Shown one piece after another: positions 1 to 64,000 of a DNA stretch of 64,000 bases. This DNA is from Diatrype stigma. Lineage: Eukaryota > Ascomycota > Sordariomycetes > Xylariales > Diatrypaceae. Numbering within the stretch: position 1 is the stretch's first letter; each line of letters opens with the position of its first letter. The stretch covers positions 124,001-188,000 of the forward strand of contig JAKJXP020000019.1 of assembly GCA_022225965.2 (NCBI GenBank), in the 5' to 3' direction. The position numbers were made by a program, and so were the translations under genes. Below the pieces are notes generated by a model. The model was not told the DNA's origin. It made no database searches and saw only the letters and a list, made by a program, of their open reading frames with translations.

Positions 1-1027
1 GCAGGTTGGCTGACAAGGATTATATCGGGCGTTCCAATGGATTTTAGTGCTTTGACGGGTGGCAACGGACTATCTTTTTTCTGCTTCTTGTTCTTCCTCT
101 TTTCAAGGTTCTCGTCTCTTGCCTGCAAGACCACGGGACGGACTCCAGGCAATTAGATGAGATAGATACGTTATAGTGCTGCTGTAGCAACCCAGGGAGG
201 AAGAAAGAGTGGCTATTGGGGTTAAGGGGTGTCGGTCCGCAGGCTGGTGGTGGTAGTGGTAACGGCGGCGGTGGTGTTGCCGCTGATGGTTAGGTACCTT
301 AGTTAGGTATGTCTGTAGTGGTGGGTGGTGGGCGGTAGGCGGTGGCTGTATGGATATTCGACACCGAGGGTGGGCGCATACAGGGAGCAAAGCCGGTAAG
401 GGTAAGAGACTGACAGGTAGGGCAAGGTACTAGTATTACTATGTAGAGACGACGTCTCGGACGGGCAGGCGAACGAATAGGAGGCCGAGAGAACAGCAAG
501 AAAAGGGTTACCTCTGACCACTGTCAGGTGAATTCAGAGATTTCGCCTTTTAAACACTAGGGGCCAATGGACTATAACTGTTCACCGACACAGTGGAGCG
601 AATCAATGCCGTGCGATGTGAGGGTGCCTAGGTGCCTGGGTGCGTGGGAGCTTATGGTTGGCTGGTGAGGGGGGGTGTATAGGGAGGTACATCCGCTATG
701 TACCATATAATGCGAAGGGGGGGCAATATGGACTTGGACAGAGACGCCGGGCCCAGAAAATCAGTTCGCAGAGAGGCGAAAGATGAGAGATGCGAGATGC
801 GACCTGGCCTTATGTAGAATCGCACTGTACGTATATTATGGTATTATAGCTGCAGCAGTAGTAGTTGTAGCTGTAGCAGTAGTAGTATCAAGCAAGTTAG
901 CAAGCTCGTAAGCTGTGGCAAGAAAGCAGGCAAGGCAAGACACGAAACGAAGCAGCCAGAGGACTCAGGAGTACGTATGTCGATGACTGTCTTCCAAGTT
1001 GTCAGTCACTCCCGTCACCCTGTCTGG

Positions 1028-1048
1028 CTGTCTGTCTGTCTGTCTGTC
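1028..1048. repeat. CTGT microsatellite
   Basis: Five tandem CTGT units plus one base. Confidence 0.9.
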
Positions 1049-1562
1049 ACCCTGCTTTTTGGGATGAAGCACAGAGCACACAGAGCAGAGCCACTGATGA
1101 GAGCTTGCTTGTCAGCCCAGCACCTGCACGATGACTGGCCTTGGAAGCACCTGCAAGAACCGAAAAATGCAGGTTGTGACTATTCCGGAAGAAAGTGGGT
1201 GTGTTTCTGGATGCCAATGGATTTTCTGGACGCCAATGGATGGTGGGTGAGGCCCAATGGCACCGGGGCTAGGCTCGAAGCAGCGGGCTGACAGGAAGAT
1301 CGCCGTTGGATTGGATGGACAGGCGGGACTGACGGACTGGCGGACTGGCAGAGTGGCGGGCAGGTCTCCGGGCCCCTTCGCTCGGGGGGCGTGCGGGTCC
1401 AGTCAAAAAATAGCAGGTCGATCTTCTGTGTTCTGGGCGGTGGTTGTGGCTTGTTGGGTGCCCTTGGGTGGCCGTGGGTGCCCTAAGGTGCTATGTTTGG
1501 CACACTGGCACGCGATTTAATTGGGTAGAAAACCTGCCTGACGTCTGTCTCTCTCCCAGCAC

Positions 1563-1602
1563 CAGCAGCAGCACAGCGCAGCACAGCACAGCACAGCACA
1601 GC
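1563..1602. repeat. CACAG/CAGCA microsatellite
   Basis: A run of CAGCA- and CACAG-type pentamers, followed by a short CA-rich tract to about 1630. Confidence 0.85.
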
Positions 1603-3871
1603 AAAACACGAAATACACACACACACGCACACTGTACAGTTAAGGTTCTTTTTTGCTAACATGTGCTTGTTCGAGGCCGATCCTCTCTTCAAGTGGCGTA
1701 GGGACGATATTAGATGATGACAGCAAAATCCAGCCACTCACGACACCAAAACCCGCTTTCGCCCTCGTAGCGATATAATGCCAGGGAAATAAGACGGTAG
1801 ACGGTAGCTGGGCTGCCGGCCCAGTGAGTTCGTGCCCTAACTATGCTTGCTATGTAAGAGCCCGACTGTCAAGTTCCCATAAAGGAGGCTAATTAACCGG
1901 ATTGAACAGGATTGTCGCCATCTGACTGGATCGCGCCCCCTTCGTCGGTGGAGAACGCGGGTATCGCGAAACCCTAACGTTTAGGGGGCAGGCTAGGCTA
2001 GTGTAGGCTCGCGCTTTTCCGTTGCGCTTGCGTTGCGTTGCGGTACAAGTAGCGTTGCGTTGCGACACTTTGACTCCCAAAACTCGGATCATCAATCAAT
2101 CGGTGAACCGGTTTGGGGCTGGTGCCTGTCGGGCCTTGGCAGGAATTCGCCTCGCAACTATAGGCTATGGACGCTGGGGATCATGCAGAGGAGAGGCAAA
2201 CATAAACATGGAAGTCTGGGGTCGTCGGCTCGAAGAGGTGAAGTGAGAACGGGAATGGTTCCTATTATACAGTACAATCTCCACATTGGTTCGATCTTGG
2301 GGACATCTCTACAGACAAAAGATAGAAGAAGAGGAATGTTCTGCATCTTGGTAGCCCGGGAACAGAATGAATCCAATTGTTTGCCCGTTTGCTTGTGTGT
2401 AGTAAACTAGGTATGTCCACCTTTGTTGGTGCCCTACCGACCAAGGACTTCCCTGGCGAGAGGTCAGGTAATGTCGACAGATGATACCCAGTGGTGGTGC
2501 GGTGGTGCGGTGGTGATGATATCTGCCTCTTGTTACCATCAGATCGAGCCTGACTGGATCGCGCCCCTACCGGTTTGTATCATCAGCCGGAGCAGCAGAC
2601 GTAGGGCCTGGGATCACGAGCACGCTCCGAACCCACAAGACATCATAGTGAACACCTCCGACCGCGCCGGCCTCACCCGCTTAGAGCGGCCCAAAGGGAT
2701 CCACCCCTTTGTTAAGCAGATAGAAGAGGGCGGGAAGAATAGGGATGAGAGGAGCGAGGAGCGAGGGAAGCCGCTCAGGTGCCAGGCCACAGGCACTCCC
2801 ACCAACGTGTTTCCAAACGGGTTACGTAGTTAGGTGCTCGGTGGTACTATGGCGGTTGTGGAGAGTGAGTGAGAGCTCTAGCAGGCTGAGAATTCCTCTT
2901 TTTGACCGTTGGGTACCAATGCAGCCTGAGCCTAAAAAGTGTTGTGAGTCGGTGCCTAATAAAGTCCTGTCCCCAGCCAATCAATTCTTAGCTGAGTTCC
3001 GCCTCTGTGACCTCATGGACCTCATGGCCGAATGTGTGTGAGCAGCATGGCATAGGAACGGCCAATTTCAAGCCAGCCGAGGGAACAGTCATTGGAGGAC
3101 CTAGATTGTCACTATAAAATGTGCACAAGACGGGGAGAACGGAAAATAGTCCCTCTAACCATCTTAAAACGTCGCGTCGCTGGCGGCAAATGAGAATAGG
3201 ATGGGCCGCAGATAAGAGCCGCGCCCTACGCTGCTCCCAAGACTTCGCTGCTGGAGCACGAGATGCAAGAGGGTTCAGCCCTGAGGAGATCTTCGTGGTT
3301 TCCTCGTGCATGCCATGCTCTCCCCTAAGACTACCTGTACCCTGTAGGAACCCGACAGGATTCCATAGGAATACTTCATACGTCTCATGATATCCTCAGC
3401 AGCGACGTCCTGTTGCGAGCCGCTGCTGCTGCATGGGCAAACAATGCTATAGACCAGTCATCATAGCCAACGCCGCGCAACTGCAATGTCGGCAACCCGG
3501 CGGTTACATCTAGTCCGCAAAGCTCATCTACATATCCAGCTTGCGTTGCTGCTTGGCATGCTTCGTAGATTGGCAGTCCTAAGCTGACAGCATGAAAATA
3601 TGATGAGTTGGATTACCACAGCATGAACCCGATGCAGTCGTCGTAGTCACTCACTTGAGGCTACCATGTACCAGTCCCGGCCAGTCGTCGTAGGCGCCAT
3701 ATAATGCTTTCTACTATGTCTTGGTGAAGCTTGCGTAATGATACGGCGTAAGTCGTGTTCCGGATGACATAAGACAAAGGGAAACAATCGCACATGTTTG
3801 GTCCTGATGATAAGACGGGTTTCCTAGGGGGAAGAAAGTCATGTTGCATCTTGTTTGGATGGGCGCCAAAC

Positions 3872-5876
3872 TCACGAAAATTTGAGTTTGCTTTGTCCAT
3901 GCTCAACTTTACCTCGGCCCTTTGATGCCTTTTTGGACGAGGATGCATGAGTCCCTTTTTGGTTGTGAGAGCCAGCGTTGTGGCTGGCTAATGCCGGCTT
4001 GCCACGTTCCTCCTCGTGAAGGTCCTTAGCCAGATGCCAGTCCTGGTGATTTTGTAGTGCCTCGGGGCTTTCGAGCCTTGTGCTGCAACGCGGACATGCA
4101 TAATCTGCGATTGATGCCCGACGAACCCCAGATCTGTCTATTGGGGTCCCCGGTGTATCGTCCGTGATGGTGTGCTCTGAGGCCGAGGCCGAATGCGAGT
4201 GCTGAGGTTCGTCGCCGACATCGCCACCGGAGGTTTCCTTCTTGAGAAAGAAGCTTTGAATATCAGGCTTATCAACGCGTCTCTTCTTCTCAGGAGGTTC
4301 CATTGCAGGTGCTTGCAATGCACCTTCCCGTGGATTGGGTTTGGCCCCCTGCAGATCGCCCCCTTTTACCAGAAAGGCGCCAATGCCCATATTTCCCGTG
4401 ATGCCGTCTTCGAACCCACTAACGCTCAAGCTGAGGTTCACACAGGGCCAAACTCTGCCCTCTTGGACTATCTGACCGAGGAGGTTTTTAGCGAGGTCGA
4501 ATAGGATAGCTTCGTCTAAGGCCTTCCCCTGCGGGATGCTACTGGAGCGTGAACGTGTCTGGGAACCGTATCGGTGATGCAGATTCATCGTCTTTGGTCG
4601 GCGTTTATTCTCAAGCACACCTTCTTCCACCAATCGCGAGAAGATATCGGCGACAAAAATGCGCAGCCACTTGACAGCTTGGTCTACGTTGTTGATAAGC
4701 GGTCTGAACGACTTTGCGGAGAGCATCGATTTGATCTGTGTCCGTGAGTTTACCTCACTCAAGTCAACACCCCGGATGGTGTTGTAGAGCCATGTACCAG
4801 TATCGTCGTCTAGCTTGAGCTTCATCTGCTCTATGGGCACGGAAAGCAAGTCTTTGATGGTTTCTGTGTGGAACGCGGACGTGACCTGTTCCCCAAGCTT
4901 GCCCCCTAGATTGCGAATCTTGGTAAATTTCATGCCGGAGAGAAAGTGCTGCACGGCACGATTCCGTATCACAGTCTGCTGATTGGGTTTCTTGTGACCG
5001 CTACCTAATTTACTGAGCATCTTATTACGCGCTATGCCTGCGGAGCAAGTATAGCCTAGACTTCGACGGATCTCTGCTCGTATGTCTCGAACAATCTCGG
5101 ATCCAACGAGGATAGCCACGTCATCCCAGTCGGGATCATCCGCCTCGGCATCCGCATTGTCAAGATCAACAAGCGCGTCCGCCTGCCAGTCAAGAGCGGT
5201 CACGGGTGGGAGCGGCAGCTTCTCGGTGGGGTCATCGTAGGGCGGATGGTTTGCAAGTTCCGGGAACCTCTTCAGTAGTATGGAGTGGATCTGGGCGGAC
5301 AAATCGATGAAGACCTCGTCGATGCTTGCCTTTTCCACCTTCTGCTGGGTTGGAGGCAAACATTTCTTGATCAGGGCAAGAATATTCCTCGACTGAAGTC
5401 TGTAAGGGTCTAGCGAGACCTTGTGGGTTCCGATGTGAGCTGCTGCATCGTCGTGATAAGCCCATTTCTCGTCGCCCTCCTTCCATGTAGCAACGTGTTG
5501 CGCAATGAGTTGGGGGCAGACCTTCTTCGCTTCGGTCACGGTGCAATGCCGGCCAATGCCAAACTCGCGGGCTGGATAGTTGATGGCAATCAACCCTTGC
5601 CTAGGAACAGTGAGCCAATGACAACGGAGGATATTCAATTAATATTAAACAAGGTTGGTACCATTGCTGGACAGCCAGAGGCTGGTTCTCGGCGATTCCC
5701 AAACGGACCATTTCACATTGGGCGTAAAAGGCATCGAGATCAATATGAGCTATCACCCTTAGTGGTGACGATGTCGAGTATGATGATAAGAGATTAAGAT
5801 GTTTATATGAGAACTGCGATCTCTGCCGACCGCCAGTGGATACAGGCGACGACACGTGAGAGGCAGGAGACGACAT
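3872..5876 (-). CDS. RAD30: DNA polymerase eta (translesion, Y family)
   Basis: Two exons, 5876-5662 and 5600-3872, joined across a 61-nt intron (GTACC...CCTAG, branch GCTCAC), give 647 aa, normal for the family. Y-family polymerases insert nucleotides opposite UV lesions in the nucleus. Visible motifs in order: HIDLDAFYAQ (metal-binding D46) near the N-terminus; ASIDEVFIDL with catalytic D166/E167; the SAGIARNKMLSKL finger/palm segment; and a little-finger region with RRPKTMNLHHRY. Near residues 517-524 the K-x-x-I-x-x-F-F pattern resembles a PCNA-interacting PIP box. A C2H2 ubiquitin-binding UBZ finger lies at about 574-594 (C-x2-C ... H-x3-H). The tail is basic. The start is the first ATG of the exon carrying the DLDAF motif; splicing joins codon W72 across the intron. 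All key residues are present, so the gene appears functional. RAD30 is the yeast name. Confidence 0.95.
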
Positions 5877-8800
5877 GTCGGGTTCGATAAAAAAGCAATT
5901 TAGCTGCTAAGAAAGTACGAAAGTACGAATACTAGGAGAAGAACGGCAGTCGACTTGGCAACAACGTACTCCTCAACGAAGTGCTGGGCCTACTACGTAG
6001 TCTGGGTAGTATGCATATCCCAGGGCGACATTGAACATGTCCGTGTGGTAAAGATACGAGGATATGGTAAAGATCGGCCCGGGTTTGGCGAAGATGTGCA
6101 TAAGGTCGGAGCCGGAGAGGAGCTTGACTTTCCCCGAGTGATGGGGTGGTCGGGTGATCGGGTAGCCGGCTGAAGTGGAAGTTCCCGTTGGAAATCCGGG
6201 GAAGCTTGGGGAGGGATTCGTTGTTTGGTTCCAACTGGAAGGTTGTTTGGCTGTTTGCGTGGGTGATGGATAGGCAGGCACCAATGACCTAACTAAACTA
6301 GGATGGTCGGTGGGGTCAGAAAACCTTGAACTAAGTACATACCCGCGTTTACTGCATGCATCCTTTTAGCAATCCCGCATGCTTAAAGGCATGTCCAAAT
6401 GAATAGAAGGTATGGATCTCTACAATTACCCCTGATATCACCTCTGGCTCGGAAGAGGTAATTGTAAGTCATCAATTCCACTTCGTTGTGAATTCTTCTT
6501 TTCTCTAAAACTTATTTCTAACTATCCTTATCAGCCTTCCTTCCTTTCCGCCATGTAAGTACTTAAGTAGCCTAGAGAGTAAGCCAGGAGCGCTCCAGAG
6601 TCGCCTACTTACAAGTGACTATCTAATCTGCGGTGCTCAAAACCTCTGCAGCACCGTCAAACGTCCCACCTCCCTCACAAATAAGCAGTGCCGAGCTACA
6701 GATATCTTATTGTCTAACTAGGGACCGAGGGGTTATGTAGCCTGTCAGCCTGCCTTACACCAACCAATCTGACTCGCATCATCACCTGTAGCGCGCTGTA
6801 CATATGCCGTGTACCACAGCACATAGTTGATTAGGGCAGGAGCCCTACACTGTATGATACCAGGGTATCATACCCCCACTGTCCTGTTCTCAGACGCCTG
6901 TGTCTATTCATCTATATGGGCGACTACGTCTATCGAAAAGACGCCGTTTTCTTATCTGTTGTGCGTCATCTAGCGTCGAATATGTGCGTACCCGGTGTGA
7001 TGGCGGGTCGCATGGAGGTCGATTCAGTACCTAATTCAGGTATACGAGATACCCGCGCTGGTAAAGGATGCAACGATCGACTCCAGTTCAAGGCTGGACT
7101 CATTCAGTCACCGTTTCCAAATCCAACTTTCAGAAGTTCCTCTGTGCAAGTAAGTACTTAGGGCCATGGCGCATTCGTCTTACCTAGCCTAGTTATTACG
7201 GCGGTATGGTGCAGATGTCCTGCGGACTCGAATGCGCAGGGGAAGATGGGAAACCATCATTCCCCTTATCCCTTACCAAGCCGGGCCATTGAGAAAAGAC
7301 TAGGTGGGTGACGTGAGTTAAGATCATACATACCTACGAGAATCGTCCGCGGGCAGTGATGAGGTAGGCTACCTGGACGCCACCGAGGCGTCCTTGTGGT
7401 ATCACGAAGCAGTGGGAGCTCGAGTGCTGGTTGGTGGCTCAGTTGCGGATAGCTGGGGTCTTGATATAAGCAAGGCTACCGAGCAGGACAATGGTCAGAC
7501 ACAAACCACCACCGATCATTTGAATTTTTAAGCTGCGTAACGAGTTCGAGAGAAGGGGCTCAGTCTGGTAGCCAGTGACCTGGGACTGGACTGGGTAAGC
7601 AAGCAGTGCTACTGTTTGTTTGTTCATCGTGGGAATGGGTGGTACAATACCGCTTGTACGATTCTGGATCATATATCTGCTGCTCCCTTGAAAAATAGGC
7701 AGTTACAGTGATTACTCGCACCCTTTGCTCCAATATCTGCGCTAGCGTTAACAAAAAAATGCACTTTCGCGCAGAGCAAGTGGGTGTTACCTACCTCTGT
7801 AAATGAAAACGCCGAGTGTCGTAGCAGCGACAGGGGAAGACTTGCCCGGTTCCAGCCCTTTGGAATGGCGAGTAGTATGCCCTGAGTAGGATTCACCGTA
7901 AGGATTTCTTGCCACGTCGGCTTGCCCGGCCTAGCACCCTTGTGTGTTGAATATTACTGACTAGCCGGCTACCACTGGTTTGTTGGAGTGTATCTGATCG
8001 CTGGCGCGGATGTATTCACGAATCTGTAGTTTTCATGAACGGCGTATAGCTCTAGCGGAAATCGTTAACCGTGTACGTGAGCCTGGCATAGTTTGATAGT
8101 CCCATTTCGGACCCAGATATTGTTCCCCGTCCCCCAGAATACCCACAGGGCTTAGGGCAAGCTACGGGGCTGATTAACGTACCCATGGGAGAGTTAGCAC
8201 ACGTCAGATCTCAATAAGATCGCCAAGTTGATCTTCTCAGGGGGCTTCTTGGAAGGTCGACCACCTGTCAGCATTGTACAGAAGAACTTCATTGCCTCAA
8301 CATCTTATAGTCGATTATTGTAGTACGCTGGCTCTTTTGGGAAGGGGTCTATCATAGCGTCGGTATCAGGGGGCTAGCATGCCGAAGTAATATAGTCCCC
8401 GCTGATGGTTACATCCACAGGGCTGAGAAACTGCCATGAACTTCGGCAAGTCCCGAGCTCAATCTGCCTTTTCGGACCTATTCCGAGTCGAGCCGGTCTC
8501 GAGAACCTCGATAACAGGCATATCCAACCTTATGAGACGCTATGGTAATTCTCTGACGGCCTGTATATTGCGTAGGCAGTTGGAGCATGTACATTAGTAC
8601 TTGGAATACGAGATGTAGCTTCCATATAACCGTGAGAAGGCTCTAGTGTGACTCGGCTCATCCACTGATTGTTTCCCGGGTATGAACGTGCTCTTTGACG
8701 TAATTCTCTGGGCTACAATACGCTTCGTGCTCCGCCCCTTGACCGAGCTTTTCCTTTAAGGCATATGTTGGTGCCAAATGCGTACAAAGATAGGAGGGTC

Positions 8801-9413
8801 CCAGGGGTCGATTACGGCCCATGGCCGGGGGCTAAATCTTGGTAGGTTGCCTTCCTGTTGCCTTACCCTTGGTTGAATTGCTTGGTTGGGGGTTTGGGTC
8901 AGCTTAAGAGACTCATATCATTTGTAATTCACTCAAACGAGTGATATACCCTGCATAAGCCGGCTACTCAAAACTTAGAAAGATTATGTTATTACTTACA
9001 TGAGGATGATGAGTGATACATTATGCGTCTATTAGTGAAGTCGAAAAGGAGAGCCTCAAGAGGATCCTTGCAGTGTCACCTCTCAGCCACTTTCGAATAT
9101 CGGGTGTTTCCTCCTTAGAACTTGCGGTTGCTTGCTGATCAACCCTCAACAAGACTTTGAAGCGGAAGGACCGCAACCAACTTTAAAGGTTTGCAATCCA
9201 TTCGTTCCAGATCTTGGCTTATTTCGAGAATCAGTCTTTGCCGTCAGCTGTTCCAAAAATGGTGATAATGCCGCGGATTCATAGCGTTACCTCTCGGTGT
9301 AAGGCGATGAGGAACGTGCGACGTCTATGAGAACAGCAGGTCGGACGAAGAATCCGGACGGTATGAGCATTGCCCCCTTGATCGATCATGAAAATTCAGC
9401 TACACGACATTGG
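5877..9413. other. Intergenic, no supportable gene
   Basis: No frame longer than about 100 codons has a recognisable domain. One ATG-initiated 81-codon frame (6916-7161) ends at a GTAAGT and could be an exon, but no continuation was found. A perfect short palindrome (9-bp arms, 2-nt centre) lies at 6853-6872. Confidence 0.5.
6853..6872. repeat. Short perfect palindrome
   Basis: TATGATACC, two bases, then GGTATCATA: a 9-bp perfect inverted repeat with almost no loop. No neighbouring gene suggests a role. Confidence 0.7.
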
Positions 9414-9502
9414 CTCAGTAATCTCAGGTCAAAGCACAAGCCGTGGGATTTCAACGTCCGTGCCAAATTCCACGACTTGTGCTTTGACCTGAGATTAGTG
9501 AG
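9414..9502. repeat. Long hairpin (38-nt arms)
   Basis: Arms 9414-9451 and 9465-9502 are inverted copies matching at 35 of 38 positions, separated by a 13-nt loop. No clear target duplication flanks it, and it lies about 220 bp upstream of the small Cys-rich gene. It may be a fold-back relic, a small-RNA precursor or a terminator-like structure. Only the structure is certain. Confidence 0.8.
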
Positions 9503-9724
9503 AAGTTGCATACCAAAGAAGATATGCTGTCATCCATGAAGAAAGCCGAACTTGTATAAGAGGCTACCATGACCTCGCACTAGACAATCCGATATGGGGT
9601 TAGACATTGACAACATAGCAAGTCGAGTTTGAACTGACTGAAGACTCTGCTGCCATTCTCACGTCTTCTGTTCGAAGTTGCATCACAGAAAGCTTCCAGA
9701 AGAGTTTCGATCTCGTTTGTCACA

Positions 9725-9981
9725 ATGTCGTAAGCACTCGAACCGATCGTTCTTACCCCCTATTTATCTAATACTTGTCCAGGGAAGAAGAATACTCACC
9801 AGTTTCCGATGGGGACGTCGATACCGTCGCACCCGACCGAGCCCTCAACGAGACGGATGAAGAATACACCTGCTGCAATTGCCATAAGACGAATCATTTT
9901 GTCTACTGCGATGATAGAGACGAGATCGATTGCCCCGAATGCAACCACAGAAGAGAAGACGAGTGTTGCGAAGAGGCCTGA
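9725..9981 (+). CDS. Small cysteine-rich, zinc-ribbon-like protein
   Basis: ATG at 9725 starts a 5-nt coding exon (9725-9729). A 53-nt intron follows (9730-9782, GTAAGC...GTCCAG, branch CTAAT), then exon 9783-9981, giving 67 aa. The N-terminal half is acidic (SEEEY..., several D/E). The C-terminal half packs cysteines and histidines: TCCNCHKTNH, then VYC, CPECNH, and finally ECC. This spacing resembles the small fungus-specific proteins with paired CxxC knuckles, so zinc binding is likely but function is unknown. No signal peptide or membrane segment is visible. The splice sites keep the frame exactly, which supports a real gene even though only two codons precede the intron. A similar Cys-rich gene lies at 26548-26830. 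Confidence 0.6.
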
Positions 9982-10533
9982 GATATCGGGCGTGTCGGAT
10001 AACTTTTGAAGTTATTTCCCCCTTTCTTGGGATATGACGCTGGGTGCTGTTCCCCTACGGATGGTGGGAAGACGGACATCATCAGGGGCAGCTTCAGAGC
10101 CAGGGGTTTTCAACAAACATACTGGTCTCTAAGAGGTTGCTTAGATTCTAAGAGGTTTCTCTTTGCCAAATCTTCTTCTTCTGCTGTATTACACAAGAAT
10201 TAACAACCGGTTGTTACTGTCCTTCTGTTTATGAAGTGACCCTCCTGATGCCTGCTAGAATACTCTCTAGTACCACCATCCGTGATTGTGTTGATGGTAG
10301 GTATATTAAAACTCATGTGTTAGTGATTCCTAGGCGTTTTGGCATGTCGTACGATGCCTTAGACGGGAGACTTGGGATTCTACCCAGCTAGAGCCATGAG
10401 GTAGTCTAAATGTGATGGTAGACGGAGATGCCAGACAACGTATATTGGCTTGTCGCCTAGGCTTGGAACAATAGTCATGGTAGTCGATTTAGGGTGCCTA
10501 TCGTCAGCATATTCCAAATTGAGCCTCCTTTAT
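9982..10533. other. Flank between small gene and AT-rich block
   Basis: Normal base composition, no gene recognised. It runs into the left copy of the inverted repeat. Confidence 0.5.
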
Positions 10534-10634
10534 CCTAACCGGAGGTTATTCTGTGAAGGTGGTGTGATACGGAAATTATGTCCAGAAATTCAGGCTTGGG
10601 AAATACCTCGAGCGTTTTCGCCTGCGATTGGTCG
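10534..10634 (+). repeat. Left copy of a 101-bp inverted repeat
   Basis: This segment matches the reverse complement of 20462-20562 without gaps at 87 of 101 positions, counted by eye. Eleven of the 14 differences are G here against A in the other copy and one is C against T, the direction expected from RIP of the right copy. It sits just outside the AT-rich block and is itself not AT-shifted. Confidence 0.85.
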
Positions 10635-10984
10635 GATCCGCTGCGTTTGCTCTGGCGACTGGTCGAACCAGCTAGTTCCGTTTTGCCAGCCAATCAATCT
10701 TTACCCCTTATAAGTATTATATATAAACAATAATAAGACCCATTTATTTTATACGTACGGCTAATAATATCATTATATTTCCGGATTTTATTTAAATTTA
10801 TTCCAATTTATCCGTAATTTGCTTCGATTTGCTTTAATTTGTTTATAGCTTTTTTGTAATTTGCTTTAATTTATTTGCATATTTTATTATACCACTAAAC
10901 CATTTCAGCTTTTTTTAGAAATTTCTTTATTTTTTTTTGTAATCCATTTGCGGTATATTACGATTTTTTCATTTTTATTCGTAA

Positions 10985-11260
10985 TTTATTCGTAATGCAT
11001 TACGATCTTTTTATTTTTACCCGTAATCCATTCGTAATGCATTATAACCTTTTTATTTTTATCCGTAATTTATCCGTAATGTATTACGATCTTTTTATTT
11101 TTATCCGTAATTTATTTATAATATATTACGATCTTTTTATTTTTATCCGCAATTTATCCGTAATGCATTACGGCTTTTTCGAGTTTTATATGCGATTTAT
11201 CCGTAATGTGTTACGGCCTTTTCGAATTTTATGCGCGACTTATGCATAACCCTTTTAAGT
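10985..11260. repeat. Tandem repeat, about 42-bp period
   Basis: Six or so degenerate copies of a unit containing CGTAATNNATTACGATC followed by TTTTTATTTTTATC, with starts near 10998, 11039, 11081, 11123 and 11164. The period is a multiple of three, so one + frame repeats every 14 codons. The array degrades rightwards. Confidence 0.85.
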
Positions 11261-11635
11261 TTTGTACGTAATTTTCTCGTTATAATATAACGCATTATAA
11301 GTTTTTCGAAATTTATTCGCGGCTTATATATAATTTTTTCGAGTTTTATTAATATGAATTATTTTACGAATTCCAAGGTTTGTTATATTTATTAATAATT
11401 TTAGCCATTAAATTAATTTATTTATAAGCGATATTTGCATATTTTTATTTAAAAATGCCTTTTTTGTTGCAATTATATTTTGCAAAACGTATATATGTTT
11501 ATGTTCTTATTTCGAATTGGTATTAACTTTGTTTTATTATATAGGCATTTTATTTTTATACCGCGGTAAATAATTTCTTTCGTATTGCTTTTGGATATGC
11601 GGTTTTTTAATTTCCTGGTTCTTTTTAGTTTGGTC

Positions 11636-12030
11636 TTTTTTAATCAGTTCCTTTTTAGCCAATTCCTTTCTAGCCAGCTCTTTTCCAGCCAGTTTCTTTC
11701 TAACCAGTTCCTTTCCAGCCAATTCCTTTTTAGCCAGCTTTTTTCCAGCCAGTTCCTTTCCAGCCAGTTCCTTTCTAGCTAGCTCCTTTTTAGCCAGCTC
11801 CTATTTAGCCGGCTCCTCTTTAGCCAGTTCTTTTTTAATTGGCTCCTTAATTTCTAGTTCCTTAGTAGCCGGCTTCTTTCTAGCCAGCTTCTTTTTAATT
11901 GGCTCCTTAATAGTTGGCTCCTTAATAAGTGGCTTTTTAGCAGGTGGCTTTTTAATAAGTGGCTTATTAATTTTTGGCTTATTAGTTTCTGGCTTTTTAA
12001 TAGCTGGCTTATTAATTTTTGGATTTTTAA
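11636..12030 (-). repeat. 15-bp minisatellite (KELAG-type pentapeptide on -)
   Basis: About 25 degenerate copies of a 15-bp unit resembling CCTTTCTAGCCAGTT. Read on the minus strand, the unit keeps frame and encodes a charged pentapeptide of the KELAG/KELAR kind for at least 35 codons before RIP-like degeneration. Similar units recur at about 20036-20095. It may be part of a former minus-strand gene or simply a minisatellite; no Met-initiated gene is supported. Confidence 0.8.
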
Positions 12031-14814
12031 TAGCCAGCTTTTTAGTTTTAGCCTTTGGCTTATTTTTATTCGACTTTTTATTCTTTAATAATTTAGTTAC
12101 GCCATTTATTTAAATTTAATCGACGTCGTATAAATTTAATTTACGAAATGTTTAATAATATGTATTATCGTAATAAATAGGTTTAGAATAATTTATTTCG
12201 TATAGTTGTCGCCCGTTTTAAATAACATATTATTTAACGAAATTACCGATTACGGCGACGTTATTAAAAAAAGCCGTCGTAAATTTCGATATTATCTAAT
12301 TTACGGGCCAAATTAAATTTTAATAACGATACGTTTTAATTAAATTTAAAAAACGAATCGATATTATAAATCCCCTTTTAAGTTTAATTTTATTTTATTT
12401 TTAATTATTATTTGCCTTTTTTATTTTTTGTTATTTTAAGCTTTCCAAATTTATTAATAAAACAATTCTTTAATTTAATATTGCCAAAAATACGGTTACG
12501 TTAATATATTTAATTTGTTTCTTTGCCGTTTTTATTATTTTTTAATCCGATTATGGCATTATTTATTTTTTAATCGCGTAATAAACCGCATAATAAGCCG
12601 CATAATCGCTTGTTTAATCGGATTGCTCGAATTATTTGTATTTTTGCTTCGGTTAGTTATTACGTAACGCTTAAACGTATATCGACGTTAATATTAAAAT
12701 TAACGCCATAATTTTTCCAATTGTAACATATTAGCCCTAATCGTAATTCATAGGCTTTTTTCGATCTTTCGTTTTCTTTATTTTCCAAGCGAATTCGAAT
12801 ACGGGGACGAAAACGATCCCGAATACATAATTATGCGTTTTTTCGGATAATTAAACGTAAATAACGGCAACAAATTCGATTTCCAAAACATCGTAATTTC
12901 GACGAAAAACCGGTATAATACAAAGGCAATAACTAAAAGCTTGCGTTATTTCCTAAAGACGTAGCTATTAAAAGGCAATTCGATAAAGCCTTAAAAGCGA
13001 AGCAAATATATTTCTATCCGCGTTATTAACATAAATAATTCGACGTTAAATTATTAAGCATAAATATTTATATTATTTATTAAATAAAGAATAATAAGAA
13101 GTTAATAAACGATTTTTTTTATTTTTTTGCTGGCAATAATTTAAATTTTGGCGACGTTTTTTTTTAATTTATTCCGTTTAAAGCAATCGAAAAGCTATTT
13201 ATTATAAAAGTTTATATTGCAGTTAATGTTTTTATTATTCATTTTATTATTATATAATTTAATTAATTAGTTAATTTCTTATAAATTCGTAATTAATAAT
13301 ATAAATATACGGAACATATTATATATTTTTTATGCGATATTAATAAGATATATAACGAATTGCCTTTATTTTTAAAGCATTTCGATATAATTCTTTTTCG
13401 TTTTAAAAATACCGATAATATTTCAGAAATAAAACGTTAATTTCGCCGGCGGTTTCGTATTTGTCGTTAAGCTATATATATGTAGCTGAATTTTTTTTTT
13501 GCAAATTATCCGGATTATGTAAACTTTATATTAAATTATTATAACTTATTTTAATTACTTAAAAATGGCGATATTTACGATTTGCTTAATATTTATAAAA
13601 CGGATAAAATATATATAGCGGTAAATCCGGACGCGGGTTCCGTAAATAAGGCTATTTTAAAAGATATCGATATATATAATAAAGCGGCGGTTTTTAATTT
13701 ATTTATTGAAGCATTTAAATTGAATCGCTTAAAGGAAAACAATAGGAATAATCCGTCGTTTCCGGAATCGAATATATCGTTATAAGCAATTTAATTAAAT
13801 GTTGCTTATTATTTCTTAATGCTATTTATACGGTAAATCCTTTTTAATAAATTTAATTAATCTTACGTTTTATTTTTTCTTGCGTATTTTATATTTTATT
13901 TTTATGGTAAGGCCGATTTTGTTAAATTTTAATAGCGTATTATTAAATATTAAGATTATTTTAATTATATTATACGTTAAAAAAATGATTGCTTTATTAA
14001 GCATTATATTTTTCGATATATTGCATTAAATATTTTAATGCATAGGTAAGTTCGTAATTATAGCCGTTATTTTATAAATAAGGAATTTAATTTGCTTATT
14101 TTTAAGCGCTAATTATAAAAGGCTTTTAAAAATCCGGATAAGCCTAAGGCATAAATTATTCTTAATTGCATTATTCGGTTTATAAGTATTATTAAAGGCA
14201 TTTGTTCTTTTTAATATAAGCATTAGCGAAAATTAAAAGCCTTTTTTTATTGCTTAAAGCTGTCGTTTGCGTTTATTATTTTAAATTCGGTAAATTTTTA
14301 TTAATGGAGCTTATATCGTTATATGCCTAAGTTTAATTAATGGAAGCAATTAAACGAATATAAACGAATAAACTTATTTCGGCGCTTATTACGTAAGAAT
14401 TTTCATATTGCTGCGTGGCATTTTTTTTTTCGGGCTATCTTGTTTCGAAAAATCGTGCTGGCGGAAAAATTTAATTTCGGCGATTTTTGGTATCGTTTCG
14501 AATAATAAAATCGTAGCAGCGGTTACGTTTATGGATTATATTAATTTAAAGATAATCCCCTTCCGGATATGGATATATAAGAAGGTTAAAACATATACGT
14601 TAAAATTTAGGGCTATTATATTATTGCTATAAATCCTAAGTTTTAAGAAATCGGTTACGGCGGTACGAATAACAATTCGTTATGCATTAATTCTTTTTAT
14701 ACGGAATTTACGTAACAATGATTAAATAGTATCGTAAACCGTTATTAGCGTTATAAATATTTTATTACGTATTATTTCCGGATTATTAAAAAAGCGGCTA
14801 ACGAAATTCGGAAA

Positions 14815-17370
14815 AAGGGCGAGAAGTTATTAAATCCCGTTTGCCGCTTTAATTTTTTACGTTTTATACGAAACGAATTTTGCGTTATTAAAATGGAAGA
14901 TAAGTTTTGGTAATTATTTAATGCCGTATGTAATGATATTTATTTTAACCAATTTAATCTATTAGTAATTATGTCGTAGCTAGTTAATACGGATATTTTT
15001 CCGTATATTAGCGATGCGGCTGTTATTAATTATGTAGCCAAATATTGCGGCAAATCCGAATAATAATCTGCCATATATATTTAGATTGTTCAGTTTATTT
15101 TGCTGCATATAATTAATAATAACCCTATGTTTTCGTTTGTTTTTAAGCTTATAAATAAGCTTATTAAAAAAAGGGATTATTTTGTTTAAAAGGTTTGTTA
15201 TTATTTGCTGCAGCTTCCTTTATAAAAAGATAATCGTATGGTATGTAACGTCGATTGTTGCTTTTTTGAGAAGTATGTCCGAATTTTGGACCTTAATGGC
15301 AAAAGCGATGAGGTTAAAAAGAGCGTTATAGCTTGGGAGAAGTATAAATAAAGAAATATATATATGGAATACGTTTCGTATTTCGAATTCGTCGAGCGTT
15401 GGGATTTTAAAGGTTAGGACTTTAAGAAATGGCATGTTATTAATGCGTAGCCTAAAGTATTAAATTATTTCTTTCGCTATAAGCTTATTCGAATTTATTA
15501 GCAATTTTTTAATTTTTGTCGAATAAAGTTATTATTAAACCATTTTTATTGCCATATTAACGAGTTATTAATTAATAACGAAATTAAGTTTAATAATTAT
15601 ATCGTAATATATGTATATTATATATAATATTATATTTATAAGGATAATTATTACGGCACGATTGGTCGAAAAAATGTTTAGCCCGATAATAAAAAGTTCG
15701 AGCTTGGTTTAAATAATGCGAATGATATTATTTTAAAAGATTGGCAGCATATTATTCGAATGGTGCTAGATTTTTTGTCCGAATAAGAAGACGTTAAATT
15801 ATTTGGCTGCCGTAATATTAATATTAATTACGATTGGTTCTTTTATATTAATCGGTACGTTTATGAGAATTTCGTTAGCGGTAGCTATTAGGAAAAGCGC
15901 CATAAAAAACATTCCGACGATTACGATATTAAGAATTTATTATTAAATGTAGTTAAAACTTTAAATCCCGAACAGCGAATTATATATAATATAATAATTA
16001 ATTATTATTAAAGCTTTTTTATCGGTAATTAATTAAAGCAGTTATTATTATACGTTAATAATAATAATGGAACTGGAAAGTTTTATTTTATTAAGATTAT
16101 ATCGTTACATTTTTAGTAATTATTTATAATAAATAAGTCGTTTATAATTCGAATTGTTTTAATTAATATAATTAATAATTAAATTGGCGGCCAAATATTA
16201 CATTTTTTGTTTCGTTTATTTATCGATAGCGAATATAAGCCCTTAATAAAAAATGCTAGCTTATTAAATATTTTATAACGGCGTTTTTGTAGCGTTTATT
16301 TTCTTATTATCGACGAAAAAAGCATATTCGGCTTATAAAATTTAAACTGGATTAATCGGCGGCTTTAAAAAATCTTTCCTAATCGCCGCAATAGCTATTT
16401 TGGCGGCTTAAATATATTGCTTATCGAAGATTTCTTTTAATTACCTCCCGTTATAAATAAGCCGTTATATGCTTTTAAGCAATTAATTAAATATTACGAC
16501 ATTGCTAAATACGGACTATATAAAGCCTTTAAGCGTTCGGTATTTTTTATTATTATTTAGCGCCAATAAGAATCCAAATAAGCCCGATTTTACGAAGCCT
16601 TATTAAAGTTATAACAACTTAAGGTTTTTGCCGCCTTTTGGAAGTTATTAACGTTTAAATGCGTTATAAAATTCTTTTTTGCCGAAATTATAAGCTTTAA
16701 TAATGCTATACGTATTTATTTTATTAAGGCTCGTATTAATTAATATAACTATAATTACATAATACGGCTTATAAATTTAATTATTTAGGTTTATGCCAAA
16801 TATAAAGGATTTAATATAAATAAGGCCGCTTTTTTTAATGCTAGCAACCTTTTTAAAAGCTTTTTTATTTGCATTAAATACCGGATTATATTAATACGTA
16901 ACCTATAAGGCCATATCGGTTTTATAAACGGAACTTAAGGTACGATATACGACATTTTTTAGGCTTAAGGCTTAAACGTTATAAGTAATGTTTCGGAAGT
17001 TATTATAATAGCTTTTAATAATTATATTGGCCCGGCATTTATTGGTTCGAATAGTTGCGAATTTTGCAATAATTAAGGCAAGGCTGTCGTATTTATTTTT
17101 CGGATTCGATAAAACTTTGTCGTAAAAGGTATTATTTATTACCGAAAGCAATTTTTTTTATTTATTGCATATGTTATTATAATATATAAGTTTTAAGGCA
17201 TTATTTTGCGTTAAATAATGTGCGATATTTCGGATCGTAAGTTTGTTATTGAATTGTTATATATAGCCGTTTTTAAAATGTTTGCATTATAAGGCTTAAT
17301 ATTTGATATTCTATTTAATCGCGGCCGTTTTTATTACGAAAATAATTATCCGCTTATATAGATAAAACTT
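14815..17370 (+). pseudogene. Helitron replicase / PIF1-type helicase relic
   Basis: Helitron proteins join a replication-initiator-like region to a PIF1-family SF1 helicase that moves the element by rolling-circle transfer. Seen in order on +: a CRFNFLRF segment (about 14.84 kb); *LVNTDIFPYISDAAVINYVAKYC with the expected Trp replaced by a stop (about 15.0 kb); NPMFSFVFKLINKL (about 15.13 kb); a YCLLQLPL-like segment; LNPEQRIIYN; Walker A NNNNGTGKFYFIK (about 16.07 kb); Walker B FLIIDEKSIFGL (about 16.3 kb); DFF*LPPV with stop for Gln (about 16.43 kb); NGT*GTIYDI (about 16.94 kb); and FIAYVIIIYKF*GI (about 17.17 kb). Many in-frame stops make it non-functional. Sequence upstream to about 13.5 kb may be the degraded N-terminus but was not recognised. 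Confidence 0.85.
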
Positions 17371-20300
17371 AATAATTATAATACCCGTTTAAAGCATGTT
17401 TTAATTCGGCTTTTATATGCAATTTATTTTTAGTAATTCTTTATTTATTAATTTAATAGCGATAATTTTAATAGCAACAGTTTTTATAGCATTAATTTTA
17501 TTTCGTAAAAAACTTTTAAATATAAATGCAATAGCTTTTTTTTTTATTACGGCAATTTTTCGTATTTTTCATGTTTTTTTAGCTTAATTTTGCGTTTTTT
17601 TTTTTATTTGCAAGCATATGTTAAATATTTCGCCGCCTTATAATTATAGCCGTTTATTTTTAGTTTAAATCGTATATGGCTTAGCCGTAATTGGATTAAT
17701 GTTTTTGTTATAAATGTTTGGCCTGTCGTTTTTTTTGGTTCGGAATTTTGCGAATATGTTATTTTTAAAGGTGCATGTTTTTTTTAGCATTTTGTAATTT
17801 CCGTATTTATGTTTTATGGTACTGGTTCCGGAAATAAATTAGCAGCCATAAAACGGCCATATGTAATAAACGTTAGCTTTATATTGCTAATACGGCGTAA
17901 TATTGGGTTATTTATAAGTTTAAATATATAAGGCCGCTTTGGCATTTATATTAATTAATAAGGAATGCATAATTTTGCTTATGGAAAGGCCGATTTTAAT
18001 AATTACGTATATTTCGTATGTTTATATCGGTAATTTTTTGTCGATCGTATAAGTCGAAAGTAATTGGGGCCCGATTATTATATTTTAAAATTTAATATCC
18101 GTAATGTTTTATTTAATAAATCGTTTTTAAGCCATTTTTATTAAAAACGTAATAATTAAATAAAACAATGCTTATATGTTATTAATATGCGATTTATATA
18201 AATACGTATAATAAATATATACTTAAATAAAAATAACATTTAATTTAATTAATACCGCAAATTCTTTATAAAAGCGATAAAACTAATAAGATATAATAAA
18301 AAGAAATATATCGATTGGCTTTTTAAGAATATCGGTAATTTGTTTAATGCTGGTATGGTTAATAATAATTTGGGCAAGTTTTTGGTTTTTTTTAAGCGTA
18401 CGATAAAATGGGTTTTTTTCGATGCTAGAAATGGAAATATTACGAATAAGCGGCTTAGGTTTTTAATAATGGCTTTTATTGCTAAAAATAGAAATATACG
18501 AAATTCGATAAACCAGCTCCTGTATTTTTTCGTTTTTAATTATATTAATAGCAGGTCGTGATTTGCGATTATTTATAATGGCTGTTACGTATGAAAGATT
18601 TAATTTAAGTGATAATATATTAAGAACGAATTAAAGCTAGCGGATAAAGTAAAGTTGTTACATGAAAGGTTAAAGCTTAAAAATTAAGAATATTAAATAA
18701 AAAAATTTACCTTATATGTTATAATAGGTTTGGCTTATTTAAATGGCTTGTAATTATTTTATTTAAGGTATATATTATGTTTATTGTATTGCTATAATTA
18801 AGAAAGGTATTAGTTGCAATTATTAAAGCTTGCTTGTATAATATTTATAAGTTAGATTTTTAGCCAAACCTAATTAACTTATTTACAAGCCAGATTTTTA
18901 GTTAAACCTAATTTATTTGTTTATTTATTATATCTTTATTGCTAAATCGTTTCCTTTCGAAAAGTTCATTTTATACCATTGCAATAGCTTATATATTATT
19001 CGTTTTAGTCGTTGCCATTTATAACTATATCGTTGCATCCCGTTGCTTATAAGTATTACGATATAGGATTATTCGGCAGCTTATTGGTTATAATCCATGG
19101 CAATAAAACTTCTTAGCGCTAAATTACTAACCATTACGTTTTTTTTGCCGATAAAACCCTTATTTTTAATTACGACTTAAATATTAGTTTTTATTTTATA
19201 AGCAATAGCGATAGATTTTTTCGTAATATTAAGGTGCTTAGTTATATAAATGCGGCAATTTTTAAGATTCGAATTATCGAATTATGGCTTGCTTTAAATT
19301 AAAAATTTTAATTCGAATGCTTATTTAAAAATGGAATTAAAGGTATGGCCTCGTTTGTTACCGAATGCGTTAATTCGTTTAAGTTATTATTTATATTCGA
19401 GATTAATCCGGAATACGCCATAAAAAAAAATAATAAAACGATATATAATATTAATAAGCCGACGTTTATTTGGATGCCGCAATAGGTACTTTTAAGCCTA
19501 TTCGAATATTGGATTAACGTTTTGCATTAAATGTTTCGAAAAATATTCCTGGTTTTCGATTTATTAGCAATTTATGGTACGTATTAAAAAATTTAATAGG
19601 TATATTGCGATTTTTAAAAAAGGTTTGTTTTAAATAAATCCTGTTTTATTATTATCGTCTTTATAAATAAGCTTTCGTAATAAAATAATAAATGAACTTG
19701 TAATTTTTAAATTGCTTATTTTTTTAAGGCTTTATTTATGAATTCCTTTTACGTAAAGCAATGATATAACAATAGTTACGATTAAGTTATTACGTCGTCG
19801 AATATGCTGGGTAATTAAAAAAGAATAATTAAAGAATATATCGGCCTTAAGAATAAAAAGTCGAATAAGCGCAATTAAGTAGCTAATAATTAATTTAATT
19901 AATTTATTACCGTTAATTCCGATTTATTGTTAAATATTGTCCGTATTTTCCCTTATAAGCGCCAGCTTTCGTTTAGTTCCAGTTTGGTATAGCAATTACG
20001 TCGCCCATTTCTTATGCTTTTTTAAAGCCGCTTTCGCCAGTTCCTTTTTTAATAGTTCCTTTCTTAGTAGCCCCTTTTTTAATAGTTATTATTAATGCGG
20101 TCCTGGCCGTTTTTGGATTTCGCCTTTCGATTACGACCATTTATGGGCAATAAAAGGCTAAATGCTTTACGTATATATAAATATTATACGCTTTATTTAA
20201 AGCATAGGCTTTCGACCGAATACCTAATAAACGAGCCATATCCTTTATTCCCCGTAGGCTAAAAAGAATGGGATTCGTATTTTCGTAATTTTTAACGATA

Positions 20301-20461
20301 AAATAATTAAAGGGGCTATAAATACGAATTATATTTATGCGGTAAATTATATTAAATTATTGCGCTTGGATTTAAAAAGAAATTAACGAAAGGCGTTATT
20401 TATAAGGCTTAAGTTATCGGTAATTAATATAATCCTAAGCAGAAAATTATAATAATAAGGA

Positions 20462-20562
20462 CGATTAATCGTAGGCGAAAACGCTCGAAGTATTTCCCAA
20501 GCCTGAATTTCTGGATTTGATTTCCGTATTACATTATCTTTATAGAATAATCTCCGGTTAGG
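20462..20562 (-). repeat. Right copy of a 101-bp inverted repeat
   Basis: Inverted copy of 10534-10634, with the G-to-A-type differences expected if this copy lay inside the RIP-affected block. The central stretch of about 30 bp is nearly identical in both copies. Confidence 0.85.
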
Positions 20563-20718
20563 TTTTAACATTTTACGCCAATCCAAAAAATAAGTAAGTA
20601 AAATGGCCCAGTAACCCCAAAAAAATCGCCCCGCGAGGGAAATTTTTTTGACCCGGAGAAAAAAAAAAAAGGTTCCCGAAGCTTGCGTAGGGCCGTACCT
20701 TTTTTTTCTTTTCGTAGC

Positions 20719-20750
20719 GGTTAAAAAAATTTTAACCATAGTAAAGCTAG
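20719..20750 (+). mobile_element. Candidate Helitron 3' end (hairpin plus CTAG)
   Basis: GGTTAAAA, three A, then TTTTAACC forms a perfect 8-bp stem. Nine bases later comes CTAG, at the place where AT-rich sequence ends. Helitrons typically end with a hairpin about 10 nt before CTRR, and the orientation agrees with the + strand helicase. The base after CTAG is G rather than the usual T, so the call is tentative. Confidence 0.4.
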
Positions 20751-20762
20751 GGGGTCGAATCC

Positions 20763-21532
20763 TTGGCTGATACAAGTTAGACGAATAGTGAGTACGAGGC
20801 TTGAAGCTGGCTAAGACGAGGGCGCTGTAATCCGTGAATCACAGCTGTCAGCATCGTGCCGAACCACGGATAAAATCTGTTCGTGATCCTCGGGTACATC
20901 GTAGTCGGTCTCTCGCTAAGTAGAGCAGCCTATGATAGTCTAGAGTGTTTATGACATACGTTCGGACGTAGGCATCGTGTTGAATACTTGAGGTAGAACC
21001 TAAGAGAGTGAGTGAGTCGCCCGCCGCCAGGACTTTAGTTAGACGTCGGTAGGCGATGAGCCGATTGGCTACCTAAATTTAGATACAATACCTACTGTAA
21101 GTTACCTGCAGGTATGTATGTATTGTAGTACGACGGGCGTTGGTCTACCTACGGCCCGAGTTGGGGTTGGTGGAAACTTGGTCGTTAATTGCATGCCTAT
21201 CATCGCGGATCATGTGATTCCCCAGCCCGCCCCCCTAAACATCCATAGCAGGAACAGTACCTACATGAAAATGTACGATGTTAGGTATGGCGGCAGGATA
21301 GTCTTGGGTGGTGAGATTTTGCAAGGTAGTGGTGTAGATGATTGTACAATTACTCATTAGGGAGATATGTGTTTGTATACTCCAGCTATGGTATAGTAAC
21401 CGACTGCCAGCAATGTCCCGAAGAAAAAGAGATAGAAACTGAAGTTCGCCCGTGTCAATGTCAAACGCCACCAGCACCGCCGTATGATACCATCGTCCCA
21501 AATCGCGTCTTCCCAAGAAGCATTTCCCTAGC
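20763..21532. other. Flank and downstream region, no gene
   Basis: Normal composition. Short frames at 21118-21641 have no recognisable content. The right part is the 3' flank of the palmitoyltransferase gene. Confidence 0.5.
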
Positions 21533-22954
21533 CTATCCTCTGATCTGTCTCATCTCCAATCCGGCGTTCTCATCAATGGTCTCGTCGTTTACTAGACCGT
21601 ATCGAGCACGGATGTCGGCTAGGATGGGACCCATCCGGTAGAAGCCTTCGTGCCCCTCGTGGTTGACACAGGGCGATTTGCGTATGGGCAGTAACCAGTC
21701 GATAACGTGGGATCCCATCACCGATTTCCAGTTCCCCCAGTAGCCGAGATGCCACGGGTTCTCTCCGGGCTCGGTCCTCAAGATTGCAAAAGTACGGGTT
21801 GCAAGGGCGTCGCGTGCGTTTGGACGCGAGCCATCGGAGCTGTCATTCCCGGCGTTGGTTCCGGGCCTTAATCTCTTGTTCGCTTCGCCATTTATACCCA
21901 ATTCCAGCTTCGGCAATGGGTATGACACGGTCGTGAAGTTGTCGGTAGACCGAGTCCCGCGGGGAACGCGGACGGCAAGTTGATAGACTTTCGTCCCAGA
22001 TCTCAGCATATCAACGCTGGTCATGTTCAAAAGGACGTAGCGCAGAGACGTCGCCGTCATGGTGAATGCAAATAAGCCGAAGAACGCAGCCAGTGCCACT
22101 CCGGCGATTAGACGGGAGTCTGCAGGCACTCGCTCGGTACGTAATTCCATCGCAAGACATGAGGCTGACACAGCAATGACAAGCACACAATAAAGCGTGC
22201 CGTAGGTAGTGAACTGGACGAAGAATTTGAAAGCTGTAGAACGTTAGAATTCTATCCCACAATACCCACGCCCCACGCACGCTTGGCCCAGCACAGACTC
22301 ACCATTTTCGCCAATCATTCCGCCCACCCACGGGCAATAATGGTCCATGCGATACACACATCGATTCACCTCGCTGCTGTGATGTGCCCTATCCGGCTTC
22401 CAGTTGCAACACTCTGAGCACCATTTCGGCCGGCCGTCGCTCTCGCAAACGAAGACATCTCGGGTATAGAACTGCTCTAGTCCTGGACTGTCTGGGTCGG
22501 AATTCGGCCCTGCCCAGTACGGATAGCCCTCGGTGTCAAACGACCGTTGCGATAACTCCTTTCCCTTGTTCGCGCTATTCCTCCGCCGTTCGAGCGCCAG
22601 AGGGCCTAGCGGGACGACACCGCAGTCCAAAGTGACCGTGAGAAAAGTTCGTAGATAAGTGGCGATCATTAACAGGAGGAGAATGAAGTAGAGTACCAAA
22701 ACGACGATCGCGGCTCCATGGTTGCGTCGAGACTTGATTAGATGTTCGACTGAACTCCAGCCGTTAGCGGATCGTCCTGTGCTGCCGTAGAAACAAAGCA
22801 CCAGACCAAACACCCAGCATGGGAAGAATCGCGACTTACCACAGACCGGAGTGACGATGACGTACGTAGCATAGCCCACGACGGTAGCTAAGACGAAAGG
22901 GATAATGCGGGTAGACCAGCGCGATGCGGCTCTGGTACTTGCCACTTCAGGCAT
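21533..22954 (-). CDS. PFA5: Palmitoyltransferase, DHHC family (Pfa5-like)
   Basis: Exons 22954-22303 and 22233-21533 with a 69-nt intron (GTGAGT...CTACAG) give 450 aa. DHHC enzymes attach palmitate to cysteines of membrane-associated proteins through an acyl-cysteine intermediate. The Cys-rich domain is visible as WCSECCNWKPDRAHH, RCV and MDHYCPWVGG, so the catalytic tetrad is DHYC at residues 204-207, a variant also known in fungal Pfa5. Hydrophobic segments lie at about 17-36, 43-57, 82-104, 226-245 and 257-279, giving an integral membrane protein with the catalytic loop in the cytosol. The C-terminal half keeps NPWHLGYWGNWKSVMG and WLLPI, which fit Pfa5 proteins. The intron falls inside the GENAFKFF segment right after the catalytic loop and preserves frame. 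The ATG at 22954 is the first of the exon. The Pfa5 assignment rests on overall layout. Confidence 0.9.
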
Positions 22955-25900
22955 GGCAGATGCATCCTGATGAGCGAGCGACGTTGAAGAAGAGAAGATA
23001 CTGGGGATACTGGGAATACTAAAAAGTCACGATACGATACTGCAAAGGAAATTCCAGAAAAGTTCCAAAGGTTGTTTCAAGTTCAGACAGACAGATCGAT
23101 ACGGTACTTAGGCAGGGTAGGCAGGATAGGCAGGATAGGGAGATCAGAGGTCCCGGTACATGCTAAATTGGCGATCAAGCGCCAGGGATACGCTTAATTG
23201 TTAATTTCCCGGTGCTGAATTGCGGCGGTTGGTTGCCCATGCGCCCCGCAGACTGCCTGTAGGTAGCCTGTATGTAGCCTGTATGTAGTAACATCCCGTC
23301 ATGTGTAATGAGAACCCCACCAAGGGAGCAACCTGATTGATGGAGCGGAAACGGAACGGAATTAGAAACGGGAGTTGAGTTGCAACTTGCAGTGGAGCTG
23401 CAAAGTGGCCTATGCTTCCATATCCTCACCCCCTAACTTAGAGCCCCTAACGCCCTATTGTCAATCAGATCAAATCAATCACTTCGTACTTCCCCGCCAT
23501 CCACCAACCACAACCAAGAGTCCAAGACAGCCAGACAGAGATAGCGAGAACCACTTCCTCTTCCCGGTTCCGGCTTCAGCTCCAGCTCTAGAAGCTTCAC
23601 AGCTGAAAATGAACCGGTTTCTTCGGTGACATCTGGACGAGCAAGATGGCAGCACAGTGCCGACTGACTAGTTTGACGTTCCTGTTCCAGATCAGGAGAG
23701 CACGACAGCTCAACTGCGCCAATGAGATGGCCATACTAGGACATCCCCCCTCGATCAGGGTCCTGTACCCGGTTGATCCTCCGAGGTTCTCATGATCTTG
23801 ATCTCTCTGGTTGGCTTTTTACAGCCTCGTTCCCGGAGCCTCCTCTGAGTTTGGTGGTCGTCGGTACATATGCAGCAATATCCTGGTCTACGGTTCTGCG
23901 GCTGCGCGGGATTCGGATTACCGCCGCTGGGTTTAGTACCCCGAATGCGGCTCTTCAGTACGCCCGAGAAGATACAGAGAGGGTTCCTCCGAGTATCCGG
24001 AAGAGCTATATGCATCAACTATTTCTGTAACTACTTGTATATCATATCTATGGGCTCTGCTCTTATCACTACAGGCTATTTTGACTATTCAGCTCCTTCC
24101 TGCAGCTTGAACCCCCTCAGCCCTTACCACTGCTCTGTACTTCCCTTTGGAGCATCAATATCAAATCAGAGTGCCCGCCAACATTTCGCACACCCAGGCC
24201 GTTGCTTCCAGCACCAGGTCCCCGTCATCACTCTATAGGCCCCACGGCGACATGAAATCAGAGGACGCCATGGTATAGAAGGCAAAGGTCTGTCCTAGAT
24301 GTCTTCTGGCTTATAACTAGCGAGGTTTCAATAGCAGATTCTCGCATGTTGCTTCGGAGTTGGCCACCAAGGCTAGGCAGTTCCTCCTACCTTTAGGCGA
24401 CGACGTACAGGTGACCAAGATCCGAGTTCTGATCGGCTTGGACAGTGTGCAATTACGCGGCGAGAATGACGTTCACTCACCGTACCATGAGTATATTCGT
24501 TTCGGCCGAGCCATGACCTTGAACCACGGTTCTGAACGCTTGAAAGTTCAGGCTGGACCTTCTGCACTTTCAATCCTCGGACTTTCTCGGAGGTGAGACT
24601 GAAGATGCCTCCACAACTTGCAAGGTAGTATCACCCCCCACGTATATAGGAAGGGGCACTTCCAGTTCCAACGTCCCCTAGATTTCCTCGATCGATGCTT
24701 GCTTCTTAACCCAAGTGGAAAGAAGCTGACTTCACAACACATCATCTGGATAGTAAGTTGCGTGCTTCAATTCCTCTATCCTCCCCTTCCCGTCAAGTCA
24801 GATTTGCCCCATGTTTTCCAAGGCCTGTCTCTTTGTCGCAGTCGGACCAGAATACACTCAACAGTACCCCGACAACATCTCTGCCCTGTAAGTTATCGTT
24901 TTTCTTAGTCATTCTGTGGTGGATCCGGGTTCGTGCTATGCCAACAGAAACTAGGAAGATTAGAGAGCGGTTCATGGCTTCACAGATAGTTGGAAGAAAC
25001 AGGAGCACGGATTTTCTTCCAAAGAAAGCTACGTTTCAATCGCCTCTTTTCCCATTCGAAAGACGTGCCGGATAGTTGAACGGACGATACCCGATGCATC
25101 CTAATCGAATCCTTCCCAAATGGACTTTGAGGCCAATATTCAGAATTTCAGGCCATCTCACCAGGCCTAGCCTTTCCGTAGGACACGTATCAAGCCACAC
25201 CCGATTGAGTCACCGTTGAGCCGCAAATGTACCCTCGTACCATAAGCCGCATAACCTGCTTTGGGCATATGGCCTCCCATTCCTCACATCGTCAGAACCA
25301 CCCTAGGAGATGCCCCTATCCGACGCTATGTAACTCGTCTCCGCCACTCTCGGTAAAGCTCGATCGGATTGCGCCGGATTGCGCTGGCATGTCACTGAAC
25401 CTTGAAGACAGGAGGGGCATTCTATGAGCATAGGGTGCTCAGGTCTGAATAGAGGATTTGATGGTTCTTCACCTATGCCGCCCGAGTTGACTGTTAAACG
25501 CACGGATTCAAAACTACAATATCGTGGCTGAGCTGAGGCAGAGCAGACTCCAATAGATCAAGTCATAGTGCAGGACCCGTTCGTCACATGCGATGATGCA
25601 ATGCGGCTCTTAGGGCTTTCTCGCGTGGCAGCAAGCGAGAGTTCGACGCAGTAGCCCGCCTCAGCCTTGCTTGTCGTCCAATGAACCTTGCTAACTATGA
25701 TAGGTACCCAATTAGGTTGTACTTCGCGTGCCATCTCAAAAGTATGAACTCCGGCATGGTTCGTCTTGGCCAAAATATAATTGGATTATATCTCTCGAGC
25801 CGTGCTTGTCAAACCCAACGCACGAATCACCAGGAATCTCGGGTCCCGGCCAGTCGGGGTTAGTGATTTATGGCTGCAATACATCACCGATGCCTGAGTT

Positions 25901-26547
25901 CTGTGGGAATGCCTCTCACCCTATCTATTGGACCAACCACGGATGGACCTCAATATCTTACCGGACACTGACCCTTCTACCTGGAATGGAGATCGTCGTC
26001 AGTCTTAGGGGAGGCGAAGCTCGGGGCGTGATGGCTAGATACCCAACCGTCTCTCGTTAGCTACGTCAACACCGAGCAATGCTGTTATTAATTGATACCT
26101 CTCGTTAGGTTTGGAGAACACCTTACACCGAGGGGGAGCAAAACTCATCAGTCTGAGCCATGATTCCGTATCCACTTGATGTCGGCCTCAGAATGGGCTT
26201 TTGGTCCTCGACGGTCGTCGGGTTAGACAACGATGCTTTGATACGTTACGAACTCCCGCCTTGACCAGTCGCCCTGCTGGACTTATACCGAAGTTCATGA
26301 TGGCATCGTTTTCAACACAGCCCGCGACGCACATTCCATCCGCCCTACTTTCCTTGGGTCTGGTGCAGGCGAAGGGAATAGGAACTCTATATAAATTATG
26401 GCTCTACGGGCCGTGGAAAAGAAGATGATTCTGGTGCCACCAGCAACCAGCATATTGCAGAGCCGATTCTAGTTCTTCGGACTCCAATCTCTCCGAATCG
26501 CCATACTTTCACGCTGCCGATTCAAGCAAACACTTGAATCTGTCACC
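22955..26547. other. Gene-poor region
   Basis: The left 500 bp is the upstream region of the palmitoyltransferase gene. The rest holds intron-like motifs (for example GTAAGT at 24753 and 24890) and short frames, but no complete gene could be assembled. A kinase-tail-like segment lies at 24673-24752. The stretch may contain decayed genes. Confidence 0.45.
24673..24752 (+). pseudogene. Possible protein-kinase C-lobe fragment
   Basis: One + frame reads PLDFLDRCLLLNPSGKKLTS and ends at a GTAAGT donor. The pattern D-F-L-x-R-C-L-x-x-N-P-x-x-x-x-x-T resembles kinase subdomain XI. No DFG, HRD or glycine loop was found around it, so it is at best a fragment of a decayed or unresolved gene and could be chance. 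Confidence 0.25.
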
Positions 26548-26830
26548 ATGCCTAGCGGAAGCAGTTCTCACCATGGCCACAGGTCGCGTAGGGCCCCCAA
26601 GTACGTCGTCCAAAACGTTTGGTTTTGCGTACGTGATACCTCGACGACTTGCTGTTCTGGTACGGATCTTAACCTTATTCTAGCATTCCTGCGGTGATGG
26701 GCCGAATCTTTGCGACCGGCGCGATGCTTCATACGATGTTTGCAACAACTTCGTGGAAAATGGCATCTGTGGTCATGTGCGATGCCAAGGCTGCACCATC
26801 CAGCAGCAAACCTGCAGAGAAGACCGATGA
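26548..26830 (+). CDS. Small cysteine-rich, zinc-ribbon-like protein
   Basis: Exons 26548-26628 and 26684-26830 flank a 55-nt intron (GTACGT...TTCTAG, branch CTTAAC) and encode 75 aa. The N-terminus is basic and His/Ser-rich. From residue 25 the protein has WFCHSCGDGPNLC, then DVC, ICGHVRCQGC and TC: paired C-x2-C and C-x-H-x-x-C-x2-C knuckles typical of small fungus-specific zinc-ribbon-like proteins that begin W-x-C-x2-C-G-x-G-P. Metal binding is inferred; the role is unknown. The splice joins codons exactly at the first knuckle (C27|H28), with canonical donor, branch and acceptor, which argues strongly for a real gene even though no unspliced frame reveals it. No signal peptide is seen. 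The nearest intact neighbours are over 3 kb away. Confidence 0.7.
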
Positions 26831-28974
26831 TGCTTCCCCTATACAAGCCACGGCACAACAAGTCAACGCCTACAGTCGACCTGAAGACTCACTCGGCTTT
26901 CTCGATCGGACTCTCCCCCCTCAAATTGCTTTTTCTACTCGTCTCTCGCTTTCTTTTGCAATGGTTTCCATCCAAGTTTTGGCTGGCACTAGCATACATC
27001 GACAGGCCACGGCGCAACAGAACGGCACTGATTAGATTCCCTCACGGCAACGGAAAACTTTTGGAGATCTCGGTTCTTTATAGGTTGGTCAAATTGGTGT
27101 TTGGGACATGGATGTTGTGGAGATACCTGGGTATGGCTGTTATTATGGTTTGCCTGTACTGCTTCGGCATCTAGTTTCCCCCCTTTACACACACGCGCGT
27201 ATCAACTTTTCTCTCTGTATAACCTTTCGTTTCTTGTTGGACGACTCGATGGCTAGCACTGACGTAGTCACTCATTAACAATGTATTATTTGCTTCCGCT
27301 CTGTTACCTTTCATCTAGGTTTGACGTGGCATACACTGAACTCGAGTTACTTCACGACACAGGGTCCCAGCAGCCATGCGTGTATCTCTGTGTGCTTGAT
27401 TGGTGCAAGATTTGACTCCTTCCCCCCGCCTCACCTTACTCCAGAGACTCCAACATGACAGGTTGACCTAGCTTCACCGTGCTATACCGACATGGCGATA
27501 TGTGTTGCACATCGTGAGTTAGTGCCGCCCGAGTTGGAGATGGTTGTTGTCACTTGTGGCTTTGCAGATTAGGTAAGATGACGGGGTTTCGTGTCGCCGA
27601 ACATTGCTCCTTTTTGAGCTTAGGGGGGCTCCCAGGGACAACAATGCTACGTGATCCTCGCAGGCATCGGTAACAAACTTGGAGATCTCAGCTCTGCTAC
27701 ATAGCTACCCAACTTGTTCATTTTTCTTCGGCCCGCCCTGCGTCTCGTCGACCCCGTGCCTTGGAACTCAATGAACAATAGTACAACCTGTGGCGGAGCA
27801 TGAAACAGCGTGCCGCACCGCTCGACCGATGATTCGGGTCTGTCATTTCGCCCTGAGCCAGCCAAATGTTTCCAGGGATCGTAGTGCTGATGTTGAGAAA
27901 TACACTCTACCCACTCCCCAGCTGGGCCCGCACTTACTTTCGCTCTAAAGAATCTTCCGCTCGATAATCACTGGAGATGTAAAAGCTCCGCCAGCCTTGC
28001 GTTAACAGTTGAGTGGAAGAGAATTCCCTGGAACTTGTAACTACTTGCTTCGGAGATTCTTCCGTGAAGTGATCAATCACATTCTGGATCGGGTAGGGCC
28101 CCCTCCACATGCTTGTTGTAGAAGTAATTGGCACCGCCCGCAGGCAGTCATGCGGCATTTGATCTACACGATGACTGCAGGAAGGCTTGCTGGCATGGCT
28201 GGGTACGTAGTAGCGATTGATTAATTTTTGGTTACACTCGACCACCGACTAGCCAAGCCTCCCCTGTAAACAACGGAAAAAAGGCATTTCCTGGGGACAG
28301 ACAGAAAGGGAAAGGAAAGTTGACGGGCGAGCGTTGGAGAGAGAAGGGGGAAAACGCCCGGAACGTTGCTCATTACAAGAACAGATCTTACCAAAAGCAA
28401 TGTTTACATGATAACGTTGGTCTCTTGCCACGTTTCGAGGGTTTTTTTCGATCTCGAAGAACGTGTCGATTGCGCCACTTCTACGCTGACGAGGCGACAT
28501 GCCCGTCAGGCTTGTTACATGCATATAATCAATCAATCGATTCATCCCCCTTCTATGAACTGCTGTATCGCTGATGTATTACACGATATAGCAGGTAGTT
28601 ACACGTGGTTTTCAGCTTCAACCTGCAAGCTGCCGACGAATGCGCCCTATATCTATGTATATGGATAGACGAGACCAACGCCGCGCCCCTTCTAAGTTCT
28701 CGGTCAAGGGTAAAAGACGGCTCTAGCCTCTAGAAACTTGGCAGCCAGAGGCTATCCATGATGTCAACTCGCCAAATGGTGCCGTTTAGGAAAGGATTCC
28801 AGACTCATGCTAACTAGGCACACCGAAGAGAAAAAGAAAAAGGAGGAACAAGACGAGAATAGACCCAAATGCAGCCCTGTTTTCCGTCGACCCGAATATC
28901 CAAGTACCGTCCGTTGAGAAACCCCCGCGCCACGCTTACCCTTCCCCCTTGATCGAGTAAAACCCGAGAGGCTT
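26831..28974. other. Gene-poor region
   Basis: Short overlapping frames on both strands, no domain recognised and no good start or splice structure found. Confidence 0.45.
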
Positions 28975-29288
28975 GGACTAGTGAGCGACGGCGAGCCGTT
29001 GAAGGCCAAGCGGTTACCGGTGCCGTCAGGAATGTCCCGAAGGACGTCTGTGGTGGTGGCCAGCTCCTTGATGCGCTCGCACAGCGCCTCGCCGTCCGGA
29101 TTCACCCTCTATGGCCATCAGGTATGCTGCCAGACCAGCGATATGGGGAGAGGTGGCCGAGGTGCCGGGTGCGGTTGTCAGGACCACCCAAAGAACAGAT
29201 GCGCTAGTTAGCCCTTCGCTCCAGGAGAAGGACACGACATTACTGCTGGTGGCATAACAGGTATCGCATTGCAGGGCGCGCCGGACAC

Positions 29289-29322
<34 letters not shown>

Positions 29323-30512
29323 TACCGTCTCGCCATGGCTATCCCCATCAGCCGTGCTGGTGATATGTATCCTCACCCGGCGCGAAAACATCGACGACCG
29401 CGCCGTAGTTCGAGAAGCCGGACCGCGCATCCGCAACATTCGTCGCGCCCACGGTGCAGACCTTCGGCGCCGAAGCCGGCGACACGCCCGTGGCATCCCG
29501 ACCGTCGTTCCCCGACGCGACGGCCACGAAGGTGCCCGACTCGACCGGACGAGCGCGTCGACCGTGCCGCGGTCGTTGGACGCCTGTCTGAACCCCCGCC
29601 GAGCGACAAGTTGACCGTGACGCTCACAGCGCCGCGTGGGGTGGTGGTCGCGCGCCGCGAAAGTCCATCGTGTCGAGGACGGCCGACCCTGTGGTGGTGG
29701 CGCCGACGTCGTCCGGTCGAATAGCTTCAGGGCCAGGAACTGAGCCGCGTCTTCTTGGCCACGCCGGACGTGTCCGACCCCTTGATGCCCGCCACGTAGG
29801 TGCAGTCGCCGTCGTGGCGGTCACCCGAGAAGTTCCGCAGGAACTCGGTCCGCCCGCCGAACTCGACGTGGGCGACGTCGATTCCCGTGTCGATGATGTA
29901 CGAGCACGTTCCGGCGCCTGCCGAGTCGTCGAAGTAGTAGTTGCTGCTTCTGCTGCTGCCGTTGCCGCCAACGTTTTCGCGGTGTGAATCGCGAGATTTC
30001 TCAAGTCGCTTTTGTTTTTCATCACGTACGAGGTTAGCTGGAACTTGGCGTCTTGCTCGATATAGGCGACCTGGAACGGAAAAGAACGAGGGCAGGAGAA
30101 AGAACATATGTTGACCTAGTCGAGGGTTTTCGTTCTGTCCGTTTCCAGCCAGCTACTATGCAGGGAACTTGTAGCACGGCACCCCCCCTTCTCTCCCTGA
30201 CGACTGGTGGATCAAAACGCACCCCTGGATGGTTCCGCAGCTCCTCGAAGGCTGCCTCACACAGGCCGCCCGCGAAGCTCCTAATCGTCGAGTTGTGGAT
30301 GCGGTCGGCGTTGCTGGAGTACGTGTTGATAGTTGCGTCGTCGAGGGCATCGGTAGATACATCCTTGTTCACGACAACGATGTATTTTCGCCCATAAAGC
30401 CCGCGTTCCTGGCCCGCAGCAGAGGGGGTGCGGAGTGCCGGCCGACCGGGCCCGCGAGGGCTGCCAGGGCGGACAGCGAGGATGTCAGGCAGAGGGTGGA
30501 AAGGACATGCAT
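28975..30512 (-). pseudogene. Subtilisin-like serine protease (S8, proteinase K type), broken
   Basis: Minus-strand frames line up with a secreted proteinase K-type enzyme. Start 30512 with a signal-peptide-like segment (LCLTSSLSALAALA); I9 propeptide KYIVVVNKD ... ELRNHPG; intron 30222-30071 (GTGCGT...TTCCAG); VAYIEQDAKF; catalytic Asp in [35 protein letters not shown] with the oxyanion Asn; [11 protein letters not shown]; catalytic-Ser region GTSATSPHIAGLAAYL; C-terminal NRLAFNG. These pieces occupy different frames, so several frameshifts are present, including one between signal peptide and propeptide at an A-run. The segment that should hold the catalytic His (normally HGTHVAG) reads GDCTYVAG, so the His is lost by a small deletion. 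A CA tract lies inside the gene. It is GC-rich, so decay came from indels rather than RIP. Confidence 0.85.
29286..29320. repeat. CA microsatellite
   Basis: About 17 CA units in the protease pseudogene, near a position where an intron could lie between the SGFSNYG and GTS segments. Confidence 0.95.
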
Positions 30513-31298
30513 CTTGCCGGTCCGTGGAGGATACAACTTACGGAGCGGTGGGCGGATCTTTGGGCAGAGTGATCAGAGATGGGGAAGGTAGGTAGCGTAG
30601 AGTGTCAGTCCCTTGGGCTGTTACACTGCGGAGCAGTCGAGGCGAGCCTATCTTCATAATATATGTCTACGCTCACAACAGGGACCATAGGCATCAAACT
30701 AGGCCGTCTGAGTGATACGTTCATATAACATCGACGAGTCGAGGATGAACCCTCTTTCCTAAAAGGGGAAGTCGTCCCACTAACTGACCAACCGCCAAGC
30801 TAACCCCTGGAGGTAGGCGGCCATGAAGTTGGGCCAAGCTACTCGGCACATCGCGATGGTGATTTGTTAAGGAGCCAAGCTCATCCTCTCTCCCACCTGT
30901 TTCTGAGACAGAGAGGCATGTAGCCTTGCGCCACAAGAGCGGGCAGTGTGTTGGCGTTGTTCATCTGAAGCCCCTATTCCCTTAGAAATATACGGCTGGG
31001 GCTTCTCGAGCCCGTATCGTCACAGAATGCAGAACCAGGTCCTAGGCACCTTTTCGTCTTCATTTTACTCGATAACTAAGTACGAAGATCGAAGTAGTTT
31101 GTAACTAGCGGAGTGACTGGGGATTTCAAGCTCCGGTAGGGACTTCAACTTTCTATGCCATCATGCACATGCGATATGAATAGTGTAGTTTGTTGCCTCC
31201 AACCCGTCCAAACCTCCAATCGTAGTCGATGACCGGAATGTTGATGGGATCTCATAGCCGAATAGACTACCTTTCAGTGTTCTGATCATGTCCTATAT
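30513..31298. other. Intergenic, no gene
   Basis: No recognisable frame. Upstream of the protease pseudogene and left of the MITE. Confidence 0.5.
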
Positions 31299-31306
31299 AT
31301 TCTCAT

Positions 31307-31832
31307 CAGGGTGTCACGCAACGCAATCCACTGCAACCAGGACCTCTCGTGGATGGATTGCAGTAACTGCAACCAGCATCTTGGATTTAGTGGATTGCCG
31401 TTGCGCAATTGCAACCAGATTGCAGTGGAATTGCACGGTTGCAATACCCCTAAAGTAAGGGTATATATAAAGGTTGTGCGAAGAATTTTTGGTGTTTAGG
31501 ACCCCGTACGCGCCAGGATATGCGTATTCGAAGCGTATCATTTACCTTTCCGATCCATATCACCCCTTAACCACCGCCCCCCCCCCCTCCAGCGCCCGGA
31601 CCCCTTAATTCCAACCCCTACTAGTCCCGATAATGTGGCGGTGCCTGGGTATATACTAGCCACAAATCACCAGCCACTGCAACGCTGCAACCGTTGCGCA
31701 ACGAGGAAGTCATCGTGGATTGCGTTGCAGGTTGCGCAACTTCGGGAAAATCCCGAATGGATGGATTGCAGAAGGTGGTGGCCACCAAATGGTGGCCATC
31801 GCGTTGCAGTGGTGGCGTTGCGTGACACCCTG
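31307..31832. mobile_element. Non-autonomous hAT-like element (MITE), 526 bp
   Basis: An exact 8-bp target duplication ATTCTCAT (31299-31306 and 31833-31840) flanks terminal inverted repeats. The first 18 bases, CAGGGTGTCACGCAACGC, are identical at both ends and, after a small gap, CCACTGCAAC also matches. CAG-type termini with 8-bp duplications fit the hAT superfamily. The interior has no transposase and is full of TTGCAACC, TTGCAGTGG and GTTGCGCAA motifs on both strands, probably subterminal transposase-binding sites. It is not AT-shifted, so it has escaped RIP. A second, smaller element with related ends lies 1 kb to the right. Confidence 0.9.
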
Positions 31833-31840
31833 ATTCTCAT

Positions 31841-32830
31841 TCGCTCCAAATCTTCAACCAGCTTCGAGCACCTCCCTCCCCTAGATTCCCCTATATCTTC
31901 CGAGTGAGTAAGCATTATTGTATTTTTGGACCAACGTAATGTTCCTATTCCTGCATAACTATTGTGACCTTCGTTGGCCCCCTTTGGAAAGGCTTGTGGC
32001 CAAAGGATTACGTGAGAATACAGCCGCACAGCCATTATGAACTAAAGTGTGTATGAACAGCCGTATGATATCCTTAGGATTTCCTTGGAAGATGCCTGTC
32101 GACGACGACGGTAGAAAATGTCATATTTCTCGACACTCGTGTAAGAAAACGAAACTAACGGGGGAGAATCCGAGAGGTGATGTTAGTCCAACACTATTAG
32201 CATCCGCATAACATTCAAATTCCAGCACAAGCACTATGGCTAAGTTCCATCTTACACATTCTACCATTTTGCGTACCACCTCCCATGTTTGCGTATTTGT
32301 GTCTCTCTACTCCCCAACTTGGCATCGAAATTAGCTCTAGCCCTAACTGGTAGGTCGATATGACGTTGCGCTACTCCAATAGAGTATGAGGCATACAGCA
32401 GAAAGTGATAATCATACCAATCCATACGAACTCTAGATCCAGGGCCCTCGGGGTTGTTTATATACTGGGAGCATCTTCAGGTAGAAGCTATACCGCTCCG
32501 TTGGAGGGATCCTACCTAGGTAGCTCCTATCTCTGATATGAGCCTCGTAGCTGCAACAGTCGAAATTTCTTTTCGTCATGGTAAATCCAAGGTTATAGAG
32601 GAACATGCTGGATGTTCGCATACTGAACTTGGTATGTGATAAGTCTCGATACACATTGCACTACGAAAGGTATCAAGCTCTTACGACGCCCTAGAGGTTC
32701 TATATGCGGATGATGATTTGACTGGTTTGACTGTTTCCTGTATGCTATACGTGCCGCTCAGGAGATAGAGCCACTCTTGGCTGGGACACTGTTATAGTGC
32801 TTCCAGAACCGCAATTTAAATCATGATTAT
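31841..32830. other. Intergenic, no gene
   Basis: No recognisable frame. Contains a copy of the TACCTAGGTA palindrome at 32513-32522. Confidence 0.5.
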
Positions 32831-32838
32831 ATTTGCCC

Positions 32839-32957
32839 GGGTTGTCACTCCACTCCATCGAGACCATGGCGTGGACATGGATCCGCGTTCACCGTCTACG
32901 ACAAACGACAATCTACGAGGGTCTCTCGTGGATGGAGCGGAGTGGGGTGACGACCTG
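32839..32957. mobile_element. Small hAT-like MITE, 119 bp
   Basis: Flanked by an exact 8-bp duplication ATTTGCCC (32831-32838 and 32958-32965). The left end reads GGGTTGTCACTCCACTCC. The right end read inward is CAGGTCGTCACCCCACTCC, so about 15 of 17 shared positions match. The leftmost one or two bases of the left repeat seem lost or are absorbed in the duplication. Too short to encode anything. Confidence 0.65.
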
Positions 32958-32965
32958 ATTTGCCC

Positions 32966-35743
32966 ATACAATCCATCGACGGCTAAACCCCCCCCCCCCC
33001 TCACGATCACAGAGGCATCAACATCTCAACCTCCACATTTCAACCTCGTACTTTCGAAATCCAAGGCAAATGTAAAGCAAAGACGCTTGTGCTCTTCTAG
33101 ACTTCACCTAGTTCGGCCAGTTTTGAAGCCATTGGCGTCTGCCTCTGACTCCGCTTCGCTTTCTACTTGCACTACTTGCTCCTTCGCCCCCTGAGAGGCA
33201 AACTCAATATTTGTTCACTGTTAGAGCAATGCCACCAAGTCACTGTCTCGTTTTACTAGAGATTGTTTGGTTCACCGTAATCTCTGGAATATCGTGGGGG
33301 TCTCTGTAATCGCTGCTCGCTCGTAGAAATTGATTGATAGTAATCCGAAGCCGCACCAGAAAAGGGGGCGGGCGGGCCGGGGAGAGGAGAGGGCAGAAGA
33401 GAAAAAGAGCAATGAAGCCTTCGTGTACATCGTTATCTATCTCAGTGCATACACGTGATGTATTTCCAAACGGTAATAGCCTCTTCCTACAGCAGTGATC
33501 ATAGGTTTGATCTGCCAATTGTTACTAGTGGCCGACCTGGTGGTGGGGTGCAGTGACTGCCCATGCCACGGATGACTCCGTTCAGCATCACCATCTTGCA
33601 AATGCGAATACGATACCATGGGACCTCATGAGGCTCAACTCCTTCGCCCACCCCCACCAAACTGACCTTAAAGCTTGCCATGACAACCCTCACTTCCGTT
33701 GCCCAGTTACTGATTCTCTGGCCTACGTTAGCCTCAACTGCATTGACCTTTCTGTCTTATGACTGGGCCTTCCCATCACAATACAATAGTCACTAGTGGC
33801 CACCATCATCTAACCTCAAAATTCTGGTTGCTGAAACTTCTTCCAAGGGTATCTATCATCGCCCCATGCGCACTGACTGCTGGTTCCATGTGCGTTCAGC
33901 CAGCTTGTCTTCATACTGTATCTGGCACCTAGAGGGCATCTACCTTTCTACCTTTCCATCACATGTACATTCAAGAAGTACTTCGTCCACCTATTAGTCC
34001 GCTGCCTCAGGTACCTACCTACCTGCTTGAACGCGTGCCCAGCCACTTACTTGCACACCCAAATCCTTTTCTACCCTTGTGGCCATCCCACTTCTTGTTC
34101 AAAACAAGTTCATATTTTTCACGAGACTGTCTTGCTGGCTGGCTAATCACGCCAGCTCAGTTCAGTTCCTTTCTTCCTTCGCAGTCCTGATCCTTACCAC
34201 TTGACAGGAATCCAATTCACGCGACTGATTGGACTGCGTGCATACTCTCACCTAGGTAGGCTTCTCCCAGTCACCCTATCCTATTGTCCTCCAACCCGTT
34301 CCCCAAATTCCAGTCCACCCTTACTTCTCCCTTCAAGTCACAACTCTTCCTCCAGAGCTTGCCTTCTACCAACTCACCACCATTCAAGATTTACCCATCC
34401 GCCCAGTCTTGACCAAACAACTCTCTGAATCCCATCAACAGTTAACGGCATCGATCATTATCATCATCATCCGCCATCAAAGGTACGTCTTCTTCACCTT
34501 GTCCCGCTGGCTGCTTTCTACAGCCTCAAGAGCGACCATCTCGAGATTCCCATCTCTGCCATTCCAAGTTGAAGCACCGCTTCCGGCAGTACCTTCCCGT
34601 CTGACTGGTGCCCCGTACCTCTGAAGACGCGCCCCAAGTGACTGACTACCCAAAGCCTTCCCCTCCTTTGACGCTTGGGAGCCTCTCTGCCAGATTGCCA
34701 CCATCCTCCTCGCGTTTTCTCGCGTCCCTTACGCGTTCCACCACGCGTCCCATATCGTCCTTGATCGCATCCTTCCTTATCTTCCCCCAGGTTGATACGT
34801 CCATCGCGTGCTCTTGCCCGCTTTATCTATCTACGAGGGGTTGAAAACCCCTCCTCCTGGTATTGCAAGTTCCCAAGACCGTTCACAAACAAACCCGCCA
34901 CCTTTCCACCTTCCTAGAACCAACCAACCTTCTTCCAATACAACTTCTCTACCGCTTTCCACAACCCGTTGTCATCCCGGCTTATTCGGACGTTCCATTT
35001 CTTAATCGGACTACGCCGTTCCTGACAATCTCAACCGCAGAACCTTGACGCTACTATTATTCGGATATCCTCAGGTAGCCCCTCCTCCTTTTCAACACAA
35101 AACATTCCATATCTTTAGGTGAATTGAGATTTCTGTTCTTTGCCTCTCCGCGTGACTTCCTGTTGGTGGCAGATTCTAGCTTCACTTTGACCTCTTCTGT
35201 ACCTTTGGGGCGTGGAAGTCATATTTTGACATCAGTCATTCCCTTCCCTAGCCTGACTACCACAACTTCCTTCCACTCAACACCAGCCAAGTTCCTCGAC
35301 ACCACCATACTTCACCTTTCGGGCGGGTGTCATCTTCTACTTCCTTCCTTCCTTCTTTCCTTCCTCCTTTACTTCTTGCAGACTTCCTCAATATCCGCAA
35401 CTGCCATTTATCTTCCGCCCTCCCAACCCATCCCACTTCATCTCTGTGTCTGGCACACTCCATCCCCAACTTACGACACCCCAACTTCATTCTTTACTTA
35501 ACGACTACGTACTCGCGTACAACTTCACTACCTATTGATACCCTTGACATACATACATGCCTACATACCTGATCAACTAGCTCCTGACCCTTCCACTTCT
35601 TACCTATTGTCTACCACCTCTACCACCTGTCGATGATCCCGCTAACATCGTATCCTCTCTCTTCTTTCCAGCCAGCAACCATCAATCGTACTCTGACCAG
35701 GCCAAACCTGTTTGTTTGATCTGCTCTGATCCAGCTGAACACC
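32966..35743 (+). promoter_or_regulatory. Long pyrimidine-rich upstream region of the RRM-protein gene
   Basis: From about 33.9 kb to the ATG at 35744 the + strand is strongly C/T-rich with many short open frames, as in fungal promoters and long 5' leaders. Possible leader-intron signals include GTACGT near 34482 and AG near 34791. No coding sequence is supported; a C-run lies near 32990. Confidence 0.45.
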
Positions 35744-38700
35744 ATGGATCCGCGATCCAACAACAAGCCCTTCGGGGTCAACGAGGCGGGCAAGCCGTCC
35801 CCGCTGGTCCAGCGGGCCATCGACCGGCGCCGCCTGAGAAAGCCGGTCCATGAGCCGAGCACCGGCACCCTGTCTTCTGACAACGACAACGCCGGCGGTG
35901 GAGTCTCGCTTCGCCCATACAAGGCCAAGCCCGCAGCGGTTATGGCTGCCACTGCCAAAAGAGACTCTAGTGCCGCCGCCGCCGAGGTCGCGGTTGCTAA
36001 GCCCAATGGTGTTTCCATTGCCCCGGAGGGGAACGGTCACAAGCCCAAGCTGTCGATCAGCTCCGTCTTCTCCCAACAATCTCCTCCTGAAGACCATACT
36101 GCCAGTGTCGGCAGCGGCAATGACCACGGCCAGCACCAGCACCAGGTGGCAAAGCCGTCCGTCAAGTCGAACTTGACTGCCAGTGCCAAGGCGTTCGTGC
36201 CTCACTTCGCCCCTTATAAAACGAAGTCACCACGCACTGCTTCCCCGCAGATCTACTGCGACATCGACGCCATCAACCCAGCCGGAGCAAAGGCCGGAGA
36301 CATGGACATGGATTCTGGTGAGAAGTCTGTCGACAGCGCATTTTTGTACAGCCCCCAACCCGCCTGCGAGCGCGAAGATGCGTTCGCGATGCAGTTTGCA
36401 GACAGCCACAAGCTCTTGGGCCTGGTGCGCCCTGCCACCAACAACGACGGTGCCGGCGCCTCTACCCCGGGCCATAACGGCCTTGCCCCCCAAGGTTCCC
36501 ATCAGCTGTTCGGCGCTGCTAGTCCGATCATGACGACCGCTACGCCATCCGCAGTTGTGGTTTCGTCGTCGCCTACTCGTGGCCGGGGTTTGGGCTACGC
36601 CGGGAATGGATTGCTGACTCCCCGCTCCGACTCCGTCACTCGTCCCATCGCCCAGCAGCCGCAGCAGCTGGGGGCGTCCACCTCTGTGTCTAGCTGGGTG
36701 AAGCAACGCCTGGCCAACAATACCTCACTCGGCTCGTCCAGCCCTATGACTCAGATGGATGACAAGTACGGTCCGCAGGGTGGTGGTCCTCCTCCCCCTC
36801 CTCCCATGGCAAAGGCTGGTCTGGGCGACATCCCGGGCACTCCTGTGAGCGGCTTGCAGATGACCAACACCTGGACTGGTCAGTACTCGCCCGGCCATAA
36901 CTCGCCCAGCCGCCTCAACGGACTCGGTGGTAGAACGCCTAACATTACCAACCTCAGCTACAACAAACCATATGCCCAGCGTCTACCACCAACGACGAAG
37001 GCAACGGAGAAGGACCTGGCCGATTGCAGACAGCATCTTATTAACTTTGCCACGCAGTCTCCTTTGACCAATGGCATTACTACCACGGCCGATGCTGGCG
37101 CCTACTCCCCTGTCCCGACTGGATACCGCGCGGGCCTCCCTGGCAGCGCTTCAGAGAGCGCCCTTTTCTACTACAACCTGAGACAGCCGACCACTCCAAG
37201 CCGCCGCGATGATATCAACGGAAATAACAACCAGGTCATGATCGCGCCTGCGCTTTCTCCTGTCGCCACGGGTTACGGTGACGTTGACGTTGACGTCCAT
37301 GAGGAGGCGGTTGTCTTCGAGGCTCCTAGCATGGAGATCCGAAAGATGCGTTCGCCCGAGCTCAACGAGCTCGTTGGTGCGTCTGGTGTCCCGTCTCTGG
37401 CGCGCCTCAGAGGACATGCGTTCCCGTTTGAGCCGAGTGGTGGTATGAAGGCGAAGCGAGGCGAGGGTGTCGTGCATTATATCAATGTGAGTTTTTCCAG
37501 TTTATTTGAATTCTTCATCCCCAAACCCTACTTCCCCCCTGTTTCCGGGTAAATTTGTGCCGTGTCGTGCTGCTTCTGTTTGTCAATTCGCTAATAAATC
37601 ATCTTCTCTTTTTGTAGATTCCCTTCGACCTCCAAAACTCCAATCTCATGGCACACGTAGGCAAATCGACCAAGATCCTGCACCCAGTTCTTGAGGGGAT
37701 CCATATCACCATGGAGAACGTGACGGGCAAGACTGGTGAAGCGTATGTTGAGATGGTGGGTATGAAGGATGCCCTGGACCACGTGGAGCGCTTCCGTAAA
37801 CGCCAGTTGGAAGGTCATGTAGACCGCCTAGGCGACCGTCCCGTTGAGATGGAGATCTCCAGTCCCGATGCTTTACTTAAGGCTGTGTTCAAAGCCGGCT
37901 CGACCGGTGTTGAGTGGCGCGGTGGTAACCCTACGATTAAGGACCCTCCTTTGGGCCAGAATTATGGTTACTTCAAGACATTCGTCCCTACTGAGGACCT
38001 GACCATGCTTCTCAAGCACGCTGAAACTCAAGTAAGTTCCATCTTTCGTAACTTAATACTTTCCTCCCTCATTTCTCTTGCCATCTCTTCGTCTCCCCCT
38101 TCTGTCAGATCCACTCCCACAGCACGCATATGCAATTTCACTAACACTCGCGCCCCCCATCCGCAGACGACTTTCAACAAGCAGTGCCCCGAGCGCCCTT
38201 ACGAGTGCATGATCAGCATCCTGGTGCTGATGCCGTGGACGGCGACGGAGCTTATCACGATCAAGACGCGCAGCCAAATCTACCAAACGGTGGTGGATTT
38301 GCTCAAGCTTTTGCAGCGGGCCATTGCGGACAAGAAGTCGGAGAACCGTCTCACACCGCAGCTGTTCAACCGCCTGGCGAAGTCTGCTATGCTCTGCCCT
38401 GGATTCACGCCGCTTATGAAGGACAATATCGCCGTCCTAGCCAATATCAGCGAAGAGGAAACCTGCCGTGGGTACAACCAGCCACGTTTCGCCAACATGT
38501 GGCTGCACCAGTATGGCCTTGTGGTGCGTCCTGGTGCTCCGCTGGATGTGATAGAGGTAAGCTCACACCCTGCCCTCTCTTCTTCCACACTTGTCCTATA
38601 CCACCTACCAATCATTTACCTTGTTTCGCCCTTTCCCTGCAAAATTGAAGACTAACGGGTTCCACAACAGTACTACATCGCGCTCATCCGCGAGGAGACG

Positions 38701-39009
38701 CAAAGAGTGGTAGACGAGCTGCCCATGGGCGAGAGACAGGAGATCCAGAAGATGGCCGAGAGCACCAACGGATACTGGGGCTATTTCTGGCGTGAGATCA
38801 ACTATCCCAAGGGGCCTGCATTCGACAACATGACCCTAGCCGAGGCAGCCCGGCGAGAGCTGAACACCATCGATGCCATTCTCCAACGCGCCGTTGCTCG
38901 ACATGCCAATCGTGGTGGCCGTCCTCGTGCGGGTTCTCGCATCGCTGCCCAGCCGTCCCTGCGCAGCTACAACCCCTACGAAATGCTAGACAACATCTCG
39001 GCAGTCTGA
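35744..39009 (+). CDS. RRM-like RNA-binding protein, conserved in filamentous ascomycetes
   Basis: Four exons: 35744-37486, 37618-38031, 38167-38556 and 38671-39009. All three introns (131, 135 and 114 nt) are phase 0 with GTGAGT, GTAAGT and GTAAGC donors; the last has an ACTAAC branch. Protein 961 aa. The start ATG has a strong CACCATGG context. Residues 1 to about 570 are low-complexity, rich in Ser, Pro, Ala and Gly with a GGGPPPPPPM stretch, probably disordered. From about 576 an alpha-beta-plait (RRM-like) domain begins with VVHYINIPFDLQNSNLMAHV and continues GEAYVEM, GDRPVEMEIS. A conserved C-terminal region follows (FNKQCPERPYECMISIL, CPGFTPLMKDNIA, DVIEYYIALIREETQRVV, YWGYFWREINYPKGP). 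I recall similar proteins annotated as RNA recognition domain proteins in Sordariomycetes. An RNA-related role is inferred; targets are unknown. Confidence 0.85.
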
Positions 39010-40551
39010 TCGTTGGCGCGGTCCGATCCATCCTGCGATCTGGCCATTTCTGTTTTGGTCATGCACGATGCCCATACGGTGTGAACCACCTGATCATCGC
39101 GACTGGAATCGCGATCGCAACCGCATAACACATAATGCGGAGGATATAGGCGCACAATCCCGGGCTGATTTTCTTTCCTTTTCTTTCTTATCCCAAACAA
39201 AAGTAACGACGGTCATATGACGAGGATGACACTGACGATGGATCTCTTTTTCTCGATGTACAACAGGATAGTGGATATTCACCCCTCATCTTCCTCGATT
39301 TGAGGCACAGTTGCAGAAGTGGGTAAATGAGGTCAAGAGCTCTTGATGGGGGGGCGAAGTTGGTATCTTCTCGAAGTGGGATCATGGGTCATAATCATCG
39401 ATTATCACTATACTGCCTGTCTTCGCCTGTCTTCGGGATTTGCTGGGGGACAGCTAATCATGTCGCTATTGCTGTCCATGGGAATGAATTGCAAGCTTCT
39501 CATAGAGATGGATTATCATGAGAGGCAGGAAGGAATATGGTTATGGTTGGAGGTGATGGAGCTGGGCGACTTACAGTCACCCATGCATACATACGATAAC
39601 CAACACACCATGTCTAAGAGGGGGCTGGGTCTCCCCGTTTTTCTATTCGGATACCCATTCCTTCCCTCTACGTTATCTTCGTTGCCTTCGGGTGTTTCCT
39701 AATAAAATGATGAAATAATCTTTTGAGTCTTATATGTGAATGTTGTCATTGCGTAGGTCGACAATTGTCTCTATACAAGGAATAGAAGAGCTGAGGTAAT
39801 AAAGTTGCACATCGTCTGATCTCAAGGTACGACGAAGAGATGAAAACTACGAAAGAATGCGAGGATGAGACGAACAGAAGTCAAAAAGAAGGAGCAAATG
39901 TCGTCCAATTAAAGTAATGTATGTAGTTTCGGCTACATCACGTTACGTTACGTATGGCAGGAGCGCTCAAGAGTCAACAGCGCTCCCCCCTACCTTACCT
40001 AGACTGCCTAGCTAGCTAATGCTTATTCGTTGGCCCACTTCTGATACGCCTCAGTAACGTACCCCGCTATCCGAAGCCGTGGCAGGGCTTCTGGGTGGTC
40101 GATGGCGGGTGGTAAGTGGACCTGAGTGGGCGCGAGGCGCGACCCCTCCGCCTTGGCATTCCGTCCTCCACTTCCAGCAACTTCCACCTTCCACCTTCCA
40201 CCACCACGTCGTCCGCCAGTCTGTCAGTTCATCCTTTGAACTTTGGTCCACTTTCACCATAAGCATCGCTGTCATGCAATAAGCCAGACTAACTCCACGA
40301 ACGAATTGGCCCAATTCAATTCCATTCTGCAGCATCGCCATCGTTATTGCCTCGCCCGAATTGACGTCCAGTGTTGCGGGATCTCCGAATCCCGGGAGAA
40401 GCTAGTTTGTCAGCAACATCAACAATAATAACAACAACAACGACAACAACAACAGCAACAGCAGCAGCAGCAACAACATAATAACTATCGTCCGCACGGT
40501 ACCCGATTACCAATTCCCGGTTTTCCGTCGTCTAGATACGTGCCGGCGTAA
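39010..40551. other. Intergenic region and SNX3 5' leader
   Basis: 3' flank of the RRM-protein gene, then the promoter and leader of SNX3. No gene recognised. The leader contains a CAA/CAG tract just upstream of the open frame. Confidence 0.5.
40411..40484. repeat. CAA/CAG/AAT trinucleotide tract
   Basis: Mostly CAA and CAG triplets with some AAT, in the presumed 5' leader of SNX3. Confidence 0.85.
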
Positions 40552-40725
40552 ACAAGCCAGCAAACCGCCAAAACGGCGTCTCCCGACCAAAACCCGGCCG
40601 GCGGTGCGGCCGCCGCAGCCTCGTCCTCCTCGTCCTCCTCCGCAGCTCCGCCCAAGTCGCCCCCCGGCAAAGCGGCATCGTCCCCCTCCTCGCCCCCGGC
40701 CCGCACCAAGAGCCCGACGCACGCG

Positions 40726-41323
40726 ATGCAGCGGCCGCCGATCATGCAGTCGATGCCGGACACGCGGCAGCAGTCGTTCGACGAGATCTACGGCCCCCCC
40801 GAGAACTTCCTGGAGATCGAGGTGCGAAACCCGCGGACGCACGGCAGCTCGTCGCGCAGCATGTACACCGACTACGAGATCGTGTGCCGGACCAACATCC
40901 CGGCCTTCAAGCTGCGCCAGAGCAGCGTGCGCCGCCGCTACAGCGACTTCGAGTACTTCCGCGACATCCTCGAGCGCGAGAGCGCCCGCGTCACCATCCC
41001 CCCTTTGCCCGGCAAGGTCTTCACCAACCGCTTCTCCGACGACGTCATCGAGGGCCGCCGCGCCGGCCTCGAGAAGTTCCTCCGCATCGTCGTCGGCCAC
41101 CCGCTGCTCCAGACCGGGAGCAAGGTCCTGGCCGCTTTCGTTCAGGGTGCGTTCTTTCTCCATCCCCCCCGCCGAGTTTCCTCTAGCAAATGAGCATCTT
41201 CATCTTCAATTTCTCTTCTTTTCCTAAAATGGTTATTTGTTCCTATAAGGGGGATCACGTGTGCTAACAGATATCGACCTGTCTTCTCGAACAGACCCGA
41301 ACTGGGACCGCAATGCCTGGTGA
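40726..41323 (+). CDS. SNX3: Sorting nexin 3 (PX-domain retromer cargo adaptor)
   Basis: Exons 40726-41146 and 41295-41323 flank a 148-nt intron (GTGCGT...GAACAG, branch GCTAAC), giving 149 aa, the normal SNX3/Grd19 size. The PX domain fills the protein: [28 protein letters not shown], then the PI3P-binding [10 protein letters not shown] (R71, Y72), IPPLPGK (92-97), and [18 protein letters not shown]. The last exon adds DPNWDRNAW, the usual SNX3 end. SNX3 binds PI3P on early endosomes and helps retromer return cargo to the Golgi. The ATG at 40726 is the first in its open frame; the frame stays open upstream to about 40552 (Ala, Ser and Pro-rich) with no ATG. An upstream exon could add an N-terminal extension. 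Very GC-rich codon use produces long antisense shadow frames. Confidence 0.93.
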
Positions 41324-42634
41324 CTGCGCCTCTACGAATCGTGGGTTCGCTCCTCGACGACGTCCCATCGCGCCCCGAGAAAGCTCCGAAAGCGACCGCC
41401 GAGGCCGGTACCGGAGGTACAGGCGCTGAAGACGACGCCGAAGAGCAGCGGGGAGACTGACAGGGATTTCCAGTAGTTGTGGGTTGGCTCAGCCCAAAGT
41501 GAGGGAACAAAGGAGGCAGATGGGTCATTTTCTTTTGAGGAAAGCAGGTGGGGCAAACAAAACAAAGGGCGCCGCGGTTGTCCCTCGGATATGTTCCCAC
41601 GCTCTCTCGGACTATGGCGGGTCGGACTATTACGGCAGTGCGGGCGGGAATGATGAATGTTCTTAGTCACATGCTTCCCTCTCTCTTTCTCTCTCTCTAT
41701 CCTCTCTGCATACATACATCTACTAGTGACCGGGGCTGGGACATATCCTGCGGTGGGATTTTTGCGTGCACTTCTTTCATTCCGAAAAGATGAAGCATTC
41801 GGCTGCTGTCCCACAACCGAAGGGCTCGTTTCCTTGTTTTTCGTGTATGCTTGTTATGGATATCCTTGATGAATGATAATAAAATTCCCAGGCGTTGGAC
41901 TGGGCATTCCTCTGCTGCGTTGACATGAATGTAATTCGACATCCTTTTCAGCGGTCTCGACTTCGCATGAGACCAAAGGGAGACCAGAAAGCAAAAAGAA
42001 AAAAATAAATAAAAAAAAGAAAAAAAAAGAAAGAAAGTGTGTGCTGTAGTTATCTTTCTTCAGATCTATCTTGATTCCCGGTTTCCGGCTTCTAGCTTCT
42101 ACAATGTATTTCTGCAGATCCCGAGCTCTATGTGTCCTGGGAGCATCTTTCTGTTCTCTTCTCTTCATGGTCCCATGTCTACCTCAAGGATTCTCATGAT
42201 CCCTCATCGTTTCAATAGGACATGGCCTTTCCACCTAAATGGCGGTGGTCCTATACCAGTATCAGCTGTTGCCTTTCAAGACTCGACGTCTTTCCGGATG
42301 CGAAAGGCCAGACAAAGGAGACAAGGCAAGCCCGATTGCGCCGCCGCGCGCGAGGCTCTTTGGCTGAGAAGCGTGGTCCGAGTCCTTTGTTTCCTGGGCA
42401 TCTAAAACCGAACAATGTGTGATCTAGGAGGTGGGGGGAGACACCAGGTTTTAGTGTCGAGTTGTAACACTATGAATTGACTTGCAAGTGGGAAGAACTC
42501 GAGCCCGTATTTTTCTTTCTCTTCTTCTATAATTGAGCACGGCACGCATTGGGATCTCCTAGCGATAGCAAACGAAACCTCTCAAACCACACCCTATCCC
42601 GTCATTCATAGGACATCGAGCAACAATCTCCATC
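41324..42634. other. Intergenic, no gene
   Basis: 3' flank of SNX3 with an A-rich tract near 41997-42035, then the promoter of the next gene. No recognisable coding frame. Confidence 0.5.
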
Positions 42635-44700
42635 ATGGCGACTTCTTCTCAGGTTGCTGCGAGACGCCGGACTGATTTGTACAATGAATTCTACGGGAAT
42701 ACTTTAAAACTCAATTTCAGTGGAGAGGAAGATGCGCTCCGACACTCCCTGGAATGGGCTTCGAGTTGGATCCAGGTTCGCATGCGGTGGATGCTGGACC
42801 ACCTCAGAGATGGTCACAACGCAAACAATTCTGCTTGGGCGCGGGATGACCGACAGGCAATGATACACAAGGACGCCAACAATTACATACATCGACCAGA
42901 TATCCTGGGGGATGCCTGGTTCGCTTTTACAACTAAGTGCCATGATGTTCCGTCTGAATTGTAAGCCAGATTCCCTAGAGGCCTCGTTTCATTTGTAAGC
43001 TACCTAGTCTCACAGGTTGAGCTGGTGCTAAGCAAAAGGGGTTGGAGGTGGGGGCTTCCGATCTTTGGACCGACCCTCACGGGCACCTTAGAGGCAGAAA
43101 TCATTGACAAGAAGTTTCGACCGCTAACTTTGTCTGGTCCAGTGGATATGAGGGTGTATTTCCAGAATCATTCAACCGCGTTTACGGTATGGAAACGGCG
43201 CCTGCGAGAGAGTTTCGTATGTTTCCCCTCCATGCCTCAGCCGGCAGCAAACATAGAAAGCAGCGAGGCCAAGCAAGCTAACTAACTGATCCTTTTTTCT
43301 ACTATTGTTCCCCCTTCGTGAAGTTAATGCCTGTTCGCGTCAAGACAATATTGGAACGAGAAACATGCAGAATATTTTCCGATTTTGCGCGGCCTTCATC
43401 AACACTTACAAGGAGTGGTGGAGGGATACAGCCGACCAACTATCGAGTCTAAGACACCGTTCCATGCTCAGCGCTCTCGAAGCCACTCAATGTTCACAAA
43501 GCATGGCTGATATAGAAAAAAGTTACGAAGAATTCATAGAAAGGCTGGTGATTTGCCTGAGGGAGCGGAGGGACATGCATCTCCTCACCAACAACAATTA
43601 CACCGAACTAAGAAACAAGTATGCCGAACTAGTGGATTTGGTGCGAACCAGCGTCGTGAACATACATTCAAACAGGACGACCAATGGATTGACAACGTAC
43701 AACCGGAAGGGCTGGGCGCCGTACGATAATCCTAGATCAGTTGGCTTATTTCCAGACCTAGGAGCTTTTCCAGCAATACGACCTATATCTCGGCCGATAT
43801 CGGACTTTGTCTCATTCGTACCTGGGCGCAGGATAGATGACGCGAGCCTCGATACTTTGCCCCCTCCTGCGCACCATCTTGCTGAACACCACAGAAGACT
43901 GCAGGCTGCAAATAACACAGGTGGCGCCGTTCCTCCTGGAGGCGCTGCCCCAGTTCCTCCTTGGGCCGCTGCCCCCGTTCCTCCTTGGGCCGCTGCCCCC
44001 GTTCCTCCAGGAGGAACGGGGCCACCCCCGCCTCCAGGCGGAACGGGGCCACCGCCTCCAGGAGGCAGAGGTGGCCCCAATCAGGCTTCGAAGGCTCTTC
44101 TAAGCTACCCTGGAAGTAGCCATGGTGGTCGAAGTAGTTTCTCAAGCTACAGCGATGATGGGAGTGTTTTTGGGTACTCGCCATCAGCCAGCGCACATCC
44201 CAACGACGCAATCTCCGATGACGAGGAAAGCTTGTCAGGTGTTAGTCTGAGTGGAGAGCCACCTGCCCAAGGCGAGCTCGACGAGTCTTCGGCTGGCCCT
44301 GCCGGCGCCGGACCTTCAATACGTAAGTATTCATGCCGATACCCCGTCTTCCGGGGCCTATTGTGTTACTTCAACCACGGAAAAACAAGGGGGGGGGGGA
44401 GGAGAGGAAGGAAGAAATCCGTTCTCTGCATGACATGCTTTGCTGACCGTCTGAACCCGAGTAGTGTCCGATAGCCTTTTTATTGAAGAACTCGAAGAAC
44501 TTTATGGCACGATTCCCGAAGGTCTGGTTGAACCCCAATCGCCTACGTCCCTGTCGTCAGAAGGGACTGATATAGGCGATGGGGGAAATGTCAACACCCG
44601 CAAGCGCTCCAGGAGTTCATCGCCCGAGTCCGAAGATTCGCAAATCAAGCGGAGAAAGCGAGAGGGATCATCGCGTTATAGTCTGAGGAGCGGGAAGTAA
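42635..44700 (+). CDS. Unrecognised protein with Pro/Gly repeats and basic C-terminus
   Basis: Model: exons 42635-42960, 43033-43216, 43371-44322 and 44465-44700, giving 565 aa in continuous frame. Introns start GTAAGC, GTATGT and GTAAGT. The first acceptor (43032) is the only nearby one that keeps frame, and the second (43370) was also chosen on phase, so these two are less certain. The N-terminal third is mixed and Trp-rich (SLEWASSWIQVRMRWMLDHL; RGWRWGLPIFGP). A probable helical part follows (FINTYKEWWRDTADQL, SYEEFIERLVICLRERRDM). Residues about 356-405 are proline/glycine/alanine repeats encoded by GC-rich tandem DNA. The end is acidic, then basic (RKRSRSSSPESED, IKRRKREGSSRYSLRSGK), which looks like a nuclear localisation signal. 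No domain family recognised; a nuclear role is only a guess. Confidence 0.65.
43925..44075. repeat. In-frame GC-rich tandem repeat
   Basis: Several copies of a roughly 24-bp unit encoding APVPPWAA, followed by GGTGPPPPP-type units. Length is probably variable between strains. Confidence 0.8.
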
Positions 44701-45990
44701 GAGCAGGAGAATAGGGTCAAGGAACAGGAGGGTTCCCGTGTGGCGGAAGATCTCGGATTGGGTTTCAAATGTTTTCTGGGTAGTCTGTTCCATGCCCCCC
44801 CGTAGGCACAAAGGTAACAATTCCTTGAGTCGATAAATATACACCGCGAAATGATACTTGTGAAGTTTTTGGAATAAAGTTTGTGTTGCGAAGTGCGGCG
44901 TTGAGACAACATCTGATGACTGCTGAGTCAAAGTGAGTGTAAGTGACTACCTATACAATGTATGCACCTATATATATATTCAGGTATAATATATATTGTG
45001 AGGTAGGGAAGTAGGTGGGTATCTAGAAAGGGGTTGGCGAGGTGGGGCTTCCCTGCCGAAGCGGGGCGGCGGAGGAGGATAGGATAGGAGTTACGGATGG
45101 GCGTATGTAGTTGTTTTATCTCCGGCTCCCCGACATCTGCGCGGTGGGGCTTTAGCGGGGACTTCGGAATGGACCGACGACTACCGCTTGGTTCCACTTC
45201 ATGATCGCCTCCGGGGGGTCAGAGCTTCGGGCCGGCACGCTTTTCCTATCTTGTCTATCATTAACTAGTACTCTATCGTATAGAGCGGAGGTGCAAGAGC
45301 ATCTGGTGGCCCTCACGGGTGGATCTGTGTATACGGTTCCAACTTCGACTCTGTTCAATTATTGTTCACCTTCACAGAGTCAGCTCGAATATCGCATTGA
45401 TCATCCTTTCGGGGCTGTGTCGGGGGAGAAAACAAGGAGGCGCTTGAAAGTATAAAACAGCCCTTTTGAGGCAGGAGTGGACCAATCTTGTTGGATAGAA
45501 CACAAATGTTGAGAACATGCCGACCGAACGTATAACAACTTAAGCTATGCAAATACAGCGTATCTGGTGGGTATATTATAGCTTCATCATATTGATTAAT
45601 CAAATATATCACAAGACTTTTACAATTTGACAAGGTCCCGGTTTGCATGATGTTCTAGTAGGAATATGCTTGAAAAGTGCAATTTGTGCCATCTGTCTAC
45701 GGACTTGCTAGCTACATGAGTCATTCGTCATTCCTGTTCTTCCTTGCCGAAGCATCTCGTAAGACCTTGGGGTGGCGGGTGGTGAAGGAGAAGCTGCCGT
45801 GATAACTGATGAAGCATGGATGTCTTAAGAAGTGAAGGCGACGACGAGACCAATGACCACCATATCAGCGACTGCGCCACGAAGACCTAATACCAGCTAT
45901 CGATGGCTCGATACGTGACGGGCCCGCAGAGGAAACGACACGTGTGTTGTTATCAGAGATCCCACCAATAGATCGCCTGCTTTGAGCGAC
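44701..45990. other. Intergenic, no gene
   Basis: Between convergent genes. Small frames without recognisable content. Confidence 0.5.
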
Positions 45991-46680
45991 CTAAACCCAC
46001 CGGGAAGGCTGGGCGAGTGAGTGCAGCGGGTAGGCGTTCCCGGCAGCCAAAGCGCTCGCCTCGCGGTTCTCCTCCGGCTCGACGCGCCAGCAGCGGACAT
46101 CGATTTCCGAGACGCGCAGCAGCTCCACCATGTGCAGCACCCACTCGACCTTCTGGCGCGCGGCCTCGTCGAGATCCTCGCCGTACGACGTCTTCCAGCC
46201 GCGCTGCTTCAGCGCCGCGACGCCCGCGGCCGTGGCGGCCTCGGCCAGGGACCGCGAGTCGGACTTGATGACGAGGCGCTGCAGCTGCGATCCGCGCGCG
46301 CCGTTGATGGGGAGGTCGTAGAACCCGTTGGTCCATTCGGGCGCGTTGCGCAGGGTGTGGGTGTGCTCGAGCGACTCGATGACGGCTTGGAGCAGGGCGT
46401 TCTCGGGCTTGGAGGCCTGCGACGGGAGGTGGAAGAGCACGTTCCAGTCCCAGTTGGTGGGTCCGAAGTACGCGGCCCCGATGGCGCCACCGGAGTTGTC
46501 CACTCGCGCGGCGATGGCCGCGACGAGCTCGTTCTCGACGGGCTCTCCTGTGCCGCCGCTGGATGCCGTATGGGTGCCGTAGGTGAGCTTGGGATGGACC
46601 CATACTCCCTTCGCGACTTCCATGTCGCTCGGCTTCTCGTACAGAGGGTTAAGAAGTGTAGGCTCGAAGAGTTTCGCCAT
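45991..46680 (-). CDS. RNase H-like fold protein
   Basis: Single-exon 229-aa frame starting at the ATG at 46680 in the good context ATCACCATGG. The frame is open further upstream, but only from a non-ATG codon. The layout follows the type 1 RNase H fold: an acidic residue in the first strand (ARVDNSGGAIGAAYFGP, D61), Glu in the first helix region (KPENALLQAVIESLE, E93), Asp at the end of the next strand (RLVIKSDSRSLAEAAT, D141), then a Trp-containing helix (KVEWVLHMVELL) and the last strand RCWRVEPEENREASALA. In active enzymes the last motif is normally N-x-x-A-D; here Ser209 stands at the Asp place, so activity may be lost or altered. RNase H enzymes cut RNA in RNA-DNA hybrids. Assignment is by pattern, and a diverged fungal domain protein is possible. 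Confidence 0.7.
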   Translation of the reverse strand: MAKLFEPTLLNPLYEKPSDMEVAKGVWVHPKLTYGTHTASSGGTGEPVENELVAAIAARVDNSGGAIGAAYFGPTNWDWNVLFHLPSQASKPENALLQAVIESLEHTHTLRNAPEWTNGFYDLPINGARGSQLQRLVIKSDSRSLAEAATAAGVAALKQRGWKTSYGEDLDEAARQKVEWVLHMVELLRVSEIDVRCWRVEPEENREASALAAGNAYPLHSLAQPSRWV

Positions 46681-49188
46681 GGTGATGATGCGATTGGTTG
46701 GTAGCGATCGAGGAGAATACAATGTACTGCAGGTCTTCTCCACGTTAGCAGGGGACTTTGTGTTGCGTGGGTGCTGCCTATCTCCAGACCACCGCTTTTT
46801 TCTCTGCAGATTTGCACCTTACAATATTTAGGGCGTGGAAACAAATATGTTACGAATCTCCCCGTACATCCCCAGTGGATGGGTATGCAGGATGGGTGTT
46901 ATGGGGATGTGGTGGCAATTGACCTAATCGAGGTTTCCGTGCTGTTCAGTGATGGATTGAAACAGGAAATGGAAGGACTGGTGATCCAACAGTAAGGTAC
47001 AATATACTTTACTTACCTGAACATTCTTAAGAAAAGGAAATAGTTACGTTACGTTGCGTTGCGTTACCCTTACAAGTCGAGACGTGACTGTTATGGAATG
47101 TAATTAGTTGCACCTAAAACCAAGCCCAGGTATCGATCGAGTCCAAGACGAATGTTTTTAACAAGTATCACGATGCGGCTCTGCACCACAAATAAGTAAT
47201 CACCAAAGCATTATATGAAAGCAATGCTTATGCAATCACTCTGACCTGCGGTTTTAACTTGGACCGCCGCGCCTTCCACGTCCGCAAAACAGAAGCAAGA
47301 ATGACATTCAACATGGCACTGGGACATTAAGTAATACTTAGGCCGGTCTATTTTGGGAAATAACATTGGTTGCTGTCATTGCTTCTCGTATATAAATGTG
47401 TGATGTATATCGTTATATATTGATGCCGGATTAGTGCGCGGGCTCTTCACCATTTGTTCTAGCTAGCTATATGATCCGGCAAAGCTCGTTGGGAGCATCT
47501 CATTTTTCTATGTCAACCAAGGGTTCACCACCCTCACAAGCAGCCATGCGTTTAAATATCATTACTGGTTCAGCAACAGCCTGGTGCTACTATGACATTT
47601 GAATTCATGAGAATTTTCGGGGAGTTTGGGATATGACCGTTCAGTACGCAGCCGAATGAAAGGGGCCAATACCTTTCAATTACATAAAAGACGTTACTTC
47701 TTTGCACTTCCAAGTTCATATGGCATCGTAACGTGCACGTATTTAAATTGTCCCGAACAGAAAGTTCCTTTACATACAGTCAGGGGGCCATTTCAACACA
47801 AGTAGCTAGTAAGGAGTACGATGATATATATTTCTAATAGTAGGGATTTGTTTGGGTAAGTTCTTCTCCATGTCGACACACCTATGGCCACAATATAGTA
47901 TGCAATCCCTTCAGTCTTTTCTCTATATATATTCAGCCATAATTGGAGTTGAATTCTGATATCCTGCCGTAGTAGGATATCCATCTATATTGTTCAGCCG
48001 TGCGACCTCGGCCGGCGCAACCGGAGTTTACCGGGGGCCATCGCTACAAGTTTCAAGGCCAGTCAGTGCAATTATTGTAAGCGCGGCCGTATATAAAATG
48101 AGATATCAGTTGCATGGTTTTCTTCTTCCTGTCCCATTTACAACGACAATCTAGCCTACAAACCGTTGGGTAGCCAGACAGGATAGGACAGAAACGGTGA
48201 AGTGGCGATGGTTTCATCACATATTTGAACATATGTACCGTACCTACTTAAGCACACACCACGGAGCCGGGTAGCTCGCTTCATCGGATCGGAGTATATG
48301 CTGCTGGTGCAGCATCCTACCTACCTTCCTACCTGCGGCCGCCACCTGGTCCCGATAGGTTAGGCGAGTGGTGAATGGCGAACGGGTAGCCAAGGTAACC
48401 CATGAATAATCGACCGGCCAGCCGGAAGAATGAACGCAAGCTAGGGAGGGACCTTGCCTACATGAGGTATTAGGTAGGTGTGTAGTCTAAAATGTGCTGC
48501 TGCAGGACCAGGGCAGGGCGGGACAGGGCAGGGGTGGCCGCCGGAGATGTTGATCCATGTTTTTTGTTTTTGCCACCCAGGCCCCGTCGCGGTCCCGCTG
48601 GGAGAGCTTATGCGACTTATCAGATCGGCGACGTAGCGAATCAGGGGTTTGACCGGTCGTCTTATCGGGCTCATATAGGCAAGCGCTTATCCCTCCGTGA
48701 TTGGACGGGCAAGCGACGATATCAGAGCCTGACAGCCTGAGCGATGGATACGGGATAGTGGACTTGCGCTTTTCTGGCTTGCTTACCTAACCTGCTGCAA
48801 CGACCTGCCTTATACTCCTATTTACATGCCTGGTAGCTACCTAGGTAGGCATGCAAATCGTACTAGGTGGGATATTATAAGTCGTCACGTACTTGCTAAG
48901 GAACATATAATGGGCATCATATCGTCCAGAAACGGGACCCACATGTATAAAAACACGGGGTTTGCTCGCTGACTACACGCACGAAGAATAAGAAGCCGGA
49001 TCTAACAGACTCACTTCAAGGTCCCTTCTTTGTCCTATGCTGTATGTACTGGACTAGTTCCGGGAAATAGGGGATGTCCGGTGGTACCCCATCCATTTCC
49101 GTCCAAACCAAGTGGTCGTTTCGTTTTCATAACTTCGTAGATGACTTTGAGATAACTTTGCAAAAGCAAGCAAGAGATTGTTCGTGTT
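46681..49188. other. Intergenic, no gene
   Basis: No supportable frame. Contains a GTTACG/GTTGCG run near 47044, an 8-bp-arm hairpin at about 47957-47980 and a TACCTAGGTA palindrome at 48838-48847. The right end is the 3' flank of LSM7. Confidence 0.5.
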
Positions 49189-49833
49189 CTAGTCTTCCGA
49201 TTGCTGCGCGAACGGGTTCTCGATTTCCTGGCTTCCATCTACCGGGCTGATGACTACTAATAGAGTGCCCCGAGCAACTACAAGGCCGAGCGACCGTGTT
49301 GCTTCCTTGCCTTCGTCGTCTAGTGGGTTCGAGATTAGCATCTCGACTGGTTCAGGTTGTATAGAGATACGGAGAGGTAGACGACATACCGCGCATAACT
49401 TCTTGCACTTCATCCAGAACCAAGTTCATGAGTGCATCGTAACCCTTCAGCGTACCGGTGACTGGATATCAAACTATTGTTAGCACTGGCTGCCCATTTC
49501 TGAGCAACATTGTTTCACTCAATGCGCTGCTGCTAGTGCTGCTTGAATAGGCGTGATGTGTCGGCCTTTTATATCTGTGGGCATAAGAGAGGGCCGGGTT
49601 GGCATACCTTCCCGTCCGCCATTGAACTTGACTGTGATCCTCTTGTCCATATATTTCGACAAGTCGAGAATGTTTTCCTTCTTAGGCCGTTCCCGCTCTT
49701 GCGATGCACCGCCAGCCCCGCCGGAGTCACCTCCGTAGCCCCCGCTTCCCCCTCTTCCGCCACGTCCGCCCCGCCCTCCGCGGTGAGGCGCACCCCCGCC
49801 TCGGCCGCCGCGCTGGTGGGGTCGATCGGCCAT
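49189..49833 (-). CDS. LSM7: U6 snRNA-associated Sm-like protein LSm7
   Basis: Exons 49833-49608, 49461-49390 and 49319-49189, with introns of 146 nt (GTATGC...ATCCAG) and 70 nt (GTATGT...CACTAG), give 142 aa. LSm7 is a subunit of the LSm1-7 ring (mRNA decapping and decay, cytoplasm) and the LSm2-8 ring (U6 snRNA, nucleus). Sm motif 1 spans about 55-99: ILDLSKYMDKRITVKFNGGRE, then VTGTLKGYDALMNLVLDEV. Sm motif 2 is LGLVVARGTLLVVIS, followed by PVDGSQEIENPF. Residues about 8-44 form an Arg/Gly-rich (RGG) extension of the kind seen in fungal LSm7 proteins and likely to contact RNA. Both splice junctions fall inside the Sm fold and restore the standard family sequence. Upstream lies a GT-rich tract. 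Confidence 0.95.
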
Positions 49834-51097
49834 TTGGTTATCTGCGAGCTTTTCTGTGTATGCGCGTGCGTGTGTGTACGTATACGAGTGTACGCGTACG
49901 TATGCCCGGGGCTGTTGGCAATGTGATATTGACAATTCAACCCAACTTGCGTCGTCGGCGTTTCTCGGCGTCTGGTATCACGTGTCTGATATCGCGTCCC
50001 TGCCGTGTGCCGGATGTTGGTGCGTGTGCGTGTGCGTGTGCGTGTAAGTGTAATGTGGGTGTGAGCGTGTTTGCTGGGGTCGGGAATTTGACTCCGTTCG
50101 AGACCCTGCGCGGCGCACGGGAGGCTATGGCCGGACGCGCTCCTCTCGAAGAGGAGAAACAAATATGGCGGTGAAGGGGGGAATATCAGACCAGGCGTCG
50201 GCGACCGGTCTAAAGCTTGGAGAGGGTCTGGAATGTTCGGTTACGTGTCCCGCGGGAGGACTAGCAGGTATGTAGCAGTTAGCGACCGGATGCGAGCCGT
50301 TGGATGGAGGATTGGGCGTCGACGCGGTGCCGCTCAAGTTAGGGTCAGGTTCGGGGTGTTTCCAAAAGAGAAACCGTTGAGCCCTATCCCACTGCACGCT
50401 GCACACTGCACACCAGCAGCAGAGCCGGGGAGGGGGGGGAGGAGGAGGAAGGGGGGTGGAACACACCAGTACTCCTACCGATTAAGGCGACAGCTTAGCC
50501 TCTTCTGGGCCTTCGAGGATCAGGGATGATAGATAGAAATCAGGCGATGTTGCTCGGAGGCTGCGGGTTCGGGAAGAACAGGCCGAATATGGAATATGGT
50601 AGTGACGTTTCTTCTTGCCAGTGAGCAACGATCCGGGCATAGGTGGATTTTGGGCAAAGTTCAATTGATTTTTCGCCTCGAGAAGTAGGAAGGACGGGGG
50701 ACAAGGGCGGGCATATGGGGCATACGGAGCATGTAGTTAGCGGCAAGCCTTAAGCTCTTGGGTACCGCCCGGCGCCAGGGCTGCTGCCAGTGCTGGGGTG
50801 GGCGCTGGTTGGGGGCTGCTGAGCGCTGCTGGGGCTGCCAGGTATCCAATGGAGTCTCAAGTCTTATCCAATGATGTGAATGGCTAAGTGACGGCAAAAT
50901 GTGGAGCGGACGGGGTCGTGTAGGTGTGGACACAGCCAGTACCTTACCAGCTTGAAACTCCCGGGGCGTTCGCCGGGGCAGCAAGGTGCGGCAAGGCCAT
51001 TGACTGGTGCTATAAAGAGCTGCTAGGGCGAGCTTGTTAGGGCGAGGCTGCCCATCTCTGGGCTCCAGATGTCCTCCTTATCCATCTCCTTATTAAT
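49834..51097. other. Upstream region of LSM7 and intergenic DNA
   Basis: Promoter side of LSM7 with a TGTGCG repeat at about 50020-50045. No other coding sequence is supported. The right end carries the left target duplication of the transposon. Confidence 0.5.
50020..50045. repeat. TGTGCG hexamer repeat
   Basis: About four copies, roughly 190 bp upstream of the LSM7 start. Confidence 0.85.
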
Positions 51098-51152
51098 CCC
51101 GACAGTTATTTCAGAGGCTCAGACCTTTCTTTGCGTTAATTTTTGCTTTTTT

Positions 51153-51167
51153 AGCGCCTTCGGCGCT
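51153..51167. repeat. Left subterminal GC hairpin
   Basis: AGCGCC, TTC, GGCGCT: a perfect 6-bp stem 47 bp inside the left end, GC-rich in an AT-rich setting. Confidence 0.85.
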
Positions 51168-51837
51168 CCGCCCGATATATTGTAATGCTTATAAAGCCTA
51201 AAATTAACATAAGAATATAATCTAATCAATTAGAATTTTTGTTTATTTAAAATCGAAAATTAACGCAAACTAATTTAAAACCGCAATCGGATAATAAGCA
51301 TAAATAACGCGAAAAATTAAGTAAATTTATATTTAACGCGGATTTCCTTAATGAATATACGTTTTATTAATAAGCCAAATATACCATTAAATTCGTAACG
51401 ATCTCAGCTTTTTAGTCGTATAAAAATCGTATTTCTGCGGCCAAATTTAACCAAGAACCCAATTCATTATAACGTTTTTAAATATAAAGCTAAATAATCC
51501 CTTTTTAATTTCGGAACTTTCCGAATTCCCCAATTCATCGCAACGGCAAAAAAAATCCCAAATTTAGGATTCAAGTAAAAATCGTTTCGTTAAGGCTAAA
51601 AGTAATTTTGAAATATCCATAAATATTGCTAAAAATATCGTACAAAAAACGATCGTTTATTAAAAGAATTTCCGTAATTCTTAACGGTATTCGGCTTAAT
51701 AACGAAATAAAAAGTCCAAACATTATAACTTTAAAGCATTTATATATAATTGAATTACGGATTTAATCCGTAAAACTACGTTTATAAACGAATTGCGCCG
51801 TTTAAAAATGCAGCAATTGCTGGAAAGTTAAAGATTG

Positions 51838-53959
51838 GCTATAATTAAAACGGATAGCGATAAATCAATTCAGGGTTCTTTCATTATTCGTACAGTCCGC
51901 CAAGAAATAAAAAATCTTATTTAGGAACCTTCTTTTGCTAATTTCAAGCCCTATAAGAATTATATAAAAAAAAAGGCCATTATCGCCGAAGTTTGCAATA
52001 TAAAATGGCTCCAAAAAACCCTATTACAAGCCTGGTTAATACTTAAGAAAAAAGCGCCATTAATGATGGCCCTTTTTATTTAACTCTTACGGAATCAAGA
52101 TAAAGTTCATAAAATAATTATCGAAATAACCAGTAATAATAAATCCGGAGATTAAATCTATTTATTGGCTTTACTTTTATTAAAAAGCTACGCCCGAAAT
52201 ACCAATAAATTCTTGCGGCAGGTTTTGGGTATTTATATACTTACCAATGGCACTTTCCGCCGCATTATTAATACCCTTTTTAACATAGGTATTATTTCTT
52301 TTTATTTTATATTAAATCGTATACTTATAAACATAACCAAAAAGGCCGAAGAAAATATTAAACGAATTGCTTACGATTTTAATAATATTATTATATACGA
52401 CAACTTCAATTTTTTAAACAAAATTCGTAAGCTAGCAGGTAATAAATAGGCACGAATAATTAGCCTTATAACCGCATATCTTATTGGCTACCCGGATCTT
52501 TAAAGACCCCTTTTTTAAAAATCCCTTAATCTTAAGCAACTATTTATCCGTAACATAATCCTAAAATATCTGCTTCTTCGTTCCAGTTCCTTTAACGAAG
52601 CTTTTAAGTATTTTATTAAGTTCTTTATTTTAAACCTAATCTTCGATAATAAATCAAAGCTTTTAAAGCTTCCTATTATTAAACGTATTAAGTACCGCAA
52701 TAATTCATATCTTTAATTAAACGTTATATTCGAAAATAAAAAAATTATTAAAGATATTTATAAGCTATACGAAAAACTTTAAAAGCGCCGATTCGAATTT
52801 AAAAAATACGAAGATCGTTTAACGTATAAGTCCCGAATATTCAAGCTGCTGTTTTATTGTTAATGTTATAATATAATTAGTAATATACGGTAACCAAAAA
52901 ACGACCTCCTTTATACGCCGGATCAAGCAGTTTTAACTCGAAACCAGTAATTCCTGGAAACAAAGAAAATGAATGCTTTCGGTTCCTGCTTTCTTTCATA
53001 TCGAGCTTAATTACATCGAAATGCTATTTCGTATGTTTTGGAATACGGAAAACAAAGAACGAAGCGGTACTATGCTTAAAGCAAACGTCGATTTCTTCTA
53101 ATGCGGAAGACATATTAACAAAAAGGATATAAAATATTACCAAGCCGTTCCTTTATTGGTTTACGGCTTTACTGCCCGAATCCTTACTTTCGTAATAAAC
53201 GGCTTACATATTCGAAAAATCCTTTCCGATAACCAAATCAATATCGATAATATTAAATAGGCCATTTTAAACCATAAAACTCTCGTCGATAAAATCCTTA
53301 ACGATACTTAAACGATAGTTTTCATTAAGAAAGGCTAAACGGGCAAATACTTTAGCGTTAATAACGGCAATATTAATTTAGAATTTCGCAGTTAATATCG
53401 TCTTATATAATATATTAAGGTTTTTTTAATTATATACGAAGCTGTTTGCTATAAAAATTATAACTTACTTGTTAATATTATTCCTTAACTTCCTATTATG
53501 TTTTAAAAAAATAAATTATTTAATTATGGCCCGGAAATGCTTTATTTTGCTTGGATTTTATATTCCGAAGTTTGCCTTAATAAAGTTATTTGCGATATTA
53601 TTCTTAAAAGTAAGCTAATTCGTTATATTATCGCCGATAACATGTATAAAGCTATTAACTTAATATTAAAGCATATAAACAATTCCTATACTCTTAATAT
53701 TAAGCATAATAAAAATTCGACTCACGATATTCGGTCGACTTTCTTTCGCTTGGCCTTAAACGGCAATTATCTTACTATTATACGCAAGTTTATCGAATAT
53801 ACCTTTAACGAAACGTACCATAAGGATATACATAAAGGTAATAATGCCTTCGTTAATATTATATCGTATGTTTATAAGTTATTTAAAAATAACATAACCT
53901 ATCGTGGCCACAATAAGCCCGATACATACGATGCTTTTAATATCTTCGAATGCAATTAA
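51838..53959 (+). pseudogene. DUF6589-like transposon protein, RIP-degraded
   Basis: A nearly continuous + strand frame with scattered stops. The N-terminal part reads LLLLKSYARNTNKFLRQVLG, GTFRRIINTLFNIGIISF and NIIIYDNFNFLNKIRKLAG, the pattern of fungal DUF6589 proteins (Ser/Arg motif, then G-x-x-R-R-x-I-x-x-L-x-x-x-G, then Y-D-N-x-N). A middle part has FFHIELNYIEMLFRMFW and a C-terminal part has IADNMYKAINLILKH (53537-53959). DUF6589 proteins are common, multi-copy and transposase-like in fungi, but I know of no demonstrated activity. Stops such as the one after RKLAGNK interrupt the frame, so no product is expected. The true start lies upstream and is not resolvable. Confidence 0.65.
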
Positions 53960-54394
53960 TAGGTTTTGCTACAAAAACTTAATAACTTCAACAATATAAT
54001 TCCTAAACTTATTAATACGGCTAATTAACGTATTATCCTTAACGTTAATATAATAAAAAGCACAGAAAACAATATTATTAATTAAAATAAAAAGGATAAA
54101 CGCCTTTTTAATACGGTTAATAATGCCGGGATTAATAATTTTTGATCTTATAGCTTAAACCTTACTGCTATTAATTAATCTTCGAAATTACGATAAAAGA
54201 ATTAACGGATTATAATAAACGATTAAGTACTTTTAATAAGCGTTATAGGCAAAACTAATTATTTAATTACTGGTTAATTGGTTAACTGACTAACTAACTG
54301 GCTAAATAAATATTAAATCGTTACCGTAATAATCGTGGGCTTTTATCGTAATATTAATTAGGTGTATTATAACATATCTAATTAATTAATAACT

Positions 54395-54775
54395 AAAAAG
54401 AATTCCTACCTAAGTATATTATAATATACCTAGCCAGAAAGGATTCCTATTTGGATATATTAATATATATGGTTAACTGGTAATATAAAAGGGTTCCTAT
54501 TTTAATATATTATAATATACCTAATTAATTAGTACCCAGAAAGAATTCCTATTTGGGTATGTTATAACACACCTAGCCAAAAAGAATTCCTATTTAGATA
54601 TATTAATATATATGGTTAACTGGTAATATAAAAAGGTTCCTATTTCAGTGTATTATAATATACCTAATTAATTAATAGCTAGAAAGGGTTCTTATTTTAG
54701 TGTATTATAATATACCTAATTAATTAGCAGCCAAAAAGGGTTTTTATTTGGATATATTATAACATACCTACCTAA
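54395..54775. repeat. Degenerate tandem array with palindromic core
   Basis: About eight copies of a unit of 43-54 bp containing ATTCCTATTT followed by a palindromic core resembling GGTATATTATAATATACC and then AATTAATTA. The array lies between the two + strand frames of the transposon. Confidence 0.8.
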
Positions 54776-54900
54776 TTAATAACGCATTCGCATTTCGGTT
54801 TTTCTTTTCCTTTCCTTTAGTTTTATTAATCAATAATAACAACTCCATTTATATTATCATTTTCATTATTATTACTATTAACAGCAATAATAATAATAAT

Positions 54901-55811
54901 TATGTCTGCCGTTTCGGGTTCTTCGAATCAAAAAGACCCATATAATATACCATTTTCGCCATCGCCGCCCCCCGCTAAAAAAACTAAAAAATCGGCCGCC
55001 ATATAGAAGCCCAAAAATATATAAGTAAAATCTATTAATTCTGGTTAAATATGATATATTTAACTGGTTATTTATAGCCCCTAAAATAACATAAAATGCT
55101 ATTTAAGTAACTTACGAAATTATTTGCCGCCGTTAAACCATCCGGCCTATTGCCCTTTCTCTTATCCCCTTATTGGATCTTCCGGTCCAAAAAACTCTTC
55201 GATATAAAACTAATAACGCCAGAAAGGATAACTTTAATTTCCCTTTTAGTATTACTAGTTATAATCGAAACCTTAAAGCAACGTTGCTATAAATATTTGG
55301 CCCTATTAGGCAGAAATGTATTCGCTGCCGAAATAATAAAAACCTATAGGACGTATATATTGGAATTAATAGAAAGGCTTATGCTGGCTGCCTATATAAC
55401 AGCCAGGAAAAGAAATATTACGGTTAATAACAGTATTATATCTTAAATGTTATTAATTCCTAATTAACAAATCGATAAACCATAATATAGCTTTAGTTCC
55501 AGCCTAATATTCTTTTGCTTTAGCTTTAGCCTTAAGTACGTAACTTTATCCAGATTGCTTTATAAGCCATATTAATGTATGGAAATAAATATACGGTCCG
55601 AATATAGGACCATAACGAAAAAATAACGTGCGGCAGCCGAAGCGGCATTCTTAAAACGCCTTAATATTTTACGAGAAATTAAGGAAAAAAAGGGCGACAA
55701 TAACGAATTAAGACCTTTACGTGTTTTCTTTGAATTTACTAAAGAGGGAAAGGAAAAAGGGCTGGATAACGATATTGAATTCGTTATGAATAACTTGGAT
55801 TTTTTTTTTTA
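54901..55811 (+). pseudogene. Unidentified second frame of the transposon
   Basis: Begins with ATG and MSAVSGSSNQKDPYNIPFSP followed by PPPAKKTKKSAAI, then RIP-type stops. Parts remain open: LALLGRNVFAAEIIKTYRT (55150-55446) and, further on, AAFLKRLNILREIKEKKGD ending IEFVMNNLDFF near 55811. Ser/Pro then Lys-rich N-terminus and charged helical C-terminus suggest a nuclear DNA-associated protein, but no family is recognised. It may be two genes. Confidence 0.4.
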
Positions 55812-56129
55812 AATTAAAATACAAACTTAAGCTTGGCTGGTATTATTAAATACCTAAACCTTTATATATATAATTGAACAATACTTAAAAATGGCGCCAT
55901 TCGCCTTTAAAATAATACTTATGTATAACTTCTTTATTGCTAAGCTAACTTTTTTTATAAATCCTAACGAACCCGTATGGCCAAAGGTAATGCCTTTTTA
56001 TTCGGAATCCTACGGATTTGAGCAATAAATAAAAACAAAAAAGCCTATTTTTTGGCCTTTCTTTTTTATCTTTTATTATCCTTAATAATTTTTTAGCGCT
56101 AATAAACCATAAGGAATAATTAAATATAA

Positions 56130-58270
56130 AAAGCAACTAAAGAATTACCTTAATTAGCAAGGTACTCTTAATTAAATAGGTTAGGCATTTTATTTATTAA
56201 ACCAGCGACGTTTAAAAACGGGAGATACTGTTTTTTCGAAGAAAACTGCTTAAAGATAACATATTGCAATTTCGGTTTCATAAAAAAATCCCTTATTAAA
56301 TCGTACCGAACGGAATTAACGAGGCCTTATGCTTATTCTTTGCATTATAAAAACAAAAGCTTTAGGGCAATTCCTAAAAACGAAGCGGCTTGCGGTTTAT
56401 CCGCAATGGCTTTAAGCCGAAGTAGTAAGGCTGGAATTCGATTTAAATCGTTGGTACAGGCATTGCAATAATTTCCTTTTTTTACGACTTACTTATATTC
56501 GAGATTCGGATTATTTAGCGGTTCTTGGAAATAAGTAAAAATAACCTTTTTAAAACAAAAGGCATTTAAGAAAGCAAAAATAATAGGGCTTAACTTGGAT
56601 TTATTGATTTCGTTTTGTTTCGATCATTTAATTTTAATAATAATATTGAAAAAATTTTACGAAGCTTTAGGTAAAAATACCGGTATATCCCGTTTTTTTA
56701 TTACAGAATTATATAAAACAAAACTATCAGCTTAATTGGTTTCGTTTGTTTAATTAATAGCATTATCGTTATTATCTTTTTTTGTTAGTATCATTTTATG
56801 TAAAGATATGCGTATTCGGAAAGCATAAGCAAGTTGAACCTATAATCGACGATAATGGAATATTTTGGGTTTTAAAGCCTTTGGGATATTTTCCGAAGTG
56901 CCTAAATTATTAAAAGCCCAATATAAAGCAAAGATATAAGCAATTTCTTAACCGGTTTGCTTTTTTATAATACGCCTAATACGTTGTTATATATTAAAAA
57001 GGCTTGCATTAAGGAATAAGTTAAATTAAACAATTCTCCTTATATTAGGAATATTTAAACCTATTTCGAAAGATATAATAGCAAGCATAATTTAACAGGC
57101 ACTATTAACTTAAGAAAATTCGTTAAAGATACGATTTTTATTAACGGGACGAACATTTGCATCGTATTTCGAAATAATCTTATAAACAATAGGTTTAAAA
57201 TAACCGCGTTATAATATTAAATAATTAATAAAATAAAAACGAACCGCAAATAATTGTGGCTTATTATTTATATAAATTACCGTTTTCGGAATTGCTTTAA
57301 TTTCCCGGGGATCGGCGTTTTTTAAAAGGAATTCCAGTCGTTTATAATCCCTAATCGAGTCTCGAAATAAAGGCTAAACAATAAGAGAAATTTCGAACCG
57401 GTTAACGGATATACGAATAATATATATATTAGCGTCGAATCTAGCGTATTATAAAATATATTCCTAATTATTCCGATTTAAAGTAACTATATATCCGAAT
57501 TAAGGAAGGCTATTCGAAAAAAAAGATTTCGCCGTATATAAATACGTAAAGTCCTTACGAAAGCTACGTTACTTATTAATAACATAGAGTTTATCGATTA
57601 TAAATAGCCCTACGGCATTATAAAAACCAAGGCTTTTCAGGACTTGCTTGAATCGTAAATGAAAAAGCTATTTAAGGCTTAAAAGGATATAAAAATATTT
57701 GCCTTCCTTAATATCGTTCCATAAAAACGGTTTTTATATAAGATTAGCTTTAATTATATACCTAGAAACCGTATAATTAACCTTAAAATACGTATTTATA
57801 TTAACGAATATAAAAATTAAATCAAGCATTTCTTTTTATATAAACTTAGCCTGGCTTTTATCCAGTTTCGTTAAGAATACGATTTAAACAATAATTAAGC
57901 CAATAATAGCAATAAAGGCTTATAAAATAACGCTTTTGTTATAATTAATTGCAGCAATTAAAACAATATCGGCTTTTAGGTATATTAGGCGTTTAATAAC
58001 TTCGATTTGGCCATTTTTAGCCTTTTTTGTATTAATTATAGCTTATATAACTGTAGCAATAAAGATTTTCTGCATTTTTTCTCGTTTGGCCGTATATTTA
58101 GTAATTCATTTATAGCGTTTTAGGAATACTTTTCTAAATTTACCAGCAGTATTCTGAAATCCTTTAAGTTTATTAATAACCGTCCGAATCTGCTCTTTTA
58201 AAGGATCATTAATAAGTTCATATTACTTAATTCAAGCCAAGGTTGGCGCTTAATGCTAATTGCTATAAAA
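56130..58270 (-). pseudogene. RecQ-like SF2 helicase, RIP-degraded
   Basis: Read on the minus strand the helicase motifs appear in order: Walker A region VLIAAINYNKSVIL (motif I, AATGYGKS-like before mutation); LLSLK*LFHLRFKQVL; DExH box VGLFIIDKLYVINK*; motif III region YIVTLNRN; then RDSIRDYKRLEFLL, IPKTVIYINNKPQLFAV, SKYDANV, IMLAIISFEIGLNIPNIRRIV and motif VI *QRIRRIIKKQTG*, followed by AYIFALYWAFNNLGTSEN. A C-terminal extension continues to FFMKPKLQYVIFKQF near 56.25 kb. The DExH change to D-K-L-Y and stops at expected Gln/Trp codons are RIP signatures. Repetitive RecQ-like helicases of this type occur in fungal mobile and subtelomeric DNA. It runs convergently to the DUF6589 frame. Limits are approximate. 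Confidence 0.8.
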
Positions 58271-58963
58271 TAACGCCATAATATTATTTCGAGCAATTAT
58301 TAAAATTTAAAATAAAATATTATAAGATTATAAGTTAATCTTTAAAAATAGCATTATAAAGCTTTTAATGGATTTTCTTATAACCTATTATTAAGATATA
58401 AATTAATTATAGCCCTAAAGAATCTCCGAATAATTTAAATCTAATTATTTATAAATATTGCCGAATATAATTACAAAAAGGAATTGCCGTTATTTTAAAA
58501 AGTATCGTCGTCGTTAAAAATATAAGTAAAGAACGGATCCTTAAAGTTTGATAATAATAGGAGCATTTCTTATAAAAACGTAAAAGAGGTATTTAATCGT
58601 CGATTTTTTCGCGTAAGTTGTTTTTTTCGACGGGCAAATAGGAATTTAATATATACTGGCCGTAAAAATATCAAAGTAATATCTTTCGAATCGTCATTTA
58701 ATTCTTATCTTTAATATTCATTTGGCTTAACTTTATAATGCGTAATGGCTAAAAAATCGCGTAATAAACAAATAATATAATTCTGTTTATACCTAATTTT
58801 TTGCGTTACTTAGGGATTTTTCCGATCGCGGTTTTAAACGTCTTTTTTAAGTCCTTTTGCAGGTACGTACCCCAATATATACGGGAAATGCTAGGGTTGG
58901 TTTAAATTATACTAAAATTACCGCTAAAGTTTACTAGCAGAATCATTGGTCAAATGATGTGGG

Positions 58964-58980
58964 GCTGCGCGCAGCGCAGC
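58964..58980. repeat. Right subterminal GC hairpin
   Basis: GCTGCGC, GCA, GCGCAGC: a perfect 7-bp stem ending 31 bp inside the right end. Confidence 0.85.
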
Positions 58981-59609
58981 TGGCCCAGAAAAACGTCTGT
59001 TTCTGAGATAACCCGACAGGAGTCTCATCCAAGTACTAAGGCTGATGTAGGTACATACATACCTAGGTAACTACCTGCCGCTAACCAAAACGTTAGGTGT
59101 CTTGCGTAGGTACTGTGTATGTATTGTATGTACGGGTCAAGTAGTTAGGGAAGTTAGAACTTAGGACATGGACATGGACATGGACCGCGTGGTAGTGACA
59201 ATGTGACAATTGGTAGTTGTGACAAGCTGGACAAGGTGTGGATGGAGCTTGCGGCTTGGAGCTTGGAGGGATGGAGGGGTCGGGAAGCCCGTTCTGGAAC
59301 TGTTCTTTTCACTCCAGTTGATACCTAGCCATGCGCCATCATGCTCCCAAGGCTTCTATACTAGGTACCTAGTATACCTAGTGGCTAGGTAGGGGCTCCT
59401 AGCTTATCCAGTTCATCGTCGTCCTTGTGTGTGCCCCTGTGCCTATCAGCCACGCCCACGCACTGGGCACCGAAGGCTGTTCGTTCTCGAGTATATTTCG
59501 AAGGACGGCCGGGCTGCCAGGCCGGTGTCTTGTCCCGGCGGGGTCTTTAGGCCCGTTCGAGGTTGCAGCTTTATTAGTCCAGGAGATTGCACATTGCACA
59601 TGGTCTCAT

Positions 59610-59655
59610 AGATATGGCTCTAGATATGGCTCTAGATATGGCTCTAGATATGATG
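59610..59655. repeat. 12-bp tandem repeat
   Basis: Three exact copies of AGATATGGCTCT plus a partial fourth. Confidence 0.9.
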
Positions 59656-60506
59656 GACTTTGGTCCCAGTCGCATTTTGTAGACTTTTTGCATACCTACC
59701 CCTATAGTATGGCATCTGCTGCAGACATTCTGCATAGCTGTCAAGGTCGGTCTATATAGGTTGAAAGACTGGCCACTCAAGGCCTACATATATAGGTGGC
59801 ATTTGGTGGCATTTGGTGGCATCCGGTGGTATAGGAGCTCTCTGCATGCATATGCCAAGGCTTCCGAGAACCTAGCCAAAGGTCTATTATGCAGCACCAC
59901 ATCAGCCCTGAAATACTGCATGCTTAAGGTTCCATCTATCATGGATGTATACTCCTATGTCTGTACGACTATATGCCTGCTTGCAGAATTTGCGCTGCCA
60001 GCTTGCGACCGGTAGGCTTACCGAAAAGGTGATAGGGACGGATAATACCTCCTGCTCGAGATATATGTATACTTACCTGGGTTATAAGCTACCTGGGTTA
60101 TACTTACCTGGGTTATATACCTACTATAACTGTCAGATAAGCCGGTCGGTGTGTATGGAGCCTGTCATATTGCATTTTGGTAGGTATCAACAGGGCAGAC
60201 ACATACACACATACACATATACACACACAGACACACAGACACACCACCACCACCCACATGCATACTCGTAGATTAGATATGTAACTTACCATTGCGGTTA
60301 TCTGATCGCTAGATATCTATCCATCCTTCCATCCATCCACCCTTCCATCCATCCGTCGACATTGTCAGATAGTCAAACTACTGACTGCGTGGGAACTGAA
60401 CCAGCCAGTGTCCCGGACCTCGAACGTCCCCAATGGAAGACTCGGCCCGTCTTGGGCTGCGACCTTCTCTTCTAGCCCCATGCCATGACCTTACTCTCTC
60501 TTCCTC

Positions 60507-60532
60507 CGAGTTCGAGTTCGAGTTCGAGTTCG
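60507..60532. repeat. GAGTTC hexamer repeat
   Basis: About four tandem copies. Confidence 0.9.
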
Positions 60533-61761
60533 TCTTAGCTGTTGTTGGCTGGCCCCGGGCCTTCCGAGATGGATCGTTACAGCCGAGCGCCAAAATGTAA
60601 TCGTGATCGGTCGAGTTGGAGACGTTGTTTAGAAAAGCTGTGTACGGAGTAGAAGTATACGTACACATGGCGAAGGAAGACCCTGCATGTCGTAGCGTCC
60701 GACGGGGGGTTCGGTTCATACATGCATCCAACCATCCATACACCCATACACGCATGATCGACCTACAACTCTACTCTAGTTAGCTAGCGATTAAGCGCCC
60801 AGGCGCCTTGCCTTCGGTGCAGCGTTGCAGGCGACCGGGAAGAACGATTACCACGCCAAGGGTGCCCGAGGGCTAGTTAGAGGGCTAGAGGGACGCACGT
60901 AGACGATCACTTGCTCCTTTGGTAAACCCTATATGATTCACTTAAACCGAAGGGTGACCGATAGAGTCAAGTCCGGCAGTCGCGTTATCCTTGTGAAAAG
61001 AAGCGAAGCAGAAGAAAGGAAGCTAGAAAGAAGAAAAGACAAAAAATTCCTTTCGAGGTTGCTGTATGCGGGTGGCCAAAGCCCCAGTATACCAAGCGGA
61101 TCGGATGGGGAAGAGATTGGCGTCTAAGTGCACGCTTGAGGCTTCGAAGGAGTTCGAGATTCTCTGTATATGTGGGTTCACTGGGTTCACTGGGTTGCCT
61201 ATTCCCATTACCATTGTTGCTGCCATTGCCATTGCCTCCGAAGATCATCTATAATTCAGGCACGGCGGAGATCAGATCAAACTTAGAATCTTTTGAATCT
61301 TAGGTACCGTACCGTCTATAGCCATCCACATCTTATCCACCTCTCCACCTATTGCCCCCCATCCACCTATCTAAGCTCCTCCCAAGCTTACCCACAACCC
61401 ACAGCCCACAACGCAACCCACTACTTGAACTTACAAGGTGTCACTGGGAGTGCTAGTAAAGAGCTCTTGGAGCTCTTAGCAAAGGCCTAAAGAGACCCAA
61501 GCACCTAGGAACGCTAGGGCAGTGCGTGCTAGGGTTCGCAGCGCTTAAGCAGCCCTTGAGCCCTTAGCAGCAAAAAGAGACGCCGCCGCGTTGGGTTCGA
61601 GCAGTTCTAGTCGGAGAAGCTGCGACTTGGGCCTTCTTTACATCGTTTTGCATCTAGCCAGAACCGGCAACGTGTGGTTTTACTGTAATGGTTCACCTCT
61701 TCACTTTCAGACTTCCTTCCTTTCAGACTTTCTCTCGGACTTTTCTAATTGCTAGTTCTGA

Positions 61762-61841
61762 GCTGCCGCTGCCGCTGCCGCTGCCGCTACTGCTGCCGCT
61801 ACTGTTACTGCTGCCGCTACTGCTACTGCCACTGTTACTGT
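61762..61841. repeat. CTGCCG/CTACTG repeat
   Basis: Imperfect tandem hexamers of CTGCCG type that degenerate rightwards to CTACTG and TTACTG. Confidence 0.9.
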
Positions 61842-63153
61842 AAAACCACCTGAGTCTCAAACTGGAGGTTGAGCACTAATTATTTAATTTATTCCCGCTT
61901 CATATCCTCATATATCCATCCATTCGTTCTTTAGCGGTAGCTTCCGCGGTGCTTGTGTATGCTTTTATACTTCCACTGTACGGGAGTTCCTGCCTGTTTG
62001 TCTTATTTTGCCTCTCAATACTCAACTACCGTACCAGCGTAACATAGGCTGCATATGAACCTACGCACATACTACCCGTACCTCATCGTGTCATCATACC
62101 TACCCTATGCCCTGCGGCCCATGCCATATACAACTCGGGTTCATGTTCTTCCAATCTTCTCCCTTTAAATCTACCAACACACATAAACCCTTCTTCCAAT
62201 TATCTAACCTTGGTTTGCCACGCCTCCGTTGAACACCCACATATATTAACACACGGACATATACCTACACCCTGAAATCTTCTTGTAATGACTGAGGTCT
62301 GAAGGGTCGAGAGTGAGGCTAATCCTAGCATGAAGCTCTTGACGTCTCCACGCACTTGAACCCATCTCGCCCATCCACTTTCACGGCATTCGCTAGCTTG
62401 CCCTACCACCCTCTACATACATGCCCATATTATACAAAGTGCCTTATACGTACACTTATACCACTACCTTATACCACTACCTCATACCCAAGGTGGTTCC
62501 GCAGCCCCACCGCCACCCGTACCGTCTGTTTGGGTCGGGCTCTGTTTTGATATCTGGTCCATTATTTATTTATTAATGTCGACATCCCGTCATATTTCTC
62601 GGTTGTAGATATTTGTGGCAAGGCTGTATACAATCTGTCTAGACTTATTGAAATCCCCTGACTCGTTATCCCCGAACCCGGGGTATTGCCCCTGATTCAT
62701 ACCTCGAACGGCAGTGGCGGCGGCGGCGCGGCGGCGGTATGCCCTTGTAAACCGGGATCTGCCAACCCACCTCAGCTCGGCATCCATTCCGCCCAGCATT
62801 TCTGGAGTTTGCGGGTTTTCAACACCAATCAGCTTGCACCAGCATTCCTAGGCACTACCTACTAATACAACACAAAATCGGACTCCTCGAGCGTTATAAA
62901 CACTGCCCCCCTGGACCATTGCAAGCACTATTCATTTACCTTGACTATTTACGAACATCACTTAGCTTAGCTTGACGTGCCTGTTCCGCCGTTCCATCTC
63001 CCCTCATACATATGTCGCTATTACCCCCTGCTTCAAGAACCAATCAGACGGGTCGATCAGGTGTTTCAGCTCCGCTGCGTTCACCTGGTGCTGGAACAGT
63101 ATCACCACAGCTTGCGAGGCGTCCATACATATCTACATGTGAGACATGGGATT

Positions 63154-64000
63154 ATGGCGCATAATCCGGATGCAGAGCCTCATAAACGAAAAAGAGACAT
63201 ATCCGACGATAATGGCAGTCAGACAGAGCATGCTGCTGACCGCATACCACAACCTCCTCCGCCTCAGTCAGGTACGTCTCCCCTATACTTACAGATCATC
63301 GTAGGTCTGCTTGTTGTCTGAAAAATTTCGACCATGGTTCTGAACACAAAACACACATCTCCTTTCCTGGGCACTAGCTCTGCTTCTTGAGCCGATACTT
63401 GAAGAAACTCACATCGTTGGGACATGATTTTTTATCGACTACAATCCTGTGTCCAATGCTTCCCATAACATAACATCCACATATTATGCATACACCTATC
63501 AGTTTTAGCCATTCACTACGCCATCAAGGGAGCAACTTAGTATACTAACTATCTGGCAAGGGAACCACGTACCAATAAACTTCCTGTCCAAAGCTCATTC
63601 GACCAAACTCAAGCTCATCCAAGGCGATCCAGATACCTTCTCCGACGTATTGACGTTAATCAACGAGTACGAGGGTGAGCATTCCCGTCGATTTCGGTCG
63701 TCGTCTTTCAAACAAGTCGTCCCATAACTGACAAGTCACACAAGGCGTCTTGACTCGACATGAAAGTCTTGCCTCTAACCTGGGCGCAAAGCTCACGGGA
63801 CCCCGCTTGCTTAAGGCAATGGAGGGGGCCTTCGAGGGTTCCATATCGACAACCCCCCCTCAAAGTATTTATAGCTCCGATCCTGTAACATGGCTTGACA
63901 TCGTGGAGTTCGCCAAATCTAAACCCAGCGAGTTCACCCTGACCGTTATGCCCAATGGTACGCGGTGCTGCCAGCTCCCGCTCAAAGGTGTCCAGGTAGA
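63154..64000 (+). CDS. Unrecognised protein, 5' part (runs off the window)
   Basis: Model: exons 63154-63271, 63561-63674 and 63745-64000 (open at the window end), 162 complete codons so far. Donors are GTACGT and GTGAGC; the first intron of 289 nt has ATACTAAC before its acceptor, and it might hide another exon. The N-terminus is charged with a possible nuclear signal (PHKRKRDISDDN) and a PPPPP-type run. Further on come FLSKAHSTKLKLIQGDPDTF, SDVLTLINEYEG, LTRHESLASNLGAKLTG and DPVTWLDIVEFAKSKPSEFT followed by G-x-R-C-C-Q-L. The last part resembles a conserved segment of hypothetical Sordariomycete proteins I have seen, with no known role. Phase is consistent through both junctions. The start is the first ATG of the frame. 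Confidence 0.65.

Follow-up and report, generated by a model that had tools for sequence, protein, structure and literature searches.

The genome of the wood-inhabiting fungus Diatrype stigma (order Xylariales) contains a segment with a DUF6589-like frame on one strand and a RecQ-like helicase frame on the other, which raises the question of whether the two belong to a single transposon and, if so, to which group that transposon should be assigned. The segment lies within contig C19, in a 64-kb stretch of DNA that was analysed as a whole and is referred to here as the window. As an earlier note had described, the window contains a bounded element with the same 8-bp repeat on either side (Table 1). 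Reverse-complemented, the right terminus agrees with the left at all but one of 10 bp, so that the inverted repeat is imperfect; the motif CAGAC follows next and is common to both ends, but offset. The sequence TTATYTCAGA has one match per strand across the window, starting at 51106 (+) and ending at 59011 (-). The element termini are TT...AA and are not of the form RR...YY. Among 200,000 draws of two random 8-mers from the window, 6 gave an identical pair.

Table 1. Features of the window transposon (positions are those of the window).
Feature	Position	Strand	Evidence or remark
Transposon, 7,906 bp	51106-59011		
Left 8-bp target site duplication (TSD), CCCGACAG	51098-51105	.	Sequence comparison of flanks
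Left terminal inverted repeat (TIR), TTATTTCAGAGGCTCAGACC	51106-51125	+	Counterpart ends in 11 other insertions
DUF6589 (PF20231) gene remnant, predicted DDE transposase	51481-54160	+	tblastn; degraded
DUF6589 remnant, exon 1 match	51481-52824		
DUF6589 remnant, exon 2 match	52886-54160		
Tandem repeat array, ~50-bp units with short palindromes, between transposase and zinc-finger genes	54365-54779	.	Comparable array in the C40 copy
DUF3716 (PF12511) zinc-finger gene remnant	54926-55415	+	tblastn
DUF3716 remnant, N-terminal exon with basic PPPAKK stretch	54926-55015		
DUF3716 remnant, zinc-finger exon	55098-55415		
RecQ-like helicase gene remnant	55967-58249	-	tblastn
Right TIR (reading inward), TTATCTCAGAAACAGACG	58992-59011	-	End comparison between copies
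Right 8-bp TSD, CCCGACAG	59012-59019	.	Sequence comparison of flanks

When the genome assembly (49 Mb in 224 contigs) was searched with each end of the element, at least 3 further places were found with the left end and at least 14 with the right end. PMC12217926 describes an assembly of D. stigma. Following extraction of 18 genome stretches, both ends were located for 11 further insertions (C40, C54, C66, C37, C22, two in C61, C30, C20, C46 and C34). Including the window, 8 of these 12 both-ended insertions have identical 8-bp flanks: the window (CCCGACAG), C40 (GAGCTAAC), C54 (CAAGCAAG), C66 (GTCCATAC), C37 (GTAAAGTC), C22 (GCCCGAGC), C20 (GTAGGTAT) and C34 (GCTAAACT). The flanks are one transition apart in three (both C61 insertions and C30) and displaced by one base in the last, C46, where 8 bp match only after this shift and the alternative is 9 bp with one transition. 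C46 is a divergent both-ended copy, and its duplication may be 9 bp instead of 8 bp. The TSD sequences vary, the commonest letter at any position being G at position 1 (8/12, left copies counted). The recurrence of the same ends bears out the boundaries and inverted ends that the earlier note had proposed from this one copy, and duplications of fixed size at different sites agree with its 8-bp TSD and its cut-and-paste reading. Of the further evidence to which that note had pointed, copies with different duplications and both coding regions were found. An empty site holding a single repeat was not: when the joined flanks of 6 of the 12 insertions (window, C40, C54, one C61, C30 and C46) were searched in their own genome, the 12 matches were the 12 flanks themselves.

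The copies differ in length. Because the ends of C54, C22 and C46 are approximately 23.5, 14.8 and 16 kb apart, respectively, these copies probably contain other DNA. C34, a short element of 1,085 bp, has ends of the same type, and its TSD is exact. The extracted stretches of C137, C57 and C202 yielded no left end, the C57 stretch stopping at the contig end. A short deletion-type derivative is seen in C202 (approximately bp 431-1473), in which internal left sequence is fused to the element's final ~730 bp; a left end accompanied by a matching TSD was not found there.

The window copy has a GC content of 0.285, compared to 0.473 elsewhere in the window, and a TA/AT ratio of 1.12 compared to 0.91. 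It carries no intact gene, as the DUF6589 match crosses 10 stop codons and the helicase match 15. GC ranges from 0.24 to 0.29 in the window copy and in six further long copies that were measured (C66, C37, both C61 copies, C20 and C30), and their dinucleotide indices are RIP-like. The C40 copy has a GC content of 0.463 and dinucleotide indices like those of the rest of the window, with the exception of an AT-rich stretch in its middle. The window copy has decayed in the manner of RIP and the C40 copy has been largely spared; based on its GC content and indices, C40 was used to read the gene structure.

In C40, the DUF6589 gene consists of two exons separated by a 56-bp intron and has an open frame of 893 aa. 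The protein is identical to the public gene model SLS62_005740 (Diatrype stigma) and matches PF20231 with a score of 205 bits; all 12 PF20231 matches in the genome lie inside 10 element copies, window included. We predict that the core of this protein is an RNase-H-fold DDE transposase. The core model has a predicted RNase-H-fold topology, and in a second structural look with VIA-align the best 17 rows were the P element, Hermes, ISCth4, Transib and RAG proteins, with the P element scoring at least as high as Hermes. The RNase-H-fold reading rests on this second look because Foldseek alone gave no significant match for the core with either of two models. A search of the DUF6589 sequence profile against the PDB gave no match better than E 0.98. 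The predicted catalytic residues D, D and E (candidates D319, D466 and E724) are conserved in alignments of DUF6589 homologues, the second D being missing in 1 of the 24 rows of alignment A2 (from which P0018, with CSNA in place of YDNF, was excluded; P0017, P0018, P0023 and P0027 were excluded from alignment A3). At the place where C/DxxH is expected, AxxH is found: 19 of 28 homologues have PAxFH and one has PASFFH, while neither was found in 8, some of these truncated. None of the Pfam matches of the scanned proteins was to a hAT, THAP, KDZ or Plavaka domain, a result in which a divergent domain could be missed. Thirteen pattern stretches from viral contigs included no relatives. The names DUF6589 and DUF3716 were not met in the literature searched, which means only that the names are unused there.

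Although the earlier note placed DUF6589 on the + strand and the RecQ-like helicase on the - strand, as found here, it missed the DUF3716 zinc-finger gene. The remnant of this gene in the window has a probable ATG at 54902. In C40, the gene follows DUF6589 on the same strand and, with presumed splicing, encodes a basic PPPAKK stretch, a zinc finger (PF12511, 32.3 bits; cut-off 22) and an acidic tail. Only 1 of 11 family-level DUF3716 matches in the genome is inside an element (that of C40), degraded ones being detected only by direct comparison. The ten domains outside element copies are located in C100, C152, C47, C113, C5, C1, C55, C63 (two) and C10, and eight of them have no internal stops. 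The C40 copy also has, between genes, an array of ~50-bp repeats with palindromes comparable to that of the window (stretch L032, bp 5195-5958). Such palindrome-cored arrays may represent binding sites or promoters.

The helicase is a separate gene on the strand opposite to DUF6589. The C40 helicase frames score 22.2 bits for DEAD (cut-off 26), 47.6 for Helicase_C (cut-off 23.5) and 20.6 for RecQ_Zn_bind (cut-off 25). The homologue P0032 exceeds the cut-off for both DEAD (39.7 bits) and Helicase_C (44.9 bits) and has no RecQ_Zn_bind match; its nearest solved relatives are WRN, RecQ and BLM. The recQ_fam score is below its own cut-off. Following tblastn analysis of the 10 other long both-ended copies, helicase and DUF3716 were each matched in 10/10, and DUF6589 was matched over 865-893 of 893 residues in nine and over 173 residues in C46. 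Where only the right end is present, C137 matched all three genes (DUF6589 over 175 residues) and C57 the helicase alone before the contig end; C34 and C202 gave no tblastn match to any of the three. The DUF6589, helicase and DUF3716 genes are linked in the Diatrype stigma genome, and the pairing of the first two in the earlier note holds in other copies. A telomere-linked RecQ repeat of the kind outlined for Stagonospora X26 was ruled out, as the helicase sits inside TIR- and TSD-bounded elements.

These copies are members of a genuine transposon family, which has a predicted DDE transposase together with a linked helicase and a zinc-finger partner. The window element is very probably a RIP-killed copy of this multi-copy, three-gene cut-and-paste DNA transposon, in which DUF6589 is the transposase and the helicase and DUF3716 proteins are its partners. 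The DUF6589 protein would be a DDE enzyme in which the RNase H fold is combined with a helical insertion domain, an arrangement also present in the P element, hAT, Transib and RAG1. Most likely, it binds the TTATYTCAGA ends and then excises the element, and joining of these ends to target strands 8 bp apart would account for the duplication of 8 bp. The helicase is a constant component of the element and probably opens or processes the ends, or aids the repair or replication that accompanies transposition. For the DUF3716 protein, which has a basic NLS-like stretch, a zinc finger and an acidic tail, an accessory role in DNA binding or regulation is probable. The orphan Pfam family DUF6589 would thereby gain a testable function, with fungal DUF6589 proteins predicted to be DDE transposases. 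Excision is directly assayable, as the ends are defined exactly and C40 supplies a candidate transposase with an open frame (SLS62_005740). With a further lineage in which a DDE transposase is paired with a helicase, experiments could address why a helicase is needed by some cut-and-paste transposons.

The earlier note did not recognise the pairing of DUF6589 with a helicase and defined termini as a described superfamily. A combination of transposase and helicase is not unprecedented, because the fungal elements KolobokH and AcademH have been described with helicases; the TSD of the present element fits neither. A serious candidate, to which we give somewhat less than an even chance, is that the element is a member or close sister of Academ (of its AcademH lineage, which has transposase and helicase) and that DUF6589 is the Pfam name of the Academ transposase. 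AcademH is summarized as a helicase-encoding DNA transposon lineage that is present in few copies in Basidiomycota, Ascomycota and Mucoromycota (PMC10799480), and the 9 or 10 bp given for its TSD (PMC10045372) is close to 8 bp, the 9-bp alternative for C46 pointing in the same direction. However, the TSD is 8 bp in 11/12 insertions, and the element has a DUF3716 gene that goes unmentioned in the descriptions of AcademH drawn on here. We suggest more tentatively, as a possibility that we consider rather doubtful as a whole, that DUF6589 defines an undescribed eukaryotic DDE superfamily. Such a superfamily would be characterized by an 8-bp TSD, TTATYTCAGA ends, AxxH in place of C/DxxH and a fixed cassette of transposase, DUF3716 and convergent RecQ-like helicase, with the helicase required for transposition and gained independently of KolobokH and AcademH.

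It is unlikely that the helicase is passenger cargo picked up by the family instead of a working part. This might be suggested by the C40 copy, in which DUF6589 is open while the helicase frame carries in-frame stops (the public model P0030 omits those stretches). However, all 13 places in the genome with strong helicase matches are element copies (11 both-ended, plus C137 and C57), and these contain 15 of the 17 matches; the other two are weak and lie elsewhere in open frames of 672 and 1,440 aa that are perhaps host RecQ proteins. Among the 12 closest helicase homologues (P0030-P0041), the GKS Walker A motif is retained in 10 and DELH in 10. Furthermore, DUF6589 and helicase proteins could be matched to one contig, by equal contig size, in Lasiosphaeria ovina (645,570), Achaetomium macrosporum (14,770) and a JGI metagenome (6,123); in the second and third of these, the contig is so small that the two must be neighbours. 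Sixteen of 20 helicase matches have no such DUF6589 partner, several on contigs too short for both genes, and in Chaetomium globosum the two proteins are on contigs of different size.

That the element is of the KolobokH type is very improbable. As reported for Kolobok, KolobokH carries a RecQ helicase and is so far restricted to fungi, and the RecQ gene of the red-algal element Kolobok-1_CCri is on the complementary strand, as it is here (PMC9587614). In the same account, Kolobok has a TTAA TSD and 5'-RR...YY-3' termini, and C/DxxH between the second D and E marks the hAT / P / MuDR / Kolobok / Dada group (PMC9587614). In contrast, the element has AxxH, varied 8-bp TSDs (TTAA in 0/12) and TT...AA termini. 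It is like the P element and hAT (Hermes) in its predicted catalytic core and TSD of about 8 bp, but its scanned proteins have no THAP or hAT Pfam match and AxxH again replaces C/DxxH. We know of no helicase in either group. Zisupton / KDZ elements, which have an 8-bp TSD and occur in fungi, are alike in TSD size and host, and no KDZ Pfam match was found in the DUF6589 proteins scanned. A CAGNG-type terminus is a hallmark of hAT, whose dimerisation domain is PF05699. Although the TSD is 8 bp and the best structural rows include Hermes, it is scarcely credible that this is a hAT element whose hallmarks have eroded, as the ends lack this terminus, no hAT domain was among the Pfam matches of the proteins scanned and the P element did not score below Hermes.

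A second AT-rich block is located at approximately bp 11000-20500 of the window, with GC of ~0.24-0.28 compared to ~0.5 around it (2-kb steps). The TTATYTCAGA end is absent from this block, which is probably another RIP-degraded repeat. Elsewhere in the window (bp 3872-5638, - strand), a 588-aa open frame resembles, by eye, translesion DNA polymerase eta with a C-terminal zinc finger.
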